Shown here piece after piece: positions 1-64,000 of a stretch of 64,000 nt of DNA (its first letter is position 1; each line of letters starts with the position of its first letter). Under the pieces are notes generated by a model. It was not told the origin of the DNA and ran no database searches. It saw only the letters and a program-made list of their open reading frames with translations. Source of the stretch: Bacteroidales bacterium (GTDB taxonomy: Bacteria > Bacteroidota > Bacteroidia > Bacteroidales > UBA932); assembly GCA_017619675.1 (NCBI GenBank), contig JAFZRX010000003.1:62001-126000 (forward strand), given 5' to 3'. The translations under genes were made by a program, and so were the position numbers.

Positions 1-857
1 GCACCCACTTTGGAATGTGGTGCATCATGGCCTCGCCGCTGCTCATAGGCTGCGACATGACCAACCTCAAGCCCGAGACGCTCCAGCTGCTCCTCAACGA
101 GGAACTCATCGCCCTTAACCAGGATCCCCTGTACCTGCAGGCCTACGTTGTCCGCCACGACGGAGATACATACGTGCTGGCAAAGGACCTGCTCGAGCGC
201 GAAGGGCTCGTCCGGGCCGCCGCGCTCTATAATCCAACCGACGATCCTATTGTGATAAGCGTTGACATGGCAGAGCTCTGCCTTACGGGGGAGGTCAAGG
301 TCCGCGACCTGTTCGCGCGCCGTGACCTCGTGCCTGTAGCGGCAGGGGGGACTTTGTCCCTGGCTGTGCCGGCGCACGGCTGCCGCATAGTCAGGCTCGA
401 GGCCCAGGGGCGCGCGGAGCGCACCCTCTACGAGGCCGAGACCGCCTACCTGAGTTCTTACCAGGAACTCTACAATTCCTCCGTGGTAGGCTCCGCCTTC
501 TATCAGGCAAATGACCTGGCCTCCGGCCGTATGGTTGCCACCGGCCTTGGCGGTACCCCTGTCAACGACATCCGCTGGAGGAATGTCTACAGCGACAAGG
601 GAAGCAAGTATACCCTTACTTTCCGCTGCATCCCCAACGCCCGCAGCGTCACCCCGGCCGGCCGCATGGGCCAGGCCTCGGGCGGCTCGTTCTATGTGGC
701 GGTTGGTGACGGCGAAGGCCAGATGGTCCGCCTTGCCGGGACGGAAGGTGTGGTGGATGTTACGGTAGACGTTACCCTTTCTGCCGGTGACAACGAGATC
801 CGGCTCTACAATGACCGGGGCGCCATGCCGGACATTGACTGCATGATATTGAATTAA
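1..857 (+). CDS. GH27 alpha-galactosidase, C-terminal part with CBM35-like domain (5' truncated by window edge)
   Basis: The reading frame is open from base 3 and enters inside a gene that begins before the window. The first visible residues (THFGMWCIMASPLLIGCDM) match the GH27 alpha-galactosidase barrel segment that precedes the last beta strand. Next come the conserved 'N.E.IALNQDPL' stretch and a beta-sandwich C-domain ending near residue 130. The last ~145 residues (from 'TLYEAETAYLSS') look like a CBM35/CBM6-type carbohydrate-binding module. The catalytic aspartates lie upstream and cannot be seen. Expected role: removing terminal alpha-galactose from glycans in the envelope. A strong hairpin terminator follows directly. 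The family call is firm; the CBM class is inference from pattern. Confidence 0.85.
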   Translation, partial: THFGMWCIMASPLLIGCDMTNLKPETLQLLLNEELIALNQDPLYLQAYVVRHDGDTYVLAKDLLEREGLVRAAALYNPTDDPIVISVDMAELCLTGEVKVRDLFARRDLVPVAAGGTLSLAVPAHGCRIVRLEAQGRAERTLYEAETAYLSSYQELYNSSVVGSAFYQANDLASGRMVATGLGGTPVNDIRWRNVYSDKGSKYTLTFRCIPNARSVTPAGRMGQASGGSFYVAVGDGEGQMVRLAGTEGVVDVTVDVTLSAGDNEIRLYNDRGAMPDIDCMILN

Positions 858-863
858 AAAAGA

Positions 864-889
864 AAGCCTCCTGATGATTCAGGAGGCTT
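864..889. terminator. Intrinsic terminator, probably bidirectional
   Basis: Perfect 11-bp stem (AAGCCTCCTGA / TCAGGAGGCTT) with a 4-nt TGAT loop. It is flanked by an A-tract on the left and a weaker T-rich stretch on the right. It lies between the GH27 stop and the convergent tRNA-Gly, so it can stop transcription from both sides. Confidence 0.85.
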
Positions 890-901
890 AATTATTTGGT
901 T

Positions 902-977
902 TGGAGCGGAAAACGGGATTCGGACCCGCGACCTCAACCTTGGCAAGGTTGCGCTCTACCAACTGAGCTATTTCCGC
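902..977 (-). tRNA. tRNA-Gly (GCC), CCA encoded
   Basis: On the minus strand the sequence folds as a complete 76-nt cloverleaf. The acceptor is GCGGAAA/TTTCCGC, the D-arm starts AGCTCAGTTGG, and the anticodon stem is CAACC/GGTTG around the loop TTGCCAA, giving anticodon GCC. The T-loop is a canonical TTCGAAT. The terminal CCA is in the DNA (902-904), unlike the tRNA at 19455-19528. It is transcribed toward the GH27 terminator. Confidence 0.95.
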
Positions 978-1024
978 GTTCGGGATTGCAAATATACACC
1001 AAAAATCTGTAATCCCAAATTTTT

Positions 1025-2062
1025 TTACACTTCTATTGCGGTGTCGAACTCCTGGAGGAAACGCATGTCGTTCTCAAAGTAGTGCCTCAGGTCATTGACG
1101 CGCCACTTGAGCATCGCGATCCTTTCCAGTCCCATTCCAAAGGCGAAGCCGCTGTACTTCTTGGAATCTATTCCAGATGCCTCAAGCACGTTGGGGTCCA
1201 CCATGCCGCATCCCATGATCTCCAGCCAGCCTGTTCCCTTGCAGATGTTGCATCCCTTGCCGTGGCAGATGTTGCAGCTTACGTCAACTTCGGCCGAAGG
1301 CTCGGTGAAGGGGAAGTAGGAAGGACGCATGCGGATTTCGGTCTCAGGGCCGAACATTTCGCGGGCGAAAAGCAGGATAGACTGCTTGAGGTCTGCGAAT
1401 GTGACGCCCTCATCGATGTAGAGACCCTCCACCTGATGGAAGATGCAGTGCGCGCGGGCGCTGATGGCCTCGTTGCGGAACACCCTTCCGGGGCAGATGA
1501 CCCTGATGGGGAGGTCCATCTTCTCCATGGCGCGCACCTGCACGCTGGAGGTGTGGGTGCGGAGCAGCAGCGGATTCAGATGTCCCGTAGAGATGAAGAA
1601 AGTATCCTGCATGTCGCGGGCAGGGTGGTTGGGAGGGAAGTTCAGGGCCTCGAAAACGTGGTAGTCATCCTCGATCTCAGGGCCTTCAGCCACGTCGTAG
1701 CCGAATTTGCGGAAGATGTCCACGATCTCCTGCCTTACAATTGAAACCGGATGGCGGGAACCCAGTTCGTAAGGGTCTCCAGGCATTGTAAGGTCCTGCT
1801 TGGGGGTCAGGGACGCGGCCGCGTCCTGGGCAATTTCCTTGAGTTCCTCGATCTTTGCGGTGGCTGCCTGCTTGAGTTCGTTGAGAACCTTTCCGAATTC
1901 CTTCTTCTGCTCCTTGTCAATGAGCCTGAACTCTTCGAACAGGCGGGTGAGCTCTCCCTTCTTTCCCAGGAAGCGTATGCGCGCTTCCTCTACTTCCTTG
2001 GCCGTCTTGCACTTCAATTCAATGATCTGTTCACGCAGACGGTCTATTTCTTCTCTTGTCAT
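1025..2062 (-). CDS. pheS: Phenylalanyl-tRNA synthetase alpha subunit
   Basis: 345 residues, the normal PheS length. It charges tRNA-Phe together with PheT, which is not in this window. Visible: an N-terminal Lys/Glu-rich coiled coil (about 1-85) that grips the tRNA; the class II core starting at 'HPVSIVRQEIVDIF' (~104); motif 2 'FRNEAISARAHCIFHQVEG'; and motif 3 'GFAFGMGLERIAMLKW' near the C-terminus. Residues ~263-279 form a CxxC..CxxC knuckle (CNICHGKGCNICKGTGW) as in Bacteroidetes PheS. This likely binds zinc and is absent from E. coli PheS. The 2069-2494 gene lies 6 bp upstream on the same strand, so the two are probably cotranscribed. Confidence 0.97.
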   Translation of the reverse strand: MTREEIDRLREQIIELKCKTAKEVEEARIRFLGKKGELTRLFEEFRLIDKEQKKEFGKVLNELKQAATAKIEELKEIAQDAAASLTPKQDLTMPGDPYELGSRHPVSIVRQEIVDIFRKFGYDVAEGPEIEDDYHVFEALNFPPNHPARDMQDTFFISTGHLNPLLLRTHTSSVQVRAMEKMDLPIRVICPGRVFRNEAISARAHCIFHQVEGLYIDEGVTFADLKQSILLFAREMFGPETEIRMRPSYFPFTEPSAEVDVSCNICHGKGCNICKGTGWLEIMGCGMVDPNVLEASGIDSKKYSGFAFGMGLERIAMLKWRVNDLRHYFENDMRFLQEFDTAIEV

Positions 2063-2068
2063 CTTGTT

Positions 2069-2494
2069 TTATTGTTGACTTTTTTCTCTTTTTGCCGCTC
2101 TCTTTTCCCGGTTCTTCCTTTCCTTCTCCGCGCCGCTCTTCAGGTACTTGGCCCACTGCTTTTCGTCAAAGACCTTGTGGAAAGCCTCGTACATCTGGTC
2201 CATCCACTTGTCCTGGATCTGTTGGTAAAGATCCGTGTTTGTAGCCTTTGTCTTCTGAAGCTGCTGCAGTTCCTCGTTCATGGCAAGGAAGTCATGGGTC
2301 ATGATTGAATCCACATAAAAAATCTGCCAGTCTTCCAACTTGTAGTTGTCGGCCATCTTCTCAACGGATTCATCAATGCCTTTCTGCAACTCTCTGATCT
2401 GCTCTTCTGGGCTAGTGGCCTGGGCGCCCGCCTTGAGGCAGCAGGGGCCGAGCAGTGCACAAAGGACGAAAAGTAAGGTCAATTTCAGTTTCAT
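2069..2494 (-). CDS. Small secreted alpha-helical protein, function unknown
   Basis: 141 residues with a signal peptide ending near 'AGAQA' (~24). The rest is very helical and charged: an N-terminal amphipathic segment (EEQIRELQKGIDESVEKMADNY), a middle part rich in Gln/Tyr/Trp, and a strongly basic tail (EKERKNREKRAAKREKSQQ). There are no catalytic motifs. It lies 6 bp upstream of pheS and may be cotranscribed with it. Proteins of this shape occur in Bacteroidales as uncharacterised periplasmic helical proteins. The protein-coding call is good; no function can be assigned. Confidence 0.75.
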   Translation of the reverse strand: MKLKLTLLFVLCALLGPCCLKAGAQATSPEEQIRELQKGIDESVEKMADNYKLEDWQIFYVDSIMTHDFLAMNEELQQLQKTKATNTDLYQQIQDKWMDQMYEAFHKVFDEKQWAKYLKSGAEKERKNREKRAAKREKSQQ

Positions 2495-2508
2495 ATTCTG
2501 GAATAAAT

Positions 2509-2516
2509 TATCTTTG
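2509..2516 (+). promoter_or_regulatory. -7 box TATCTTTG for the C69 dipeptidase
   Basis: Exact match to the Bacteroidetes primary-sigma -7 consensus TAnnTTTG, 46 nt before the ATG at 2563. A matching -33 TTTG is not obvious (only TTTC upstream). It lies 14 bp upstream of the divergent gene starting at 2494. Confidence 0.6.
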
Positions 2517-2562
2517 TCCGGAAACAGGACACAAAATTAAACATTTAAACGATAAAACGAAA

Positions 2563-4269
2563 ATGATAAGGAAAACTGCAATCTGTGCGTTTGCGATAAT
2601 GCTTACAGCAATCTTTACACCAAAGTCCGATGCGTGCACCAATATAATCATCTCCAAGGGCGCCAGCGCCGACGGCTCCTGCATGGTCTCCTATGCGGCC
2701 GATTCCCACTGGCTCTTTGGCGAACTGTATTTCAAGCGCGCCGCGGACTGGGCTCCGGGCTCCATGCTCAACATAGTTGAGTGGGATACCAACAAGCCCC
2801 TTGGAAGCATTCCGCAGGTACGCCATACATTCCAGACCGTGGGCAACATGAACGAGCACCAGCTGGTGATAGGCGAGACCACCTATGGCGGTCGTGAGGA
2901 ACTCGTTGATCCGGCTGGAATAATGGATTACGGTTCCCTTATCTACGTGGCCCTGCAGAGGGCCCGCACCGCGCGTGAGGCCATCGAGACCATCGTGAGC
3001 CTCGCGAACGCCTACGGCTATCCTTCAGAGGGAGAGAGTTTCTCCATTGCCGACGGTACGGAGGCCTGGGTAATGGATCTCATCGGCAAGGGGCCGGAGG
3101 AGAAGGGGATAGTATGGGTAGCGCGCAGGGTGCCTGACGGCTACATCTGCGCCCACGCAAACCAATCCCGCATCACCACCTTCCCCCAGGACGACCCGGA
3201 GAACTGCCTCTACGCCCCTGACGTGATCACCTTCGCCCGCAAGAAGGGCTACTTCAGCGGCAAGGACGAGGAATTCTCGTTCCGCGACGCCTACTGCCCG
3301 CTGGACTTCGGCACGGTGCGCGGCTGCGACGCCCGCGCCTGGGCCGCCTTCAACATCCTGTGCGACGGCGTCTTCACCTATATGGACGCTTCGGGCAGGG
3401 AAGTCTCCCGCCCCGCGTCCGACTGGCTTGACTACGCCATGGGATATGACCTCAAGGGCGAGATGCCCCTCTTTGTGAAGCCTTCCCGCAAGATCACGGT
3501 GAAAGACGTTGCCGATGTGATGCGCGATCACTTCGAGGGCACTCCCATGGACATGACCACGGACATAGGCGCCGGCGGAAATGCCCTGCCGTACCGCTGG
3601 AGGCCAATGGAGTTCGAGACCGGCGGAAAGACCTATGTGAACGAGAGGGCGATAGCCACCCAGCAGACGGGATTCTGGTTCGTTGGCCAGGCCCGCGGAT
3701 ACCTTCCTGACGAGATTGGAGGCATCATCTGGTTTGGCTGCGACGATGCCGCAACTTCCTATGTGACACCAATTTACACCGCATCTTCCGATGTGCCCGA
3801 GTGCTTCCGCGAAGGTAACGGAGATCTCCTGCACTACTCTCCTACCTCCGCATTCTGGATGTGCAACCGCGTGGCCAACGCCTGCTACAAGATGTACAAC
3901 TATATGGCCGCGTACGTGCGCGAGAAGATTGACGCGTTCGAGAACGCGCAGATGTTCGGCGCAGTGCAGCAGAACGACCTTGTGGCCCTGGACTACCTGG
4001 CCAAGGGGGACAAGGCTTCGGCAAACAGGATAGTCACGGAGTACAGTATCTCCACCGCACAGCAGCAGTTCCAGGATTGGGTGAACCTTGAGGAGACCCT
4101 GCTGGTGAAGTTCATAGACGGAAATGTAAAAGCCCAAAACTCCGACGGGAGTTTCAGGCATTCACAATATTCAGAGGGTATACCTGACGGGCTTACTCAG
4201 CCGGGGTATACTGATCATTGGAAATCCGTTGTAGCTCGCGATCACGGAGATATCCTTGAGGTAAGGTAA
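2563..4269 (+). CDS. C69-family dipeptidase (secreted)
   Basis: 568 residues from the ATG at 2563, chosen because it starts a clean signal peptide (MIRKTAICAFAIMLTAIF); an in-frame upstream ATG would add 36 non-signal residues. After the signal comes Cys25 in 'DACTNIIISKGA', the N-terminal nucleophile of peptidase family C69/U34 (dipeptidase A-like, Ntn hydrolases). Other family features are 'TTYGGREEL' and 'SFSIADGTEAWVMDLIGKG'. Expected role: cutting dipeptides in the periplasm or at the outer membrane. Its last 77 bp overlap the 3' end of the convergent S41 protease gene; both frames look genuine. Confidence 0.92.
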   Translation: MIRKTAICAFAIMLTAIFTPKSDACTNIIISKGASADGSCMVSYAADSHWLFGELYFKRAADWAPGSMLNIVEWDTNKPLGSIPQVRHTFQTVGNMNEHQLVIGETTYGGREELVDPAGIMDYGSLIYVALQRARTAREAIETIVSLANAYGYPSEGESFSIADGTEAWVMDLIGKGPEEKGIVWVARRVPDGYICAHANQSRITTFPQDDPENCLYAPDVITFARKKGYFSGKDEEFSFRDAYCPLDFGTVRGCDARAWAAFNILCDGVFTYMDASGREVSRPASDWLDYAMGYDLKGEMPLFVKPSRKITVKDVADVMRDHFEGTPMDMTTDIGAGGNALPYRWRPMEFETGGKTYVNERAIATQQTGFWFVGQARGYLPDEIGGIIWFGCDDAATSYVTPIYTASSDVPECFREGNGDLLHYSPTSAFWMCNRVANACYKMYNYMAAYVREKIDAFENAQMFGAVQQNDLVALDYLAKGDKASANRIVTEYSISTAQQQFQDWVNLEETLLVKFIDGNVKAQNSDGSFRHSQYSEGIPDGLTQPGYTDHWKSVVARDHGDILEVR

Positions 4270-5860
4270 ACTGCCTTACCATTCCCGGTTTCTCACGGCG
4301 CTGGAAGTTGATCTTAACCTCCTGCTCATACCTTGCCGGAGCCTGCTGCTGGGTTGAAGACTGATCCGGAACCTTGAAGTCCGCACGCCTGAGGGCTATC
4401 TTGAGCATGGATTCGTTAGGGTCGCCAAGCTGATATCCGTCCTTGAGGTTGTCCACGGCGCTGTAGTCCGGCTTGATTCCGTTGGGCATACAGAGGGTGA
4501 CGCCGTCCTTGTCCGCATAGCGGGAGAACATCACGTACAGGCCCCAGTTCTTGGCGTACTTAAGTCCGCCCTTGCCGAATTCAATGGCTTCAGCGCTCTG
4601 GGAAGTAGTATTCTCAGTGTAGTAGTCGATTATATCCTGGAAGTAGTCGTCAGAGCCGATGATATAGCCTCCGCAATACTTTCCATGGGACTGTTTTCCT
4701 ATCGTCACTACAGGGAGGAACGGCTTGAGGCAGCAGATGAGGGCTTCTGAAGCGGAAGCGCTGTCATCTGTAATGATGGCATAGACCTTTTCGAGTCCTA
4801 TGTTTGCGTCCTCGGTGTTGAAGTGATAGTCCTTGCCGTCAAAGCGGAAGTCATGCTGGAAAGCCAGCCTTGAAACACCGGCATCCTCGCCGTACCACTT
4901 GACCATCTGGGCGGCATATTCAGAATTGTAGATCTCCTTTTCAAAGATGTCCCCGGCCTCTACGTTGGCCCTTGGGGCAAGCATTGACATCAATACTTCC
5001 TCAGTAACTACCGCACCTCCTCCGTTGTACCTGAGGTCCAGGATCAGTTCCTTGATGCCTGCAGCCTTGAATTCCTTGCAGGCTTCAATGAGGGTGTAGC
5101 AGGATTCGGCGGTGAAGGATGTATAGTGCATATATCCGATCTTTTTCTCTCCATTGTCCAGGACAGTGTAGATAGTGACGGGATCCTCAATCATTTCCCT
5201 GGCGGTCATGGAAACCTTGCGGCCGTCCGAAAGGGTCAAAGTACAGCTGCTGCTGTATACCATTTGATCGTAGATGAAATCAGTATCAAGATATCCTGAA
5301 GTTCCCTGCCATATGATGAGGATGTCCTTGCCGTTTACCTGTTCTATGACGTCTCCACGCTTGAGGCCGGCCTCTGAGGCGGGGCTGTTGGGATAGACAT
5401 AGCGGACTGTGGCAAGCACCCTGTTGGTGTTCTGCTTATCCTGTGCGAAATCGAAGAAGTCATAGCCGTAGGTTGTGGTTACACCGGTTACGCTTCCCAT
5501 AAAGGCGTTGTAGTCGTCCGTAACCTGGGTCCATTTGTCTATGTCGTTGCCGCTGCTGTCTTTGTAGCGGATGGCCTTCACCTTGGCGATAGGTTCTTCG
5601 TCAGTTTTCCAGGCCATCAGCTGGGACTTGATCTCTTTCTTCCAGAGATAGTAGGTGTCCATCAGGTCGTAGGCGAAGTTGTTGACATAGTAGTATGTCC
5701 AGTTTGTCTCCGGCTCCTGAGGGGTTGTGTTGCCGCCCGGCTGCTCCGTATTGTTATTATTATTGTTATTGTTGTTGTTGCCGTTGTTCGGCTCCGGCTG
5801 CTTTTCGCAAGAGGAAAAGACTAACGCAAAAGCGAGTAAGATATAGTAGAATCGTTTCAT
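4193..5860 (-). CDS. S41-family carboxy-terminal processing protease, PDZ-containing lipoprotein
   Basis: 555 residues starting at MKRFYYILLAFALVFSSC, a lipoprotein signal with Cys18. A longer in-frame start 72 bp upstream would bury the signal. Next: an Asn-rich linker with ten consecutive Asn (~26-35) encoded by AAC/AAT triplets, a helical N-domain, a PDZ domain (~145-215, 'SPASEAGLKRGDVIEQVNGKDI'), then the S41 core with 'LILDLRYNGGG' and the serine segment 'DDSASASEALICC' (~368). 'GKQSHGK' carries the lysine of the Ser/Lys dyad. Expected role: an envelope protease cutting exposed C-termini. The 3' end overlaps the dipeptidase gene by 77 bp. Confidence 0.93.
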   Translation of the reverse strand: MKRFYYILLAFALVFSSCEKQPEPNNGNNNNNNNNNNTEQPGGNTTPQEPETNWTYYYVNNFAYDLMDTYYLWKKEIKSQLMAWKTDEEPIAKVKAIRYKDSSGNDIDKWTQVTDDYNAFMGSVTGVTTTYGYDFFDFAQDKQNTNRVLATVRYVYPNSPASEAGLKRGDVIEQVNGKDILIIWQGTSGYLDTDFIYDQMVYSSSCTLTLSDGRKVSMTAREMIEDPVTIYTVLDNGEKKIGYMHYTSFTAESCYTLIEACKEFKAAGIKELILDLRYNGGGAVVTEEVLMSMLAPRANVEAGDIFEKEIYNSEYAAQMVKWYGEDAGVSRLAFQHDFRFDGKDYHFNTEDANIGLEKVYAIITDDSASASEALICCLKPFLPVVTIGKQSHGKYCGGYIIGSDDYFQDIIDYYTENTTSQSAEAIEFGKGGLKYAKNWGLYVMFSRYADKDGVTLCMPNGIKPDYSAVDNLKDGYQLGDPNESMLKIALRRADFKVPDQSSTQQQAPARYEQEVKINFQRREKPGMVRQFTLPQGYLRDRELQRISNDQYTPAE

Positions 5861-5882
5861 AGTCAATGCTATTATCGAATGA

Positions 5883-5890
5883 CAAAGATA
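5883..5890 (-). promoter_or_regulatory. -7 box TATCTTTG for the S41 protease
   Basis: On the minus strand TATCTTTG lies 23 nt before the ATG at 5860 and matches TAnnTTTG. The -33 element is poor. It falls inside the 35-bp gap between the S41 gene and the end of the steroid operon, so the protease can be transcribed on its own. Confidence 0.55.
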
Positions 5891-5895
5891 GTAAT

Positions 5896-6714
5896 TTATT
5901 TTAAACCTGTTCTTTGAGCCGTTTTTTGCCATAGGAGGCCGGACAGGGGATTATCCAAAAAGCGTTCCTGCACGTCAAGACAGCGGTGGCCCTTGAAGAT
6001 TTTCATGGTCTGGGGGGATTGCAGGGCGGAAATTGCGGGGGCGGCGCCCTGCTCCGGCCGCTTGCAGAGCGGCTTGAAAAGGGCGTCCGCCAGCGGATCG
6101 AACCAGCGGCCCAGGTCTATCATGTTGGATGCGACCACCCCGGGATCCGACATGTTCACCCGCAGGGAGGTGCGTTTTGCCAGTTCTATGCTGAAGAGCA
6201 TCAGGGCCAGTTTGGAGGCGGCGTATGTGCGCAGCTGATGGAAGTCCTCAGGGCCTTTCTCCAGCAGGTTTTCGTCTATGTGGGCATACTTGGCGGTGAG
6301 GGAGATGACGTTGACGATGCTTGCGTCAGGGGAGAAACTGTCTAGCAGGAGGCGGGTGAGGAGGTAGGGGCCAACGTAGTTCACGGCCACGGTCTGTTCA
6401 AGACCGTCTTCCGTGAGCGAGTAACGCGGTGGCATGGTGCCGGCGTTGTTCAGCAGCCCCGCAGGGGCGCTGGGGGCGACGGCGGCGGCAAAGTCGCGCA
6501 CGGAGCGCAGCGAGCCCAGGTCAAGGGGCAGCACCTGCAGTGCTGCGCCAGGCACCCGGGCGAGCACCTCCCGGCGCACCGCCTCGCCTTTCTCCAGGTT
6601 GCGGCAGGCCATGATTACGCTTCGGCCACCCGCCGCAAGCGCTTCCACGGCCGCCTTTCCCATGCTTCCGCTGGCGCCGGTCACTATTATGCTTCCGGGG
6701 ATTACCTCTTCCAT
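5896..6714 (-). CDS. Short-chain dehydrogenase/reductase (second SDR of the steroid-type operon)
   Basis: 272 residues from the ATG at 6714; the frame stays open further upstream, but that part is antisense-like and overlaps the preceding SDR. Visible: nucleotide-binding TGASGSMG (~12-19), 'NNAG', a catalytic Ser in 'NVISLTAKY', and 'YAASK' (Tyr-x3-Lys). The shape is that of RDH/TIC32-like SDRs acting on hydrophobic alcohols or ketones. It overlaps the upstream SDR by 13 bp, so translation is probably coupled. By context it may be a hydroxysteroid dehydrogenase; the exact substrate is inference. Confidence 0.88.
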   Translation of the reverse strand: MEEVIPGSIIVTGASGSMGKAAVEALAAGGRSVIMACRNLEKGEAVRREVLARVPGAALQVLPLDLGSLRSVRDFAAAVAPSAPAGLLNNAGTMPPRYSLTEDGLEQTVAVNYVGPYLLTRLLLDSFSPDASIVNVISLTAKYAHIDENLLEKGPEDFHQLRTYAASKLALMLFSIELAKRTSLRVNMSDPGVVASNMIDLGRWFDPLADALFKPLCKRPEQGAAPAISALQSPQTMKIFKGHRCLDVQERFLDNPLSGLLWQKTAQRTGLK

Positions 6715-7469
6715 TTTTTCCAGAGTCTGCTTATGAGGCCGTCCGGCAGGATTGAAATCAACGCCGGAAGATAGACGTTCATGAATCCCGGCTTGACCCT
6801 CTTGCGGCCTTTGTCCATGCCGCGCAGGGCCCTGCGGACCAGCCATTTGGGCGTGCGGATCAGGCCCACTTTCACGCCAAGGCTCATCAGGTTCTCCTTC
6901 AGGCGGTAGAGTGGGGTGGCTATTGCGGCGGGCATTACGGTTGTGACGCTCACGCCGTAGGGCTTCATTTCGTAATAGAGTGATTTGCCAAAGCTTTTCA
7001 GGTAGGCTTTGGTGGCTGAATACACCGTGATTCCCGGGGCGGGGATGTCCGCCGCCATGGAGGACATGATTATTATATGGCCGCCACCGGCCTTCTTCAT
7101 TTCTTCTCCAAAGAGGAGGCACATGCGTGTAGGCGTTGCCACGTGCAGCCCTATCATGGCGCTGACGCGGCCGGCATCCTCCGCGGTGAGTTCCTTGAAG
7201 AAGAACATCCCGGCGTTGATGACCACGGTATCGGGCACTTTGCCCTGCTCCTTGCAGAAGGCCAGGAGTTCATCCGCGGCGTCCGCGGCGCTAAGGTCCT
7301 GGAAATGCGGCGTCACACTAACGCCGTAGTCGGCGCGCAGCCGCTCCGCCGCGGCCTGCAGCTCGTCCTGGCGGTTGCTCACTATTACCAGTTCGCAACC
7401 CCTCGCGGCCAGCTGCCTGGCGTATTCCAGCCCCATTCCGGAGCTGCCGCCTGTAACCAAAGCTGTCAT
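6702..7469 (-). CDS. Short-chain dehydrogenase/reductase, hydroxysteroid-dehydrogenase-like
   Basis: 255 residues. It has TGGSSGMG near the N-terminus, 'NAGMFFF', 'IIIMSSMAADIPAPG' and the catalytic 'YSATKAY'. The C-terminal ~60 residues are basic and hydrophobic (ending 'SRLWKKWKR'), as in membrane-associated SDRs of the 17-beta-HSD12/DltE type. Its ATG overlaps the stop of the upstream oxidoreductase in an ATGA, and its 3' end overlaps the next SDR by 13 bp. In the context of a 5-alpha-reductase-like protein and an old-yellow-enzyme reductase, a 3-oxo/3-hydroxysteroid dehydrogenase role is plausible but unproven. Confidence 0.9.
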   Translation of the reverse strand: MTALVTGGSSGMGLEYARQLAARGCELVIVSNRQDELQAAAERLRADYGVSVTPHFQDLSAADAADELLAFCKEQGKVPDTVVINAGMFFFKELTAEDAGRVSAMIGLHVATPTRMCLLFGEEMKKAGGGHIIIMSSMAADIPAPGITVYSATKAYLKSFGKSLYYEMKPYGVSVTTVMPAAIATPLYRLKENLMSLGVKVGLIRTPKWLVRRALRGMDKGRKRVKPGFMNVYLPALISILPDGLISRLWKKWKR

Positions 7470-8698
7470 AGGGTCCGTTCGGCTTTATCTATTTCCCTTT
7501 GAAGCGACGCAGGAAGGTCATCCACCTTGCAGTGGCACTTCATCTCAAGGGTGTACATGCGTCCGATGCAGTAGTTTGAATGCTTGCAGCCGCTGCAGGT
7601 GACCTCTCCGCTCTGCAGCTTGTTCACGAAGTCAGTGTCGTGGATGAGGGCGCGCGCCATCTGCAGGCCTTCGAAGCCCGCGTCCAGCACTTCCTCCATT
7701 ATTTCCTTTGAGATCAAACCTCCCACATAGATCAGCGGCAGCGACAGGTTGGCGCGGAACAGTTTGGCGTCCTCCAGGAAATAGCCTTCCTTGAAAGGAA
7801 CCGTGGGGATTACTATGCGTCCGCCCAGAGCCAGTCCCGCCTTCAGCCACCAGAACTTCCTGAAGTCCATGTAATGCCGAAGCGTCTTCAGAGGCATTGC
7901 TCCGCGCATCACCTCCATGGGGGCCTTGCTCACGAATCCGGCGGTGAGCACCAGCGCGTGCACGCCCAGCCTCTCCAGTTCCTTTGCCACCTCCAGGCAC
8001 TCCTCCGTCTGCATTCCGCGGCGGAAGCCGTCGTGCATGTTCACCTTTACCACTACGCCCATGTCGTCCCCCGCCTGCTTCATCACTTCGTTGATGACCA
8101 GGCGCATGAAGCGCATCCTGTTATCCAGCGAGCCGCCGAATTCATCCTTTCGCCTGTTGGTATATGGCGAAAGGAACTGGCTGATGAGGTAGCCGTGCCC
8201 GGCGTGGATCTCCACGCAGTCGAAGCCGGCCTTGCGCGCCAGGTTCACGGCGTTGCCGAAATCAGCCACTATCTGCATGATCTCGTCCTTGCGCAGCGTG
8301 CGGGCAAAAGTGGGGGAGTACAGGTTGAAGCCTCCGGAGGCGCCCACGGGCATGCATCCGCAGGTGGCACGGTGCGTCATGTTGCCGCAGTGCCCCAGCT
8401 GGATGGATGCCTTTGCGCCGTAGGAGTGGATGGCGTCCGTGAGCTCCTTGAGTTCGGGGACTATCTCCTCCCGCATCCATAGCTGGCCGTCAAAGGACAG
8501 GCCTGACTGGCAGACGGCGGCATAGGCCACGGTGGTCATTCCCACTCCTCCGCGGGCCACGGCCGTGTGGTAGTCGAAAAGGTCCTTGGAAGGACGGTTG
8601 CCGTAGGCCATGTTCTCGAACGCCGCGGAGCGGATTACGCGGTTCTTAAGGGTGACGGGCCCTATGTGGGCCGGGGTGAATATCTTGGATTGGGACAT
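7466..8698 (-). CDS. Old-yellow-enzyme-family NADH:flavin oxidoreductase (enone reductase; possible steroid 5-beta-reductase)
   Basis: 410 residues from the ATG at 8698 (MSQSKIFTPAHIGPVTLKNR), the typical OYE start. It is an FMN-binding TIM barrel with 'HAGHGYLISQFLSPYTNRR' and 'DEFGGSLDNRMRF'. It is the single-barrel form: the FAD/NAD(P) domains of BaiCD or 2,4-dienoyl-CoA reductase are missing. A Cys-rich C-terminal segment (CSGCKHSNYC...CHC, ~378-400) resembles the FeS motif of the longer enzymes. Reductases of this family act on the delta-4 double bond of 3-oxo bile acids. The start codon overlaps the upstream stop (TGATG); the stop overlaps the next start (ATGA). Confidence 0.9.
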   Translation of the reverse strand: MSQSKIFTPAHIGPVTLKNRVIRSAAFENMAYGNRPSKDLFDYHTAVARGGVGMTTVAYAAVCQSGLSFDGQLWMREEIVPELKELTDAIHSYGAKASIQLGHCGNMTHRATCGCMPVGASGGFNLYSPTFARTLRKDEIMQIVADFGNAVNLARKAGFDCVEIHAGHGYLISQFLSPYTNRRKDEFGGSLDNRMRFMRLVINEVMKQAGDDMGVVVKVNMHDGFRRGMQTEECLEVAKELERLGVHALVLTAGFVSKAPMEVMRGAMPLKTLRHYMDFRKFWWLKAGLALGGRIVIPTVPFKEGYFLEDAKLFRANLSLPLIYVGGLISKEIMEEVLDAGFEGLQMARALIHDTDFVNKLQSGEVTCSGCKHSNYCIGRMYTLEMKCHCKVDDLPASLQREIDKAERTL

Positions 8699-9465
8699 CA
8701 GTATATAAGGGGTATGATGCGTTTGACTTTCTTGGCGTCGAACTGCTCCGGGAACTCCTCGGAGAACCTTTTGTGGATCCGGGCGGCGCGGGGCGCCAGG
8801 TTGGCGAAGGTCCACAGGGCGAACACCGCGCCCGCCCAGGACCAGGTGAGTATGGCGAATCCGGTCCATTCCAGCACTTCGCCAAAGTAGTTGGCGGAAC
8901 TTACGTAGCGGAACATCCCCGCGGTTGGCAGGTAATGGGCCGTGTCGCCGGGCTGGCGCAGGTGACGGATTATGGAATCGGACTGTATGTTGATGAACAT
9001 TCCGGCAAAGAACACCAGGGTTCCCGCGAAGAAGGGGAAACTGTGCAGCCACTCCGGAGGGTACATATCGGCAGGGGAGACATAGAATATCCAGCCGCCC
9101 TGCATCAGGGCGTTCAGGGTGTTGAACAGCACACCCATGGCTATGATGGAAAGGGGCATCCGGCTCTCCCCGCGTATGAGCATGGGGAAGATGAAGGAGC
9201 GCTGGAAATAGTGCATCTCAAACAGCAGCAGGAAGGCCAGGCGGGTCACGTCTGATCTGCGGTCGGAGAAGAACCACAGCGCCAGCATTGCAAAGAAAAC
9301 GGGGCATTCCATGAGCACCCAGCCAAGCCGGTTGTTCACGGACGGACCCCATTTACTGTTGTAGAACTTGCCGTAGCCGGCGTCCACGAAGTATAGACAA
9401 ACAAAGACAATCACGGCGCATATGGCCATGATTGTCAGAAATGTATAGAAACTTGCAATGCTCAT
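8698..9465 (-). CDS. Steroid 5-alpha-reductase (SRD5A)-like membrane protein
   Basis: 255 residues from the ATG at 9465; a TTG nine codons upstream is the alternative. It has about six or seven hydrophobic segments. The C-terminal steroid_dh-type block is clear: 'NYFGEVLEWTGFA', 'FANLAPRAARIHKRFSEEFP', and the end 'KKVKRIIPLIY', which matches the family's typical 'RK.LIPF.Y' terminus. It should reduce the delta-4 bond of 3-oxosteroids with NADPH in the inner membrane. As first gene of a four-gene overlapping operon with an OYE reductase and two SDRs, it looks like a bile-acid or sterol conversion unit. Family call firm, substrate inferred. Confidence 0.88.
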   Translation of the reverse strand: MSIASFYTFLTIMAICAVIVFVCLYFVDAGYGKFYNSKWGPSVNNRLGWVLMECPVFFAMLALWFFSDRRSDVTRLAFLLLFEMHYFQRSFIFPMLIRGESRMPLSIIAMGVLFNTLNALMQGGWIFYVSPADMYPPEWLHSFPFFAGTLVFFAGMFINIQSDSIIRHLRQPGDTAHYLPTAGMFRYVSSANYFGEVLEWTGFAILTWSWAGAVFALWTFANLAPRAARIHKRFSEEFPEQFDAKKVKRIIPLIY

Positions 9466-9512
9466 CGGCCCATATCTGCTACTGAATAACAAATATAAGC
9501 AAAGTCCTGCAA

Positions 9513-11564
9513 TTATGCGTTAGTGAGGATTACCTTGCCGTCCCTGGCGTCAGCCGTGATCTTGGAATCCTTGCGGATGCTTCCCTGCAGGATCTCGCTC
9601 GCCAGTTTGTTGACCAGTTCGCGCTGGATGAGACGCTTGACCGGACGTGCTCCGTATTCGGGGCTGTAGCCTTCCTCCACCATATAGTCCTCGAAGTCCT
9701 TGGTGTATGCCAGTTCCACGTTGTCGTCCTGCAATTTCTTCTGCAGGATGTCCATCTGGATGTGCACGATCTCCCTGATGTCGTCCTTGCTCAGCTGGTC
9801 AAAGACCACGATCTCGTCAATCCTGTTCAGGAATTCCGGCCTCATGGCGGCCTTCAACTCCTCTTCCTTGAGGTTGGAGGTCATAATGAGTATGGTATTC
9901 TTGAAGTCCACCGTACGGCCCTTGTTGTCCGTCAGACGTCCGTCGTCCAGGACCTGGAGCAGCACGTTGAACACGTCAGGATGGGCTTTCTCTATCTCGT
10001 CCAGCAGGACTACGGAGTAAGGCTTGCGCCTTACGGCCTCAGTCAGCTGGCCTCCCTCGTCATATCCCACGTATCCCGGAGGCGCTCCCACGAGCCTGCT
10101 CACGGTGTGGCGCTCCTGGTACTCGCTCATGTCTATCCTGGTTATGAGGTTCTCGTCGTTGAACAGGAACTCCGCCAGGGCCTTTGCCAGTTCCGTCTTG
10201 CCCACGCCGGTGGAACCGAGGAACAGGAACGAGCCGATAGGCCTCTTCTCGTTGGAAAGTCCCGCCCTGGAGCGGCGCACGGCGTTGGACACGGCCTCTA
10301 TGGCCTTGTCCTGGCCGACCACCCTCTTGTGCAGGGCGCTCTCCATGCGCAGAAGTTTTTCCTTCTCGCTTTCAAGCATACGGCTTACGGGGATGCCGGT
10401 CCAGCGGGCCACGACCTCGGCTATGTCTTCCGGGGTGACGGCTTCCGTGATGATGGGATCCTTGATCTCCGCCTGCTTGGCGGCGAGTTCCTGGAGGCGC
10501 GCCTGGGCGCCGGCAAGCTTGCCGTAGCGAAGCTCGGCCACCTTGCCGTAGTCCCCCGCGCGCTCCGCGATGGCCGCGTCGCGCTTGTAGTCGTCAATCT
10601 GCTGGCGCAGGTTGTTCATTTCCGTTACCACCGCCTTCTCTTCCGTCCAGCGCTTCATCAGTTCCTCGCGCTTTGCGCTCAGTTCCGTCAGTTCGCTCTC
10701 TATCTTCTCCATCTTCAGGGAGACGCCTTCGCGCTTGATGGCCTCCTTCTCTATCTCCAACTGGCGGATACGGGCGTTGAGGTCGTCGATTGGCTCCGGA
10801 ACGGAGTTCATCTCAAGGCGCAGTTTGGAAGCGGCCTCGTCCACAAGGTCTATTGCCTTGTCCGGCAGGAAACGGTTGTTGATGTACCTGTGGGAGAGGT
10901 TCACCGCAGCGATGAGGGCGTCGTCCTCTATCTTTACGCGGTGATGGTTCTCGTATTTCTCCTTCAGTCCCCTCAGGATGGCGATGGACTCCGCCGGCGA
11001 CGGCTCGTCCACCATCACCTTCTGGAAACGCCTCTCCAGGGCCTTGTCGGTCTCGAAGTATTTCTGGAACTCGTCCAGGGTGGTGGAACCTATGGTGCGC
11101 AGTTCGCCCCTGGCCAGTGCCGGCTTCAGGATGTTGGAAGCGTCCATGGCGCCGGAACTCCTTCCGGCTCCCACCAGGGTGTGGATCTCGTCTATGAACA
11201 GGATTATCTCTCCGTCGCTGTCCACAACTTCCTTTACCACTCCCTTGAGTCTCTCTTCAAATTCTCCCTGATATTTCGCACCCGCGATGAGGGCTCCCAT
11301 GTCAAGGGAGTACACCTTGCGGGACTTCAGGTTCTCCGGGACGTTGCCGTCCACTATCTTCAAGGCTATGCCTTCTGAAATCGCAGTCTTTCCCACACCC
11401 GGTTCGCCCACCAGGATAGGGTTGTTCTTGGTCCTTCGGCTAAGTATCTGGAGGACCCGTCGTATTTCATCGTCACGGCCTATCACAGGGTCAAGCTTAC
11501 CCTTTGCAGCCATATCGTTGAGGTTGATGGCGTATTTGCTTAAAAATTCGTATTTGTTCTCCAT
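9513..11564 (-). CDS. clpB: ClpB-type AAA+ disaggregase lacking the N-terminal domain
   Basis: 683 residues from the ATG at 11564 (a TTG four codons upstream is less likely). It starts at '[26 protein letters not shown]', which corresponds to about residue 155 of standard ~860-residue ClpB, so the whole Clp_N domain is missing. Present: Walker A1 GEPGVGKT (53-60), Walker B '[15 protein letters not shown]', the long coiled-coil middle domain (~260-390) that separates ClpB from ClpA/C, Walker A2 GSTGVGKT, '[11 protein letters not shown]', and the C-terminal D2-small domain. It should thread aggregated proteins together with DnaK. The 97 bp to secG hold a terminator and no N-domain coding. Confidence 0.95.
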
Positions 11565-11582
11565 AATACAATACAATTAAAA

Positions 11583-11612
11583 ATCACCCGCCCGAAAATT
11601 CGGACAGGTGAT
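11583..11612 (-). terminator. Intrinsic terminator after secG
   Basis: On the minus strand ATCACCTGTCCGAA pairs with the facing arm ending GGGCGGGTGAT, followed by TTTTTAATT. It lies downstream of secG and upstream of clpB, which separates the two transcripts. Confidence 0.75.
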
Positions 11613-11661
11613 AAAGCCTCAAATTATATTCCGACCCTTGCCGGACTGACAATATGGCAGA

Positions 11662-12027
11662 TTACTCGCCTACAGGAGCCTCAGAAGCGGGGGCGCTTGT
11701 GGTAGGAGCCTGACCGTCAGTAGGTGAAGGGAATGCGGGAGCTTCCTGAGTGGTGGTGTTCTCGATCTTGTTGGTAACGTCCACGTCCTTTCCGCTTGTT
11801 CCCAGGGTGAAGGAAGAGATGACGGATACTACAAGGATGAAGGATACCAGGATCCAGGTAACTTTCTCAAGGATGTCGGCTGTCTGCCTTACACCGAAAG
11901 CCTGGTTGCCGGCTACGAAGTTGGAAGCCATGCCCTCTCCTTTACCGTTCTGGAGAAGAACCACAAGAGTCAGCAATACTGCCGCGATTATAATGAGAAC
12001 GACAAGAATTGTGAATACAGCGTTCAT
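11662..12027 (-). CDS. secG: Protein translocase subunit SecG
   Basis: 121 residues. Two transmembrane helices (~4-26 and ~56-75) flank the conserved cytoplasmic loop with 'LLQNGKGEGMASNF' and 'ADILEKVTW', the SecG signature. The Ala/Pro/Thr-rich tail (~88-121) is normal for Bacteroidetes SecG. It assists SecYEG-SecA protein export. It follows the TPR gene by 2 bp at the end of the sigma-54 regulator/lptE operon. Confidence 0.96.
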   Translation of the reverse strand: MNAVFTILVVLIIIAAVLLTLVVLLQNGKGEGMASNFVAGNQAFGVRQTADILEKVTWILVSFILVVSVISSFTLGTSGKDVDVTNKIENTTTQEAPAFPSPTDGQAPTTSAPASEAPVGE

Positions 12028-12029
12028 AG

Positions 12030-12542
12030 TTATTGATTATTAATATTATTCAGTTTTTCGATAAGGGTTGCAAAGTAAGCACTTTTTTCTGGATAACGCA
12101 AGATTAGTTTGGAATAAATATTCTTTGCCTGCTCCAAATACCCCTGTGAGGCATATATTTCCGCCAGTGTCTCCGTGATGTAGACGTCGTCCGTAAGGTC
12201 CTCCACGGGTGTTGCCTTCTTTGGCGGTGCGGGATTCTTGGGCGCCGGGGATTCCTGCGCTGAGCGCACGGAATCGTAGGCGTCCTGCGAGAAGTAGTCC
12301 CCGCCCAGAACCACCACTTTCTGCTCCATGGGGGCCTTGCGCACGTATTCCTTTACGCTTTCCGCGCCCGCGCCCGCTTCCGCCGCCGCCTTTGCCAGGA
12401 TGCTCCTGTCAAAGACGTAGAGGGCGGCGTCCGCGAACTGGCCCGTGCGGCAGCACAGGGCCTTGCGCGCCGCGCCGAACCACGGATACCGGGTAACCAG
12501 GGCGGAGAGTTCGTCCAGGGGCATTTTGTGAAGGTCTACCAT
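12030..12542 (-). CDS. TPR-like protein of the lptE-secG operon
   Basis: 170 residues without a signal peptide. The N-terminal half starts 'LHKMPLDELSALVTRYPWFGAARKALC'. A Pro/Ala/Lys linker follows (~98-112), then a C-terminal TPR-like pair of helices ('TETLAEIYASQGYLEQAKNIYSKLILRYPEKSAYF' in part). The gene is conserved between lptE and secG in Bacteroidetes but has no known function. Its ATG overlaps the lptE stop by 7 bp. Confidence 0.85.
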   Translation of the reverse strand: MVDLHKMPLDELSALVTRYPWFGAARKALCCRTGQFADAALYVFDRSILAKAAAEAGAGAESVKEYVRKAPMEQKVVVLGGDYFSQDAYDSVRSAQESPAPKNPAPPKKATPVEDLTDDVYITETLAEIYASQGYLEQAKNIYSKLILRYPEKSAYFATLIEKLNNINNQ

Positions 12543-13042
12543 TGCGCTACGGTGGAATTGAAGATGTCTTCTACCAGTTTGTCTATGATTTCCTTGCAGA
12601 GGGTGCTCTCCACCGCGTCAAGGGATTGGGTGGAAGGGAAGTCCGCGTATTGGGAGAAACTTTTCTCAAGGTTATCCTCCTCGTGCAGGCGGTTCGTGAA
12701 CACTATCTTGCAGGATACGGTGAGGCGGTTCTGTGAGGCCACTTCGTTTGCCGTTATGGCGGTTGCGCTCACGTCGTATCCGGTTATGGTGCCTTCTATG
12801 TGGAGGTCTCCGTCAATTTCCACCTGCTCCAGCTTGGTCATCTTGCGGAACTGCTCGCGCAGGGCTTCCGTGATGTCATTGCTCAGGCTTGGGTTCACCT
12901 TGGTGGCGGTGTACTCGAAGAAATCTATGGCAATGGTTTCCACGTCCGGCTGGATGGATGTTCCGGAGAAGGAATATATGCCGCAGGCGCTCACGCAAAG
13001 GGCGCAGGCGGCCAGGAAGGCTATGACGGGCGCTTTACTCAT
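12536..13042 (-). CDS. lptE: LptE-family outer-membrane lipoprotein for LPS assembly
   Basis: 168 residues; a lipoprotein signal (FLAACALCVSAC, Cys20) followed by 'GIYSFSGTSIQPDVETIAIDFF', the usual Bacteroidetes LptE opening. It should form the plug of the LptD-LptE complex that places LPS in the outer membrane. It overlaps the upstream sigma-54 regulator by 8 bp and the downstream TPR gene by 7 bp, so the block is translationally coupled. Confidence 0.92.
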   Translation of the reverse strand: MSKAPVIAFLAACALCVSACGIYSFSGTSIQPDVETIAIDFFEYTATKVNPSLSNDITEALREQFRKMTKLEQVEIDGDLHIEGTITGYDVSATAITANEVASQNRLTVSCKIVFTNRLHEEDNLEKSFSQYADFPSTQSLDAVESTLCKEIIDKLVEDIFNSTVAQW

Positions 13043-14207
13043 TCTTCAGTCTTCTGTAAAGGGTTCTTTCCGATATGCCCAGGGCCTCGGCGGCAAGCTT
13101 GCGGTTGCCCCCGAATTTCTCCAGGGCCTTGGCAATGTTCTCTTTCTCTATCTCCTGGATGGACAGCGTGCGGATTTCCTGGGGCTCTTCCTTTTGCTCA
13201 GGTTCCTGCCATTCCACTTCCTCCGGCTCCTGGATCTGGGGCTCCACCGGCTTGACGGCGCCTGAAGCCACTATGGTCTTGAGGCGGTCAACCTCCTGCT
13301 TGAGGTCCAGGATGGCCTTCACTATCATCTGCTTGTCGTCGGAGCTCATGCTGCCCTGGGGAGCGGTCACAAGGGCCGGGAGGGCGTTTGGATCGTCCTT
13401 GGGGATGTATTTGGAAAGGGTTTCCGTGTCTATCTCAATCCTGTGCTCGTCGCCCGATATGCTGGTGGACTCCAGTGCGGTGAGGGACTCCGCGGCGTTC
13501 TTCAGCTGGCGGATGTTGCCCGGCCACCTGTAGTCCCGCAGCATTGCAATGGCATCGTGCGTCAGGTTTACCTTGCGCATGCCGTAACGCTCGGAGAAAT
13601 CGGAGGAGAACTTGCGGAACAGGAGGTAGATGTCGTCCTTGCGGTCACGCAGGGACGGCATGTTTATCTGGATGGCGTTGAGCCTGTAGAACAGGTCCTC
13701 CCTGAACTTGCCGGTGCTCACAGCGTGCATGAGGTTTATGTTGGTTGCGGCTATCACCCTCACATCCGTCTTCTCCACCTTTGAGGATCCCACCTTGATG
13801 AATTCTCCGTCCTGCAGCACGCGCAGCAGCATTGCCTGGGTGTCCTTTGGGAGTTCCCCGATCTCGTCCAGGAAAAGGGTGCCGCCGTCCGCCACTTCAA
13901 AGTAGCCCTTGCGTTCTGCGATGGCGCCGGTGAAGGAGCCTTTCTCATGTCCGAAAAGCTCCGCGTTGATGGTTCCCTCGGGGATTGCGCCACAGTTGAC
14001 GGCAAGGTATTTGCCGCTTTTGCGGAGACTGTTCTGATGTATGATCTTGGGTATGTTTTCCTTTCCCACTCCGCTCTCTCCGGTAATGAGGACCGTAAGG
14101 TTTGTGGGGGCTATGGCCACGGCGGTTTCCAGCGCCCTGTTGAGCGCCGGATCGTTGCCGATTATATCGAACTTGTTCTTCAGCTTTTGTAATTCCTGAG
14201 AATCCAT
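13035..14207 (-). CDS. Sigma-54-dependent transcriptional activator without receiver domain
   Basis: 390 residues. An AAA+ sigma-54 activation domain starts almost at the N-terminus: Walker A GESGVGKE (43-50), the sigma-54 contact loop as GSFTGA (90-95, a common variant of GAFTGA), Walker B 'GGTLFLDEIGEL', and 'RWPGNIRQLKN'. An acidic Glu/Pro/Gln linker (~310-340) leads to a C-terminal Fis-type helix-turn-helix ('NRKLAAEALGISERTLYRRL'). There is no response-regulator receiver, so control must come from elsewhere. It heads the lptE-TPR-secG operon, a conserved Bacteroidetes order. Confidence 0.94.
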   Translation of the reverse strand: MDSQELQKLKNKFDIIGNDPALNRALETAVAIAPTNLTVLITGESGVGKENIPKIIHQNSLRKSGKYLAVNCGAIPEGTINAELFGHEKGSFTGAIAERKGYFEVADGGTLFLDEIGELPKDTQAMLLRVLQDGEFIKVGSSKVEKTDVRVIAATNINLMHAVSTGKFREDLFYRLNAIQINMPSLRDRKDDIYLLFRKFSSDFSERYGMRKVNLTHDAIAMLRDYRWPGNIRQLKNAAESLTALESTSISGDEHRIEIDTETLSKYIPKDDPNALPALVTAPQGSMSSDDKQMIVKAILDLKQEVDRLKTIVASGAVKPVEPQIQEPEEVEWQEPEQKEEPQEIRTLSIQEIEKENIAKALEKFGGNRKLAAEALGISERTLYRRLKNE

Positions 14208-14259
14208 GTAATACTCAAGTCAAAATACCAATTCTGTGCAAAAATAGCATTTTTATGGC

Positions 14260-14267
14260 TATATTTG
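14260..14267 (+). promoter_or_regulatory. -7 box TATATTTG for the OmpA/TPR lipoprotein
   Basis: Exact TAnnTTTG match 37 nt before the ATG at 14305, in the divergent gap next to the sigma-54 regulator gene. The -33 TTTG is not clear. Confidence 0.6.
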
Positions 14268-14304
14268 TATGCTGTCGACAATATTAAAACAACATAACAT
14301 CAAA

Positions 14305-15951
14305 ATGAAAAAGACTCTTAAATTATTGACATTGGCATTCCTGGGCATTGCCACCGTCGCCTGCGCACCTGCAAAGCAGATGGCCAAGCTGGCGGAGAAT
14401 GTAATCGTTGAATGCAACCCTTCAGTCCTGGAGGTCGTTGCCGGCCAGATCAACGCTGACCTCAGCGTCACCTATCCTGACGGCTACTTCCATCCCAAGG
14501 CTGTCCTTGAGGTTACTCCGGTAATCGTTTACGGAGACCATGAGGTAGAAGGCACAACCCTGTACTATCAGGGAGAGAAGGTAAAGGACAACTTCAAGGT
14601 TGTTCCAAGCGACGGAGGTACCGTGAACGAAAGGGTACGCTTCGCATATCAGGAAGGCATGGAAGACTGCTATCTCGAGCTCCGCGGAAGGGTAGGCTAC
14701 AAGAACCGCTATGTATTCCTTCCCACCCGCAAGGTGGCTGACGGAGCCAACACCACCTACATGCTGGTCAAGAAAGACGGCCTGGTTCCCCTCAAGGAGG
14801 ACAACTACCAGGAGATCATCAGCATGACGGAAGAAGGTCAGATCCTCTATACCATCAATTCCTCAGACGTACGTTCATCCCAGTTGTCCAGCCAGTCCAT
14901 CAAGGACTTCCAGGCCGCCCTGGACGAGATTGCCGCCAACGAGCGCAAGACCCTCGCCGGAACTGAGATCGTAGCATACGCTTCACCTGACGGAGGACAG
15001 AAACTCAACAACACCCTTTCAGAGAAGAGGGCCAGCTCAGCGGAGAAGGCCTGGTCTTCAGTTACCGGAAAGCGCGATGCCGGAGATCCTACCGTATCCA
15101 GCATAGGACAGGACTGGGAAGGCTTCCAGGAGCTGGTTTCCAAGTCCGACATAGAGGACAAGGACCTCATCCTCCGCGTCCTCTCCATGTACAGCGACCC
15201 TGCCGTACGCGAGAACGAGATCAAGAACATGTCAGAGGTTTACAAGGAGCTCAAGGGCGAAGTGCTTCCTGAACTCCGCCGCGCCCGCTTCATCGCAAAC
15301 GTAGAGTTCAAGAACTACACTGCCGACGAGCTCAAGGCCCTCCTGAACGACAACATCAACGTCCTTGACGAGGAAGCCCTCCTCCACGTGGCCACCCTCG
15401 TTGACGACCTCAACAAGAAGGTCCAGATCTACAACCAGGCAATCGACCGCTTTGGAAGCGACAGGGCCCAGTTCAACCTAGGCGCCGCATATCTCCAGGC
15501 CGGAGACCTCACCAGGGCCGCCCGCGAGTTCGCAAAGGTAAAGACCCAGGACGCTGACCTCAAGAACGCCACCGGAGTCATCGCAATGCGCAACGGTGAC
15601 TTTGTCACCGCCGCCAATTGCTTCGCCTCCGCAGGCGATGAGATCGGCAACGCCAACATGGGTATCATCGACATCCTGAACGGCAACTACGCAAAGGCCG
15701 CACAGGAACTGGCAAACGTTCCGGGATGCTGCCACAACACCGTTCTGGCATACATCCTCACCAACCAGCTGGACAAGGCCAAGGCGGCCATCCACTGCCA
15801 GGATCCCAAGGTCAAGTATCTCGCAGCCATCATCGCCGCCCGTCAGGGAGACGTGGGTGAAATGAACACCAACCTTGCACTGGCCAACGCCAACGCTGAC
15901 CTTGCCGCAAGGGCCAAGAAAGACGTGGAATTCGCAGCCTTCAGAAGGTAA
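14305..15951 (+). CDS. OmpA-like/TPR outer-membrane lipoprotein
   Basis: 548 residues from the ATG at 14305 (MKKTLKLLTLAFLGIATVAC), a lipoprotein signal with Cys20. The middle (~200-270) has an OmpA-like stretch with 'EIVAYASPDGGQKLNNTLSEKRA', resembling the peptidoglycan-binding fold, but interrupted. The last ~170 residues are TPR-like repeats ('YNQAIDRFGSDRAQFNLGAAYLQAGDLTRAAREF'-type, quoted in part). Codon use is highly optimised, so it is probably abundant. Proteins of this build are conserved in Bacteroidales and lack a defined function; a structural envelope role is likely. It has its own terminator. Confidence 0.82.
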   Translation: MKKTLKLLTLAFLGIATVACAPAKQMAKLAENVIVECNPSVLEVVAGQINADLSVTYPDGYFHPKAVLEVTPVIVYGDHEVEGTTLYYQGEKVKDNFKVVPSDGGTVNERVRFAYQEGMEDCYLELRGRVGYKNRYVFLPTRKVADGANTTYMLVKKDGLVPLKEDNYQEIISMTEEGQILYTINSSDVRSSQLSSQSIKDFQAALDEIAANERKTLAGTEIVAYASPDGGQKLNNTLSEKRASSAEKAWSSVTGKRDAGDPTVSSIGQDWEGFQELVSKSDIEDKDLILRVLSMYSDPAVRENEIKNMSEVYKELKGEVLPELRRARFIANVEFKNYTADELKALLNDNINVLDEEALLHVATLVDDLNKKVQIYNQAIDRFGSDRAQFNLGAAYLQAGDLTRAAREFAKVKTQDADLKNATGVIAMRNGDFVTAANCFASAGDEIGNANMGIIDILNGNYAKAAQELANVPGCCHNTVLAYILTNQLDKAKAAIHCQDPKVKYLAAIIAARQGDVGEMNTNLALANANADLAARAKKDVEFAAFRR

Positions 15952-15974
15952 GCAATTCCATTATATAAGTGTAA

Positions 15975-16001
15975 GGGGTGCAATTTGTTGCGCCCCTTTT
16001 T
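15975..16001 (+). terminator. Intrinsic terminator of the OmpA/TPR gene
   Basis: Stem GGGGTGCAA / TTGCGCCCC (one G-T pair) with a TTTG loop and a five-T tail, 23 bp after the stop codon. Confidence 0.85.
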
Positions 16002-16021
16002 GCATTTTGTCAGATTATTCG

Positions 16022-16029
16022 TATATTTG
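16022..16029 (+). promoter_or_regulatory. -7 box TATATTTG of the str operon
   Basis: Exact TAnnTTTG match 53 nt before rpsL. Just downstream, CCCC...GGGG (16033-16048) could form a short hairpin at the start of the mRNA leader. Confidence 0.65.
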
Positions 16030-16082
16030 CACCCCCTAAAATATGGGGTAAAGAAACATAAATTATTTACTAACAATCATTT

Positions 16083-16466
16083 ATGCCAACAATTCAACAA
16101 TTAGTTCGCAAAGGACGCGAGACAATCGAGCTTAAGAGCAAGTCACGTGCCCTTGATGCTTGCCCTCAGAAGCGTGGCGTATGCTTGCGTGTGTACACAA
16201 CCACACCTAAGAAACCTAACTCAGCAATGCGTAAGGTTGCACGTGTACGTCTGTCAAACGCTAAAGAGGTGAACGCTTACATTCCGGGAGAAGGCCACAA
16301 CCTCCAGGAGCACTCAATCGTGCTTGTAAGGGGCGGTCGTGTAAAGGACCTTCCGGGTGTACGTTACCACATCCTTAGAGGAGCTTTGGATACCGCTGGT
16401 GTAGAAGGACGTCTTCAGTCACGTTCACTCTACGGAGCCAAGAGGCCCAAGAAATCTAAGAAGTAA
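16083..16466 (+). CDS. rpsL: 30S ribosomal protein S12
   Basis: 127 residues with the fully conserved S12 sequence: '[11 protein letters not shown]', '[20 protein letters not shown]', '[10 protein letters not shown]' and '[12 protein letters not shown]'. The two streptomycin-site lysines are present: 'TPKKPNSA' around 43 and the PGVRYH region around 88. First gene of the str operon; rpsG follows after 29 bp. Confidence 0.99.
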
Positions 16467-16495
16467 TTTTTATCACCTATTTATCTTTATTTAAA

Positions 16496-16972
16496 ATGAG
16501 AAAATCGAAGCCTAAAAAGAGGATTCTACTTCCTGATCCTAAGTATCACGACACAAGTGTAACACAGTTCGTGAACAATCTTATGCTGCAGGGTAAGAAG
16601 AGTATCGCGTATTCTATTTTTTACGATGCCATTGACATGGTAGGCGAGAAGATGAAAGATTCTGACAAGGCTCCTCTAGATATTTGGAGGCAGGCTCTCG
16701 AGAACGTGACCCCTCAGATCGAGGTGAAGTCACGCCGTATCGGTGGAGCTAACTTCCAGGTGCCTACTGAGTTGAGACCGGAGAGGAAAGTTTCTCTTTC
16801 CATGAAGAATATGATACAGTTCGCCCGCAAGCGTTCCGGCCACTCAATGGCAGAAAAACTCTGCGCTGAGATAGTTGCAGCTTACAACAACGAGGGTGGT
16901 GCATTCAAGAGAAAAGAGGATATGCACAGAATGGCGGAGGCCAACAAGGCATTCGCCCACTTCCGTTTCTAG
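16496..16972 (+). CDS. rpsG: 30S ribosomal protein S7
   Basis: 158 residues, the usual bacterial length. '[17 protein letters not shown]' and '[16 protein letters not shown]' are typical of S7, as are '[21 protein letters not shown]' (in part) and the C-terminal '[18 protein letters not shown]'-like end. It binds the 3' major domain of 16S rRNA. fusA starts 17 bp downstream. Confidence 0.99.
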
Positions 16973-16989
16973 TATCTCCGGTTAGTTAG

Positions 16990-19110
16990 ATGGCAAGGGA
17001 TCTCAAGTACACAAGGAACATCGGCATCATGGCCCACATTGATGCCGGCAAGACCACAACCTCAGAGCGTATCCTGTACTATACGGGCAAGACCCATAAG
17101 ATAGGAGAGGTTCACGAGGGAGCGGCCACCATGGACTGGATGGCGCAGGAGCAGGAGAGGGGTATCACCATTACCTCCGCCGCTACCACCGCCTTCTGGC
17201 ACTACGGCGGAAGCGTCTATCAGATCAACCTGATAGACACTCCCGGTCACGTAGACTTTACCGTGGAGGTTGAGCGCTCACTGAGGGTTCTTGACGGTGC
17301 TGTGGCCACTTTCTGCGCGGTTGGACGCGTACAGCCTCAGAGCGAGACCGTATGGCGCCAGGCAGACAAGTACAATGTGCCCAAGCTTGCGTACATAAAC
17401 AAGATGGACAGGGTTGGAGCGGACTTCCTGGCCTGTGTGGAGGACATCCACAACAAGCTTGGGGCTACGGCCGTTCCAGTCTGCCTGCCTATCGGTTCAG
17501 AGGACACGTTCGAAGGAATAGTGGACCTCATTTCCCGCAAGGCCATCTACTACAATTCTTCCGAAGAACTTGTAAACTTCAAATACGGAGAAATCCCTGA
17601 GGATATGCTCGGGGAGGTTGCCGTATGGCGCGACAAACTGGTGGACGCCGCCGCGGAGTGCGATGACGACCTCATGGAGAAGTACTTCGAGAATCCGGAG
17701 TCTCTCACGGAGGAGGAGATCATCGGCGCTTTGCGCAAAGGCACCATCAGCATGAAGATTGTTCCTGCGTGCTGCGGATCGTCCTTCAAGAACAAGGGCG
17801 TACAGTTCCTGCTTGACTGCATCGCAAATTATCTCCCTTCTCCTCTGGACAAGGGTTCGGTCAAGGGAATCAACCCGCGCAACGGACAGGAGGTTGAGCG
17901 CCAGCCCAGTGCGGACGAACCGTTCTGCGGCCTGGTGTTCAAGATCGCCACGGATCCGTTTGTAGGACGCCTGGCATTCATGAGGGCGTATTCGGGACAT
18001 CTGGACTCCGGTTCTTATGTCTTCAACGTACGCTCCGGACGCAAGGAAAGGCTGTCAAGGCTGTATCAGATGCACTCCAACCACCAGAATCCCATAGATT
18101 TCGTGGAGGCGGGAGACATCTGTGCGGCGGTCGGCTTCAAGGACCTGCGCACAGGTGACACCGTTTGCGCAGAGAGCCATCAGATCGCCCTGGAGTCTAT
18201 GGAATTCCCGGAACCGGTTATCGGAATCGCCGTGGAGCCAAAGACCCAGCAGGACCTGGACAAACTTGGAATCGCCCTTGGAAAACTTTCCGAGGAAGAC
18301 CCGACCTTCAGCGTGAAGGCTGACCAGGAAACCGGACAGACCATCATCAGCGGAATGGGAGAGCTTCACCTTGACATCATCATAGACCGCCTGCGCCGTG
18401 AATTCGACGTAGAGATCAACCAGGGAACCCCGCACGTCAACTACAAGGAGGCCATCACAGGCACCTGCCAGCAGCACGAGATCTTCCGCAAGCAGACGGG
18501 AGGCCGCGGCAAATTCGCTGACATCCTGGTGGAAGTGGGCCCCGCGGACCCGGGAGTGAACGGTTTGCAGTTCGAAAATGAAGTCAAAGGTGGCAATATT
18601 CCAAAAGAATTCATACCTTGCGTGCAGAAAGGATTTGAGATGGCAATGGCCAACGGGGTACTGGCAGGCTATGAGGTTCAATCCCTGAAAGTGACGCTGC
18701 TTGACGGATCTTTCCATCCGGTAGATTCAGACTCGCTTTCCTTTGAGCTTGCCGCCCGCATGGCATTCCGTCACGCCTGCGTAAAGGCCAGGCCTGTCCT
18801 GCTGGAGCCCATCATGAACCTTGAGGTGGAGACACCTGAAGAGTACATGGGCGACATCGTAGGGGACCTGAACCGCCGCAGGGGACAGATATCCAACATG
18901 GATTCCACCTCAACGGGTGCAAGGATCATCAAGGCCTTTGTGCCGCTCGCAGAGCAATTCGGATATGTCACCGTCCTCAGGACGCTGTCTTCCGGCCGCG
19001 CAACAAGTACAATGTCCTTTGACCATTATGCAGAAGTTCCTGCAGTACTCGCCAAGAGTATCGTAGAAAGGAATGGTTACAGGTACGTTGAGTATAATGA
19101 AGAAGATTAA
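16990..19110 (+). CDS. fusA: Elongation factor G
   Basis: 706 residues, full-length EF-G. G1 is 'AHIDAGKTT', switch I contains '[12 protein letters not shown]', G3 is 'DTPGHVDF' and G4 is 'NKMD'. Domains II-V follow, with '[18 protein letters not shown]' in domain III and '[19 protein letters not shown]' in domain V. It drives ribosomal translocation with GTP. It lies between rpsG and rpsJ; tuf is not in this operon, as in other Bacteroidetes. Confidence 0.99.
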
Positions 19111-19128
19111 AAAGTAAAAAATAACAGA

Positions 19129-19434
19129 ATGAGCCAAAAGATCAGAATTAAACTCAAATCATTCGACCATATGCTGGTTGACAAGTCAGCCGCTAAGATC
19201 GTTGAGACAGTGAAAGCCACCAATGCGAAGGTTAACGGACCTATTCCGCTGCCTACCAACAAGAAGATCTTCACTGTGAACCGCTCTACCTTCGTTAACA
19301 AGAAGGCCCGCGAGCAGTTTGAACTGGATTCTTACCGCAGGCTTCTCGACATCGAAGAGTCCAACGCAAAGACCGTTGACGCTCTCATGAAGCTCGAGCT
19401 GCCTTCAGGTGTTGAAGTAGAGATCAAAGTCTGA
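19129..19434 (+). CDS. rpsJ: 30S ribosomal protein S10
   Basis: 101 residues: '[23 protein letters not shown]', the loop '[17 protein letters not shown]' and '[15 protein letters not shown]' are the S10 signature. It starts 18 bp after fusA. In other Bacteroidales rplC, rplD and the rest of the S10 operon follow directly; here a tRNA and terminator follow instead, so rpsJ is the last gene of the operon. Confidence 0.98.
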
Positions 19435-19454
19435 TATCAGACTTTGATCAACCG

Positions 19455-19528
19455 GGTCCCATAGCTCAGTTGGTTAGAGCATCTGACTCATAATCAGGGG
19501 GTCGCAGGATCATGCCCTGCTGGGACCA
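19455..19528 (+). tRNA. tRNA-Met (CAU), elongator type, with atypical T-loop; CCA not encoded
   Basis: A 74-nt cloverleaf: acceptor GGTCCCA/TGGGACC, D-arm AGCTCAGTTGGTTAGAGC, anticodon stem TCTGA/TCAGG with loop CTCATAA (anticodon CAU), variable loop GGGTC, T-stem GCAGG/CCTGC. The T-loop reads ATCATGC rather than TTCRANY, so the conserved T54 and A58 are swapped to A54 and T58. It is only 20 bp after rpsJ and probably cotranscribed. A lysidine-type tRNA-Ile(CAU) cannot be excluded from sequence alone. Confidence 0.85.
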
Positions 19529-19577
19529 CAAAAAGGCCGACGCAACAGCGCCGGCCTTTTTGCGCCCAGCAGGGCAT
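19512..19577. repeat. 66-nt quasi-palindrome including the tRNA-Met 3' end
   Basis: The tRNA 3' half ATGCCCTGCTGGG (19512-19524) is repeated in perfect inverted form CCCAGCAGGGCAT (19565-19577). Between them lies the terminator hairpin. The two nested inverted repeats could form one long cruciform, or an RNA fold that competes with the tRNA. Confidence 0.9.
19530..19561 (+). terminator. Terminator after rpsJ/tRNA-Met
   Basis: AAAAAGGCCG-A-CGC / GCG-C-CGGCCTTTTT with an AACA loop: a 13-bp stem with one A-C mismatch, symmetric A and T tracts, possibly bidirectional. It ends the str-rpsJ-tRNA transcript. Confidence 0.85.
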
Positions 19578-19579
19578 AT

Positions 19580-19700
19580 ACACCCCCCTGCACCCCCCAG
19601 GGGGACGGGGGAAAGGATTCCCCCGCACGGCTTCGCTCTGCTTCGCCGTCCCCCTTCGGTCGGCGCTCCGCGCCTCCGAAAATAGTATTTTGGGGTGAGG
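19580..19700. repeat. GC-rich, highly structured intergenic sequence (possible dispersed palindromic element)
   Basis: Runs of C and G, plus inverted repeats: GGGGGACGG with CCGTCCCCC, a short ACGGC/GCCGT hairpin inside it, and the small palindrome AAAATAGTATTTT. No credible ORF is present. The composition differs sharply from neighbouring intergenic DNA, which is AT-rich. It looks like a REP-type element, but no second copy occurs in this window. Confidence 0.4.
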
Positions 19701-19749
19701 TATTATAATAGTAGCAAGGCTTTTCATAGGAATAGTGTATACTATTAAT

Positions 19750-19794
19750 TAACTTTGGTCGCTGAAGTGCGATGCACTTGCAATTAGAAATCAC
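19750..19794 (+). promoter_or_regulatory. Promoter -7 box plus shared 5' leader hairpin before GH51
   Basis: TAACTTTG (19750-19757) matches TAnnTTTG. It is followed by a hairpin AAGTGC-GAT-GCACTT (19765-19779), then CAATTAGAAATCAC, 10 bp before the ATG region. Nearly the same series occurs before GH10 (28286-28328). An inverted repeat AATAGT-GTAT-ACTATT lies just upstream (19731-19746). Confidence 0.7.
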
Positions 19795-19804
19795 GCTAAA
19801 CATT

Positions 19805-22423
19805 ATGAATAAGTTCTTCAAATTCTTCGCACCTTTGTGTCTCTGCCTGCTTCTGTGCAACTGCTCCGGCACGCCTGAATCTGTCATTGATATCGATCTG
19901 GCAGATGAAATAACAGAATACCCTCAAGATCTCTGGGGTATTTTCATTGAAGAGATCAGCCGTTCCGGAGACGGTGGCCTCTGGCCTGAGATGATATACA
20001 ATATGGGCTTCGAGGAGAAGGACGTCCCTGATGACTGTGTTGTCATAGGTGATGAAATCCACGGACCCGCTAAGCCCAACTATCAGTCTGGCCAGGTGAA
20101 GGGGTACATCTTCCATCATTTCGACCCTCAGAACAAGACAGAAGGCTGGAGCCTTGAACCGTTGGCTTCATCCACGGCTGCGATGAGCGTTGTCAGCACC
20201 AACCCTGTCAGCAAGGGCAACGCCAACAACCTCAGGCTTGACATCAAGGGCAGCGGCGCGAAACTCACCAACGAAGGATACGCCGGCCTCAATATGGTCA
20301 GCGGAGACAAATACAACTTCTCTTTCTATGCCCGCGCTACGGCCGCTTATAGTGGAAACGTGAAAACCTCCATCATCGGCAAGGACGGCAAGGAGATTTT
20401 CTCAAAGACCTTCGACCTCAAGAAGAACGGTGCATGGAACAAGTATGACGCTGTTGTAGAGAGCGGTGTCACTGACAACAAGGCCAAGCTCGTGATGGAA
20501 TTCGACGGCCAGGGCCAGCTGTTCGTAGACTACATCTCACTGCTTCCTCAGGAAACCTTCATGGGACACGGTCTCAGGAAGGATATTGCCCAGACTCTCG
20601 CAGACATCAAGCCTTCATTCATACGCTGGCCGGGCGGCTGCATCGTTGAAGGACTCTCAATGGAAGACCGCATCAAGTGGAAGGAGACCATCGGAGACCG
20701 TATCGAACGCGTCGGCAAGATGGACTTGTGGGGTTATCACAACAGTTGCAGCATCGGCTACCACGATTTCCTCCAGTTCTGCGAAGACATCGGAGCAGAG
20801 CCTATGTTCGTGGTCAACGCCGGTCTGTCCTGCGTAGTGCGCAACGGTGACTATTGGGAGCTGGACGAGATGGACCAGCTCATCCAGGACCATCTTGACG
20901 CCATCGAATATGCTATCGGGGACGCCAATACAAAATGGGGCGCCGTCAGGGCCAGGAACGGACACCCTGAACCGTTCCACCTCAAATACATTGAGATTGG
21001 AAACGAGAATTCAGGCGAGATGTATGCAAAGCACTACAGCTACATCTACAAGCGGCTCAAGGAGAAATACCCCCAGATCAAATACATAAGCACTCACGAC
21101 CGTCTCACGCCGGTTCCTGACACTTACGAAGCTGGGACTGTGGAAATGATAGATCCTCACTATTATGTCCGCCCTGAGAACTTTTTCAACACCACTGATA
21201 TTTTTGACGACGCTCCACGCGGTCTCTACGAAGTATATGTAGGCGAATATGCCGTCAACAGCGGTGTGGGCCCGGGCACTCTCGAAGGCGCTCTCGCTGA
21301 AGCTTCATTTATGCTCGGCATGGAAAAGAACTCCGATCTTGTGAAAATGGCCTCCTATGCTCCTATCCTGGAAAACACTGATTTCCAGATGTGGCCCACC
21401 AATCTCATCCGTTTCAAAAATAACATCGTGGTGCCCCGCACCTCATACCACGTGCAGTGCATGTTCAGCCACAACCGTCCTGATGTCATCCTGGGCACAA
21501 GACTCGCGCTGGAGCAGACCGCTCCGAAACTTGAAGGCAAGACCGGATTTGCGGCTACCGTGAACACCCAGGGTTCAAAGGTGGAGATGAAAGATTTCTC
21601 CATTAACGGCAAGGCAACGGCGGAAGGCTGGGATGAGCAGGGTTCCTGGGACAAGACGGCAGAAGGATACGCCACCGGAGAATTCAAGGACCTCAATTAC
21701 CTGGTCGAGCCAAATCTCTATATACCGGGAACAGACAAGAATGCACCTCCAAGGCTGTCATCAGGCGGATGGATCACTTCCGCTTCAGAGGCTTCCGGCA
21801 ATTTTGAAGTTGCGGCAAAGGTCAAGTTCCAGAACAGCCTCAGCAGTTTTGGAATACGCTTCGCCGTAAAGGATGACAGGAACTACCTCACTTTCAACGT
21901 AAGCGCTCCCAGGTTCAGAGGCCCGGCCGCTGTTTCTGCAACTGCGCCCAAATATACCGCATCCCTTGCCATGGTCGAAGGTAACACCAACATCTCGCTT
22001 GGTACCCTCAGCAGCGAGATAGACCTCTCTGAAGATGAATGGCACGATGTGAAGGTCGCTGTGAGCGGCGCGGAAATCACTTGCTTCATCGACGGCCAGG
22101 AGATAGGCAAGATAGAATACAAGCCCCTGCAGAAGAGATATGCTCTCGCAGGCTATGACCGTGAGAGCGGAGAAATGATCATAAAAGTTGTCAACGCCCT
22201 CAACGAGCCTTTCAAGACAGCCATCAACCTCTCCAACGTCGCTTCCGTCGAGCCCAAGGGTAAAGTCATCACCTTGTCCGCTGATTCACTGTACGATGAA
22301 AACGATTTCGACAATCCGGACAAGATCCATCCTGTTGAAAGCGTCTACGATAAGTTCTCAAAATCATTCGATATGGCTTTCGAGCCCAATTCATTCACGA
22401 TTCTCAGGGTAAGAGTCAAATGA
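19805..22423 (+). CDS. GH51 alpha-L-arabinofuranosidase with extra carbohydrate-binding-like domains (lipoprotein)
   Basis: 872 residues from the ATG at 19805 (MNKFFKFFAPLCLCLLLCNC), a lipoprotein signal. 'LWGIFIEEISRSGDGGLWPEMI' opens the GH51 fold. A CBM4_9-like jelly roll is inserted at ~110-250. The barrel resumes with 'FIRWPGGCIVEG'; the acid/base Glu lies in 'EIGNENSGE' (~401) and the nucleophile Glu in 'VGEYAVNS' (~481). A laminin-G/GH43-C2-like sandwich (~640-780) carries 'FGIRFAVKDDRNYLTFNVS'. It removes arabinofuranose from arabinoxylan or arabinan. It lies directly upstream of susC, so it is part of the PUL. Confidence 0.94.
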   Translation: MNKFFKFFAPLCLCLLLCNCSGTPESVIDIDLADEITEYPQDLWGIFIEEISRSGDGGLWPEMIYNMGFEEKDVPDDCVVIGDEIHGPAKPNYQSGQVKGYIFHHFDPQNKTEGWSLEPLASSTAAMSVVSTNPVSKGNANNLRLDIKGSGAKLTNEGYAGLNMVSGDKYNFSFYARATAAYSGNVKTSIIGKDGKEIFSKTFDLKKNGAWNKYDAVVESGVTDNKAKLVMEFDGQGQLFVDYISLLPQETFMGHGLRKDIAQTLADIKPSFIRWPGGCIVEGLSMEDRIKWKETIGDRIERVGKMDLWGYHNSCSIGYHDFLQFCEDIGAEPMFVVNAGLSCVVRNGDYWELDEMDQLIQDHLDAIEYAIGDANTKWGAVRARNGHPEPFHLKYIEIGNENSGEMYAKHYSYIYKRLKEKYPQIKYISTHDRLTPVPDTYEAGTVEMIDPHYYVRPENFFNTTDIFDDAPRGLYEVYVGEYAVNSGVGPGTLEGALAEASFMLGMEKNSDLVKMASYAPILENTDFQMWPTNLIRFKNNIVVPRTSYHVQCMFSHNRPDVILGTRLALEQTAPKLEGKTGFAATVNTQGSKVEMKDFSINGKATAEGWDEQGSWDKTAEGYATGEFKDLNYLVEPNLYIPGTDKNAPPRLSSGGWITSASEASGNFEVAAKVKFQNSLSSFGIRFAVKDDRNYLTFNVSAPRFRGPAAVSATAPKYTASLAMVEGNTNISLGTLSSEIDLSEDEWHDVKVAVSGAEITCFIDGQEIGKIEYKPLQKRYALAGYDRESGEMIIKVVNALNEPFKTAINLSNVASVEPKGKVITLSADSLYDENDFDNPDKIHPVESVYDKFSKSFDMAFEPNSFTILRVRVK

Positions 22424-22435
22424 AAAATTTTTAAT

Positions 22436-22443
22436 TAACTTTG
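22436..22443 (+). promoter_or_regulatory. -7 box TAACTTTG before susC
   Basis: Same octamer and same flank (ATTAACTTTGG) as before GH51, 12 bp after the GH51 stop and 41 bp before the susC ATG. It allows susC-susD to be transcribed independently of GH51. The hairpin leader seen at GH51 and GH10 is absent here. Confidence 0.6.
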
Positions 22444-22483
22444 GACTTCGAACCATTTAATTCATTTTATACCTATTATACCT

Positions 22484-25400
22484 ATGTCAAAACATTTTCT
22501 AAAGGTTGCTGCCGCCATCATGGTGGCAGCGGCATTCGCGCTGTGTTCTGTCAATGCTTTTGCACAGAACCGCGCTATCAGGGGAAAAGTTGTTGACCAG
22601 AACGGTCTCGCCGTTATCGGTGCTTCTGTTATCGCAGAAGGCACCACAATTGGAACGGTAACTGACCTGGACGGTAACTTCTCCCTTTCTGTTCCGGCAG
22701 GAGCAACTCTCAGTGTTTCCAGCATCGGTTATACAACAGTAACCGTTCCTGTAGGAAACCAGACTAACTTCAACATCACTCTTCAGGAGGACAACGAACT
22801 CCTTGAGGAGACTGTGGTCATCGGTTACGGCGTTCAGAAGAAATCCGACCTCACCGGCGCCGTCGCTTCAGTGCGCGAGGATGACCTCAAGAACCGTTCA
22901 ACATCAGATGCCGCACTCGCCCTCCAGGGAAAGGCTGCCGGCGTTCAGATTGTCGCAAACTCCGGAGCTCCTGGAAGCGGCAATACAATCCAAGTCCGTG
23001 GTGTATCCTCCAACAGTGGCAACATTGGACCGCTTTTGATTGTCGACGGCCTAAAGGTCAAGAGCATCCAGTATCTCGATCCTTCATTGATCGAGTCAAT
23101 GGAGGTTCTCAAGGATGCGGCTTCCGCGGCAATCTATGGTGCAGAAGCAGGTAATGGTGTGGTTCTCATTACCACAAAGCAGGGAGGAAAAGGACAGGCG
23201 TCAATTACTTATTCCGGCAAATTCATCAATCAGTCGCTTGCGCATAAGCCAGAAATGCTGAACGCCCAGCAGTTTATCGACTACAAAAGACTGCAAGGCT
23301 ATGCAATTGATGATATGCTTAACAACGCCCATTACAATGGAACTGAAACAGATTGGTTCAATGAATACTTCGGACCTTCATGGAATCTCCAGCACACACT
23401 CACCTTCCAGGGTGGTAACAATATGGGCCATTATTTCGCAGCGCTCAATTATATCAACGAGGATGGTATCATCAAGGGTGACAAGGATCTTTACCAGAGA
23501 CTTTCCGCACAGTTGAATGCCGATTACAATCTCACTGACTGGCTTGAGGTAGGAAACAACATATCTATAGAAAAATATGCAACCAAATCTGTTTCCCAGC
23601 AGGGTTATGGCTCTGCCTTCGAGTCCCTCATGACAATTGACCCTTGCACACCTGTATATTGGACCGATCCAAGTCAGTTCAACCAGGATTACAGAAATAA
23701 ATACAATGCGGTTATGGCCGGTACTTCCGAGTACCAATACAGTTTCCTTGGTGACGAGAATGGCTGGTTTGCCACTTCTGCAATCGACGAAACCAGAGGA
23801 GGCAGCCCGTTCGTACAGAGGGACGCCACCGACGGCACAAGCGAAGGCATCAATATCAATGGAGTACTGTTCGGGAATCTCAAGCCGATCAAGGGTCTGG
23901 TTATCACCAGCCGCTTCGGTTTCCGTATCACCCAGAGCAACACACACAGTTATCAGGCTCCTTATTTCTCAAATGGTAAAGCAGATACCAAGACCTACAC
24001 CCTCAGGGCTGTTGCCAACACAGGACTCTACTATCAGTGGGAGAATTTTGCCAACTATACCACGACCATTGCGAACAAGCACAATCTTAACGTGATGGCC
24101 GGTATGTCCTTCATCAAGAATAAATCGGATAATGTAAGCGGTACGGCTACCGGTTCAGATATCCTTAAGGGATACGAACCAAACTTCCGTTACCTGGACT
24201 ATGTGAAGGATGATGCGACAAAGAAATTCAGCAACTCTCCAAGTGAATCTGCAAGCCTTTCATATTTCGGTCGTCTGGGATATACCTATGATAACCGCTA
24301 CAGCATCCAGGCAAACTTCCGCGCAGATGCCTTTGACTCTTCGAAGCTCTCAGCAGAGAACCGCTGGGGTTACTTCCCTTCAGTTTCAGCTGGTTGGACA
24401 ATAAGCAATGAGCCTTGGTTCAAGGATAAAATCTCTGCCAGCACCCTTTCATTCTTGAAACTGCGTGGATCATGGGGTATCAATGGTAACGTCAACGTGC
24501 TTAGGGATTATCCATACTCTACATCCATCATTCTCAACGGCCAGTGGTATCAATATCATGTCGATGAGGTTGGAAACTCATATGGATCCGCCCCTGACGG
24601 ACTTGCAAACCCTAACCTCACCTGGGAAACTTCCAATCAGGTTGACGCAGGTTTGGATGCCCGTTTCTTCAACAACAAGCTTTCTTTCGCCTTCGACTGG
24701 TTCCGCAAAGAAACCAGGGATTTGCTTGTGTCTTATTCTCCTACTCCTGAATACGGTGTGTCAACTGTTACCAACAATGCCGGAAATGTGCTCAATACCG
24801 GTCTTGAGGCCGAAATCGGCTGGAAGGATGTAATAGGTGACTTCAGTTACAGCATCAATGCAAACTTCTCTTATTTGAAGAACAAGGTTACCTACCTTCT
24901 TCCATCTCTTCCTAGAATCCCTCAGAGTCCGGCCTCAGGCAGCAACTACCCTATCGAAACGGTATTTGAAGTGGGACAGCCGATCTGGTATATCCGCGGA
25001 TATATATATGACGGCGTAAATGCAGACGGAACCCCTAACCTCAGAGATGTCAACGGTGACGGTCAGGTCAGCGATGCTGATATGACAAATATCGGTAAGG
25101 GTCTTCCTGATTATACATACGGTATCACTCTCAGTCTTGATTGGAAAGGCTTGGACTTCACACTGTTCGGATCAGGACAGGGTGGCTGCGAGATACTTAA
25201 TACTCTCTACCGTCCGGGTTATCACAATTCTCTCAACTACTTCTATCTGAATTCAAGGAGTGAGAAGAACCCGAATGCCAAGTTCCCTGAACCGGCAAAA
25301 GTGTCAGGAGACATGAATTTCTGGGGCTCAACCGCTTCCATATTTGACGGATCCTTCTTCAAGATCAAGCAGATTCAGCTCGGTTACACTGTTCCTCAGA

Positions 25401-25591
25401 AGTTGACGAAGAAGGTTCTCATCAATCAGCTTCGTGCATTCGTTTCTCTTGATGATTTCTTTACTTTCACCAGCTATCCTGGTATGGATCCTGAAACTGC
25501 AACCTCAGGTTCGGCGTCCGGTCGCGGTGTGGATATCGGAGCATATCCAAGCATGCGTAAAGTAATGTTCGGTGTAAATGTTTCTTTCTAA
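22484..25591 (+). CDS. SusC/RagA-family TonB-dependent glycan importer
   Basis: 1035 residues. Signal peptide (AAAFALCSVNAFA), then a carboxypeptidase-D-like regulatory domain (~28-105, 'IRGKVVDQNGLAVIGASV'). The TonB box region is 'LEETVVIGYGVQKKSDLTGAV', written here in part; the plug has 'GVQIVANSGAPGSGN' and 'PLLIVDGLK'. The 22-strand barrel ends in '...MFGVNVSF' with terminal Phe, as expected for outer-membrane insertion. It works with the SusD protein downstream to import oligosaccharides. With GH51 and GH10 on either side the likely ligand is arabinoxylan-type. No HTCS or ECF regulator is adjacent. Confidence 0.97.
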   Translation: MSKHFLKVAAAIMVAAAFALCSVNAFAQNRAIRGKVVDQNGLAVIGASVIAEGTTIGTVTDLDGNFSLSVPAGATLSVSSIGYTTVTVPVGNQTNFNITLQEDNELLEETVVIGYGVQKKSDLTGAVASVREDDLKNRSTSDAALALQGKAAGVQIVANSGAPGSGNTIQVRGVSSNSGNIGPLLIVDGLKVKSIQYLDPSLIESMEVLKDAASAAIYGAEAGNGVVLITTKQGGKGQASITYSGKFINQSLAHKPEMLNAQQFIDYKRLQGYAIDDMLNNAHYNGTETDWFNEYFGPSWNLQHTLTFQGGNNMGHYFAALNYINEDGIIKGDKDLYQRLSAQLNADYNLTDWLEVGNNISIEKYATKSVSQQGYGSAFESLMTIDPCTPVYWTDPSQFNQDYRNKYNAVMAGTSEYQYSFLGDENGWFATSAIDETRGGSPFVQRDATDGTSEGININGVLFGNLKPIKGLVITSRFGFRITQSNTHSYQAPYFSNGKADTKTYTLRAVANTGLYYQWENFANYTTTIANKHNLNVMAGMSFIKNKSDNVSGTATGSDILKGYEPNFRYLDYVKDDATKKFSNSPSESASLSYFGRLGYTYDNRYSIQANFRADAFDSSKLSAENRWGYFPSVSAGWTISNEPWFKDKISASTLSFLKLRGSWGINGNVNVLRDYPYSTSIILNGQWYQYHVDEVGNSYGSAPDGLANPNLTWETSNQVDAGLDARFFNNKLSFAFDWFRKETRDLLVSYSPTPEYGVSTVTNNAGNVLNTGLEAEIGWKDVIGDFSYSINANFSYLKNKVTYLLPSLPRIPQSPASGSNYPIETVFEVGQPIWYIRGYIYDGVNADGTPNLRDVNGDGQVSDADMTNIGKGLPDYTYGITLSLDWKGLDFTLFGSGQGGCEILNTLYRPGYHNSLNYFYLNSRSEKNPNAKFPEPAKVSGDMNFWGSTASIFDGSFFKIKQIQLGYTVPQKLTKKVLINQLRAFVSLDDFFTFTSYPGMDPETATSGSASGRGVDIGAYPSMRKVMFGVNVSF

Positions 25592-25610
25592 TTTACAGGA
25601 GATGATAATT

Positions 25611-27383
25611 ATGAAAAAGTATATAGTAGCCTTTACGGCAATTTGTGCATTATTTTTCTCTGCCTGCTCTCAGCAGTTGGATATCCCGCAGAAGGGAGTC
25701 GTTGCCTACGAGACATATTACACTTCCGATGAAGCTGCAGAAGCCGCACTGGTAAATGTATATGCCAAAATGATTCAGAATGTTTACGGTTCTATCGGAA
25801 ACTGGAATCCATATTTCTTTATGTTGAACTATTCGGCAGATGATGTTTTCGCTGCGGGAAAGAACAAAGACGACCATCTTGATGTACGTCTGTTCAATGA
25901 GTATCGTTATGACGCGTCTTATGATATCATAAAGAATGTTTACACAAGTCTTTATCAAACAATCTACGCCTGCAACCTCCTTATTGACAACTTCACCAAG
26001 GAAGGGGCATATTCAAGCAGTGTGGTAGACCGCTGCGTTGCCGAGGCGAGGGTTGTCCGTGCATGGTGTCATATGATGGCGGCGCTTAATTGGCAGTGCC
26101 CCCCGCTTGTAGATCACTGTCTGACCGATGAGGATCCTACGAACGTAGAGTCCCAGAAGTTCCTTCTTGACTGGTGTATCAACGAATGCGAAACCGCTCT
26201 TCCTAACCTGAGGGCAAGAAACGGCAAGTATGACAAGGACGGTACCACATATGTGACAAAGGGCTTTGCCCAGTTTGTAGCAGGAAAGTCTGCCGTATTT
26301 GCAAACGAAATGGATGTAGCCCGCAAATATCTCGGCGACCTTATCAACTCCGGCAACTATGAACTTGTCCCCGGAGACCGCTGGTGGGAGAATTTCCATA
26401 CCCCTGGAGATGGCAACGAGGAAAAGATCTTCGAGCCCAACTGGGTATATGACGCCAATAACTCATCAGGAGATAACCGTGCCCGTTCTGGTTATAATCA
26501 GAATAACACTCTCAACTGGCGTGGCAAGAACATGAATTCCTGGCCGGTATGCCAGGCAACCACAGGCTGGAACGGCGGAGCCATCAACGGCTATTTCGCT
26601 GATAAGTTCCTTGAGCACGACGGTAACGGTCCCCGCCGTATGGGTACCTTCTTCACTGCTGACGAATGGCTTTACGGCATTGACAGTGAAGGCAATGAAA
26701 TCTTTGACAAATTCCCTTGGATGCGCTGGGATTCAGACTATGTGGGCAATAACCATACTTCCGGTCAGCTGAAGCCGGCTTCTGAATGGACTCTTGAAGA
26801 CAAGAAGAAAGATGCGACGAGAGGTATGAATGCCAATGGATTCTTTGGCCGCACATACTATATGAACTGGAAGTTCATGTCCCTCAACGGCATCGATGTT
26901 GTCCCTGAGGTTTCCTCCGGTGCGTCAAATCAGTCAAATGCCAAGTGCGCGCGCTATGCGGAAGCCCTTCTTCTTTATGCTGAGGCTTGCATCGGAAGCA
27001 GTGACGCGGCAAAGGGTAAAGAAGCTCTCAACCAGATTCAGCGCCGTGCTGAAGTTCCTGAGACCGAACTTACTCTCCCCAATGTCCAGGAAGAGAAACA
27101 GTACGAGCTCTGGTTCGAAAGCTGCAGGTTCCACGATGTTGTACGCTGGGGAATTGCTGACCAGGTATGCGGTAAGGATCTCGACAGGTATCCTGAGGCA
27201 TTCGATGCAATGTCCAAGGATCATGAGCCTGAGCACAGATGGTACTACGTGGAAAGGAAGCCTTACGACGGCATTCCTCACCAGTTCATCAAAGGCAAAC
27301 ACGAATACTTCCCGTTCCCTGCTGATGTCTGCGCAATCAATCCTGCTCTCCATCAGCTCAACGGTTGGGCTGTTGGCAATTAG
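25611..27383 (+). CDS. SusD/RagB-family surface glycan-binding lipoprotein
   Basis: 590 residues from the ATG at 25611, which begins a lipoprotein signal (MKKYIVAFTAICALFFSAC, Cys19). An AGGAGA ribosome-binding-like sequence sits 8-9 bp upstream, rare in this window; an ATG at 25602 is the alternative. The N-terminal SusD TPR region includes 'SLYQTIYACNLLIDNF' and 'AEARVVRAWCHMMAAL'; the C-terminal half has 'RYAEALLLYAEA' and 'EEKQYELWFESCRFHDVVRWG'. It caps the SusC barrel and binds glycan at the cell surface. Spacing to susC is 19 bp; a strong terminator follows. Confidence 0.96.
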   Translation: MKKYIVAFTAICALFFSACSQQLDIPQKGVVAYETYYTSDEAAEAALVNVYAKMIQNVYGSIGNWNPYFFMLNYSADDVFAAGKNKDDHLDVRLFNEYRYDASYDIIKNVYTSLYQTIYACNLLIDNFTKEGAYSSSVVDRCVAEARVVRAWCHMMAALNWQCPPLVDHCLTDEDPTNVESQKFLLDWCINECETALPNLRARNGKYDKDGTTYVTKGFAQFVAGKSAVFANEMDVARKYLGDLINSGNYELVPGDRWWENFHTPGDGNEEKIFEPNWVYDANNSSGDNRARSGYNQNNTLNWRGKNMNSWPVCQATTGWNGGAINGYFADKFLEHDGNGPRRMGTFFTADEWLYGIDSEGNEIFDKFPWMRWDSDYVGNNHTSGQLKPASEWTLEDKKKDATRGMNANGFFGRTYYMNWKFMSLNGIDVVPEVSSGASNQSNAKCARYAEALLLYAEACIGSSDAAKGKEALNQIQRRAEVPETELTLPNVQEEKQYELWFESCRFHDVVRWGIADQVCGKDLDRYPEAFDAMSKDHEPEHRWYYVERKPYDGIPHQFIKGKHEYFPFPADVCAINPALHQLNGWAVGN

Positions 27384-27405
27384 TATATAGCCTTCTCTTT
27401 TATTT

Positions 27406-27448
27406 GTGCAGGACGGTACGGCCTATGTACCGTCCTGCACGTTTTTTT
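27406..27448 (+). terminator. Strong intrinsic terminator after susD
   Basis: 14-bp perfect stem (GTGCAGGACGGTAC / GTACCGTCCTGCAC), 7-nt loop, seven-T tail. Its T-tract overlaps the -33 TTTG of the next promoter (27446-27449). Confidence 0.93.
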
Positions 27449-27475
27449 GTCATTGGTCAGAATTAATTACCTTTG
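27446..27475 (+). promoter_or_regulatory. Promoter TTTG-N18-TACCTTTG giving a very short or no leader
   Basis: TTTG (27446-27449) and TACCTTTG (27468-27475) are spaced 18 bp, close to the Bacteroidetes consensus. Only 5 nt (TTGTC) separate the -7 box from the ATG at 27481, so transcription would start at or next to the start codon. Confidence 0.65.
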
Positions 27476-27480
27476 TTGTC

Positions 27481-28255
27481 ATGAAAAGGTTTATATTATT
27501 AGTAATAAGTGCCTGTCTGGCGGTGTCGTTCAGCGCTTTTGGACAAGCAAATCAGGTAATCAATGATTGTGATATGACAAACGAGCAATTAAAGGGTTTT
27601 ATTGCCAAGGCCTTGGAGGACATGAAGGCCAAGGCTGAAGAAATGGGCATTGAAGGCGTGGCAACCGCCTCTGTCCTGAACAAGGGTGAAACGGTGGACT
27701 GGATTGGCGAGATGAAGGTTGTGGGAACACCGTACAAGATGAAGGAAGGTTGGAATCTGGTAGCCATCGCATGGTCCAAGTGCGGAGAGGTAATCGCCAC
27801 CGAGGCGGACAGCGGTAATCCTAACCATAAGAAAATCAATGGAGAACTTGGGTACGTAGGCGGCGCATATGACGAGTTCCAGGGCTGCAAGATGGCTTTT
27901 GCTTTCAGTGGGGCAACATCTGAAGAGCAACCCGGGTTACCCGTATACCTACAGGGGCCAGGATATCCCGTGCGACTTGGAGATGTGCGCCATAGATATG
28001 GGCGGCTGGGTGCTGGAACTCCACCAGGTTGACAAGACCCCAAGCACGTTCAGCGAATTTGTGGGCGAACATGGCTATGGAGTACACCACCTGGGCTTTG
28101 AAGTGGGTGACGCCCGCGACCAGGTGATCCAGTTCCTGAAGGATATGGGTTATGATGTTGACCGCACGATAGGCGTTTACCCTGGCAGCAGCTGGACCAT
28201 AGTGGATGCCGAGGACGTTCTGGGTGTAAACCTGAATATCAAGCCCAAGCGATAG
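27481..28255 (+). pseudogene. Secreted GlcG/HbpS-like protein fused out of frame to the C-terminal part of a VOC (glyoxalase-fold) protein
   Basis: Frame 1 begins at 27481 with a signal peptide (LVISACLAVSFSAFGQA) and reads as a GlcG/HbpS-type heme-binding-like domain up to 'MAFAFSGATSEEQ', which normally continues ~15-20 residues. From ~27925, homology passes to the +1-shifted frame, 'SNPGYPYTYRGQDIP', which is the C-terminal module of a VOC protein ('MGGWVLELHQVDKTPS', 'GVHHLGFEV', 'VNLNIKPKR'), ending at 28255. The VOC start and N-terminal module are missing. Frame 1 alone would run on to 28032 with an unrelated tail. A deletion joining two adjacent genes explains this best; a sequencing or assembly error is possible. 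The first half may still yield a product. Confidence 0.7.
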
Positions 28256-28285
28256 GACCCCGTTGGATTATTATTGATAAATATC

Positions 28286-28328
28286 TAACTTTGGTGCTCA
28301 AGTGATTGCACTTCCAAGTAGAATTCAC
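28286..28328 (+). promoter_or_regulatory. Promoter -7 box plus shared 5' leader hairpin before GH10
   Basis: TAACTTTG (28286-28293), then GGTGCTC, a hairpin AAGTG-ATTG-CACTT (28300-28313), and CCAAGTAGAATTCAC. Order, spacing and sequence closely match the GH51 leader (19750-19794). A weak -33 GTTG lies ~20 bp upstream of the -7 box. It is 15 bp before the GH10 ATG. Confidence 0.7.
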
Positions 28329-28343
28329 CATTATTTTATATCA

Positions 28344-29615
28344 ATGAAAAGACTTTCTATTTTCGCACTCATCGCATCTGTCGTATTGATGAGTGCATGC
28401 GGCCCCAAGGACCCAGGCCTGAAGGACGCTTACAAGAACTATTTCAAAATAGGTGTCGCCGTTACGGAGCGTAACGTAACGGACCCTGTCATTTCTGAGA
28501 TCATCCTCAAGGAGTACAACAGCATCACCGCTGAGAACTGCATGAAGCCGGGCGAGCTCCATCCTGAAGCAGGCGTATGGAACTTCGAGAAGGCCGATAT
28601 CATCGCAAACTTCTGCCGCGAGCACGGCATCAAGATGCGTGGCCACAACCTTGTATGGCACAGCCAGTTCTGTACTTGGATGTTCACCAAGCATGACGAG
28701 AACGGCAATCCCGTAGTGGAACTTGACGAGAAGGGTGATACCGTATGGGTAGAGAGGCCTTCATTCGGACGTTTCCGTCCGGGCGGACCTCGCCCTCAGG
28801 GCGGTGCGCCTGGCGCAGCGCCTGGCGGAGCTCCCGCCGGAGCACCTGGTATGCCCGCAATGGAGATGACCAAGGTTCCAAAGTACGTGGCAGCCAGCAA
28901 GGAGGAATTCTACGATTCCCTCAAGGTTCACATCTACACCGTAGTTAACCGTTACAAGGACGTTGTATACTGCTGGGACGTAGTTAACGAGGCTATGAGC
29001 GACGCCAATAACCTGGATGCCTCCTACGAGGATTCATTCCGCAAGTCACAGGCATATCAGCTCTGCGGCGACGAGTTCATCAAGAACGCTTTCATCTGGG
29101 CTCACGAGGCTGATCCTAACGCCGGCCTGTTCTACAACGACTACAGCGCCTGGACTCCCGCAAAGAGGACCTATATCTACAATATGGTCAAGAAACTCCA
29201 GTCAGAGGGCGCTCCTATCACCGGTATCGGAATGCAGGGCCACTACAATATCTTTGACAATCCTACCCTGGAGGATTTCGAGAAGGCCATCAACATGTAT
29301 CTCGAACTTGTTGACGACATCCAGATCACAGAGTTCGACATCCGCATCAACGAGGAAGCCGGCGGCGGTCTTCAGTTCAGCCGCGGCGAAGGCCAGCAAT
29401 ATACCGAGGAGATCCAGCAGCAGCAGGAGCAGAAGTACAAAGACCTGTTCGCCATCATGCGCAAGTACAAGAAGAATATCTCCAGCGTAACCTTCTGGAA
29501 CGTCAGCGACCGTGATTCATGGCTCGGCGCGAACAACTATCCGCTTCTTTTCGACAGCGAGTATCAGCGTAAGCCTGTATATTACACTGTACGCGACTTC
29601 AAGAAGAACAAATAG
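28344..29615 (+). CDS. GH10 endo-beta-1,4-xylanase (lipoprotein)
   Basis: 423 residues from the ATG at 28344 (MKRLSIFALIASVVLMSAC, lipobox Cys19). It is a GH10 barrel: 'NSITAENCMKPGELHP', 'GHNLVWHSQ', acid/base Glu in 'WDVVNEAMSD' (~216), nucleophile Glu in 'ITEFDIRI' (~330), and 'SVTFWNVSDRDSWL'. An unusual Pro/Gly/Ala-rich insertion (~140-175, containing 'RPQGGAPGAAPGGAP') sits in a loop after the third strand. It cuts the xylan backbone at or near the surface. It shares its leader with GH51, which suggests common control. A terminator follows. Confidence 0.95.
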   Translation: MKRLSIFALIASVVLMSACGPKDPGLKDAYKNYFKIGVAVTERNVTDPVISEIILKEYNSITAENCMKPGELHPEAGVWNFEKADIIANFCREHGIKMRGHNLVWHSQFCTWMFTKHDENGNPVVELDEKGDTVWVERPSFGRFRPGGPRPQGGAPGAAPGGAPAGAPGMPAMEMTKVPKYVAASKEEFYDSLKVHIYTVVNRYKDVVYCWDVVNEAMSDANNLDASYEDSFRKSQAYQLCGDEFIKNAFIWAHEADPNAGLFYNDYSAWTPAKRTYIYNMVKKLQSEGAPITGIGMQGHYNIFDNPTLEDFEKAINMYLELVDDIQITEFDIRINEEAGGGLQFSRGEGQQYTEEIQQQQEQKYKDLFAIMRKYKKNISSVTFWNVSDRDSWLGANNYPLLFDSEYQRKPVYYTVRDFKKNK

Positions 29616-29631
29616 GAAGCTGCGTTATACA

Positions 29632-29668
29632 AAAAAAGAGGGATGACCGAAAGGCCATCCCTCTTTTT
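29632..29668. terminator. Bidirectional terminator between GH10 and GH43
   Basis: GAGGGATG-A-CC / GG-C-CATCCCTC with a GAAA tetraloop, flanked by a seven-A run and a five-T run. It serves the convergent GH10 (+) and GH43 (-) transcripts. Confidence 0.9.
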
Positions 29669-29678
29669 GATGTATTAA

Positions 29679-31199
29679 TTAATTCATTTTCAGCGGAGTA
29701 GGAACAGGTATCTGTGAAGGTGAGTAACCTGTGGCCTTTCCGAATACTGAGAAGTCAAGGACGCTCAGGGGTGAGCCCTTTGGCCAGTCGAGGATGGTAA
29801 GCCGGACATAGCGGCATTCAACCGGAGGGATTTCGTCAAATACCACGTTCCTGGGGATGTTGTCGCCGGACCTGTCAAGGACAATCTTGTAGTCCTTTCC
29901 GTCCATGGAGGTCTCGATCATGTATTTATAAACCTGGGATGCGGCTCCGGCGCCACGGCCGAAACCTCTTCCGCCGCCTCCGAACAGGATGCGTGATCCG
30001 TCAATCTGGAATGTCTGTACCCTGTCGCGGTCAACAGCGGGGGAAAGACTGATGGTAAGTGTGGGATTGACATCTCCATCCGAAGGCTCCCACCATGTAG
30101 CGGTTGAATTGTCCAGGGCGTACTCTGCGCCCCTTCCGGGTTTTTCGCTGGAAGCGACCTTTGCCGCGCCAGGGGATCCGCCGCCGGTACTCATGGTTGT
30201 CTTTCCGATGGATACGATGAGTGAGCCTGAATCACCCTTGGTAGGATCCTTAACTACGCCGGGAGCCCACTGAGGGGTGTCGGTAACGTTGCAGACCAGG
30301 TTGCCGTCCTTGTCAACTGTCACGCGGTCCATACCGATGCGGCGTCCGCCGCTGCGGAGAACCACCGTGTAGAACTGCCAGATATTGCCGTCAGGACCAG
30401 TTACCATACTTCCGTGTGCAGGGCCGGTAACAATGCCTTCAGTGCGGCGGAGCAGGGGGTTGTTGGATGCGTAAACATACGGTCCCTGGACGCTGTTCGC
30501 CTTGTAGTAACCTTCGGCGTATGTCCTCCACTGGGTTCCTGAGGCTGAATACTGGAGATAGTATGTTCCGTTGTGCTTGTAGATCCACGGACCCTCGATC
30601 CATGCTACGTCGGGGAACTCATTCTGCTCTCCCTGGCGCTCCCAGATATGGTCTGGATTGAAACTGAAATGATGGGTGATAGGGCCTACGAACTGGGTGA
30701 TGTCGTTGGGGTCAAGTTTTACGGAATAGATACCGCTGATGGCCATTCCGGGCCAGAACAGGTAGGGCTGGTTGTCCTCATCCACGTAGATGTGCGGGTC
30801 GAAGCCCTGGCTCCAGCCGTGTTCGCGGTCAGGAGTGCCCTTCCACTGTCCAAGGACGGTGTAAGGACCAAGAGGGTTGTCTGCAACCCATACGTTGGAA
30901 CTGTTTCCAGTCATGTAGAACTTGCCGTTATACGGGCATACGTCAGGAGCAACGGGAACACCCTGCACATAATGCAGTTCCCAGTTGAGCATGTCTTCTG
31001 ACACCCAGCATCCGCCGCCGGTGCAGAACATGTAGTACTTGCCTTCCCACTGGAAGACACTTACGTCTCCGGATGCGCTTGCCTGGCCCATCTCCATAGG
31101 GAGAGGATTGCAGTAGCGTGCATCTTTGCCCAGGGTCTGGGCGTTGAGCAGGCTTGCCGAGAACAATATGGCAGCCGCCAGAATGATTAATTTTTTCAT
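29679..31199 (-). CDS. GH43 beta-xylosidase/arabinofuranosidase-like enzyme with C-terminal F5/8 (discoidin-like) domain
   Basis: 506 residues; signal peptide ending 'SASLLNAQ'. Five-bladed propeller: 'SGDVSVFQWEGKYYMFCTGGG' (in part, general-base region), 'GFDPHIYVDEDNQPYLFW' and 'WIEGPWIYKHNGTYYL' with the acid Glu. From ~345 a discoidin-like domain begins ('EYALDNSTATWWEPSDGD'; ends 'VRLTILDWPKGSPLSVLDFSV'). It contains a Gly/Arg-rich loop 'GGGGRGFGRGAGAAS'. Last gene of the minus-strand operon 29679-35650, 12 bp after the GH29 gene. Likely trims xylo-oligosaccharide side chains; the exact specificity is not visible. Confidence 0.9.
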   Translation of the reverse strand: MKKLIILAAAILFSASLLNAQTLGKDARYCNPLPMEMGQASASGDVSVFQWEGKYYMFCTGGGCWVSEDMLNWELHYVQGVPVAPDVCPYNGKFYMTGNSSNVWVADNPLGPYTVLGQWKGTPDREHGWSQGFDPHIYVDEDNQPYLFWPGMAISGIYSVKLDPNDITQFVGPITHHFSFNPDHIWERQGEQNEFPDVAWIEGPWIYKHNGTYYLQYSASGTQWRTYAEGYYKANSVQGPYVYASNNPLLRRTEGIVTGPAHGSMVTGPDGNIWQFYTVVLRSGGRRIGMDRVTVDKDGNLVCNVTDTPQWAPGVVKDPTKGDSGSLIVSIGKTTMSTGGGSPGAAKVASSEKPGRGAEYALDNSTATWWEPSDGDVNPTLTISLSPAVDRDRVQTFQIDGSRILFGGGGRGFGRGAGAASQVYKYMIETSMDGKDYKIVLDRSGDNIPRNVVFDEIPPVECRYVRLTILDWPKGSPLSVLDFSVFGKATGYSPSQIPVPTPLKMN

Positions 31200-31211
31200 G
31201 GTAGTTATAGA

Positions 31212-32714
31212 TTACTTGAACTGAACTTCATAAACGGTTGCAGCGTAGGCCGGGTGGTTTGCGGGACATTTGATTGCCAGGGCATCGGCTCCCTGTGTCC
31301 ATTTAACCTTCTCCTTGCTGCCAAGCATACGGATTGAAGAAATCTGCTGATAGTACTGAGAGTTCTTACCCAACGCCTTCACGTCAAACTGGTCTGTGGG
31401 TTCCATGCAGAATACATAGAGTTTTCCGTTCTTTGTGGTGAAGCGGACGTCGCCTGCCTGGTAGGCGCGTACGTCCCTCACGCCGCCAAAGTTGCCCCTG
31501 GCCTGGTTCTCCATCGACGGGCCTTCCCCGTAGATTTTCCAGGGACGGGAGCCGTAGATGGCGTCTCCGTTGACGTCAATCCACTGGCCTATGCCTTCGA
31601 GGATTTGCAGCACATCGTCTTCCAGGTCTCCTTCAGGGGTCTGGACAATGTTCAGCAGGAGGTTGCCGTTCTTGCTGACAACGTCAATGAGCATCTGGAT
31701 GACCTGGTCGGAGGTCATGTACCTCTGTCCGCGGCGGTAATACCAGTCACCTATTGAGGTATCGGTCTGCCATGGGTCAGGGCTGATGTCGGCCACGGCG
31801 CCTCTCTCCACGTCCAGGACGCCCATGCCCTGGGAATCGTGCTTGCAGGTATATACGGCCTGTGTGTTACCGTTCAGGTCGGTCACTGAATTGTACAGGT
31901 TGGCGATCTGGCATCTTCCCACATAGTCGAACGGGAGTCCGCTGTCTGAATAGAGCAGGTCAGGATGGTACATGTCCACCAGTTCCTTAACCTTGTAATA
32001 CCAGTCAACCTGCCAGGCGGGATTGGTGGTCAGCCATCCTGTGTCCGCCTTGTCGGCCTTCTGGTGATACAGGTCTGCGTAGACGGGGTCGTTGCCGTCG
32101 TAGGGAACGCCTGCATACACGCCGGCGGTATCGGCCTTATGGGCTGACTGGAACCAGGTGTAGCTCGCGCCAAGGTGCTCGGAAACTCCAAAGTATAGTC
32201 CCTCTTTCTTGGCAGCCTGTTGCCAGAGGCCTACTACGTCCTTTTCAGGTCCCTTGTTCACTGAGTTCCACTGGTTGAGCTTGGAATCCCATAGGAAGAA
32301 GTTGTCATGATGGGAGCCCATGCTCACGAAATACTTGGCACCAACTCTCTTGTAGAGTTTCATCAGTGCTTCCGGATCCCAGCGTTCGGCCTTCCAGAGA
32401 TTCACGATGTCCTTGTAGCCGAACTCGGACGGATGGCCGTATGTCTGTACGTGGTATTTGTTCTGCCTGGAACCCTCCACGTACATGTTCTTTGCGTACC
32501 AGTCTCCCTCGCGGGGAACCGCCTGCGGCCCCCAGTGGGACCAGATGCCGAACTTGGCGTCACGGAACCACTCAGGAACCTGATACTGCTGCAAGGACTC
32601 TTCGGAAGAGTCAAACTGTCCTGTCCTGTACGGCAGCGCTTCGTTCTGGGCGTGGAGCATCGGCCCCAGGAGAAAGAGGCAAAGGTTAGAAATAATAAGG
32701 ATCAGCTTTTTCAT
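31212..32714 (-). CDS. GH29 alpha-L-fucosidase-family enzyme
   Basis: 500 residues with a signal peptide (FLLGPMLHAQ). GH29 signatures: 'VPEWFRDAKFGIWSHWGPQ', 'YFVSMGSHHDNFFLWDS', the nucleophile Asp in 'LLYSDSGLPF' (~256) and 'DVVSKNGNLLLNI'. The C-terminal ~100 residues form a beta-sandwich. It removes alpha-fucose, or alpha-L-galactose as in some GH29 members. It is 7 bp from the esterase upstream and 12 bp from GH43 downstream, hence one operon. A second GH29 lies at 44201-45832; the two are clearly related but not copies. Confidence 0.94.
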   Translation of the reverse strand: MKKLILIISNLCLFLLGPMLHAQNEALPYRTGQFDSSEESLQQYQVPEWFRDAKFGIWSHWGPQAVPREGDWYAKNMYVEGSRQNKYHVQTYGHPSEFGYKDIVNLWKAERWDPEALMKLYKRVGAKYFVSMGSHHDNFFLWDSKLNQWNSVNKGPEKDVVGLWQQAAKKEGLYFGVSEHLGASYTWFQSAHKADTAGVYAGVPYDGNDPVYADLYHQKADKADTGWLTTNPAWQVDWYYKVKELVDMYHPDLLYSDSGLPFDYVGRCQIANLYNSVTDLNGNTQAVYTCKHDSQGMGVLDVERGAVADISPDPWQTDTSIGDWYYRRGQRYMTSDQVIQMLIDVVSKNGNLLLNIVQTPEGDLEDDVLQILEGIGQWIDVNGDAIYGSRPWKIYGEGPSMENQARGNFGGVRDVRAYQAGDVRFTTKNGKLYVFCMEPTDQFDVKALGKNSQYYQQISSIRMLGSKEKVKWTQGADALAIKCPANHPAYAATVYEVQFK

Positions 32715-32721
32715 GTTATCA

Positions 32722-33594
32722 TTATTTGAGGATTACGGTGTCAAGCCAGGTCTCCAGTTCGTCCACCCAGTTGGCCTTGAAGCGCATGGAGTCCTGCCAG
32801 CCGAAGCCGTGGCCGCCATAGGGGTAGATGTGCATCGATGCGGAGACGCCGTTGGCGATGAGAGCCTCGTAGTAGCGGAGGCTGTTTGCCGGAGGGACGG
32901 CGCCATCGTCCGAGCAAAGGAAGATGAAGGCGGGAGGGGTGTCCTTTGTGACGTTCTTCTCGCAGCTGTACTTGTCCACCAGTTCCTGCGGCGGGTTCTG
33001 CCCCAGCAGGGCGTCGCGGGACATTGTGTTGGTGAAACTGGCTTCCATTGTGATTACGGGGTACATCAGGAACTGGAAGTCCGGACGGGTCTCAGGACTG
33101 TCGTACATGGTGGCGGCGCAGGCGGCTAGGTGGCCTCCGGCGGAGTTGCCGGCAATGCCTATCTTGGTGATGCCCAGTTCCTTGGCCTTGCCGCGCATTA
33201 TGCGTATGGCCTGCATTACGTCTGAGAGGGGAACGTCATGATGGCCGCAGGGTAGGCGGTACTGCAGCATGCAGTAGGTGATGCCGCGGGAGTTGAACCA
33301 GTCTTTCATGTCGCGGCCCTCGTATGTCTGGGACTCCATGATGTAGGCGCCGCCGGGGCACATGATCACGCAAAGTCCGTTGGGGTTCCTGGCGGGGTAC
33401 ACTTCCATCATGGCTTCTTCGTAATCTTTTGTCCTGAAAGTGACGAAGCCTGAATCCGGCCCGGGAATCTCAAATGCGTTGGGCGCGCCGTCGGGCCATA
33501 GCTTTACGGTGTCTATCCTGGCCATGCGCGGGCCCTGGCCGAAGGCTAGGGATGCAATGGCAAGGCATATGGTGGAAAGAATTACTTTTTTCAT
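32722..33594 (-). CDS. Secreted alpha/beta-hydrolase, acetyl-xylan-esterase type
   Basis: 290 residues with signal peptide (LAIASLAFGQ). Alpha/beta fold of the BD-FAE/acetyl esterase type: oxyanion 'MCPGGAYIMES', nucleophile 'GNSAGGHLAA', an Asp in 'SDDGAVPPANS' and the His in 'GGHGFG'. Probably removes acetyl or feruloyl esters from xylan before GH43 action. Its start overlaps the upstream SGNH stop (ATGA). Confidence 0.88.
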   Translation of the reverse strand: MKKVILSTICLAIASLAFGQGPRMARIDTVKLWPDGAPNAFEIPGPDSGFVTFRTKDYEEAMMEVYPARNPNGLCVIMCPGGAYIMESQTYEGRDMKDWFNSRGITYCMLQYRLPCGHHDVPLSDVMQAIRIMRGKAKELGITKIGIAGNSAGGHLAACAATMYDSPETRPDFQFLMYPVITMEASFTNTMSRDALLGQNPPQELVDKYSCEKNVTKDTPPAFIFLCSDDGAVPPANSLRYYEALIANGVSASMHIYPYGGHGFGWQDSMRFKANWVDELETWLDTVILK

Positions 33595-34385
33595 GGCGTA
33601 TCTGTTTGTTCGGGGGTTACGAAGTATTCTTTATCTGTATTGAGGGCTTTTTTGATTTCCGCTACAGCCACCTGCTCCATCAAAGTGTATCCCAGAGGGG
33701 TTGGATGGCAGCGGTCGGAGGTGTATTCGTCCTTCATTCCGCCTTGTCCGTTGTCAAGGATGGAGAAATAGTCTACATACTGGATGCCTTCCGCGGCGGC
33801 GTATTCCTGAAGTTTTGCGTTTAGCCTGGGGATGTCGGTTGCAGGGGTCACTTCCTGATTCCAGGACAAGATGTCGCACGGAGTGATGGAGCAGAGGAGT
33901 ACTTTGATGCCGTTGGCTTTGGCCATGTCACACATGGCGGCCACGTTGTCCAGGAAGTTCTCGTCAGAGATGATACCGTCGTTCTGGGCCACGTCGTTGG
34001 TGCCGATCATTATGAGGACCAGCTTGGGGTTGTTCTTGATGACGTCCTGGCGGAAGCGGCAGAGCACGGAGATGGAGGTCTGGCCGCCAATGCCGCGGGC
34101 TATGAAGCCGTTGTTGTCAAAGAAATCGCGATGGAAAGTGTACCAGTTCTGGGTGATGGAGTCGCCGATGAATATGACGTCGGTCTCATCTACATGGGTG
34201 TTGGCTTCCGCGTAGCCGGTGTACATGATCCTGTCCACTACAGAACGGTTGGGGCCTCCGAAGGAGAACTGAAGGGCGTTCTGGGGAGATGGCTGAACCC
34301 GGGGAACCTGACGGGGCTGCTGGGCGAATGAAGGGATTGCAAGCAACGCAACGGCTGCCATTACAAGCATTTTCTTTACGTTCAT
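33591..34385 (-). CDS. Secreted SGNH/GDSL hydrolase (carbohydrate esterase-like)
   Basis: 264 residues; signal peptide ending 'AIPSFAQ'. SGNH blocks are complete: 'IFIGDSITQNW' (Ser), 'ARGIGGQTS' (Gly), 'MIGTNDVAQND' (Asn) and 'SDRCHPTPLGY' (Asp/His). Likely a second esterase of the glycan operon, possibly an acetyl-xylan esterase. 23 bp after the phosphatase gene and translationally coupled to the next esterase. Confidence 0.9.
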   Translation of the reverse strand: MNVKKMLVMAAVALLAIPSFAQQPRQVPRVQPSPQNALQFSFGGPNRSVVDRIMYTGYAEANTHVDETDVIFIGDSITQNWYTFHRDFFDNNGFIARGIGGQTSISVLCRFRQDVIKNNPKLVLIMIGTNDVAQNDGIISDENFLDNVAAMCDMAKANGIKVLLCSITPCDILSWNQEVTPATDIPRLNAKLQEYAAAEGIQYVDYFSILDNGQGGMKDEYTSDRCHPTPLGYTLMEQVAVAEIKKALNTDKEYFVTPEQTDTP

Positions 34386-34408
34386 AGTTATAGTGATTGA
34401 TGATTAAG

Positions 34409-35650
34409 TTATTCGAGCATGAAATTGATGAACCAGTCCAGGTCCGCCTTGCTGATGGCGTATTCCGGGAAGGCCGTGTTGAGGTATGTGTAGGCCTGTT
34501 TCTGGAGGCGTTTGTCCGGATCCGGCTCATTTACTTCCATTGTGGTGAAGCCGCGGCCGTAGAATCCGTAACCGGAGGTGAGGACATTCTTGGCGCTGCG
34601 GGTCTGGCCGGTGCCTTCGGAAGAAAGGGAGGTGAGTTCATAGTCCAGGGCTATGTCTCCGCCTTTCATTCCCAGGAGGGCCTCTATTATCATTGCCACG
34701 GCGCCGGTGCGGTCAGCGCCGGAGCGGCAGTGGAATGCCACGTGGCGGCCCTTCCTGAGTTCCTGGATGATCCAGGCCACGTCACGCACTATGGCGGGGT
34801 CGTCGAAGGGGTTGTGGAGGGCCAGGTCGGTCATTATCTGGCAGTAGTCAGCGCCGGGGATCTTGGTGAGGCCAAGGGAGCGGGTGTGGGTCATGCACTG
34901 GTTGCCCCAGAGGCCTTCGTTAGTGACACCGCGGAGGTCCATGTCGGCATCGATGCCCACGAACTGGAGAGCTTTTACGGACTCGTTGTGGAGGGTGTAT
35001 CGGGCGGGATCGCCAATCTGGGTCTGGGCTGCCTGGTGGAGGGGGTTGCGGCATCGGTCTCCGCCGCAGTTGTCACCGTAGGCGCCATGGTATTCGCCGT
35101 CAATGCTTCCGGTGCGGAAGAGCAGGCCGTAGCGGACCTTGCGGCCGTCTATTGTGGACCATCCGCCAAGGTCGCGGGCGTTGACGCAGTCCCTGATGTT
35201 GAGCATGCGTACAAGGCCTTCCGTGCGGAACTGGCCCTTGAGGACGGTCTTTGAGCCACTCTTGACCCGATATGTGTAGTACCTTTGGGGTATCAGGTTG
35301 GTCATCTGGAACTTGGTGCCCCTGACGGTTTCAGAGAGCACGGCTTTGCCTTTCTTGCCGGCCTTGCGGCTTTCGAACAGGGTGACGGTGTAGGTCCCGT
35401 CAGAGGTCCCCTTCCAGTTTATCTCAACTGTCACGGGTTTGTCCCAGGCGAACCTTTCAGGGAATGCCTGCCTGTTGTCAAAGTGGCTGGACTGGGTGCC
35501 GAAGCCGCTGTACGGCCCCATGGACATGAATTTCCGGACCACCTGGTTCTCCAGGTTCACTACCGGAATGCCCTTGGAGTAAGACTGCTGGCAGACGCCT
35601 GAAAGCAGCAGGGCCAGCGCGGCCGCAAGGGGGAAGGATCTTTTTAGCAT
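34409..35650 (-). CDS. Secreted dual-specificity/tyrosine-type phosphatase (Y_phosphatase3-like)
   Basis: 413 residues with signal peptide (ALALLLSGVCQQSYS). An N-terminal fibronectin-III-like segment (~70-140, 'VTVEINWKGTSDGTYTVTLFES' in part) precedes the phosphatase domain: 'NARDLGGW', 'LLFRTGSID', and the CX5R loop 'HCRSGADRTG'. It is the first gene of the minus-strand operon with SGNH, esterase, GH29 and GH43. Extracellular phosphatases of this kind occur in bacteria, but a role in glycan use is not established. The substrate is unknown. Confidence 0.88.
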   Translation of the reverse strand: MLKRSFPLAAALALLLSGVCQQSYSKGIPVVNLENQVVRKFMSMGPYSGFGTQSSHFDNRQAFPERFAWDKPVTVEINWKGTSDGTYTVTLFESRKAGKKGKAVLSETVRGTKFQMTNLIPQRYYTYRVKSGSKTVLKGQFRTEGLVRMLNIRDCVNARDLGGWSTIDGRKVRYGLLFRTGSIDGEYHGAYGDNCGGDRCRNPLHQAAQTQIGDPARYTLHNESVKALQFVGIDADMDLRGVTNEGLWGNQCMTHTRSLGLTKIPGADYCQIMTDLALHNPFDDPAIVRDVAWIIQELRKGRHVAFHCRSGADRTGAVAMIIEALLGMKGGDIALDYELTSLSSEGTGQTRSAKNVLTSGYGFYGRGFTTMEVNEPDPDKRLQKQAYTYLNTAFPEYAISKADLDWFINFMLE

Positions 35651-35673
35651 ATAGAATGTGGTTAGTGGCTACT

Positions 35674-35681
35674 CAAAGATA
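35674..35681 (-). promoter_or_regulatory. -7 box TATCTTTG for the phosphatase-SGNH-esterase-GH29-GH43 operon
   Basis: TAnnTTTG match on the minus strand, 24 nt before the ATG at 35650. Divergent from the glycerate kinase start at 35705; the two promoters would overlap. Confidence 0.6.
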
Positions 35682-35704
35682 AGAATAATTGCTAAATTTC
35701 AGTC

Positions 35705-36856
35705 GTGAAAATTGTAGTAGCTCCAGATTCATTTAAGGGCTCGCTTTCTGCGGCGGAGGTGGCGGAGGCGGTGAGCGCCGCCCTGGCCCAGGCTATGCCT
35801 GGGTGCGAGGCGCGATGCCTGCCTATTTCCGACGGTGGGGAGGGGTTGGTGCAGGCACTTGCGCCGGCGCTGGGCGCTTCCCTGGTTTCAGCCAGGGTGC
35901 ATGACCCTTTGGGAAGGATGATATACCCTTCGTACGCGGTGGCGGGGGAGACCGCAGTCATTGAAATGGCTGAGGCCAGCGGCCTCTGCCTGGTCCGCGA
36001 AGAGGAGCGGGACATAATGGCCGCGGACAGCCGCGGGTTGGGAGAGTTGATTGCCGATGCGCTGGGCCGCGGATGCAAGGATTTCCTTATAGGCATAGGC
36101 GGAAGCGCCACCAATGACGCGGGAACGGGAATGCTGCACGCGTTGGGTTGGAAGTTCTTTGACGCCGATGGCGTGGAACTGCGGCCGGGAGGCGGCAGTC
36201 TGGAGCGCATGGCGCGGATAGACGGATCCGCAGCCGACGGGCGCCTGCGCGAAGCGCGCTTCCGCGTTGCGTGCGACGTGGACAACCCGTTCTATGGGCC
36301 TGATGGCGCCGCGGCGGTCTTCGCCCCTCAGAAAGGGGCGGACCCGCAGCAGGTGGAGGCCCTTGACCGGGGGCTGCGCAATTTCGCGCGCCTGGTGCGC
36401 GAGGGCGCATGCGTTGACCTCCAGGCGGTGCCGGGAAGCGGCGCGGCCGGGGGAGTCGGAGGAGCACTGAACGCCTTCCTGGCCGCGCCGCTCCTCCCGG
36501 GCGCCCACCTGGTCCTGGATGCGCTGGGCTTTGACGCCCAGGCCGCCGACGCTGACCTGGTCATCACCGGCGAGGGCTGCATGGACGCCCAGAGCCTTCA
36601 CGGCAAGGCCTGCTTTGCAGTGCTGGAGCACTGCCGCAGGCTGGCCGTTCCGGCCGTCGCCCTGTGCGGCATCGTCAAAGACTCAGCCCGCCTTGGCTCC
36701 GCCGGCTTCAAAAAAATCCTCCCGGTGAAGCCGGGAGGACAGTCATTGTCAGAAGCGATGCGTCCGGATGTGGCCGCGGCCAACATCCGTGCCGCCGTAA
36801 TCAGTCTATTTGGCCCAGGCGGCTCCCTCCGGAGTCCTTCTCCAGGCGAAATATGA
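35705..36856 (+). CDS. glxK: Glycerate kinase (GlxK/GarK type)
   Basis: 383 residues, starting with GTG at 35705 ('MKIVVAPDSFKGSLSAAEVAEA', in part). Family marks: 'DSFKGSLSA', 'PISDGGEG', 'GIGGSATNDAGTGML' and 'DLVITGEGCMDAQSLHGK'. It makes 2- or 3-phosphoglycerate from glycerate with ATP in the cytosol. TAAATTTC 35693-35700 may act as its -7 box, leaving almost no leader. Codon use is more GC-rich than the neighbours. Its last 51 bp overlap the 3' end of the convergent carboxylesterase. Confidence 0.95.
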   Translation: MKIVVAPDSFKGSLSAAEVAEAVSAALAQAMPGCEARCLPISDGGEGLVQALAPALGASLVSARVHDPLGRMIYPSYAVAGETAVIEMAEASGLCLVREEERDIMAADSRGLGELIADALGRGCKDFLIGIGGSATNDAGTGMLHALGWKFFDADGVELRPGGGSLERMARIDGSAADGRLREARFRVACDVDNPFYGPDGAAAVFAPQKGADPQQVEALDRGLRNFARLVREGACVDLQAVPGSGAAGGVGGALNAFLAAPLLPGAHLVLDALGFDAQAADADLVITGEGCMDAQSLHGKACFAVLEHCRRLAVPAVALCGIVKDSARLGSAGFKKILPVKPGGQSLSEAMRPDVAAANIRAAVISLFGPGGSLRSPSPGEI

Positions 36857-38347
36857 ATCCATTACCCATAGTGATTTCTCATCCGGGACAGGGCCTGCGA
36901 ACGGCTTGTCGCCGGTAAGGTACATTGCCTTGGAATCCTCCAGGGTGAACTCAGGCCACTGAGGCAGGCCTTCGCCGTTAGGATCTCCGTATTTGGCGAA
37001 GTTGGTCCAGTAGTCTCCCATTATGTCAGAAAGGGCCTTGTTGGTGGCCATTGACTCGTCAGGATTCTGGAATACGAACGCTACGTCCTGGCCGTGAGGC
37101 GATGCCTGGCCGTACCTTGGAGAATCCTCCGGATAATCCGGATGCTGGTCAAAGTAATACAGGAACACGTTCGCCTTGCCTTTCTCTTTCTGCAGGCGGC
37201 ACCAGATCCAGGTATGCCATCCAAAGGCGGCGTCCCTCATAAGGTCGCGTCCGCTCTTAGGAACTGTGGTTTCAGTAACGGGATAAGCCTCCAAAAGTTT
37301 GTCAGTGAAAGGTCCGAACCTCTCCTCGATTGATGCCCTGTGCAGTTTTGGATCCCTCTCGCGTGAGAAGCTTGCGCCCTCGTCAGAGTTGTATCCCACC
37401 AGGATGTTCACGTCGTTGAAGTTTCCGCTCTCGTACATGCGGTACTGGTCGTCAGGAATAACGTAGCCGTCCACGCAAGGCCATGCGCCGCCCGTAACGG
37501 GGCCGCCCACGAACTTGGCGGCGTCAATGGCGCGCAGGTCAGCAATGGAGCTTGCGCCCATTGCGGCTGCGAAAGCCTCGCCGTCCTTCTCAGCCACGCT
37601 CAAAAGTTTCATGTTCTCTCCCGGATAGGAAGTGGGCCTATAAGGCCCAAAGGATCCGCCGCTCTGAGATATCGCGCTGCGGAACAGTCCCTTTGCCAGC
37701 GGCGATGCGCACAGCATGCTTACAGAGATGCCTCCTGCTGACTCTCCAAAGATTGTCACGTTGCCAGGGTCTCCGCCAAACTTGGCGATGTTGTTCTGCA
37801 CCCACTTGAGGGCCGCAATCTGGTCCAGGATTCCATAGTTTCCGGAAACACCCTCCGGGTTCTCCTTGCTCAGTTCAGGATGGGCCAGGTATCCGAGCCA
37901 GCCCACGCGGTAGTTGATGGTCACAAGGATCACGCCCTTGCGAGCCAGCGGGGCTCCGTCAAACTGTGCTGCGTTTCCTCCGCTGAATCCGCCTCCGTAA
38001 ATCCATACCATTACAGGCATCTTGTCCTTTGGAGACTTTGCGGGGCTCCAGATGTTCAGGTAAAGGCAGTCCTCGCTGAAAGCGTCCATGTTGCGGGCGC
38101 CCTGGATAGGGCCCTTGCTGAATTCCGACGCGTCACGCACGCCGTCCCATGGGATAACCGGCTGCGGAGCCTTCCACCTGAGGTCTCCCACAGGCGGTGC
38201 GGCAAACGGAATGCCCTTGTAAATTGCCATTTCTTCATTTACTACGCCCTGTATCATACCTCCTTCCACTTTCACCAGTCCCGGCTGGGATTTGGCGCAG
38301 GAGCAAAGGGCGCCAAGCGCTAAGGCTAAGAAAATCAGTTTTTTCAT
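36806..38347 (-). CDS. Type-B carboxylesterase (lipoprotein)
   Basis: 513 residues. The signal has lipobox 'LGALCSC'. The carboxylesterase family is clear: 'GIPFAAPPVGDLRW', 'SEDCLYLNIWSP', 'MVWIYGGGFSGGN' (oxyanion), the nucleophile Ser in 'FGESAGGISVSM', a Glu in 'GYNSDEGASFSRE' and a His in 'YGQASPHGQDVAFVF'. Acts on esters in the envelope; the substrate could be feruloyl or acetyl groups. The 3' end overlaps glxK by 51 bp. Confidence 0.93.
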   Translation of the reverse strand: MKKLIFLALALGALCSCAKSQPGLVKVEGGMIQGVVNEEMAIYKGIPFAAPPVGDLRWKAPQPVIPWDGVRDASEFSKGPIQGARNMDAFSEDCLYLNIWSPAKSPKDKMPVMVWIYGGGFSGGNAAQFDGAPLARKGVILVTINYRVGWLGYLAHPELSKENPEGVSGNYGILDQIAALKWVQNNIAKFGGDPGNVTIFGESAGGISVSMLCASPLAKGLFRSAISQSGGSFGPYRPTSYPGENMKLLSVAEKDGEAFAAAMGASSIADLRAIDAAKFVGGPVTGGAWPCVDGYVIPDDQYRMYESGNFNDVNILVGYNSDEGASFSRERDPKLHRASIEERFGPFTDKLLEAYPVTETTVPKSGRDLMRDAAFGWHTWIWCRLQKEKGKANVFLYYFDQHPDYPEDSPRYGQASPHGQDVAFVFQNPDESMATNKALSDIMGDYWTNFAKYGDPNGEGLPQWPEFTLEDSKAMYLTGDKPFAGPVPDEKSLWVMDSYFAWRRTPEGAAWAK

Positions 38348-38366
38348 AATATGAGTGGTATAAAAA

Positions 38367-38849
38367 TCAGAATGCCGCTATAATGTAATACATCATCAAA
38401 CCGGAACAGATAATGTTTATTCCGGTGGTGCACATAAAACCAGCAAAGGCCCCGATGGATGCCTTGAAAGACTTCCATACGCCTTTGTCGTCAAAGATGA
38501 AATCCGCCAGGAAGGCTCCCAGGAGGCTTCCCACTATCATTCCGATGGGAGGGATGAACATGCCGGCGAAAAGGCCTATGATGGCACCCCTGGAGGCGTA
38601 CTTGCTGCCGCCCGTCAACTTGGTGGTGTAAGCGGGAATTACATACGCGACAATAGACGCTATTATCACCACCACCAGCCAGATGATCAGCGCCTTTGTG
38701 GTGATGGGGTCGCCTTTGCCCGCGCGTCCGTAGAAGAACATCAGCAACATGCCAAGCCAACTTACCGGAGGTCCCGGTATTCCCGGAAACAGGCTGCCTA
38801 TAATGCCTATCACTCCGGCGACCACAGCAAGAATTGCCAAAACTATCAT
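38367..38849 (-). CDS. DUF456-family small membrane protein
   Basis: 160 residues with four to five hydrophobic helices. 'GIIGSLFPGIPGPPVSWLGML' (in part) and 'GAIIGLFAGMFIPPIGMIVGSLLGAFLAD' (in part) give the glycine-rich DUF456 pattern. No known function. 19 bp upstream of the carboxylesterase on the same strand; possibly cotranscribed. Confidence 0.88.
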   Translation of the reverse strand: MIVLAILAVVAGVIGIIGSLFPGIPGPPVSWLGMLLMFFYGRAGKGDPITTKALIIWLVVVIIASIVAYVIPAYTTKLTGGSKYASRGAIIGLFAGMFIPPIGMIVGSLLGAFLADFIFDDKGVWKSFKASIGAFAGFMCTTGINIICSGLMMYYIIAAF

Positions 38850-38865
38850 AATCCCAATTTCTTAG

Positions 38866-38873
38866 TATATTTG
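38866..38873 (+). promoter_or_regulatory. -7 box TATATTTG for the Xaa-Pro aminopeptidase operon
   Basis: Exact TAnnTTTG match 31 nt before the ATG at 38905; no clear -33 TTTG. Confidence 0.6.
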
Positions 38874-38904
38874 TAAAGATAACCAAAGAATAAAGAAAAG
38901 GGAT

Positions 38905-40284
38905 ATGTTTTCCAAGGAAATTTACCTCAAGAGACGCCGCGAACTGGCCGCAAAAATGGCGGAAGAAGGCGGAATAGCAGTATTTCTGGGCAATGTAGAG
39001 GCTCCGGCGCAGTACGGGGACAACTGCTACAAATGGCGCCAGAACAGCACCTGGCTGTATTATTTCGGCATTGACGAGCCGCGCTTTGCCGCAGTCATCG
39101 ACCTTGACAGCGGCAAGGAAACCATCTTTGCTGATGACTTTGAGGTAGACGACATCATATGGATGGGCCCCATGCCCTCCGTCGCCAGCCTGGCAGCAGG
39201 CGTAGGCGTCGAGAACAGCGCCCCGTATTCCAAGCTGGACTGGGTAGTGTCTGAGGCAATAGTCAAGGGCCGCAAGATTCATATCATCCCGCAGTATCGC
39301 TACTACAACAAGCTCAAGATGCAGCAGCTGGGCATTACGGAGACTTCCGAGGCCCTGGTACGCGCCATCGTCTCAATGAGGCTTGTGAAGGAAGACTTTG
39401 AGATTGCGGAACTGGACGATGCCTGCGACCTTGGACAGCAGATGCACACAATAGGGCGCAAGTGCATAAAGCCGGGCGTCATCGAGCAGGAAATTGTGGG
39501 CAACATGGAAGGAATGGCCCTATGCAAGGGCTGGGGCGTTTCTTTCCCTACAATCCTCACCCAGCACGGAGAGATCTTCCACTGCCACTCCCACGAGAAT
39601 GTCATAGAGCCGGGCAAACTCCTGGTAATTGACGCGGGAGTCGAAAACAACAACCATTACGCTTCTGATTTCACCAGGACATATCCTACCGGCGGCAAGT
39701 TCACCACAAAGCAGAGGGAGATATACCAGATAGTTTACGAGTGCAACGAACTCGCATTCTCCCTCACCAAGCCGGGAACCGCATACAGGGATGTCCACCT
39801 GGCAATGGCCGCGCACATGCTGGAGTGCCTCAAGGCACTCGACCTGGTGCGCGGAGACGTTCCCCAGATGGTAGCCGACGGCATTGCCGGCCTCTTCATG
39901 CCTCACGGCCTGGGCCACAACATGGGAATGGACGTGCATGACATGGAAGACCTTGGAGAGGACCTGGTAGGATACGACAACGACCAGAAGCGCTCCAAGC
40001 AGCTCGGCCTGGGCAGCCTTCGCATGGCAAGGCGCCTGGTTCCGGGCAACGTGGTCACCGACGAGCCGGGAATCTACTTCATCCCCGCCCTTATTGAGAA
40101 ATGGAAGAACGAAGGCAAGGCAAAGGACATAGTGAACTACGCCAAGCTGGAGTCATACTATAACTTTGGCGGAATCCGCCTTGAAGACGACGTGCTTGTA
40201 ACCCCTGACGGAGCCCGCAGGCTTGGCCCCAACAGGCTTCCAATAGCACCGGACGATATTGAAACAGTAATGAGCCAGGAATAA
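38905..40284 (+). CDS. pepP: Xaa-Pro aminopeptidase (M24B)
   Basis: 459 residues without signal peptide. An N-terminal AMP_N domain ('RRRELAAKMAEEGGIAVFLGN', in part) precedes the pita-bread metallopeptidase fold. Metal ligands are visible: Asp in 'VIDAGVE' and 'YASDFTRTYP', His in 'MPHGLGHNMGMDVHD', Glu in 'TDEPGIYF' and in 'GGIRLEDDVLVT'. It removes N-terminal residues before proline. First of three closely packed genes (fabG after 2 bp). Confidence 0.95.
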   Translation: MFSKEIYLKRRRELAAKMAEEGGIAVFLGNVEAPAQYGDNCYKWRQNSTWLYYFGIDEPRFAAVIDLDSGKETIFADDFEVDDIIWMGPMPSVASLAAGVGVENSAPYSKLDWVVSEAIVKGRKIHIIPQYRYYNKLKMQQLGITETSEALVRAIVSMRLVKEDFEIAELDDACDLGQQMHTIGRKCIKPGVIEQEIVGNMEGMALCKGWGVSFPTILTQHGEIFHCHSHENVIEPGKLLVIDAGVENNNHYASDFTRTYPTGGKFTTKQREIYQIVYECNELAFSLTKPGTAYRDVHLAMAAHMLECLKALDLVRGDVPQMVADGIAGLFMPHGLGHNMGMDVHDMEDLGEDLVGYDNDQKRSKQLGLGSLRMARRLVPGNVVTDEPGIYFIPALIEKWKNEGKAKDIVNYAKLESYYNFGGIRLEDDVLVTPDGARRLGPNRLPIAPDDIETVMSQE

Positions 40285-40286
40285 TC

Positions 40287-41033
40287 ATGGGACTTTTAGA
40301 CGGAAAGGTTGCCCTCATAACGGGCGCCGCCAGAGGAATAGGGAAGGCGATAGCCCTCAAGTTCGCCTCGGAAGGCGCTGACATAGCCTTCACGGATCTT
40401 GAAATAAACGATGTTGCAAAGGAGACCATAGCGGAACTGGAGGCCTTTGGCCACAAGGTAAAGGCATACGCGTCTAACGCCGCTGACTTTGAGCAGACGC
40501 ATCAGGTGGTGGAGGAAATCCAGAAGGAGTTCGGCCGCATTGACATCCTGGTGAACAACGCCGGCATCACGCGCGACGGCCTCATGCTGCGCATGGAGGA
40601 GAAGCAGTGGGATGCGGTCCTCACCGTGAACCTCAAATCGGCGTTCAACTTCATCCACGCGCTTACGCCAATCATGGCAAGGCAGCGCGGCGGCAGCATC
40701 ATCAACATGTCCTCAGTGGTGGGCGTGTCGGGCAACGCCGGACAGTGCAATTACTCCGCCTCCAAGGCGGGACTCATCGGCCTTACAAAGTCGATAGCCA
40801 AGGAGATGGGACCGCGCGGGATCAGGGCTAACGCCATCGCGCCGGGATTCATCGTCACGGAAATGACGGCGGCGCTGCCGCAGGAGGTGCGTGACCAGTG
40901 GGTCAAGACAATCCCGCTCAGGCGCGGAGGCACCCCGGAAGACGTGGCAAACGTGGCGCTTTTCCTGGCCAGCGACCTGTCTTCCTATGTCAGCGGCCAG
41001 GTAATCAACTGTTGCGGAGCCATGGCGTGCTGA
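40287..41033 (+). CDS. fabG: 3-oxoacyl-[acyl-carrier-protein] reductase
   Basis: 248 residues. Classic FabG: 'LITGAARGIGKAIA', 'LVNNAGITRDGLMLRM', 'IINMSSVVGVSGNAGQ', catalytic 'NYSASKAGLIG', and 'RGIRANAIAPGFI.TEMT'. The end 'VSGQVINCCGAMAC' is typical. Reduces 3-ketoacyl-ACP with NADPH in fatty acid synthesis. Its TGA overlaps the ComF-like ATG (TGATG). Confidence 0.96.
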   Translation: MGLLDGKVALITGAARGIGKAIALKFASEGADIAFTDLEINDVAKETIAELEAFGHKVKAYASNAADFEQTHQVVEEIQKEFGRIDILVNNAGITRDGLMLRMEEKQWDAVLTVNLKSAFNFIHALTPIMARQRGGSIINMSSVVGVSGNAGQCNYSASKAGLIGLTKSIAKEMGPRGIRANAIAPGFIVTEMTAALPQEVRDQWVKTIPLRRGGTPEDVANVALFLASDLSSYVSGQVINCCGAMAC

Positions 41034-41776
41034 TGGACCCCCTGTTTGCTAAACTTGACTTGAAAACTACTTGCAGGGCATTGGCAGATTTGCTGATGCC
41101 CCGTTTGTGTATAGTCTGCGGCCGCCCGCTGAACATGCGCGAAGAGCATATCTGCCTTGGCTGCGAGATGGATTTCCCCTACACCCGTTTTTGGGAGAGC
41201 ACCCACAACGCCATGGCGGACGAATTCAATTCCCGAATCGTGGTGCCGGAGGGCGTTCGCGAGCGTTATTGCTACGCGGCGGCGCTGTTCTTCTATAATT
41301 CACAGTCCAACTACCGCAACATAGCGCGCGAACTGAAATACAATTTCCGGATCGCCCAGGGGAAGGTCTTTGCCCGGAGGCTGGGCGATGCGCTGGCGGG
41401 CGCTGAGCATTTTGCCGATGTGGACGCCGTGGTGCCGGTGCCGCTCCACTGGACCCGTCGCTGGAAGAGGGGATACAACCAGGCAGAAGTGATTGCCAGG
41501 GAGGTGGCGGAGGCCCTGGGCGCGCCCCTGCGCACGGACATCCTGTCCAAGCCCCGCCGCAGGTCTTCCCAGGTCCGCTCCAACGCGCAGGCGCGCGCCG
41601 GAATCTCCGGGGCATTCAAAGCGGATGTGCCGGAGGGCATCCGGCACATCCTGCTTGTCGATGACACTTTCACTACGGGCTCCACGCTTGCGGCGTGTCA
41701 TGCCGCGCTGCGCCAATGCGTCCCGGGGGACGTGCGCATCAGCGCGGCCACCCTGGCGTTCGTGCGGAACCGCTAA
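41033..41776 (+). CDS. ComF-family phosphoribosyltransferase-like protein
   Basis: 247 residues. N-terminal zinc-ribbon-like Cys pairs ('PRLCIVCGRPL', 'HICLGCEMDF'), followed by a PRTase fold: 'VDAVVPVPLHWTRRWKRGYNQAEVIA', given here in part, and the PRPP loop 'LLVDDTFTTGST'. ComF proteins take part in DNA uptake or handling; the enzymatic role is unclear. Start chosen for overlap with fabG. Ends in a 4-bp CTAA that it shares with the convergent GH3 stop. Confidence 0.9.
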   Translation: MDPLFAKLDLKTTCRALADLLMPRLCIVCGRPLNMREEHICLGCEMDFPYTRFWESTHNAMADEFNSRIVVPEGVRERYCYAAALFFYNSQSNYRNIARELKYNFRIAQGKVFARRLGDALAGAEHFADVDAVVPVPLHWTRRWKRGYNQAEVIAREVAEALGAPLRTDILSKPRRRSSQVRSNAQARAGISGAFKADVPEGIRHILLVDDTFTTGSTLAACHAALRQCVPGDVRISAATLAFVRNR

Positions 41777-44088
41777 GGAACCATATCCTTTATGGCAACG
41801 TTGAGGAAGGCATCGCTGACGTTCCAAGTCTGCAGCTTGCCCAGCTTGTAGGTGGCTGTTGCAGGGATGTCCACTGAGCTTGCGCCGAACTTGACGGTAT
41901 AGGTGCCTGCTGCGGCCTCCCAGCGGTTAGCGTTCTCGTTGAACGAAGCCAGTTCATAGTTGGATACGGAGAAGGTAAGGGTCTGGCTCTCACCGGGCTG
42001 CAGCAGTCTGGTCTTGCCGAATGACTTGAGTTCCTTCTCAGGCTTGAGCATTCCTCCCGCAGGCGCGCTTACATAAAGTTCAACTGCCTCTTTTCCTGCA
42101 ACCTTTCCGGTGTTGGTAACGGTGATGGAAGCGATGAACCCGTCCTTGCCGGCCACCACTTTTGGCTTGCTGTAGGAGAAGGTGGTGTAACTGAGACCGA
42201 ATCCGAATGGATAGGATACCGGACGGTTCGCTTTCTCGAAGTAACGGTATCCAACCCAGATCCCCTCCTCATAGTTGGTGTAGTCCACGTTCTTGACAGG
42301 GTTGCGGTTGTTGCCCTGGTTGCCGCGGACATAGTCGTAAGGGAAGTTCATTGAGGAAGGATGGTCGAAGTATGACAGAGGGAAGGTCATAGGGAGTTTT
42401 CCTGAAGGGTTGACCTTGCCTGCGATGATGTCGCCAACGGCGTTCGCACCCTCCTGGCCCGGAGACCATGGAAGGATGATGGCGTCTACGAGGTACTTCC
42501 AGGAATTGGTCTCGATAACGCCGCCCACGTTCAGCACCACGATGACTTTCTTGCCGGCCTGGTGGAATGCGGTGGACACGTTGGTGATGAGTTCGCGCTC
42601 GTTCTGGGAGAGGTCGAAGTCGTCGGCCACCTTGCGGTCCGCGCCTTCTCCCGCGTTACGTGAAATCACAATCACGGCAACGTCGTTGCGGCCAGCCTGG
42701 ATGTTCACCGCCGCCGCGGGAACGTCGATGTTTGCCAGGATGGAGCCGCCAAGGCCCGCGAATCCGCGGTTGTTGGTGGCGGTGAGCTGCCTCTGCGCGT
42801 TGGAGAAGTTGATATAAGCCTGGTAGTAGTTTACAAGGCTCTGGTCAACCCTGAATCCTGCGTTCTGCAGGCCTTCTACCATATTTACGACGTATGCCTT
42901 GTTCACATTTCCCGATCCGGTTCCTCCGGCCACGAAGTCAAGGGCGCCTATTCCAAACAGGGCCACGCTCTCGCCGCCCTTCAGAGGCAGCGTGTTCTGC
43001 TCGTTGCGCAGAAGCACTATGGCCTCCGCCGCGGCGTCGCGCGCAATCTGTGCGTGGGCCTTAAGGTCCGGCTTGTTGGAATATTTGTATTTGCGGAAAG
43101 CGGGGGTCTTGACAATATAGTTAAGCATGTTGCGCACGTTCCTGTCGAGGTCGGCCTCTGAGAGGGTGCCGTTGCGCACGGCGTCAACAATACGCTGTAT
43201 CTCAGTCTCGTTACCCGGCTCCATGAGGTCGTTTCCGGCTGCGGAGGCATCGGCCGTGGCGGCCTTGCTGCCCCAGTCTGTCATTACTATTCCCTGGTAG
43301 CCCCAGTCGTCGCGGAGAACCTTGGTGAGGAGGTCTTCGCTCTGCTGGGTGTATTTGCCGTTCAGTTTGTTGTAGGAAGACATCACCGTCCAGGGCTTTG
43401 CCTGCTTGATTGCGATCTCGAAGTTCTTGAGATAGAGCTCGCGGAGGGCGCGGGTGCTGATGATTGCGTCGTCCTCGTTGCGGTTGGTCTCCTGGTTGTT
43501 GGCGGCGTAGTGCTTGATGGAAGTACCTACGTTGTTAGACTGCACGCCCTTGATGTAGGCTGCGGCCATGTTTCCTGAGAGGACGGGATCCTCTGAGAAA
43601 TACTCGAAGTTACGGCCGTTGAGGGGATTCCTGTGAAGGTTCACGCCCGGTGCAAGGAGGACGTCAACTCCGTACTCCAGCACTTCGTTGCCCATTGCGG
43701 TGGTCACTTTCTGGACAAGGTCGACGTCCCAGGAAGAGGCCAGGAGGGTTCCGATAGGGAATCCGGTGCAGTAGAATGTATCGGATGTTCCCTGGCGGGT
43801 AGGGTTGATGCGGAGGCCGGCGGGGCCGTCGGCCAGGTAGGTCGTAGGGATTCCGAACCTCTCAAGCGGGCGGGTGTTTCCGGCGGCTCCCTGTACGGGG
43901 CCAACCGCCTGTCCGGAGGTTACGCCCTCCACTACGGCGGCGCGGGCGCCGCCCACGCAGAGGGTGGCTTTCTCCTCCAGGGTCATGGCCTTGAGGACCT
44001 GCTCGATGTTGTCCTTGGTCAGGATTGGCTGTGCCAGGAGGGGCAGGGCGCAGAGAAAGGCGCCCAATGTGATCATCAGTTTTTTCAT
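41773..44088 (-). CDS. GH3 beta-glycosidase (beta-xylosidase/beta-glucosidase)
   Basis: 771 residues; signal peptide 'FLCALPLLAQ'. The N-terminal barrel has 'MTLEEKATLCVGGA', 'YLADGPAGLR' and 'SIKHYAANNQETNR'; the nucleophile Asp is in 'GIVMTDWGS' (~270). The second domain follows ('LLRNEQNTLPL', 'VVLNVGGVIETNSW') with a C-terminal fibronectin-III-like domain (~680-760, 'VTNTGKVAGKEAVELYVSAP'). It would take xylose or glucose off oligosaccharide ends in the periplasm. Divergent from the GH29 gene at 44201. Confidence 0.95.
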   Translation of the reverse strand: MKKLMITLGAFLCALPLLAQPILTKDNIEQVLKAMTLEEKATLCVGGARAAVVEGVTSGQAVGPVQGAAGNTRPLERFGIPTTYLADGPAGLRINPTRQGTSDTFYCTGFPIGTLLASSWDVDLVQKVTTAMGNEVLEYGVDVLLAPGVNLHRNPLNGRNFEYFSEDPVLSGNMAAAYIKGVQSNNVGTSIKHYAANNQETNRNEDDAIISTRALRELYLKNFEIAIKQAKPWTVMSSYNKLNGKYTQQSEDLLTKVLRDDWGYQGIVMTDWGSKAATADASAAGNDLMEPGNETEIQRIVDAVRNGTLSEADLDRNVRNMLNYIVKTPAFRKYKYSNKPDLKAHAQIARDAAAEAIVLLRNEQNTLPLKGGESVALFGIGALDFVAGGTGSGNVNKAYVVNMVEGLQNAGFRVDQSLVNYYQAYINFSNAQRQLTATNNRGFAGLGGSILANIDVPAAAVNIQAGRNDVAVIVISRNAGEGADRKVADDFDLSQNERELITNVSTAFHQAGKKVIVVLNVGGVIETNSWKYLVDAIILPWSPGQEGANAVGDIIAGKVNPSGKLPMTFPLSYFDHPSSMNFPYDYVRGNQGNNRNPVKNVDYTNYEEGIWVGYRYFEKANRPVSYPFGFGLSYTTFSYSKPKVVAGKDGFIASITVTNTGKVAGKEAVELYVSAPAGGMLKPEKELKSFGKTRLLQPGESQTLTFSVSNYELASFNENANRWEAAAGTYTVKFGASSVDIPATATYKLGKLQTWNVSDAFLNVAIKDMVP

Positions 44089-44154
44089 AATGAATATGCG
44101 CTATTATTGATTATTGACTTGAAATTCTTAGCGTTGTGACCTCTAATATAGCAA

Positions 44155-44180
44155 TTTGACAAAAATAATATTTACATTTA
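44155..44180 (+). promoter_or_regulatory. Probable promoter of the GH29-esterase pair (TTTG, TACATTTA)
   Basis: TTTG (44155-44158) and TACATTTA (44173-44180), a one-mismatch -7 box 20 bp before the ATG. The 14-bp spacing is shorter than usual, so this is tentative. It lies in the 112-bp divergent gap with GH3. Confidence 0.4.
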
Positions 44181-44200
44181 AGCATTAAATCCCACAAAAA

Positions 44201-45832
44201 ATGAAACGACTTGCCGCCATTCTCCTTTTTTGCGCCTGCACTGCAATGAGCGCTCAGGATATTCCAAAGTTCAAGGTATTGGCGAATACCGACCAGGAAC
44301 CCATAGCCCCGGGCCAGTTCCAGCCAAACGTGGAAAGCCTTTCCCAGTACGAGTGCCCCGAGTGGTTCAGGGACGCCAAATTCGGTATCTGGGCCCACTG
44401 GGGGCCGCAGTGCCAGCCGGAGGACGGAGACTGGTACGCCCGCAACATGTACACCCAGAGGAACGGACAGTACAGATATCAGATAGATGTCATGGGTCAC
44501 CCTTCGGAGTACGGATTCAAGGACTGGATCAATGAGTGGCACGCGGAGAAATGGGATCCGGAATACCTCATCCAATTATATAAGGAGACCGGCGCGAGAT
44601 ATTTCATGGCGCTTGCCAACCACCACGACAACATGGACCTGTACGACAGCCGCTACCAGCCATGGAACTCCGTGAACATGGGTCCCAAGAAGGATATCAT
44701 AGGCGGATGGGCCGCGGCGTGCGAGAAGTACGGGCTCCCGCTGTGCGTGAGCGTCCACGCCTCGCACGCGTGGTGCTGGTACGAGACCTCCCGCGGCAGC
44801 GACTCCACCGGCCCGCTTGCCGGAGTGCCTTATGACGGATGGCTCACAAAGGAGGACGGCGATGGGAAATGGTGGGAAGGATACGACCCTCAGGACCTGT
44901 ATGCACAGAATCACCCGCTGAGCCGTAATAACCGCGCCTGGGACTGGGAGGAGGACAGGGTTGTCACTCCGGACCAGGCCTATGTGGACAAGTTCTACAA
45001 CCGCACCATACAGCTGATCAACGACTACAATCCCAAGATGGTCTACTTTGACGACACCTATATGCCTCTGTGGCCGGTATCGGACGTGGGCCTGAAGATC
45101 CTTGCCCACATGTACAACAAGAGCATGGCGGAGAACGGAGGCAAGAACGAGGCCGTGGTTACCGGAAAGGTATTCACTGACTGGCAGAAGAAGACAGCAG
45201 TGTGGGATGTGGAGAGGGGAGCACCGGACGCAATCCAGGAGTATCCCTGGCAGACCTGCACCTGCATAGGCAGCTGGCATTATGACAAGCACGTCTATTA
45301 CAACGACACATACAAGACGGCGGCCCAGGTGGTCACGATGCTCGTGGACATCGTTTCCAAGAACGGCAACCTCCTGCTGAACATCCCTCTCAAGGGAGAC
45401 GGCACAATGGATCCTACGGAGTACAGGATAGTCCAGGAGATTGGCCATTGGATGAAGATCAACTCTGAGAGCATCTATGACACCCGCCCGTGGGTGATCT
45501 ACGGTGAAGGTCCGGTGGCAGAGGCCGCTAACCCCCTCAGCGCCCAGGGTTTCAACGAGGGCAAGGTGGAGATGTCCTCCAAGGACATCCGTTTCAACAA
45601 GAAGGGTGACAAGGTGCTCTACGTTACCGTCTGCGGCAAGCCGGAAGAGGATATAGTGGTGAAGAGCCTGGGAACCCAGACTGCGCAGAACAGGAAGCGT
45701 ATCCGCTCCATCTCCATGCTTGGAAGCAATGAACTGGTTCAGTGGAACCAGGAAAAGGACAGGCTTACAATCAACAAGCCTCAGGAGATTCCTTCTCCGG
45801 AGGCGGTAGTATATTGCGTAACATTCAGATAA
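44201..45832 (+). CDS. GH29 alpha-L-fucosidase-family enzyme (second copy)
   Basis: 543 residues with signal peptide (LLFCACTAMSAQ). 'CPEWFRDAKFGIWAHWGPQ', 'YFMALANHHDNMDLYDS', the nucleophile Asp in 'KMVYFDDTYMPLW', and 'DIVSKNGNLLLNIPLKGDG'. Similar plan to 31212-32714 but longer, with an insertion around 215-250 ('WLTKEDGDGKWWEGYDPQD'). It may differ in linkage specificity. The esterase gene follows after 11 bp. Confidence 0.94.
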   Translation: MKRLAAILLFCACTAMSAQDIPKFKVLANTDQEPIAPGQFQPNVESLSQYECPEWFRDAKFGIWAHWGPQCQPEDGDWYARNMYTQRNGQYRYQIDVMGHPSEYGFKDWINEWHAEKWDPEYLIQLYKETGARYFMALANHHDNMDLYDSRYQPWNSVNMGPKKDIIGGWAAACEKYGLPLCVSVHASHAWCWYETSRGSDSTGPLAGVPYDGWLTKEDGDGKWWEGYDPQDLYAQNHPLSRNNRAWDWEEDRVVTPDQAYVDKFYNRTIQLINDYNPKMVYFDDTYMPLWPVSDVGLKILAHMYNKSMAENGGKNEAVVTGKVFTDWQKKTAVWDVERGAPDAIQEYPWQTCTCIGSWHYDKHVYYNDTYKTAAQVVTMLVDIVSKNGNLLLNIPLKGDGTMDPTEYRIVQEIGHWMKINSESIYDTRPWVIYGEGPVAEAANPLSAQGFNEGKVEMSSKDIRFNKKGDKVLYVTVCGKPEEDIVVKSLGTQTAQNRKRIRSISMLGSNELVQWNQEKDRLTINKPQEIPSPEAVVYCVTFR

Positions 45833-45843
45833 ATCAAATAATT

Positions 45844-46818
45844 ATGAAAAAGACTTCATTAACAATTGCTCTTATCCTGTTTTTGTCCGCTGCATGCACG
45901 GCGGTGGCACAGGCCCCCGAAGGAATGACATCCGCCCAGTTGGCGGGATTCTCTTTCCGTATGCCTGAAATCCAGTGCGGACAGCAGTTCAAGGACATCA
46001 ACTATGCCGGGGACGGAGAGGTTTACCACAACCTTGACATCTATCTTCCCAAAGAAGTGAAGGCGTCATATCCGGTCGTTATCCATATCTATGGAAGCGC
46101 CTGGTTCTCCAACAATTCCAAGGGTATGGCCAACCTTGACAGCATAGGCCAGGCCCTTCTGGATGCAGGCTATGCCGTGGTTGCGCCAAATCACCGTTCC
46201 AGCGGGGACGCCAAGTTCCCGGCCCAGATCAATGACATAAAGGCCGTAATACGCTTTGTCAGGGCCAAGGCGGCGGAGTATAAGTTTGACACTTCATTCA
46301 TTGCCATCTCCGGCTTCTCTTCCGGCGGACACCTGTCCAGCCTTGCCGGAGCCACCAGCAATATAAAGAAAGCCAAGGTAGGGGAGTATGACGTAGACCT
46401 GGAAGGCTCGGTTGGCCCGTACCTTTCCTACAGCAGCGCTGTGGACTGCGTTTGCGACTGGTCAGGTCCTATCGACCTGCTGAACATGGAATGCGAGTGG
46501 GAGCGCCCCTGGGGCGGCACCCCTGAAGAGGCTCTGCTTGGCGTAGAATACAATGGCCAGGACGACCTGTTCCGCACCATCAGCCCTATCACCTACCTTG
46601 ATCCTGCCGATCCTCCGGCAATCATGTTCCACGGAACAAAGGATAACGTGGTTCCTCACTGCCAGGGCGTAGAACTGTATGACGCCTGGAAGAATCAGGG
46701 AATCCCCTGTATGCTCAACCTAGTAGAAGGCGCGGGCCACGGAATCAACCTGTTCGTGCAGCCTTGGCTTTCCGAGATGGTTGAATTTGTAAACGTGGCC
46801 CGCGCTTCTAAGCGGTAA
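45844..46818 (+). CDS. Secreted alpha/beta-hydrolase (esterase/lipase-like)
   Basis: 324 residues from the ATG at 45844 (signal 'LFLSAACTAVAQ'). Alpha/beta-hydrolase-3 type: 'VIHIYGSAWFSNNS' (oxyanion region), 'PNHRSSGDAKFPAQINDIKA', nucleophile 'ISGFSSGGHLSSLAG', an Asp in 'GTKDNVVPH' and a His in 'GAGHGINLF'. Likely de-esterifies glycans together with the GH29 next to it. Some members hydrolyse acyl-carbohydrates; the substrate is unknown. Confidence 0.86.
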   Translation: MKKTSLTIALILFLSAACTAVAQAPEGMTSAQLAGFSFRMPEIQCGQQFKDINYAGDGEVYHNLDIYLPKEVKASYPVVIHIYGSAWFSNNSKGMANLDSIGQALLDAGYAVVAPNHRSSGDAKFPAQINDIKAVIRFVRAKAAEYKFDTSFIAISGFSSGGHLSSLAGATSNIKKAKVGEYDVDLEGSVGPYLSYSSAVDCVCDWSGPIDLLNMECEWERPWGGTPEEALLGVEYNGQDDLFRTISPITYLDPADPPAIMFHGTKDNVVPHCQGVELYDAWKNQGIPCMLNLVEGAGHGINLFVQPWLSEMVEFVNVARASKR

Positions 46819-46832
46819 TTATTTCAAGAGGC

Positions 46833-47789
46833 TTATTGCTGCCTTCCCTGGCCCATTCCCGGGAAACCTCCTGGGAATCCGCCCGGTGCGCCCTGGGGTC
46901 TCTGACCCGGCGCGCCCTGCGGTCTCTGACCCGGTGCGCCCATGCCCGGCATTCCGGGACCCGGACCTGCCTGGGGAACAAGGTTCCATTTAACCGTCCA
47001 GTGGAGGGACTCGCCCGGCTTGAGGGTGGTGTAAGGTCCCTGGCACTCCAGTTCCATGAAGGTCTTTCCAACGTTGACGTATACCTGGATCTCCGCCTCG
47101 CCCGGAGCCTCCTCGCCTTCTTCAAGGTCCTGGAAGCGCTTCATGAGCATGAGGCCGTGGTTGACGAAGGTGTACCATCCCTTTCCATTGGCGTTTACCT
47201 TACGGTTCTGCGGGGCGGCGTCAGCCTCGTAGATGGCAATTCCGTTCACCTCCTTGAAAGGAAGCAGTCCGGCAGGGGTGATCGACTCGAAAGGCGCCTG
47301 GAAAATAACCATACCTGCGTTGGGAACGCGGGTGATCTCCCAAGGAGCCACGCTGCGCTCGGTGTCTGCTTCATTGGTGATGGTGTAGGTTACAAGGATG
47401 GAGTTGTCAGAAGGATCCGTAGCGAACTCCTTGTTGATCCTGTATTTGAACCTTTCTGAAACAGGGCCCTGGAGCCTGAGCACGTTGCCGCTCTCCACTA
47501 CTGTGTATGGCATGGTGTCATACTCCGGTACCGGAGGCCAGTTCCACTCTTTCTGGGGGCTGGTCCAGAATGTGCTTCCAAAAGCGTTGGGCATCTCAAT
47601 CTGGGAGATTGCCTCCATATCGCCGTATTTGAAGGAAAGGATCTTTCCGCCATGGGCGGCATCCACTACCATTGAGACATCTCCTACGGTCAGTTTGTAC
47701 TGGCCGTCTTCAAGAGGCTCGATGGGCGCTGCGAACAATGTGGCGCAGCCGAACAGTAAAGCGGTTACAGCTGTGATTAAAGTTTTCAT
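46833..47789 (-). CDS. DUF4380-like secreted protein with Pro/Gly-rich tail
   Basis: 318 residues from the ATG at 47789 (signal 'TALLFGCATLFA'). The body is a mutarotase-like beta-sandwich ('VDAAHGGKILSFKYGDMEAI', 'FGSTFWTSPQKEWNWPPVPEYD' in part, 'APWEITRVPNAGMVIF'), matching DUF4380, a family found in glycan loci without an assigned reaction. The last ~45 residues are low complexity with tandem 'GAPGQRPQ' units, then 'GGFPGGFPGMGQGRQQ'. 41 bp downstream of the histidine phosphatase gene in the same direction. Confidence 0.8.
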   Translation of the reverse strand: MKTLITAVTALLFGCATLFAAPIEPLEDGQYKLTVGDVSMVVDAAHGGKILSFKYGDMEAISQIEMPNAFGSTFWTSPQKEWNWPPVPEYDTMPYTVVESGNVLRLQGPVSERFKYRINKEFATDPSDNSILVTYTITNEADTERSVAPWEITRVPNAGMVIFQAPFESITPAGLLPFKEVNGIAIYEADAAPQNRKVNANGKGWYTFVNHGLMLMKRFQDLEEGEEAPGEAEIQVYVNVGKTFMELECQGPYTTLKPGESLHWTVKWNLVPQAGPGPGMPGMGAPGQRPQGAPGQRPQGAPGGFPGGFPGMGQGRQQ

Positions 47790-47830
47790 GTTATAATGGT
47801 TTTTTAGGTTGTCAATCAATTAGCGTACCA

Positions 47831-49204
47831 CTAGAATACACGGCGGGAAACCCATGGCCTTGCAGCCTTGTCGCAGAGGCCGCGGAAATATGCCTTGAGG
47901 TCCTCCCACCTGTAATAAGGTCCGGATACCGGCTGGATGTCTTCAAAGGTCACTTCTTTCTCGTTGTAGAGAACCTTTGTGAGCACCTCGTTCTTCTTGT
48001 TCTTGTAGAATATCATCTGGCAGTTGGTTGCCATAGGTACCTGGAAGAACGCATACCAGCCATTGTTGTGGGCTTCGCGGTAAGGGAAACGGCGGTGCTG
48101 GAGGTCGTCAACACCCATAAGGGCGAAGAGCGGCAGGATTGAGGTGTCGTGTCCGAACCTGAGGTCAACGGCCCTGTGGCTGCCCGGCTGGATGGCCGCG
48201 TCAGCCTTCTCTATGAAGTCGTTCATGAGAGGGATGATGGCATAGCGGATTACGTCTCCCTGCTCTGTGGAACCAGCCCACATGCGGTAGATGGAGTCAT
48301 TGCCTGGAGCCCAGAAATAAACCAGTTCCTCAGGGGTGAAGTATTTTCTGAAGATGTCTATTCCAAGGAAGTCTACGTCCTGGCAATAGCTGCCGGTGGT
48401 ATAGATTGCCTTTACGAAGTTTTCCGGATTACCCAAGATCTTCAGGGCCCTGTCATAATCAGTGAACAGCGGGGTGAGGAAACGGGTGAAGTCATATCCG
48501 GGAGTTCCTGTGGCGGCCACATATGGGGTAACCACACCGCTGGATGAGGAGGACCTTGAATAAGAGGATGATGACGGGACCCTTGGTGCTGCCGGCGGAT
48601 CGGTAGGCCTGCGCACGTTGAGGCTGGGGTTGATGTAGGACATGTACTTCTCAGTGCTGGTGAAGGTGAAGTCTCCCTTGGGGAATTTCTCCTTGAGACT
48701 GTTGGTGAAGTTGCACATGCTCACAATGCAGCGGAAGTTTGTGCTGGAGAAACTGTCAACCTCCAGACGGTCCTTGTTCTTGAATACGTCGGGGAACCTC
48801 TGGAACATCCTGGCGGCCAGTGTCTTGTGCTCGCGTGCTCCGCGAGGGGTCAGGGAACCTTCCATGCCCTTGTGCGCGTCAACTACGGCATTCACCATTT
48901 CGTACAGGTCTTTTCCTTCCTGGGTAAGAAGCCCCATCCTGTCAAGATATGCGAAGCCCTGCTGTGCGGCACGGGCGAAGGTTGAGTTCTGCTCGTATCT
49001 TGAGCCGTGACGTCCGTAATGTGAAATGTAGAATGGCTTGAATCCCTTTGGGGCCGGAGTGTCCTGGATTGGATCGAACTCGTAGGAATGCATGTTGTTG
49101 GCGGCCCTGTCTGGGTTCTCTGTGATGAGCCTCAGCGCCTCTTCCTGTGCAAAGACGTTAAAGCTGAGGAGCATCAGCAAGGATAGAAAGAAAAATTTTT
49201 TCAT
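47831..49204 (-). CDS. Histidine-acid-phosphatase-family enzyme (MINPP/phytase-like)
   Basis: 457 residues, signal peptide 'SLLMLLSFNVFAQ'. The N-terminal catalytic motif 'YISHYGRHGSRYE' (RHGxR) and the C-terminal 'LRFGHDTSILPLFALMG' (HD proton donor) are those of branch 2 histidine phosphatases. A Ser-rich linker 'VPSSSSYSRSSSSSGV' (~215-230) sits in the alpha domain. Similar Bacteroides enzymes act on inositol phosphates; this substrate is inference. Its promoter region carries a perfect 19-bp palindrome. First gene of a pair with the DUF4380 gene. Confidence 0.87.
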   Translation of the reverse strand: MKKFFFLSLLMLLSFNVFAQEEALRLITENPDRAANNMHSYEFDPIQDTPAPKGFKPFYISHYGRHGSRYEQNSTFARAAQQGFAYLDRMGLLTQEGKDLYEMVNAVVDAHKGMEGSLTPRGAREHKTLAARMFQRFPDVFKNKDRLEVDSFSSTNFRCIVSMCNFTNSLKEKFPKGDFTFTSTEKYMSYINPSLNVRRPTDPPAAPRVPSSSSYSRSSSSSGVVTPYVAATGTPGYDFTRFLTPLFTDYDRALKILGNPENFVKAIYTTGSYCQDVDFLGIDIFRKYFTPEELVYFWAPGNDSIYRMWAGSTEQGDVIRYAIIPLMNDFIEKADAAIQPGSHRAVDLRFGHDTSILPLFALMGVDDLQHRRFPYREAHNNGWYAFFQVPMATNCQMIFYKNKKNEVLTKVLYNEKEVTFEDIQPVSGPYYRWEDLKAYFRGLCDKAARPWVSRRVF

Positions 49205-49222
49205 AAGTAGTTATGTCTTATT

Positions 49223-49241
49223 TTGAATATTCAATATTCAA
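49223..49241. promoter_or_regulatory. Perfect 19-bp palindrome, candidate operator
   Basis: TTGAATATT-C-AATATTCAA is symmetric around position 49232. It overlaps the downstream edge of the -7 box of the histidine phosphatase promoter, so a bound protein would block transcription start. An RNA hairpin is the alternative. Confidence 0.6.
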
Positions 49242-49267
49242 AGATAATAAAAAATATTTATATCAAA
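49239..49267 (-). promoter_or_regulatory. Promoter TTTG-N17-TATCTTTG for the histidine phosphatase operon
   Basis: On the minus strand TTTG (49264-49267) and TATCTTTG (49239-49246) are 17 bp apart. The -7 box begins 35 nt before the ATG at 49204. Confidence 0.7.
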
Positions 49268-49271
49268 AATT

Positions 49272-50111
49272 TTAAGGAATTGTTACGTAATAGGTGCGGT
49301 GGGAAGAATTGTTGAGTTTGTCTTCACGCAGCCAAAGGTTCGCTTCCTTCAGGCGGGCGTAACTTACCTTGTGCTGGCCGGCGAAAAGCACCAGGTCAGG
49401 GATAGGGTCCGTGACGGTGACTATCTCCTGAGGGGGATAATATGGGTAGATATCATAGTCCTGCAGGTCAAAGCCGAAACTCTGGGGGTTTTCGAACATC
49501 ATCTTGGCCGCCAGGATGCGGAACATGTACCTGCTGGTTTCCGTCACGAGCCAGAGGTCCAGGGCGCTTTCTTCCCGCTGGGCTTCCAGCTTGGCGCTGA
49601 TTCCGCCCATTCCGGCATTGTAGCTTGCGGCCACCGTCATCCAGTCCCCAAAGCGCTTGTAGGCGTCCTGCAGGTATTTGCAGGCGGCCTCCGTGGCCTT
49701 CTTGGTGTTGTACCTTTCGTCAATGTTGGAGTTGACCTCCAGGCCGTACTGGCGGCCGGTGGCAGCCATGAACTGCCACAGGCCCGCCGCTCCGGCCGGG
49801 GAGAGGCTGGTGGGGTCCAGGTTGCTTTCGATGGCCATCAGGTACTTGAGATCGTCAGGAATCCCGTATTCCTTCAATATGGGTTCCACTTCCTCGAAGA
49901 TGCGCCTTGAGCGCTTGAGCATGAGGGTGGAGTTTGTGTGCATGTACGTGAAGGTGATGAGCTCGCGGTCCATCCTCTCGAACATGTCGGGGCGGTCAAA
50001 CCTTATGGTCTGGCCTGCGAAGGTGATGCTTTGGGGAACGCGCGGGGGCTGGGCGTCCAGGCTGGTCAGGGTCAGGAACGCCGCCAGGGCAGTCAGTAAG
50101 TATCTTTTCAT
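49272..50111 (-). CDS. Lytic transglycosylase (MltD/Slt-type)
   Basis: 279 residues; signal peptide 'ALAAFLTLTSLDAQ'. The transglycosylase domain (~75-215) has the catalytic Glu in 'LKYLMAIESNLDPTSLSPAGAAGLWQFM' (quoted in part: AIESNLDP), 'YNTKKATEAACKYL' and 'VAASYNAGMGG'. The C-terminal ~50 residues may be a degenerate LysM ('YPPQEIVTVTDPIPDLVLFAGQH', in part). It cuts peptidoglycan to 1,6-anhydro products. Its ATG overlaps the stop of the Vsr-like remnant (ATGA). Confidence 0.92.
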   Translation of the reverse strand: MKRYLLTALAAFLTLTSLDAQPPRVPQSITFAGQTIRFDRPDMFERMDRELITFTYMHTNSTLMLKRSRRIFEEVEPILKEYGIPDDLKYLMAIESNLDPTSLSPAGAAGLWQFMAATGRQYGLEVNSNIDERYNTKKATEAACKYLQDAYKRFGDWMTVAASYNAGMGGISAKLEAQREESALDLWLVTETSRYMFRILAAKMMFENPQSFGFDLQDYDIYPYYPPQEIVTVTDPIPDLVLFAGQHKVSYARLKEANLWLREDKLNNSSHRTYYVTIP

Positions 50112-50431
50112 TTCAGAAGTAATAGTCTTAGTCTTGCGGTTTCTTTCAGCAAGATAATCAAAAAAGGTGGTAATTGCATCCTGCCGGGGTTATTTTGAAC
50201 ATGCCCGGGCATCTCGCATTTCCAGTTTATTATAACGGTCCATCCCTTTGCGGTAAGCCTTCCCCACAGGTTGCGGTTCATCCTGCGGATCCGCCCGATA
50301 CGGCGCGGCCAGGGGCCTGCGTCCGGGACGGACGCGGCCGCTTGGCCGCAGCCCGGATGCCCGTACCAGAAGCAGTCGTTCACAAGAATGACGATACGCT
50401 GTCTGCGGAGTATGGTGTCCCTGTCTGGCAT
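50108..50431 (-). pseudogene. Remnant of a very-short-patch-repair (Vsr) endonuclease
   Basis: The minus frame from 50431 reads 'MPDRDTILRRQRIVILVNDC', then 'CFWYGHPGCG', and further 'RRMNRNLWGRLTAKGW' and 'VIINWKCEM'. These align with Vsr 'GKPDIVLPKYRTVIFVHGCFWHGHEGC' in part and 'RVI..WECEL'. All four likely zinc ligands (Cys, His, Cys, Cys) are kept, but the active-site His of 'CFWHGH' is Tyr. The N-terminal ~40 residues are missing, and the part between is shortened or replaced by 'QAAASVPDAG'. No DNA methyltransferase is nearby. It continues in frame to a stop at 50108 that overlaps the next gene's ATG. Confidence 0.6.
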
Positions 50432-50453
50432 AGCTTCAGTGTGTATTGTAAAT

Positions 50454-50482
50454 ATAACAATAGCTTGACAAAAGATTGTTAT
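50454..50482. promoter_or_regulatory. Inverted repeat upstream of hydG, candidate operator/promoter
   Basis: ATAACAAT (50454-50461) and ATTGTTAT (50475-50482) flank 13 nt containing TTGACAAAAG. Located 76 bp before the hydG ATG in a gap without another credible gene. Also in this gap: AAAGCCCCTTAAGGGGGAGA (50513-50540 region), a short palindrome just before hydG. Confidence 0.4.
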
Positions 50483-50557
50483 TGTTGGGGGAAAAGCGTA
50501 ACTTGCAGGTTGCAAAAAATGAAAGCCCCTTAAGGGGGAGACTTTAGTAAATTGACC

Positions 50558-51973
50558 ATGTACAACCCATCATCTGTCCATGCCGATGATTTCATAAATC
50601 ACGACGAAATACTGGAAAGCATTGAAGAAGCTTCCCGCGAAAGCGGCAATCGCGCCCGTGTGCTGGAAATTCTGGAGAAGGCTGCCAAATGTAAAGGCAT
50701 TTCCCATAGGGAGGCTGCAATCCTTATGGCTTGCAACGACCCCGAGATCGAGGAACGCGTATATAAGCTTGCCGGAGAGATCAAACATAAGTTCTACGGC
50801 AACAGGATAGTGCTTTTTGCACCGCTTTACCTTTCAAATTACTGCGTGAACGGCTGCGTTTACTGCCCGTATCACCTCAAGAACAAGACCATCCCGCGCA
50901 AGAAACTTTCGCAGGAAGAGATAGAGGAGGAGGTCCGCGCGCTTATCCGCATGGGCCACAAGCGCCTTGCCGTCGAGTCTGGTGAACATCCGGTCTACAA
51001 CCCTCTGGAGTACATACTGGATTCTATCAAGACCATATACTCAGTTAAAGAAGGAGGCAACTCCATCCGCAGGGTGAACGTGAATATCGCAGCCACTGAC
51101 GTGGAGTCTTACCGCAAGCTCAAGGCTGCCGGAATAGGAACCTACATCCTCTTCCAGGAGACCTACAACAAGAAGCAGTACCAGGCCCTCCATCCCACTG
51201 GCCCCAAGAGCAATTATGACTGGCACACGGAGGCAATGGACCGTGCCCAGGAAGGCGGCTGTGACGACGTGGGCATAGGAGTGCTCTTCGGCCTTAACAA
51301 TTACATGTACGAGCTGGTTGGTATGCTCATGCACGCCGAGCACCTCGAGGCGCGCTGGGGCGTAGGCCCGCACACCATAAGCGTTCCGCGCATCTGCCCT
51401 GCGGAGGACATCTCCACGGAGGATTTCCCCGACGCGCTGCCCGATGCCATCTTCCGCAAGCTTGTGGCCGTGCTCCGCGTAGCGGTGCCTTACACCGGAA
51501 TGATCATCTCCACCAGAGAGTCCGCCCGAATGAGGGAGCAGCTCCTGCACTGCGGAATCTCCCAGATAAGCGGAGGATCCCGCACAAGCGTGGGCGGCTA
51601 CACCACGGTGGAAAGGCACGACGAGACTTCACAGTTTGACGTCTCCGACACCCGAACCCTTGACGAGGTTGTACGCTGGCTCCTTCAGAACGACCACATC
51701 CCAAGTTTCTGCACCGCCTGCTACCGCGAGGGACGCACCGGAGACCGCTTCATGAGCCTTTGCAAGAGCGGAAAGATCAGCCTCTGCTGCACCCCTAACG
51801 CCCTTATGACCCTGAAGGAGTATCTGATGGACTACGCATCTCCTGAGACGCGCGAGATAGGTGAGGCCCTCATAGCGCGCAGCATCACGGATATCCCTGA
51901 AGGCCGAACCCGCGAGATAGCCCAGGAGCGCCTCAAGGCAATCGAGGGCGGCGCCCGCGATTTCAGGTTCTAG
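50558..51973 (+). CDS. hydG: [FeFe]-hydrogenase H-cluster radical SAM maturase HydG
   Basis: 471 residues from the ATG at 50558 (a TTG two codons earlier is possible). The radical-SAM cluster is CX3CX2C at Cys96/Cys100/Cys103 ('NYCVNGCVYCPYH'). The C-terminal CX2CX22C cluster motif is present ('SFCTACYREGRTGDRF' ... 'LCC'), which separates HydG from ThiH. 'QETYNKKQYQALHPTGPKS' is typical. It splits tyrosine to deliver CO and CN to the H-cluster. hydF follows after 3 bp; hydE is not in the window. Confidence 0.97.
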   Translation: MYNPSSVHADDFINHDEILESIEEASRESGNRARVLEILEKAAKCKGISHREAAILMACNDPEIEERVYKLAGEIKHKFYGNRIVLFAPLYLSNYCVNGCVYCPYHLKNKTIPRKKLSQEEIEEEVRALIRMGHKRLAVESGEHPVYNPLEYILDSIKTIYSVKEGGNSIRRVNVNIAATDVESYRKLKAAGIGTYILFQETYNKKQYQALHPTGPKSNYDWHTEAMDRAQEGGCDDVGIGVLFGLNNYMYELVGMLMHAEHLEARWGVGPHTISVPRICPAEDISTEDFPDALPDAIFRKLVAVLRVAVPYTGMIISTRESARMREQLLHCGISQISGGSRTSVGGYTTVERHDETSQFDVSDTRTLDEVVRWLLQNDHIPSFCTACYREGRTGDRFMSLCKSGKISLCCTPNALMTLKEYLMDYASPETREIGEALIARSITDIPEGRTREIAQERLKAIEGGARDFRF

Positions 51974-51976
51974 GTT

Positions 51977-53053
51977 ATGGAGCGCCTTCACATAGCATTC
52001 TTCGGTCCCACCAACAGCGGCAAGTCCACTCTGGTGAACGCGATCTGCGGCCAGGAAGTGTCGCTGGTGAGCCCGGTTCCGGGCACCACCACCGACCCTG
52101 TCCGCAAGATTGCGGAATTGCCTGACCTTGGCCCTTGCGTGCTTATAGACACCGCCGGAAGCGACGACGAGAGCATACTGGGCCAGGAGCGCCAGAGGCT
52201 CACCCGCGCTATCATGGACGAGACTGACGTGGCCGTAGTGTTGAATGGCGCCGAACCTGGAACGGACAAGATAGAAGACCTGCTTTCCACGCTGAAAGAA
52301 AACGGCATTCCCACAGTGCAATACCAGTGGGGTCAGAGCATCGATTCCCTGATAAAAAGTATTGCGGCCGTGGCGCCAAAGGAGGAGAGCAAGTACCTCA
52401 CCGGGGACCTTGTGGGCCCCGGGAGCAACGTGCTCCTGGTTATGCCGCAGGACAAGGAGGCGCCAAAAGGCCGCCTGATTCTGCCGCAGGTGCAGATCCT
52501 GCGTGAGTTGCTGGACCGCGGATGCGTTCCGCACAGCTGCACGCACGAGTCCCTGCCCGCGGCAATGGCCAGCCTGGCGCACAAGCCGGACCTGGTCATC
52601 ACGGATTCCCAGGTCTTCGGCCTGGTTAACAGGACCATCCCGCAGGATTGGGCCCTGACGTCGTTCTCAGTGCTGCTCGCCGCAGCCAAGGGCGACCTGC
52701 GCGCGTTCGTGGTAGGTGCCAAGGCAATTGACGCGCTGCGCCCCGGCGCCCGCGTCCTCATTGCCGAGGCCTGCACCCACGTCCCGGACACGGAGGACAT
52801 CGGCCGTGTGAAGATTCCCGCCATGCTCCGCAAGAGAGTAGGGGAACTGGAGGTGGACATTGCGGCGGGGAACAACTTCCCGGAGGACCTGTCGCCTTAC
52901 AGCCTTATCATACACTGCGGCGCCTGCGTGGCCAACGCCCGACTGGTGCGCTCGCGCATAAGGAAGGCCGCAGCGGCGGGCGTCCCCATTACCAACTACG
53001 GCCTTGCAATAGCATATCTGCAGGGAATCCTGTCCCGCATTTCTTTGCCCTAA
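51977..53053 (+). CDS. hydF: [FeFe]-hydrogenase maturation GTPase HydF
   Basis: 358 residues. GTPase domain: P-loop 'GPTNSGKS' (10-17), 'PGTTTDPVRK', 'DTAG'. A dimerisation domain follows. The C-terminal FeS domain has 'EACTHVPDTEDIGRVKIP' and 'IHCGACVANARLV', providing the CxH...HCxxC ligands. It is the scaffold on which HydG and HydE build the 2Fe subcluster before transfer to HydA. 3 bp after hydG. Its stop overlaps the convergent ATPase stop (CTAA). Confidence 0.96.
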   Translation: MERLHIAFFGPTNSGKSTLVNAICGQEVSLVSPVPGTTTDPVRKIAELPDLGPCVLIDTAGSDDESILGQERQRLTRAIMDETDVAVVLNGAEPGTDKIEDLLSTLKENGIPTVQYQWGQSIDSLIKSIAAVAPKEESKYLTGDLVGPGSNVLLVMPQDKEAPKGRLILPQVQILRELLDRGCVPHSCTHESLPAAMASLAHKPDLVITDSQVFGLVNRTIPQDWALTSFSVLLAAAKGDLRAFVVGAKAIDALRPGARVLIAEACTHVPDTEDIGRVKIPAMLRKRVGELEVDIAAGNNFPEDLSPYSLIIHCGACVANARLVRSRIRKAAAAGVPITNYGLAIAYLQGILSRISLP

Positions 53054-53583
53054 TCCCCGATATTCTCGTGTATTAATTCGGTAAGGCTCTTGATGATTTC
53101 ATAGTCATTGAGACTCATACCCTCGAACACTTCCTTGACATCCGCAGTGCTCAGTTCAAAGGTGTCTTCGTCCGTGATGTAACGGATTATGAAGTTGATA
53201 TCCTGGTACTGGCAGATAAAATTGGCGAAGCATCCGGACAGGTCTCCCTTGGGCTGCAGGTCAATGTGCGAGCGCTGGTAGGAAGCATAGATTTCCGTAC
53301 CCTCTCCCACCTTTGACTTGAGGTAGAAATTGCCGTTGCACATCTCCGAGCGGAACTTCAGGAGGGCTATGCCCATTCCAATCTTGCGTTCCTTGCGGCA
53401 GGAGTAGAAGCGGTCGTTGATCGCCTCTATCATTTCCTCCGGCATGCCGCAGCCGTTGTCTATGATCTTTATTGAGAGCAGGTCGCGTGCGGCGCTGTCC
53501 TCCATCTCTATGGTTATCTGCGTGGCACCCGCCCTGATGGAATTATGGGTGATGTCAATGATGTGAAGGTCAAGACTTTTCAT
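53050..53583 (-). CDS. GHKL-type ATP-binding protein (hydrogenase-linked)
   Basis: 177 residues. N-box 'DITHNSIRAGAT', G1 'IDNGCGMP', G2 'GMGIALLKF'; this is a free-standing histidine-kinase-type ATPase domain without a phospho-acceptor domain. The same type of gene accompanies bifurcating hydrogenases in clostridia. Last gene of the minus-strand run 53050-61334, one base after the PHP gene. A regulatory role is inferred, not shown. Confidence 0.88.
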   Translation of the reverse strand: MKSLDLHIIDITHNSIRAGATQITIEMEDSAARDLLSIKIIDNGCGMPEEMIEAINDRFYSCRKERKIGMGIALLKFRSEMCNGNFYLKSKVGEGTEIYASYQRSHIDLQPKGDLSGCFANFICQYQDINFIIRYITDEDTFELSTADVKEVFEGMSLNDYEIIKSLTELIHENIGD

Positions 53584-53584
53584 A

Positions 53585-54319
53585 CTACAGGATTACAGGC
53601 TCTCCGGGGCGGAGGGCTTCCTTGAAATTGTCAAAACTGAAATAAGGCATCTCCAGGACGCTGTATATCTTGGCTACGTCTTCTACAAAATGGGCGTCGC
53701 TGCTCTGGATGAAGTTGAAGTCGCTGAACCAGGGGCAGTCGTCCAGGAATTTGTAATTGTCCCGCTTGCAGTAGTAGCTGAGTTCCATGGCGTGAAACTT
53801 CAGTTTGTCGGGCACGAATCCCAACTGGGAGGAGAGGCTGAACGTGGGCCGGTCTATGTGGGCGGGGATGAAGATCCCGCCCATTTCATAGACCTTCTGC
53901 TGGAGTTCCAGCATTGGAAGGTCCAGGGCGTTGATCAGCAGGTGCGGGACTTCGTCCAGGACATTCTCGTCCTCGTCAACCACGAACTGGTATCCGAATT
54001 TGTCCACGTCGTTCTCAAAGAAGATCACGCGGGAGTCCAGGAAGGCCTGGAACTCCGCCAGTTTCTCCACCGTGGGCATGAAACTGAGGCAATGCACCTC
54101 TTCCTTGGTTGTCACCTCCGCCCCCATGAGCACGTGGAGGCCCACTTTCTCCCCAAGACGCCTCGTAACGTCGGCGTTCAGGGTGGAGTTGTGGTCCGTC
54201 AGGCCAATTATGTCCATCCCGCGCTCCTTCGCCGTCGCAACGATGGCGGAGGGGCTCATCTCGATGTCGCCGCAGGGGGACAGCACCGAGTGGATGTGCA
54301 TGTCGGCCTTGAATTTCAC
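53585..54319 (-). CDS. PHP-domain metal-dependent phosphoesterase
   Basis: 244 residues. 'DMHIHSVLSPCGD' supplies the first His pair and 'GLTDHNSTLNAD' the next ligands; 'GAEVTTKEEVHCL', 'IPAHIDRP' and 'QSSDAHFVED' complete the PHP metal site. A probable phosphoesterase; the target is unknown. 6 bp after a DRTGG gene and 1 bp before the ATPase gene. Confidence 0.9.
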   Translation of the reverse strand: MKFKADMHIHSVLSPCGDIEMSPSAIVATAKERGMDIIGLTDHNSTLNADVTRRLGEKVGLHVLMGAEVTTKEEVHCLSFMPTVEKLAEFQAFLDSRVIFFENDVDKFGYQFVVDEDENVLDEVPHLLINALDLPMLELQQKVYEMGGIFIPAHIDRPTFSLSSQLGFVPDKLKFHAMELSYYCKRDNYKFLDDCPWFSDFNFIQSSDAHFVEDVAKIYSVLEMPYFSFDNFKEALRPGEPVIL

Positions 54320-54325
54320 CGGGCG

Positions 54326-54655
54326 CTACTTGAGGATTTCGTAGAGCTTTCCGCAAACCTGGAAAGTGGGGTCCTGGCTCACCAGGATGCATACGTCCTC
54401 GTCCTTGGCGTGGTCCAGCATATCCTGGTCAGGCATGCCGCCGCGTACGATGACTACGGCCGCCAGGTCGCGCAGGGAAGCGATGGCAGTGACGTTCTTG
54501 TGGGTCTGCATGGTAATCCAGACCTGGCCGCTGCGGGCGTTGCCCATGACGTCGCTGAGGAGGTCGGATGCGTACGCTCCGGTCACCTCGGCATCCAGAT
54601 TGGCCTCGTTGAGGCACTGCAGCTGGAGTTTTTCAATGATTTCCTTGACTGTCAT
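54326..54655 (-). CDS. DRTGG-domain protein (C-terminal copy of two)
   Basis: 109 residues. 'MTVKEIIEKLQLQCL', 'VTGAYASDLLSDVMGNARSG' and 'CILVSQDPTFQVCGKLYEIL' fit the DRTGG fold (ligand-binding domain also found in HPr kinase/Pta relatives). It is paralogous to 56436-56780: same start 'T.KEI', same 'ASDL.SDV'. Its start lies 1 bp after the stop of the HydA-like gene. Confidence 0.85.
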   Translation of the reverse strand: MTVKEIIEKLQLQCLNEANLDAEVTGAYASDLLSDVMGNARSGQVWITMQTHKNVTAIASLRDLAAVVIVRGGMPDQDMLDHAKDEDVCILVSQDPTFQVCGKLYEILK

Positions 54656-54656
54656 T

Positions 54657-56015
54657 TTATTGGTTGTTCTTTTCGTTGTCGGTTTTCCTTGTCTTTACGT
54701 GGTCTCCCCAGATGCTTCGGATTATCTCCTCAGAGTCCGGAGAGTGGCGGTTCAGGAAGATGCAGGAGTTGATGTTTGCATCTCCGCGGACGATGTCTTC
54801 TGCCAGGGCGGCGCATGAAGGCGCGCCGCAGGCGGAACAGTTCACGCCCGGAAGGGCCTTCTCAATCTTCTTCATCCTCTCAGCCATCTTGAAGGCCTCC
54901 TGGAAGTCGTCATCCAACTTGTAGATTGAGCGCGGCTTTATCTCGGGGATTTCCATCTGTTCGTCAATCCACTTGCAGAATTCCGGATTGTTGTAGCGGG
55001 TATAGCGGCTGGTGTTGCGGGAAGGATCGTCAAACAGGCGCGCGCGGTCCTCCAGCCTCTTGCGGGCCACAAAGCGGTTGTTGATGGCAAGGACGCCGCC
55101 AACACATCCCTGGTCGCAGATTCGCATCTCCACAAGTCCCTGTGCGTCAACAGCTTCATCCTCCAGTCTCTCAAGGAAGTTGAGGACGTTCTGGAGGCCG
55201 TCCACCGCGTAATGTGAGCCGTTGAAGAGGGATGCTTCGCCTCCCGGAAGCGGCCACAACACGTCTTTTGTGGAGAGTGAGTGGTTAACCGGTTCCGCGT
55301 CATTGTCTGAATCGCGGAGCATCAACTTTACCTTATTATAAAGGAAGTCCATGTTGATGACTCCCGCGATGCGGGTGTCCTTATGGCTGACGGGATACTT
55401 CACCGCGGCGATCTTGGCGGCGCAAGGCGTTACATAGAAGATTCCTATGGATTCCGGGCTGGCGCCTTCGTCAATCAGGCGGTTGGACATGATCAGGGCG
55501 GCAAGCTCTGATGGGGCGCGCACCTTGATTATGTTGTCCACCAGTGAAGGGAACCTGACCTGGATCAGGCGTATCACGGCCGGGCAGTACGGAGAGATGA
55601 ACGTATTGATCTCAGGATGCTGGTCAATGTACTTGTTGTAGAGTTCCACAATGTACTCGACCTCGTGCTCCACCTCATAGATATGGGTGAAACCTATCCT
55701 CTTGAGACATGCGTATATCGCCTTGGTCTTATATTTCTGTTCGAACTGTCCTATGAACGTGGTAGGCACCAGACATACCCTGTAGCGGTAGTTCTCTATC
55801 AGCGCAAAGTCATCCTGCTTGATGTAGATGGCCTTGTGGGGACAGACTTTCATGCACTCGCCGCAGTCAACGCACTTGTTGTCGTTGACATGCGCCTTTC
55901 CGTTACGGATGCGGATGGCGCCTGTTGGGCAGGAGCGCATGCAGGTGGTGCAGCCCTGGCACAGGTAGTCGTTTATCTTTAGGGAATGTTTGAAAGCTGG
56001 TTCTGTATAAGCCAT
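54657..56015 (-). CDS. HydA-like [Fe-S] protein with degenerate H-cluster site (HsfB-type putative redox/H2 sensor)
   Basis: 452 residues. Two [4Fe-4S] ferredoxin motifs (Cys19/22/25/29 and 48/51/54/58), then a [FeFe]-hydrogenase large-subunit C-like domain. The catalytic loops are changed: TSCCP becomes 'ISPYCPAV', MPC..K..E becomes 'VTPCAAKIAAVK', and the third loop is 'MRICDQGCVGG'. The four Cys that hold the cubane remain, but the proton-relay Cys and Glu are lost. A C-terminal FeS domain follows ('GVNCSACGAPSCAALAED', later Cys). No PAS domain. Likely a sensor rather than an enzyme; inference. Confidence 0.85.
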   Translation of the reverse strand: MAYTEPAFKHSLKINDYLCQGCTTCMRSCPTGAIRIRNGKAHVNDNKCVDCGECMKVCPHKAIYIKQDDFALIENYRYRVCLVPTTFIGQFEQKYKTKAIYACLKRIGFTHIYEVEHEVEYIVELYNKYIDQHPEINTFISPYCPAVIRLIQVRFPSLVDNIIKVRAPSELAALIMSNRLIDEGASPESIGIFYVTPCAAKIAAVKYPVSHKDTRIAGVINMDFLYNKVKLMLRDSDNDAEPVNHSLSTKDVLWPLPGGEASLFNGSHYAVDGLQNVLNFLERLEDEAVDAQGLVEMRICDQGCVGGVLAINNRFVARKRLEDRARLFDDPSRNTSRYTRYNNPEFCKWIDEQMEIPEIKPRSIYKLDDDFQEAFKMAERMKKIEKALPGVNCSACGAPSCAALAEDIVRGDANINSCIFLNRHSPDSEEIIRSIWGDHVKTRKTDNEKNNQ

Positions 56016-56019
56016 ATCG

Positions 56020-56433
56020 TCAGGCTAGGTAAATGGTCATAGTTACGGTGGTTCCAACGCCCACCTTAGTGTCAATCTTTAAGTCGTCGGTATTTTTCTT
56101 GATGTTGGGGAGGCCCATCCCGGCGCCGTATCCCATCTCGCGGACCTTGGCGGAAGCTGTGGACCAGCCTTCCTGCATGGCGGCGTCAAGGTCCGGGATG
56201 CCGGGGCCCTGGTCGGCCACCACCATCACTATCTTGCTGCCGTCGATGTCAACGTCAATGGTCCCGCCGTATGCGTGCGCCACGGCGTTGATCTCGGCCT
56301 CGAACAGCGCCACTACGGCGCGCCTGATATTGGCCGGAGCCACGCCAAGCTGCTTGAGCGTACGCTTCACGCTGCTGGACGCCTGGCCCGCATCGGCAAA
56401 ATTACCGCGCTCTATGTCAAATGTGTAATGCAT
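56020..56433 (-). CDS. RsbW/RsbT-type serine kinase-like ATPase
   Basis: 138 residues from the ATG at 56433 (a TTG upstream would overlap the previous stop). 'LFEAEINAVAHAYGGTIDVDI' (N-box, in part), 'VADQGPGIPDLD' (G1) and 'GYGAGMGLPNIKKN' (G2) define the HATPase_c_2 class of anti-sigma or switch kinases. No partner anti-anti-sigma factor is visible. Adjacent to the HydA-like sensor (4 bp), which suggests that they act together. Confidence 0.88.
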   Translation of the reverse strand: MHYTFDIERGNFADAGQASSSVKRTLKQLGVAPANIRRAVVALFEAEINAVAHAYGGTIDVDIDGSKIVMVVADQGPGIPDLDAAMQEGWSTASAKVREMGYGAGMGLPNIKKNTDDLKIDTKVGVGTTVTMTIYLA

Positions 56434-56435
56434 TG

Positions 56436-56780
56436 TCAATAAAGTGGTTGTATTCCGGCCTCGTACAGGATTCCGCTGATTTTGAAAACACTGAACTTGG
56501 ACTTTATCAGCGTTATGTCCAGTTCCTCTGCCAGTTCAAGCATCTCGGCGTCAGGCTGTTTGTCGCGCCCTATCACCACCACGCGCAGGTCAGCCATCTC
56601 GCTGGTACGCATAGTCTGGTTGTTGCACAACCCGGAGATAAGCACCGTCTCGTCCATGGAGAAACGGAGCACGTCGCTCATGAGGTCGGAGGCGAAAGCC
56701 TTCTCCACATCGTAACTGTCGTCGGCCGGGGCTCCTACTATCACCCCGTCCACCAGTCTGGCAATTTCCTTGATAGTCAT
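56436..56780 (-). CDS. DRTGG-domain protein (first copy)
   Basis: 114 residues: 'MTIKEIARLVDGVIVGA', 'KAFASDLMSDVLRFSMD', 'VVVIGRDKQPDAEMLELAEE' and 'FSVFKISGILYEAGI'. Same family as 54326-54655, with which it shares order and length. It stands at the head of the six-gene module, 69 bp downstream of hydC. Confidence 0.85.
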   Translation of the reverse strand: MTIKEIARLVDGVIVGAPADDSYDVEKAFASDLMSDVLRFSMDETVLISGLCNNQTMRTSEMADLRVVVIGRDKQPDAEMLELAEELDITLIKSKFSVFKISGILYEAGIQPLY

Positions 56781-56849
56781 AATGCACTTAAATTGGTTTC
56801 GGGCCGGCCTCTGACAGAAGCCGGCCCGAAGCGTTAACAGAAGTATGTC

Positions 56850-57335
56850 TTAGTCTGCGTACTCGGCGAGGATCTTCTTAACCTCTTCCGGAACGAGACG
56901 TCCATAGGTCTTGCCGTTGATGGTCATAACCGGGGCAAGGCCGCAGGCGCCAACGCAGCGCAGCACGTCAAGTGAGAACTTGCCGTCCTCCGTTACGCCG
57001 CCTTCGGAGATCTTGAGCTCGCTCTTGAGAGCGTCCAGGATCTTCTCGGCTCCCTTGACGTAGCAAGCGGTTCCGAGGCAGACGGAGATAGCGTACTTTC
57101 CTTTAGGCTTCATTGTGAAGAAGCTGTAGAAGGATACAACGCCGTACACTTTTCCGACAGGGATTCCGAGGCAGTCTGCCACAACCTGCTGGACTTCCTC
57201 CGGAAGATAGCCGAAGTGCTCCTGCGTCTTGTGCAGTACATTGATCAGCTCACCTGGGTTGTTGTTGAAGGAAGCGCAAATCTCCTTGATCTTAAGGTAA
57301 TTGGCTTCACTGATTTTTATCTTGGGTCCACACAT
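56850..57335 (-). CDS. hydC: NADH-dependent [FeFe]-hydrogenase subunit HydC (NuoE-like)
   Basis: 161 residues. NuoE/HndA fold: helical N-part ('ELINVLHKTQEHFGYLPEEV'), 'GVVSFYSFFTMKPKGKY', and a thioredoxin-like [2Fe-2S] site, Cx4C in 'VCLGTACYVKG' and Cx3C in 'RCVGACGLAP'. Links NADH oxidation to the hydrogenase core. 7 bp after hydA. Confidence 0.95.
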   Translation of the reverse strand: MCGPKIKISEANYLKIKEICASFNNNPGELINVLHKTQEHFGYLPEEVQQVVADCLGIPVGKVYGVVSFYSFFTMKPKGKYAISVCLGTACYVKGAEKILDALKSELKISEGGVTEDGKFSLDVLRCVGACGLAPVMTINGKTYGRLVPEEVKKILAEYAD

Positions 57336-57342
57336 GGTTCAA

Positions 57343-59118
57343 TTATTTTTCAAGGTCAAACTGTTTTTTCTTGTCGAAGTAGTGAGTGTGAAGCAGGTGA
57401 TGTGCCTTCTCTGAGCCGGGCTCACCGTAGAACTCCTTGTAGATAGCCTGGATCTCAGGGTTTTCGTGAGACTTGCGGAGAGGCATCTCCCTGTCAGCCT
57501 TGTAGATGGCGGCGTGACGCGCCTTGATGATGGAAGCGTCGCCGTGGTGGTAAGGCTGTCCGGCGCCGTCGATACATCCGCCAGGGCAGGCCATAACCTC
57601 TACGAAGTGATAAGGGCAGTTGCCGGCCTTGATCTGCTCCATGATAGAGCGGGCGTTCTTCAGTCCGTAAGCGACAGCAACCTTCAGGTCAATTACACCC
57701 GGGATAGGGATGGTAGCCTCACGGATTCCGTCAAGACCACGGACTTCCTCGAAGTCGATCTTGGGAAGTGTCTGGCCTGTGATGACCTCATATGCGGTAC
57801 GGAGAGCTGCCTCCATAACACCGCCGGTTGCACCAAAGATGACGGCTGCGCCGGTAGACTCGCCAAGAGGAGAATCGAATTTGGCCTCAGGAAGGTTCTT
57901 GAAGTCAATGTTGCACATCTTGATGAGGCGTGCAAGCTCGCGGGTGGTGATTGAGTAGTCAACGTCAGGATTGCCGTTGGCTCCCAGTTCCTCGCGCTCG
58001 CACTCGTACTTCTTGGCAACGCAAGGCATTACTGATACGGAGATGAGTTTCTCGCGTGGAATGCCCACCTTGTCAGCGAAGTATGTCTTGACGGTAGCAC
58101 CGAACATTCCCTGAGGGGACTTGGCTGTTGAAGGATACTCGCGGAGCTCAGGATAGAACTTCTCGTAGAAGTTAACCCATGCAGGGCAGCAGGAAGTCAT
58201 GATAGGTAACTTGACGTTCTTGTCGCCGGCGAGGAATGCCTTGAAACGGCCGATAGCCTCGGTGCCTTCCTCCATGATGGTGAGGTCGGCTGACCAGTCA
58301 GTGTCAAATACATAGTCGAAGCCGATTGCCTTGAGGGCGGCTGCGATCTTGCCGGTAACGATGCTTCCGGCAGGCATGCCGAACTCCTCGCCAAGGGCGA
58401 CGCGCACTGCAGGAGCAACCTGGACGGCGGTCTTGACATCAGGATTTGCAATGTCACGGAGAACCTTGCCGGTGTGGTCAACCTCTGAGAGGGCGCCTAC
58501 AGGGCAGACTGCGATACACTGTCCGCAGAATACGCAGTTGGTGTCGATGAGCGGTTTGCCGAATGCGGTGGAAACCACTGCCGGGAAGCCTCTTTCAACT
58601 GCTCCGATCGCGCCTACGCTCTGATACTCGTGGCAGACGGACTCGCAGCGGCGGCACATGATACACTTGTTGGCGTCGCGTACGATTGAAGGAGAAAGCT
58701 CGATGGGGTATTGTGACTGCTCGCCCTTGTAGGGGATCTCACGGATGCCCATGTCGGCAGAAAGGGACTGAAGCTCGCACTTGCCGTTCTTGGGGCACTG
58801 GAGACAGTCATTCGGATGGTCGCTGAGCATGAGCTCAAGGACGGTCTTGCGTGCGTTGATGGCGCGTGGAGAGTTGGTCTTAACTACCATGTCCTGCATA
58901 CACTCTGTGATACAGGCTGGAGCAAGGTTCCTGCGGCCCGCAACCTCGACTACGCATATACGGCATCCGCCCGGATGGTTCTTGAGGGCAAGGCCGTCGA
59001 GTTCGAAATTACAGAGGGTAGGAATTTTGATACCCATCTGTTCGGCAGCTTTCAAGATAGTAGTACCCTTTGGCACTTCTACTGCTCTGTTGTCTATAGT
59101 CAATTTGATAGTATCCAT
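57343..59118 (-). CDS. hydA: [FeFe]-hydrogenase catalytic subunit HydA (multi-cluster, group A3-like)
   Basis: 591 residues. N-terminal plant-type [2Fe-2S] domain (~1-80, 'LCNFELDG', 'GGCRICVVEV'), His-ligated [4Fe-4S] motif ('HPNDCLQCPKNGKCELQ'), two ferredoxin motifs (~150-210), and the H-domain with all three signatures intact: 'TSCCPAW', 'MPCVAKKYE' and 'MACPGGCIDGAGQP'. A small-subunit domain ends the chain. Makes or consumes H2. With HydB, HydC and the HndB-like gene it forms an NADH/ferredoxin-linked bifurcating-type complex in the cytosol. Bifurcation itself is inference. Confidence 0.97.
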   Translation of the reverse strand: MDTIKLTIDNRAVEVPKGTTILKAAEQMGIKIPTLCNFELDGLALKNHPGGCRICVVEVAGRRNLAPACITECMQDMVVKTNSPRAINARKTVLELMLSDHPNDCLQCPKNGKCELQSLSADMGIREIPYKGEQSQYPIELSPSIVRDANKCIMCRRCESVCHEYQSVGAIGAVERGFPAVVSTAFGKPLIDTNCVFCGQCIAVCPVGALSEVDHTGKVLRDIANPDVKTAVQVAPAVRVALGEEFGMPAGSIVTGKIAAALKAIGFDYVFDTDWSADLTIMEEGTEAIGRFKAFLAGDKNVKLPIMTSCCPAWVNFYEKFYPELREYPSTAKSPQGMFGATVKTYFADKVGIPREKLISVSVMPCVAKKYECEREELGANGNPDVDYSITTRELARLIKMCNIDFKNLPEAKFDSPLGESTGAAVIFGATGGVMEAALRTAYEVITGQTLPKIDFEEVRGLDGIREATIPIPGVIDLKVAVAYGLKNARSIMEQIKAGNCPYHFVEVMACPGGCIDGAGQPYHHGDASIIKARHAAIYKADREMPLRKSHENPEIQAIYKEFYGEPGSEKAHHLLHTHYFDKKKQFDLEK

Positions 59119-59132
59119 ATATTATTCCTCCC

Positions 59133-60926
59133 TTATTTAATGCTGATAGCTCCGAAACGGCACTTCTCGTAGCAGGTGCCGCACTTGATACACTTGTCCT
59201 GGTCGATGACGTGAGGGTTCTTGAGGGTTCCGGTGATGGCTCCCACAGGGCACGCGCGTGCACAGGCTGTACAGCCCTTACACTTCTCAGGATCGATGTA
59301 GTATTTCTTGAGGGCCTTGCACTGGCCGGCACGGCACTTCTTCTCGGTTACGTGCTCCACGTACTCGTCCCAGAAGTTGGTGATGGTGGAGAGAACCGGG
59401 TTGGGTGAGGTCTGGCCAAGTCCGCAGAGGGCGGTGTCCTTGATAACGGCTGAGAGGTTCTTGAGCTCCTCAAGATCCTGCATTGTGCCCTTACCGTCGG
59501 TGATCTTGGTGAGGATCTCGTGGAGACGCTTGTTTCCTACGCGGCACGGGGTGCACTTTCCGCAGGACTCGTCAACGGTGAATCCCAGGTAGAACTTGGC
59601 GATTGCAACCATGCAGTCGTCCTCGTCCATTACGATCATACCGCCGGATCCCATCATTGAACCGGCAGCAACGAGGCTGTCGTAGTCGATAGGGGTGTCC
59701 AGGTGCTTTTCAGTAAGGCATCCGCCGGAAGGACCTCCGGTCTGGACGGCCTTGAACTTCTTGCCACCCTTGATTCCGCCGCCAATCTCGTAGATGATCT
59801 CACGCAGGGTGATTCCCATAGGAACCTCGATGAGTCCCACGTTGTTGATCTTTCCGGCGAGGGCGAATACCTTTGTACCCTTTGACTTCTCAGTTCCGAT
59901 GCTTGAGAACCAGTCAGCACCCTTGTTGATGATAACGGGGATGTTGGCGTAAGTCTCAACGTTGTTCACGTTGGTAGGCTTCTCAAGATAACCGGACTGG
60001 GCGGGGAACGGCGGCTTGAATGTAGGCTCGCCGCGCTTTCCTTCCATTGAGTGGATGAGGGCGGTCTCCTCTCCGCAGACGAATGCGCCTGCGCCGTAGC
60101 GGAGCTCGATTTCAAAGTCAAAGCCTGTTCCAAGGATATCCTTGCCAAGGAGGCCGTACTCCTCAGCCTGCTTGATGGCTACCTGGAGACGGTGGATTGC
60201 CAGAGGATACTCTGCGCGGATATAGATAAGTCCCTTGTTCGCTCCGATGCAGTAGCCGCAGATGGCCATGGCCTCAAGGATTGAGTGAGGGTCTCCCTCC
60301 AGGAGGGAACGGTCCATGAATGCACCCGGGTCGCCTTCGTCGGCGTTGCAGACAACGTACTTCTGCTCGCCTACGCGGCTCTTTGATGCGATCTCCCACT
60401 TGAGTCCGGTGGGGAATCCTGCGCCGCCGCGTCCGCGGAGGCCGGACTTTTTGATCTCATCGATAACCTGTGCCGGGGTCATCTCTGTAAGGCACTTTCC
60501 AAGGGCTGCATAGCCGTCGCGTGCAATGGATTCCTCGATGTTCTCAGGATCGATGAAACCGCAGTTGCGGAGAGCGATGCGGAGCTGCTTCTTGTAGAAC
60601 TCCATGTGCTTGGAGTCAGATACGCTCTCGTTGGTGTCGGGGGCTACATAGAGGAGGCGCTGAACCTTGCGGCCCTTGATGATGTGCTCCTCGATGATTT
60701 CCTTTGCGTCCGAGGGCTGTACCCTGGTGTAGAAAGTGTTGTCAGGAATGATTTTAACGATAGGACCTCTTTCGCAGAAACCAAAGCAGCCGGTAACGAC
60801 TACCTTTGCGAAATCAGTCAGGTCGTGAGCCACGAGCTCCTTGTTGAGTTCGGTTACAACCTCGTGACTTGCGGATGCGGAGCAACCTGTACCGCCGCAA
60901 ACCAAAATATGCATCTTAACTGCCAT
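59133..60926 (-). CDS. hydB: [FeFe]-hydrogenase subunit HydB (NuoF-like, NADH/FMN-binding)
   Basis: 597 residues. N-terminal [2Fe-2S] thioredoxin-like domain ('CGGTGCSAS', 'TGCFGFCERG'), a NuoF core with 'GRGGAGFPTGLKW' and 'NADEGDPGAFMDR', a [4Fe-4S] site in 'ESCGKCTPCRVGN...CGLG', and two C-terminal ferredoxin motifs ('CKGCTACARACPVGAI', 'CIKCGTCYEKCRFGAI'). It carries FMN and binds NAD(H). 18 bp after the HndB-like gene and 14 bp before hydA. Confidence 0.96.
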   Translation of the reverse strand: MAVKMHILVCGGTGCSASASHEVVTELNKELVAHDLTDFAKVVVTGCFGFCERGPIVKIIPDNTFYTRVQPSDAKEIIEEHIIKGRKVQRLLYVAPDTNESVSDSKHMEFYKKQLRIALRNCGFIDPENIEESIARDGYAALGKCLTEMTPAQVIDEIKKSGLRGRGGAGFPTGLKWEIASKSRVGEQKYVVCNADEGDPGAFMDRSLLEGDPHSILEAMAICGYCIGANKGLIYIRAEYPLAIHRLQVAIKQAEEYGLLGKDILGTGFDFEIELRYGAGAFVCGEETALIHSMEGKRGEPTFKPPFPAQSGYLEKPTNVNNVETYANIPVIINKGADWFSSIGTEKSKGTKVFALAGKINNVGLIEVPMGITLREIIYEIGGGIKGGKKFKAVQTGGPSGGCLTEKHLDTPIDYDSLVAAGSMMGSGGMIVMDEDDCMVAIAKFYLGFTVDESCGKCTPCRVGNKRLHEILTKITDGKGTMQDLEELKNLSAVIKDTALCGLGQTSPNPVLSTITNFWDEYVEHVTEKKCRAGQCKALKKYYIDPEKCKGCTACARACPVGAITGTLKNPHVIDQDKCIKCGTCYEKCRFGAISIK

Positions 60927-60944
60927 ACTCGTGTGTCTGGGGGG

Positions 60945-61334
60945 TTAGATTGATCTGTAATTCGCCGGCAGGATGCCCTCGATCAGTTCACCGCCAATGA
61001 TGTACTTCTCGATGATTTCCTGTGCACGTGGGATTTTAACTTCGCCGAAAACGACGGGGTCCTTACCCGGGATGGTGACCTCTACAGTAGGCTCAGCATA
61101 GCTGTAGCCCATGTCGCCAACCTGCATCACCAAAGCCTTGATGTTACGCTTGTCAAGTTCGGTGATCAGATAGTTCATGGTCTCCTTAGCACCCGAGGCA
61201 ATACCGCTGGTGGCCATTCCGACCTTGATCTGAATGATAGCTTCGGAGGAGTCGGCCTTTTCGCGCATCGACATCCTGCTCTGCATACCCTCTTTGACCT
61301 TGCGGAGTTCCGCGAGATTCTTGATTTTATTCAT
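60945..61334 (-). CDS. HndB-like thioredoxin-fold subunit without cysteines
   Basis: 129 residues, first gene of the hydrogenase operon. 'VGMATSGIASGAKETMNYL' and 'QVGDMGYSYAEPTVEVTIPG' match the HndB/HydD pattern whose normal form carries [2Fe-2S] cysteines in '.GTCGIAAGA' and 'TGC.GMC..EP'. Here every cysteine is gone, so it cannot hold that cluster. An unusually strong ribosome-binding sequence (GGAGG) precedes its ATG. Confidence 0.88.
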   Translation of the reverse strand: MNKIKNLAELRKVKEGMQSRMSMREKADSSEAIIQIKVGMATSGIASGAKETMNYLITELDKRNIKALVMQVGDMGYSYAEPTVEVTIPGKDPVVFGEVKIPRAQEIIEKYIIGGELIEGILPANYRSI

Positions 61335-61419
61335 GGGTTTCCTCCAATGTTTTTGAGATGTATAAATAAAAATAAACTAATGATCTATGACGTAAACGAG
61401 GGCGTCGTTTATCGAGCCT

Positions 61420-61450
61420 CAAAGATACTCAAAACCTTTGAATCCACAAA
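61420..61450 (-). promoter_or_regulatory. Promoter TTTG-N19-TATCTTTG of the hydrogenase operon
   Basis: Minus strand TTTG (61447-61450) and TATCTTTG (61420-61427) with a 19-bp spacer; a full match to the Bacteroidetes consensus. The leader is ~80 nt and contains an inverted repeat AAACGA..TCGTTT around 61393-61410. Confidence 0.8.
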
Positions 61451-61468
61451 GTAATACACAAAGTAATA
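61445..61468. repeat. Tandem 12-bp repeat over the hydrogenase promoter -33 region
   Basis: CACAAAGTAATA occurs twice in immediate succession without mismatch (61445-61456, 61457-61468). The first copy contains the -33 TTTG of the hyd promoter on the minus strand. It lies in the divergent gap with the flavodoxin gene. Confidence 0.85.
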
Positions 61469-61530
61469 TAGTTATATATTATTATTTGTTTTTATTGATT
61501 ATTTTTACAAAAGAAAAAAGTATAATCACT

Positions 61531-62325
61531 ATGAAAAAATTGTTTATCGCCATGGTTGCTGTCCTTGCCCTCGCTTCCTGTGCAGGCAAGAAGGAAGCGG
61601 CCTCAAAATCAATCGTAATCTATTATTCTCAGCTCAATTCCACCAAGGCTGTGGCGGAGCAGATAGCAAACAAACTTGACATCCCCATAGTTGCCATCCA
61701 GCCGGTTGTTCCCTATGACGATGACTTTAACGCCACCATCCAGCGCGGTCAGAAGGAAATGAACGGGGAACTCCCTGAAATCAAGCCCCTTGACGTGAAA
61801 CTGGAAGACTATGACGTCATATTCCTGGGATATCCTATATGGTTCGGAACTTACGCCACGCCAATGATGACCTTCCTCAAGAACGCGGATCTCAAAGGCA
61901 AGAAGATAGTTCCTTTCTGCACCTTTGGAAGCGGCGGCCTCAACACCAGCGTAAACGACCTTAAGAAGGCACTTCCTGAGAGCGAAATCCTTCCCGGTTA
62001 CGGCGTAAGGGCTGCACGCCTGGACGCCATCCCCACAGAGGTTGACTACTTCCTCAAGTCCAACGGCTTCCTCGGTGGAGACTACAACCCTCTGCCGGAT
62101 TTCTCAGCCCAGGCACCCGCCTCCGATGAGATGAAAGCCCTCTTCCACGCAGCAGTTGACAGCTACGGCATGATCAGGGCCGAAGCAGAGTCCGTATGCG
62201 AGCGTGCCATCCCCGGCGGAAAGGAATACTTCTTCACCGCGCGCGAGGCCATGGGCGGCACCATTCAGGTCTATGTGGTTGATCCGGACAACGGAGACCC
62301 CGTCTTCACCCAGGTGGTAAGATAA
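61531..62325 (+). CDS. Flavodoxin-family lipoprotein
   Basis: 264 residues from the ATG at 61531 (signal 'MVAVLALASC', lipobox Cys17). Flavodoxin_4-like: FMN phosphate loop 'YYSQLNSTKAVAEQIA', 'LGYPIWFGTYATPMMTFL', 'PFCTFGSGGLN'. An extra C-terminal domain of ~80 residues ('MKALFHAAVDSYGMIRAEAES', in part; 'IQVYVVDPDNGDPVFTQV') follows. The lipoprotein signal would put a flavoprotein outside the cytoplasm. Divergent from the hydrogenase operon, so a common redox response is possible. A terminator follows. Confidence 0.88.
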   Translation: MKKLFIAMVAVLALASCAGKKEAASKSIVIYYSQLNSTKAVAEQIANKLDIPIVAIQPVVPYDDDFNATIQRGQKEMNGELPEIKPLDVKLEDYDVIFLGYPIWFGTYATPMMTFLKNADLKGKKIVPFCTFGSGGLNTSVNDLKKALPESEILPGYGVRAARLDAIPTEVDYFLKSNGFLGGDYNPLPDFSAQAPASDEMKALFHAAVDSYGMIRAEAESVCERAIPGGKEYFFTAREAMGGTIQVYVVDPDNGDPVFTQVVR

Positions 62326-62342
62326 GAGATACTGAAATGACA

Positions 62343-62373
62343 AAAAAAATGACCGCGCTCGCGGTCATTTTTT
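62343..62373. terminator. Bidirectional terminator between flavodoxin and galM
   Basis: AAAAAATGACCGC-GCTC-GCGGTCATTTTTT, a symmetric stem with A and T tracts on either side. Confidence 0.9.
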
Positions 62374-62374
62374 G

Positions 62375-63487
62375 TTATTTGGGGAATCTGTAAATTACGG
62401 TGTGGTGGTAAGTCTCGCCGGGGCGCAGGATTGCGGAATTGCCGGGGAATGTGGGCTGGTTGGGAGTGTCCGGGTACAGCTGGGATTCCATGGCGAATGC
62501 CACGCGGTTTCCGGTGAAGAACTGGAGGCCGGGCTGGTTGCTGAATACTTCAAGCAACCTTCCGGAGGCCGGAGAGTAAACGTAAGCTACAAGGTCCAGT
62601 TCGCCTGCCTTGGTATGGTTCAGGCAGAAGTTCTGGTCATAGCTGCGGACCATTCCTTCAGGGATGACCTGGGCGGGGGCGCCGGGTGCCGGACGACCTG
62701 CAGGAGTCGCAACCTGGCGCTGGCTGAGCAGGACGGGCTTGCGGAAATCGAATGCGGTGCCACCCACCGGAAGGATCTTGCCTGTAGGGATGAGGGAGTT
62801 GTCCACCTCGGTGATGGAATCCGCATAGATGCAGAAAACGTGGTCAAGGACGTTCTCTGCGGGGAATCCGTTCAGGTTGAAATATACGTGGTGGGACAGG
62901 TTGCAAACCGTGGGCTTGTCCGTGGTGGCCTTGTAGTCTATTGACACGGCGTCGTCATCCGTGACGGTGAAGGTCAGGTAGGTCTTCATTGTTCCGGGGA
63001 ATCCGTCGGTACCGTCCTCCAGGACGCAGCTCATGACAACGGAATTGTCTGTTACCTCTTCAACGTCCCAGACGGTGTGGTCAAAGCCCTTGGATCCTCC
63101 GTGGAGGGTGTGGGCGCCGTTGTTCTTGGTCAATTCGTATTTCTTTCCGTCCAATGTGAAGGAGGCGTTGCCGATACGGTTTGCATAGCGGCCGAGGGAC
63201 GCTCCCACAGGATTCCTGCTGAATCCCTGGTATTGCTGGATATTGTCATTGTGGCCCACTACATTGGTGTAGTTACCGTTCCTGTCAGGAGTGTAGATAC
63301 CTACTATGTAACCTGCATAATTGGTAACCTGTGCGGTAATCCTGCCGTTGGTGATGGTGTAGAGGGAAACCTTTTTGCCGTCAATCTCCGTTTCAAAGTC
63401 TGATTTGTCCAGAAGAGCGGGCGCCTTGGTCTGGGCACTTGCAAGAATGCTGCAGAATACTGCCAATAGAAGTCCTATCTTTTTCAT
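62375..63487 (-). CDS. galM: Secreted galactose mutarotase (aldose 1-epimerase)
   Basis: 370 residues with signal peptide ('AVFCSILASAQ'). Galactose-mutarotase fold: 'TNYAGYIVGIYTPDR', 'GRYANRIGNASFTLDGKKY', 'NNGAHTLHGGSKGFD' (first His), 'NLSHHVYFNLNG' (second His), and the Glu near 'NRVAFAMESQLYPDTPNQ'. It interconverts sugar anomers. It has a Pro/Ala-rich segment 'TPAGRPAPGAPAQVI' in a loop around 275, as in other envelope carbohydrate proteins of the window. TAAATTTG (63509-63516, minus) fits its -7 box. Confidence 0.94.
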   Translation of the reverse strand: MKKIGLLLAVFCSILASAQTKAPALLDKSDFETEIDGKKVSLYTITNGRITAQVTNYAGYIVGIYTPDRNGNYTNVVGHNDNIQQYQGFSRNPVGASLGRYANRIGNASFTLDGKKYELTKNNGAHTLHGGSKGFDHTVWDVEEVTDNSVVMSCVLEDGTDGFPGTMKTYLTFTVTDDDAVSIDYKATTDKPTVCNLSHHVYFNLNGFPAENVLDHVFCIYADSITEVDNSLIPTGKILPVGGTAFDFRKPVLLSQRQVATPAGRPAPGAPAQVIPEGMVRSYDQNFCLNHTKAGELDLVAYVYSPASGRLLEVFSNQPGLQFFTGNRVAFAMESQLYPDTPNQPTFPGNSAILRPGETYHHTVIYRFPK

Positions 63488-63625
63488 ACTGTCATTTGAT
63501 TTATGTTACAAATTTAAACAAATAGCGTGAAAGATTAAACCTTTAAGGCGGGGAGTTGTCTTTATATATGTCTGGAGAGTGATTCTCCGGGCATTTGGTA
63601 TGACTATTATTAAACACACATTACT

Positions 63626-64000
63626 ATGAAGAAGAGTATTTTGATTATCGCATTGGCATTGATTCCGTTCTTGATGAAAGCACAGATGCCTATGGGTGGC
63701 ATGCCTATGGGTGGTGGTATGCCTCCAATGGGAATGGGCATGGGCATGGGTATGGGAGCCATAATGCAGGATCTTCCCGAGGAGACCATTGTTGAGCATA
63801 CAGACAAGATGGTGGCCGAATTGAAACTCGATGAGAATCAGAGAGCCCAGTTGCTTGAACTCAACAAGAAGTATCTTGGCAAGATAGAGTATCCGGTAGT
63901 TCTTCCTCCTGTACCGGAAAAGCCAATGGATGAGGCGGTCAATGAGGCACCAAATGGGCCAACAGATATGGCTGCTATCGCCGAGAGATTCAACAACATG
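63626..64000 (+). CDS. Met/Gly-rich secreted protein, Spy/DUF4890-like (3' truncated by window edge)
   Basis: From the ATG at 63626 the frame is open to the window end (125 codons shown). Signal peptide 'IIALALIPFLMKAQ', then a Met/Gly/Pro stretch with 'MPMGGMPMGGGMPPMGMGMG', then a helical region 'MVAELKLDENQRAQLLELNKKY' (in part) similar to the LTxxQ-type helix of Spy/CpxP and DUF4890 proteins. Such Met-rich stretches may bind Cu(I) or shield against oxidation. The hairpin GGAGA-GTGAT-TCTCC (63574-63588) lies in the leader. Function inferred only. Confidence 0.7.
   Translation, partial: MKKSILIIALALIPFLMKAQMPMGGMPMGGGMPPMGMGMGMGMGAIMQDLPEETIVEHTDKMVAELKLDENQRAQLLELNKKYLGKIEYPVVLPPVPEKPMDEAVNEAPNGPTDMAAIAERFNNM

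Follow-up and report, generated by a model that had tools for sequence, protein, structure and literature searches.

What does a unit of four overlapping genes, in a Bacteroidales genome, do to steroids, and which steroids would it meet? The genes lie on the minus strand between positions 5896 and 9465 of the window, the whole 64,000-nucleotide stretch of DNA that was analysed, and an earlier note had likened them to a steroid or bile-acid conversion cluster. Judged from the sequences, we consider the operon to be a cassette for the conversion of the steroid A-ring, with a probability of about 0.6.

Organization of the operon and its flanks

Each of the four genes overlaps the next, and both the coordinates first noted and the three junctions were confirmed on the sequence: the genes of the SRD5A-type membrane reductase (5AR) and the old-yellow-enzyme reductase (OYE) have one base in common in TGATG, those of OYE and the first short-chain dehydrogenase (SDR1) have four bases in common in ATGA, and SDR1 and SDR2 overlap by 13 bp. 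The family assignments are upheld by Pfam matches for all four proteins, with 141.5 bits to PF02544 for 5AR, 192.6 bits to PF00724 for OYE and 125.5 and 75.7 bits to PF00106 for the SDRs. The flanking genes code for a clp ATPase and for an S41 protease, an order that is identical in three relatives (L003-L005).

Table 1. Features of the operon and its surroundings (positions in the window)
Feature	Position	Strand	Description
SRD5A-type membrane reductase (5AR-like), gene 1	8698..9465	-	255 aa; PF02544 Steroid_dh
OYE-family flavin reductase, gene 2	7466..8698	-	410 aa from ATG 8698; PF00724; candidate 5-beta-reductase / delta4-dehydrogenase
SDR1, short-chain dehydrogenase, gene 3	6702..7469	-	255 aa; PF00106; S137, Y150, K154; His at 109
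SDR2, short-chain dehydrogenase, gene 4	5896..6714	-	272 aa; PF00106; S138, Y164, K168; nearest PRK06197 among the matches listed
S41 peptidase	4193..5860	-	co-directional; ATG at 5860, 35 bp past SDR2; domain scan begun at 5857, one residue short
TATATTTG, -7-box-like	9490..9497	-	fits TAnnTTTG; within the 47-bp gap between clp ATPase and 5AR

Read-through from SDR2 into the S41 peptidase gene is possible, and the peptidase is probably outside the pathway. The scan for promoters and terminators gave nothing firm. The element TATATTTG may be the operon promoter; it fits TAnnTTTG, the consensus of the Bacteroides -7 box, a match that is weak on its own because the window holds 34 such matches against 19.3 expected from shuffles.

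Ring reductases and short-chain dehydrogenases

By its sequence, the membrane protein is a member of the steroid 5-alpha-reductase family. Its Steroid_dh score far exceeds the Pfam cut-off of 22.6 bits, its closest solved structures are PbSRD5A (176 bits) and human SRD5A2 (129 bits), and it reaches just 22.0 bits with DUF1295 (cut-off 20.4) and 32 bits with an enoyl-CoA reductase. Membership of the DUF1295 or fatty-enoyl (very-long-chain enoyl-CoA reductase) group, which the earlier note had named as part of what would refute its reading, was rejected on these scores. Residues E53 and Y86 align with E57 and Y91 of human SRD5A2, the human numbers being taken from the pairwise comparison, and are kept in 119 of 119 rows; in SRD5A enzymes, the catalytic Glu and Tyr polarise the C3 ketone of the steroid (PMC7815742, PMC7591894). 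The position of human Q56 is occupied by M52, with Met in all 119 rows, giving a motif of M-E-Y in place of Q-E-Y, and we therefore place the protein in a divergent group of the wider family, marked by M-E-Y, and do not assign it to SRD5A1/2. One of the six search patterns contained the M-E pair; 38 of the 119 rows were collected by genome searches that did not use this pattern, and these rows hold M-E too. In human SRD5A2, mutation of the glutamine (Q56A/L) is reported to abolish activity (PMC7815742). The protein is like PbSRD5A and human SRD5A1/2 in family, length and catalytic Glu and Tyr, and keeps the equivalents of N160, D164, R171, N193, E197 and R227 (human SRD5A2 numbers), but besides M for Q56 the window protein has I for the NADPH ligand H231 and, in the window alone, F for Y235.

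OYE has an active site of H165-x2-H168-G-Y170 and a tail of C371-x-H373-x3-C377-x10-C388, in which the three cysteines are kept in 107 of 107 rows and H373 in 106. A classical four-cysteine [4Fe-4S] motif was rejected for this tail, which keeps three Cys and one His; an additional Cys within five residues ahead of C371 occurs in just 44 of the 107 rows. OYE shares with the ci2350 5-beta-reductase and BaiCD of Firmicutes the old-yellow-enzyme family, a Tyr at the position of 1PS9 Y166 and, as proposed, the reduction of 3-oxo-delta4 steroids (PMC12238238). It differs from both in having two histidines as in YqjM and, in place of the clade residues N166/S171 (ci2350) or Tyr-or-Ser166/Glu171 (BaiCD), G169 (106 of 107 rows, Ser in one) and Q174 (107 of 107). 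Membership of either clade was rejected on the absence of these residues and on a score of 196 bits with the NCBIfam BaiCD model, whose cut-off is 825 and whose 642 positions compare with the 410 residues of OYE. In the available part of a review, the table of 5-beta-reductases lists Hungatella hathewayi and Lachnospiraceae alone, with no Bacteroidota (PMC12692668), and the role of the flavin oxidoreductase in the Bacteroidota cluster is given as hypothesised (PMC10382948). The 5-beta reduction that had been ascribed to OYE is weakened by these findings, and the protein is described here as a candidate 5-beta-reductase or delta4-dehydrogenase.

The catalytic Ser-Tyr-Lys is kept in 80 of 80 rows of SDR1 and 55 of 55 rows of SDR2. 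Among the best 25 of 213 and the best 25 of 115 matches for the SDRs, no hydroxysteroid dehydrogenase model was found; one or both are putative 3-oxo/3-hydroxy steroid dehydrogenases.

Linkage, distribution and habitat of the relatives

The grouping of these genes goes beyond chance, since other species have them side by side as well. Among 80 named relatives (the best 80 of 299, to which all counts out of 80 refer), an intact OYE adjoins 5AR in 76; three of the four misses are contig ends inside OYE, and one relative (L062) is without OYE. All four genes are intact in 41 of the 80, with contig ends explaining some of the misses. Across 344 genomes of the order, a 5AR homologue occurs in 55 of 58 OYE-positive genomes versus 24 of 286 OYE-negative ones, by thresholds of 1e-10 for 5AR and the PCMD protein and 1e-80 for OYE, and the Fisher tests of this linkage ignore shared descent. 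The two genes are adjacent in 35 of the 41 genomes with OYE and a close 5AR, the close set being 42 genomes with E below 1e-78, cut at an identity gap noticed after the search. Any 5AR homologue is found in 79 of the 344 genomes, a patchy distribution. All four genes are under purifying selection, with dN/dS of 0.04-0.19 between the window and L003-L005, where dS rises to 1.8 and is near saturation. There are signs of lateral movement, the tree using 47 of 130 5AR rows (11 of the 130 are the same gene twice). The source genome, in which the genes are retained, is 2.0 Mb.

A PCMD protein is added to the cluster in 34 of the 80 relatives, L043-like proteins being counted alone. In one relative (L056), a more distant PCMD adjoins SDR2; the PCMD proteins were judged by eye, from the N-terminus, to be exported. 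The family search of the source genome gave no match, a result of little weight because the search gave none in any control genome either, and a protein search with E up to 10 gave just a 31-residue match (12.3 bits, E 0.099). PCMD was rejected as an obligate part of the cluster, as these searches did not find it in the source genome and as 20 of the 302 genomes that lack a close 5AR have it too.

Titles of the relatives, sorted into habitats by hand, point mostly to plant-eating animals. The foregut (rumen, omasum, reticulum, abomasum) is named in 30 of the 80, and 19 further relatives bear RUG names, a prefix which we take to mean rumen origin, giving 49 in all; 24 titles give no clear site. 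This sample leans to the habitat of the window organism because the 80 are its nearest relatives. The ruminant foregut lies above the bile duct, so bile acid is doubtful as the natural substrate of these bacteria, and the bile-acid role first proposed for the operon is doubtful with it.

Candidate substrates and significance

Operons of this kind are already known. In Parabacteroides merdae, an NADH:flavin oxidoreductase and a predicted 3-beta-HSDH stand in one cluster with 5AR, and disruption of 5AR stops the formation of allo products (PMC10382948). Iso-allo bile acids are the reported products of the Bacteroidota cluster (PMC10382948, PMC12697870), and other converters are O. laneus and B. 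dorei (PMC10382948, PMC11271093). The window operon has the same gene types in the same phylum, and the likeness drawn at first to the Bacteroidota 5AR/5BR/3-beta-HSDH clusters holds, as judged from published descriptions of such clusters. The presence of two ring reductases in one unit, which the earlier note had thought notable, is not new because it is already reported for such clusters (PMC10382948). The window operon differs in the coupling of a second SDR, in its many relatives from the ruminant foregut and in the PCMD protein that 34 of the 80 relatives have, none being found in its own genome. Added here are the foregut relatives, the purifying selection, an OYE without the clade residues, a 5AR of M-E-Y type and the PCMD protein of those 34 relatives.

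In the cassette that we favour, OYE would interconvert 3-oxo-5-beta and 3-oxo-delta4 steroids, 5AR with NADPH would irreversibly reduce the 3-oxo-delta4 form to the flat 3-oxo-5-alpha form, and one or both SDRs would interconvert 3-oxo and 3-hydroxy groups. The net effect, if stereochemistry and step order are as proposed, would be that bent 5-beta steroids, or else delta4-3-ketones, end up as 3-hydroxy products of the 5-alpha (allo) series, with consumption of reducing power. Possible substrates in the rumen are steroid hormones, plant sterol ketones and bile acids that are recycled or present in traces.

A cassette dedicated to bile acids as in human-gut Bacteroidota, running from 3-oxo-5-beta through 3-oxo-delta4 and 3-oxo-allo to iso-allo acids, is a tentative alternative. 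Besides the P. merdae cluster, it is favoured by a 2024 study in which alloCA, 3-beta-CA and isoLCA appeared once rumen communities had received bile acids, although the bile acids received were supplied externally (PMC11193847). In 3954 rumen MAGs, the same study found just eight of 82 listed bile-acid KOs, among them bile salt hydrolase in 431 MAGs, and proposed a sugar-phosphate epimerase for the 3-beta step; the available text of the survey names no 5-alpha-reductase and contains '5AR' 0 times (PMC11193847). Our literature search found the operon in rumen bacteria named nowhere, which does not prove the absence of such a paper. The source genome has an AAT/CBAH-superfamily hydrolase above the Pfam CBAH cut-off (42 bits) and thus may have some bile-salt hydrolase activity, but this protein scores better as AAT (51.7 bits), and the foregut and RUG relatives come from sites above the bile duct. 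A plant-sterol cassette, in which an SDR would convert sitosterol to the delta4-3-ketone, 5AR and OYE would give 5-alpha and 5-beta stanones and an SDR stanols, is rather unlikely, although both stereochemistries, two SDRs and largely herbivore relatives would fit. In the herbivore faeces of one study, 5-beta-stigmastanol was dominant, followed by 5-alpha-stigmastanol or sitosterol, with exceptions in horse (epi-5-beta-stigmastanol) and goose (sitosterol first), and gut microbes are the main makers of 5-beta-stanols, with stanone intermediates (PMC5217961). Against it, the delta5-3-beta-HSD/isomerase activity is hypothetical for this operon, and inspection by eye of the recurrent, unannotated neighbours revealed no sterol uptake system. 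The narrower proposal that the rumen form is a plant-sterol and not a bile-acid cassette, in which the 5AR-OYE-SDR unit would yield both ring-A stanol stereoisomers and PCMD would handle extracellular sterol glycosides, is more speculative still.

General enone detoxification or an electron sink, with no steroid specificity, would agree with the H-x2-H-G-Y active site of OYE and its best matches, YqjM by PDB profile (a flavin oxidoreductase) and 2,4-dienoyl-CoA reductase by single sequence. YqjM is a broad enone reductase. The tight coupling of OYE to an SRD5A-type enzyme and two SDRs makes this reading improbable. Saturation of an endogenous lipid, for example alpha-saturation of a polyprenol-type lipid, recalls eukaryotic SRD5A3, which works with a DHRSX-like SDR in polyprenol saturation. 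Human SRD5A3, of which the structure search with 5AR gave no solved chain, acts on polyprenol (PMC7815742), SDR2 is nearest to PRK06197-type SDRs among the matches listed and the genes are retained in a 2.0 Mb genome. However, the patchy distribution and the signs of lateral movement fit poorly with a core lipid step, and bile acids are what 5AR of Bacteroidota is known to act on (PMC10382948), leaving this the least probable of the readings.

The A-ring cassette, as we read it, is a gene-level candidate for the steroid conversions in ruminants (alloCA and the 3-beta forms) for which the MAG survey, in its available text, gives no fitting enzyme (PMC11193847). It could explain rumen conversions of bile acids and plant sterols that lack assigned genes. 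If the narrower plant-sterol proposal were true, the operon would supply the genes that are missing for the 5-beta- and 5-alpha-stigmastanol markers, and also for the 5-alpha- and 3-beta-epimerisation that bile acids undergo, so far unexplained, in rumen fluid. Since the cassette appears to be kept under selection in bacteria living above the bile duct, its original substrate may have been something other than bile acids, a question that bears on the origin of the iso-allo bile acid pathway of the human gut.

Operon layout and likeness in gene content to a known Bacteroidota cluster

The positions and overlaps of the four minus-strand genes described in the earlier note hold when the junctions are checked in the sequence, and the operon is a real feature. 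The order is SRD5A-type membrane reductase (5AR-like), old-yellow-enzyme reductase (OYE) and two short-chain dehydrogenases (SDR1, SDR2). A clp ATPase gene lies in the same direction 47 bp ahead of the 5AR start, and an S41 peptidase gene begins 35 bp past SDR2. Within the 47-bp gap, TATATTTG matches the Bacteroides -7 box. The ATPase has just 687 aa in the listed frame (682 aa in L003, a relative's locus), which we take to be short for a ClpB.

In Bacteroidota, as one review describes, 5AR clusters with genes for a predicted 3-beta-hydroxysteroid dehydrogenase (3-beta-HSDH) and for an NADH:flavin oxidoreductase with a hypothesised role as a 5-beta-reductase, and 5AR disruption in P. merdae prevents formation of alloLCA derivatives (PMC10382948; see also PMC12697870). 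Judged on gene content, the operon is a member of this cluster type, which is already known. The earlier reading as a steroid-conversion cluster named the right kind of system, though not a new one. Against a 5-beta-reductase role for the flavin oxidoreductase stands a review table that gives this activity for H. hathewayi and Lachnospiraceae only (PMC12692668).

Among the best 80 of 299 relatives, an intact OYE adjoins 5AR in 76, contig ends explaining three of the four misses; SDR1 is recovered in 70, SDR2 in 46 and all four genes in 41. A 5AR homologue (E 1e-10) is present in 79 of 344 genomes of the order, in 42 of them a close one (E below 1e-78), and OYE (1e-80) in 58. A 5AR homologue occurs in 55 of these 58, and OYE in 41 of the 42 close-5AR genomes, next to 5AR in 35. 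In L027, a relative's locus, an MGH1-like glycoside hydrolase gene lies between OYE and SDR1; at this place a gap of equal size is seen in L029 and L074.

Features of the operon and related loci
Feature	Location	Remark
5AR-like	window 9465-8698	minus strand
OYE	window 8698-7466	minus strand
SDR1	window 7469-6702	minus strand
SDR2	window 6714-5896	minus strand
clp ATPase	window 9513-11576	
S41 peptidase	window 5860	ATG
TATATTTG	clp ATPase/5AR gap	
PCMD-domain protein (PF13201)	L043:8804-9748; L007:8751-9704; L078:4755-5687; others	loci of relatives; linked to 5AR-OYE unit, gene order changing
MGH1-like glycoside hydrolase	L027:7943-9397	
DUF1295-family protein	G000:C1:59639-59965 (L001)	window's genome
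AAT/CBAH-superfamily hydrolase	G000:C5:147339-147818 (L133:1204-2340)	window's genome

Sequence features of the four enzymes

The grouping with DUF1295 or fatty-enoyl proteins that would have spoken against a steroid role is not what the search scores show. The 5AR-like protein scores 141.5 bits for PF02544 (Steroid_dh) versus 22 for DUF1295, and the nearest solved chains are PbSRD5A (176 bits), a homologue from bacteria that is active as a steroid reductase (PMC7815742), and human SRD5A2 (129), versus 32 for an enoyl-CoA reductase. The catalytic Glu and Tyr are conserved in 119/119 aligned homologues (rows), in all of which Met replaces the Gln of the Q-E-Y motif. The H231 position holds I, L or V in 116 rows and His in three; at the Y235 position 118 rows have Tyr, the sole Phe being in the window's copy. 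These scores, kept residues and altered positions together place the protein, by sequence, in a divergent group within the steroid reductase family. A second protein of the DUF1295 family, encoded elsewhere in the window's genome (22.6 bits), was matched by none of the four query proteins in tblastn at E 1e-8.

The OYE has 410 residues and lacks the long second half that the BaiCD model has (196 bits versus a cut-off of 825). Its active site, H165-A-G-H168-G-Y170, is that of YqjM, the best profile match; the best single-sequence match is the 2,4-dienoyl-CoA reductase 1ps9. The clade marks of Arp et al. are N166 and S171 for ci2350, and Tyr/Ser at 166 with Glu at 171 for BaiCD (PMC12238238), whereas this OYE has G169 (106/107 rows) and Q174 (107/107) at those positions. 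If it is a 5-beta-reductase, it would be a third kind beside these two. The conserved tail (C371, C377 and C388 in 107/107 rows, H373 in 106) is a possible metal site, unlike the four-cysteine motif.

Catalytic Ser, Tyr and Lys are present in all rows of SDR1 (80/80) and SDR2 (55/55). His occupies SDR1 position 109 in 80/80, presumably the place of the Asn expected in the SDR catalytic tetrad. SDR2 is closest to PRK06197 and protochlorophyllide-reductase-like SDRs.

History, selection and a linked PCMD protein

The window's copy clusters with relatives L003-L005 (support 100/99), all four at the clp-S41 site, in a tree built from 47 of the 130 rows collected. The copies of G008 (labelled same genus) and G126 (same family) pair elsewhere (100/99), both near a putative CTP synthase gene as judged by eye. 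This separation by tree and site suggests that the genes moved laterally or that paralogues were lost. Purifying selection acts on each of the four genes in the window and L003-L005, with dN/dS of 0.04-0.08 (OYE), 0.05-0.11 (5AR), 0.09-0.13 (SDR1) and 0.11-0.19 (SDR2); the clp ATPase gives 0.01-0.06.

A PCMD protein like that of L043 lies within or adjoins the unit in 34 of the best 80 of 299 relatives, past SDR1, ahead of 5AR, past SDR2 or divergent (Barnesiella, L078). It occurs in 30/42 close-5AR genomes versus 20/302 of the remainder (1e-10). Its N-terminus appears signal-like by eye, and a profile search of solved structures gave weak matches alone, named putative or hypothetical glycoside hydrolases. 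Family and protein searches of the window's genome (2.04 Mb, 94.5% complete), which its named relatives place in the Bacteroidales, found no convincing PCMD copy.

Foregut setting and candidate substrates

Among the best 80 of 299 relatives, titles name rumen, omasum, reticulum or abomasum in 30; RUG isolates, which we take to be rumen genomes, add 19, and the others are horse faeces (4), 'equi' (1), ruminant intestine (2) and unclear (24). The bile duct enters below the foregut. Rumen communities fed bile acids nevertheless produce alloCA, 3-beta-CA and isoLCA; the KO survey in that paper, which covered 3954 rumen MAGs, found only 8/82 listed enzymes, and for the 3-beta step its authors put forward a sugar-phosphate epimerase (PMC11193847). 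In a survey of the dairy-cow intestine, 3-beta-HSDH is reported to be absent from the MAGs (PMC9750977). As for plant sterols, 5-beta-stigmastanol is abundant in herbivore faeces, often with 5-alpha-stigmastanol, and gut microbes are the main source of 5-beta-stanols, with stanones as intermediates (PMC5217961). The window's genome also encodes a hydrolase of the AAT/CBAH superfamily, with scores of 51.7 and 41.7 bits that each pass the cut-off; it may be a bile salt hydrolase, though not a clear one. The operon is a candidate for the rumen bile-acid conversions or for stanol formation. This foregut setting, with the testable substrate question that it raises, is the most useful addition to what was known.
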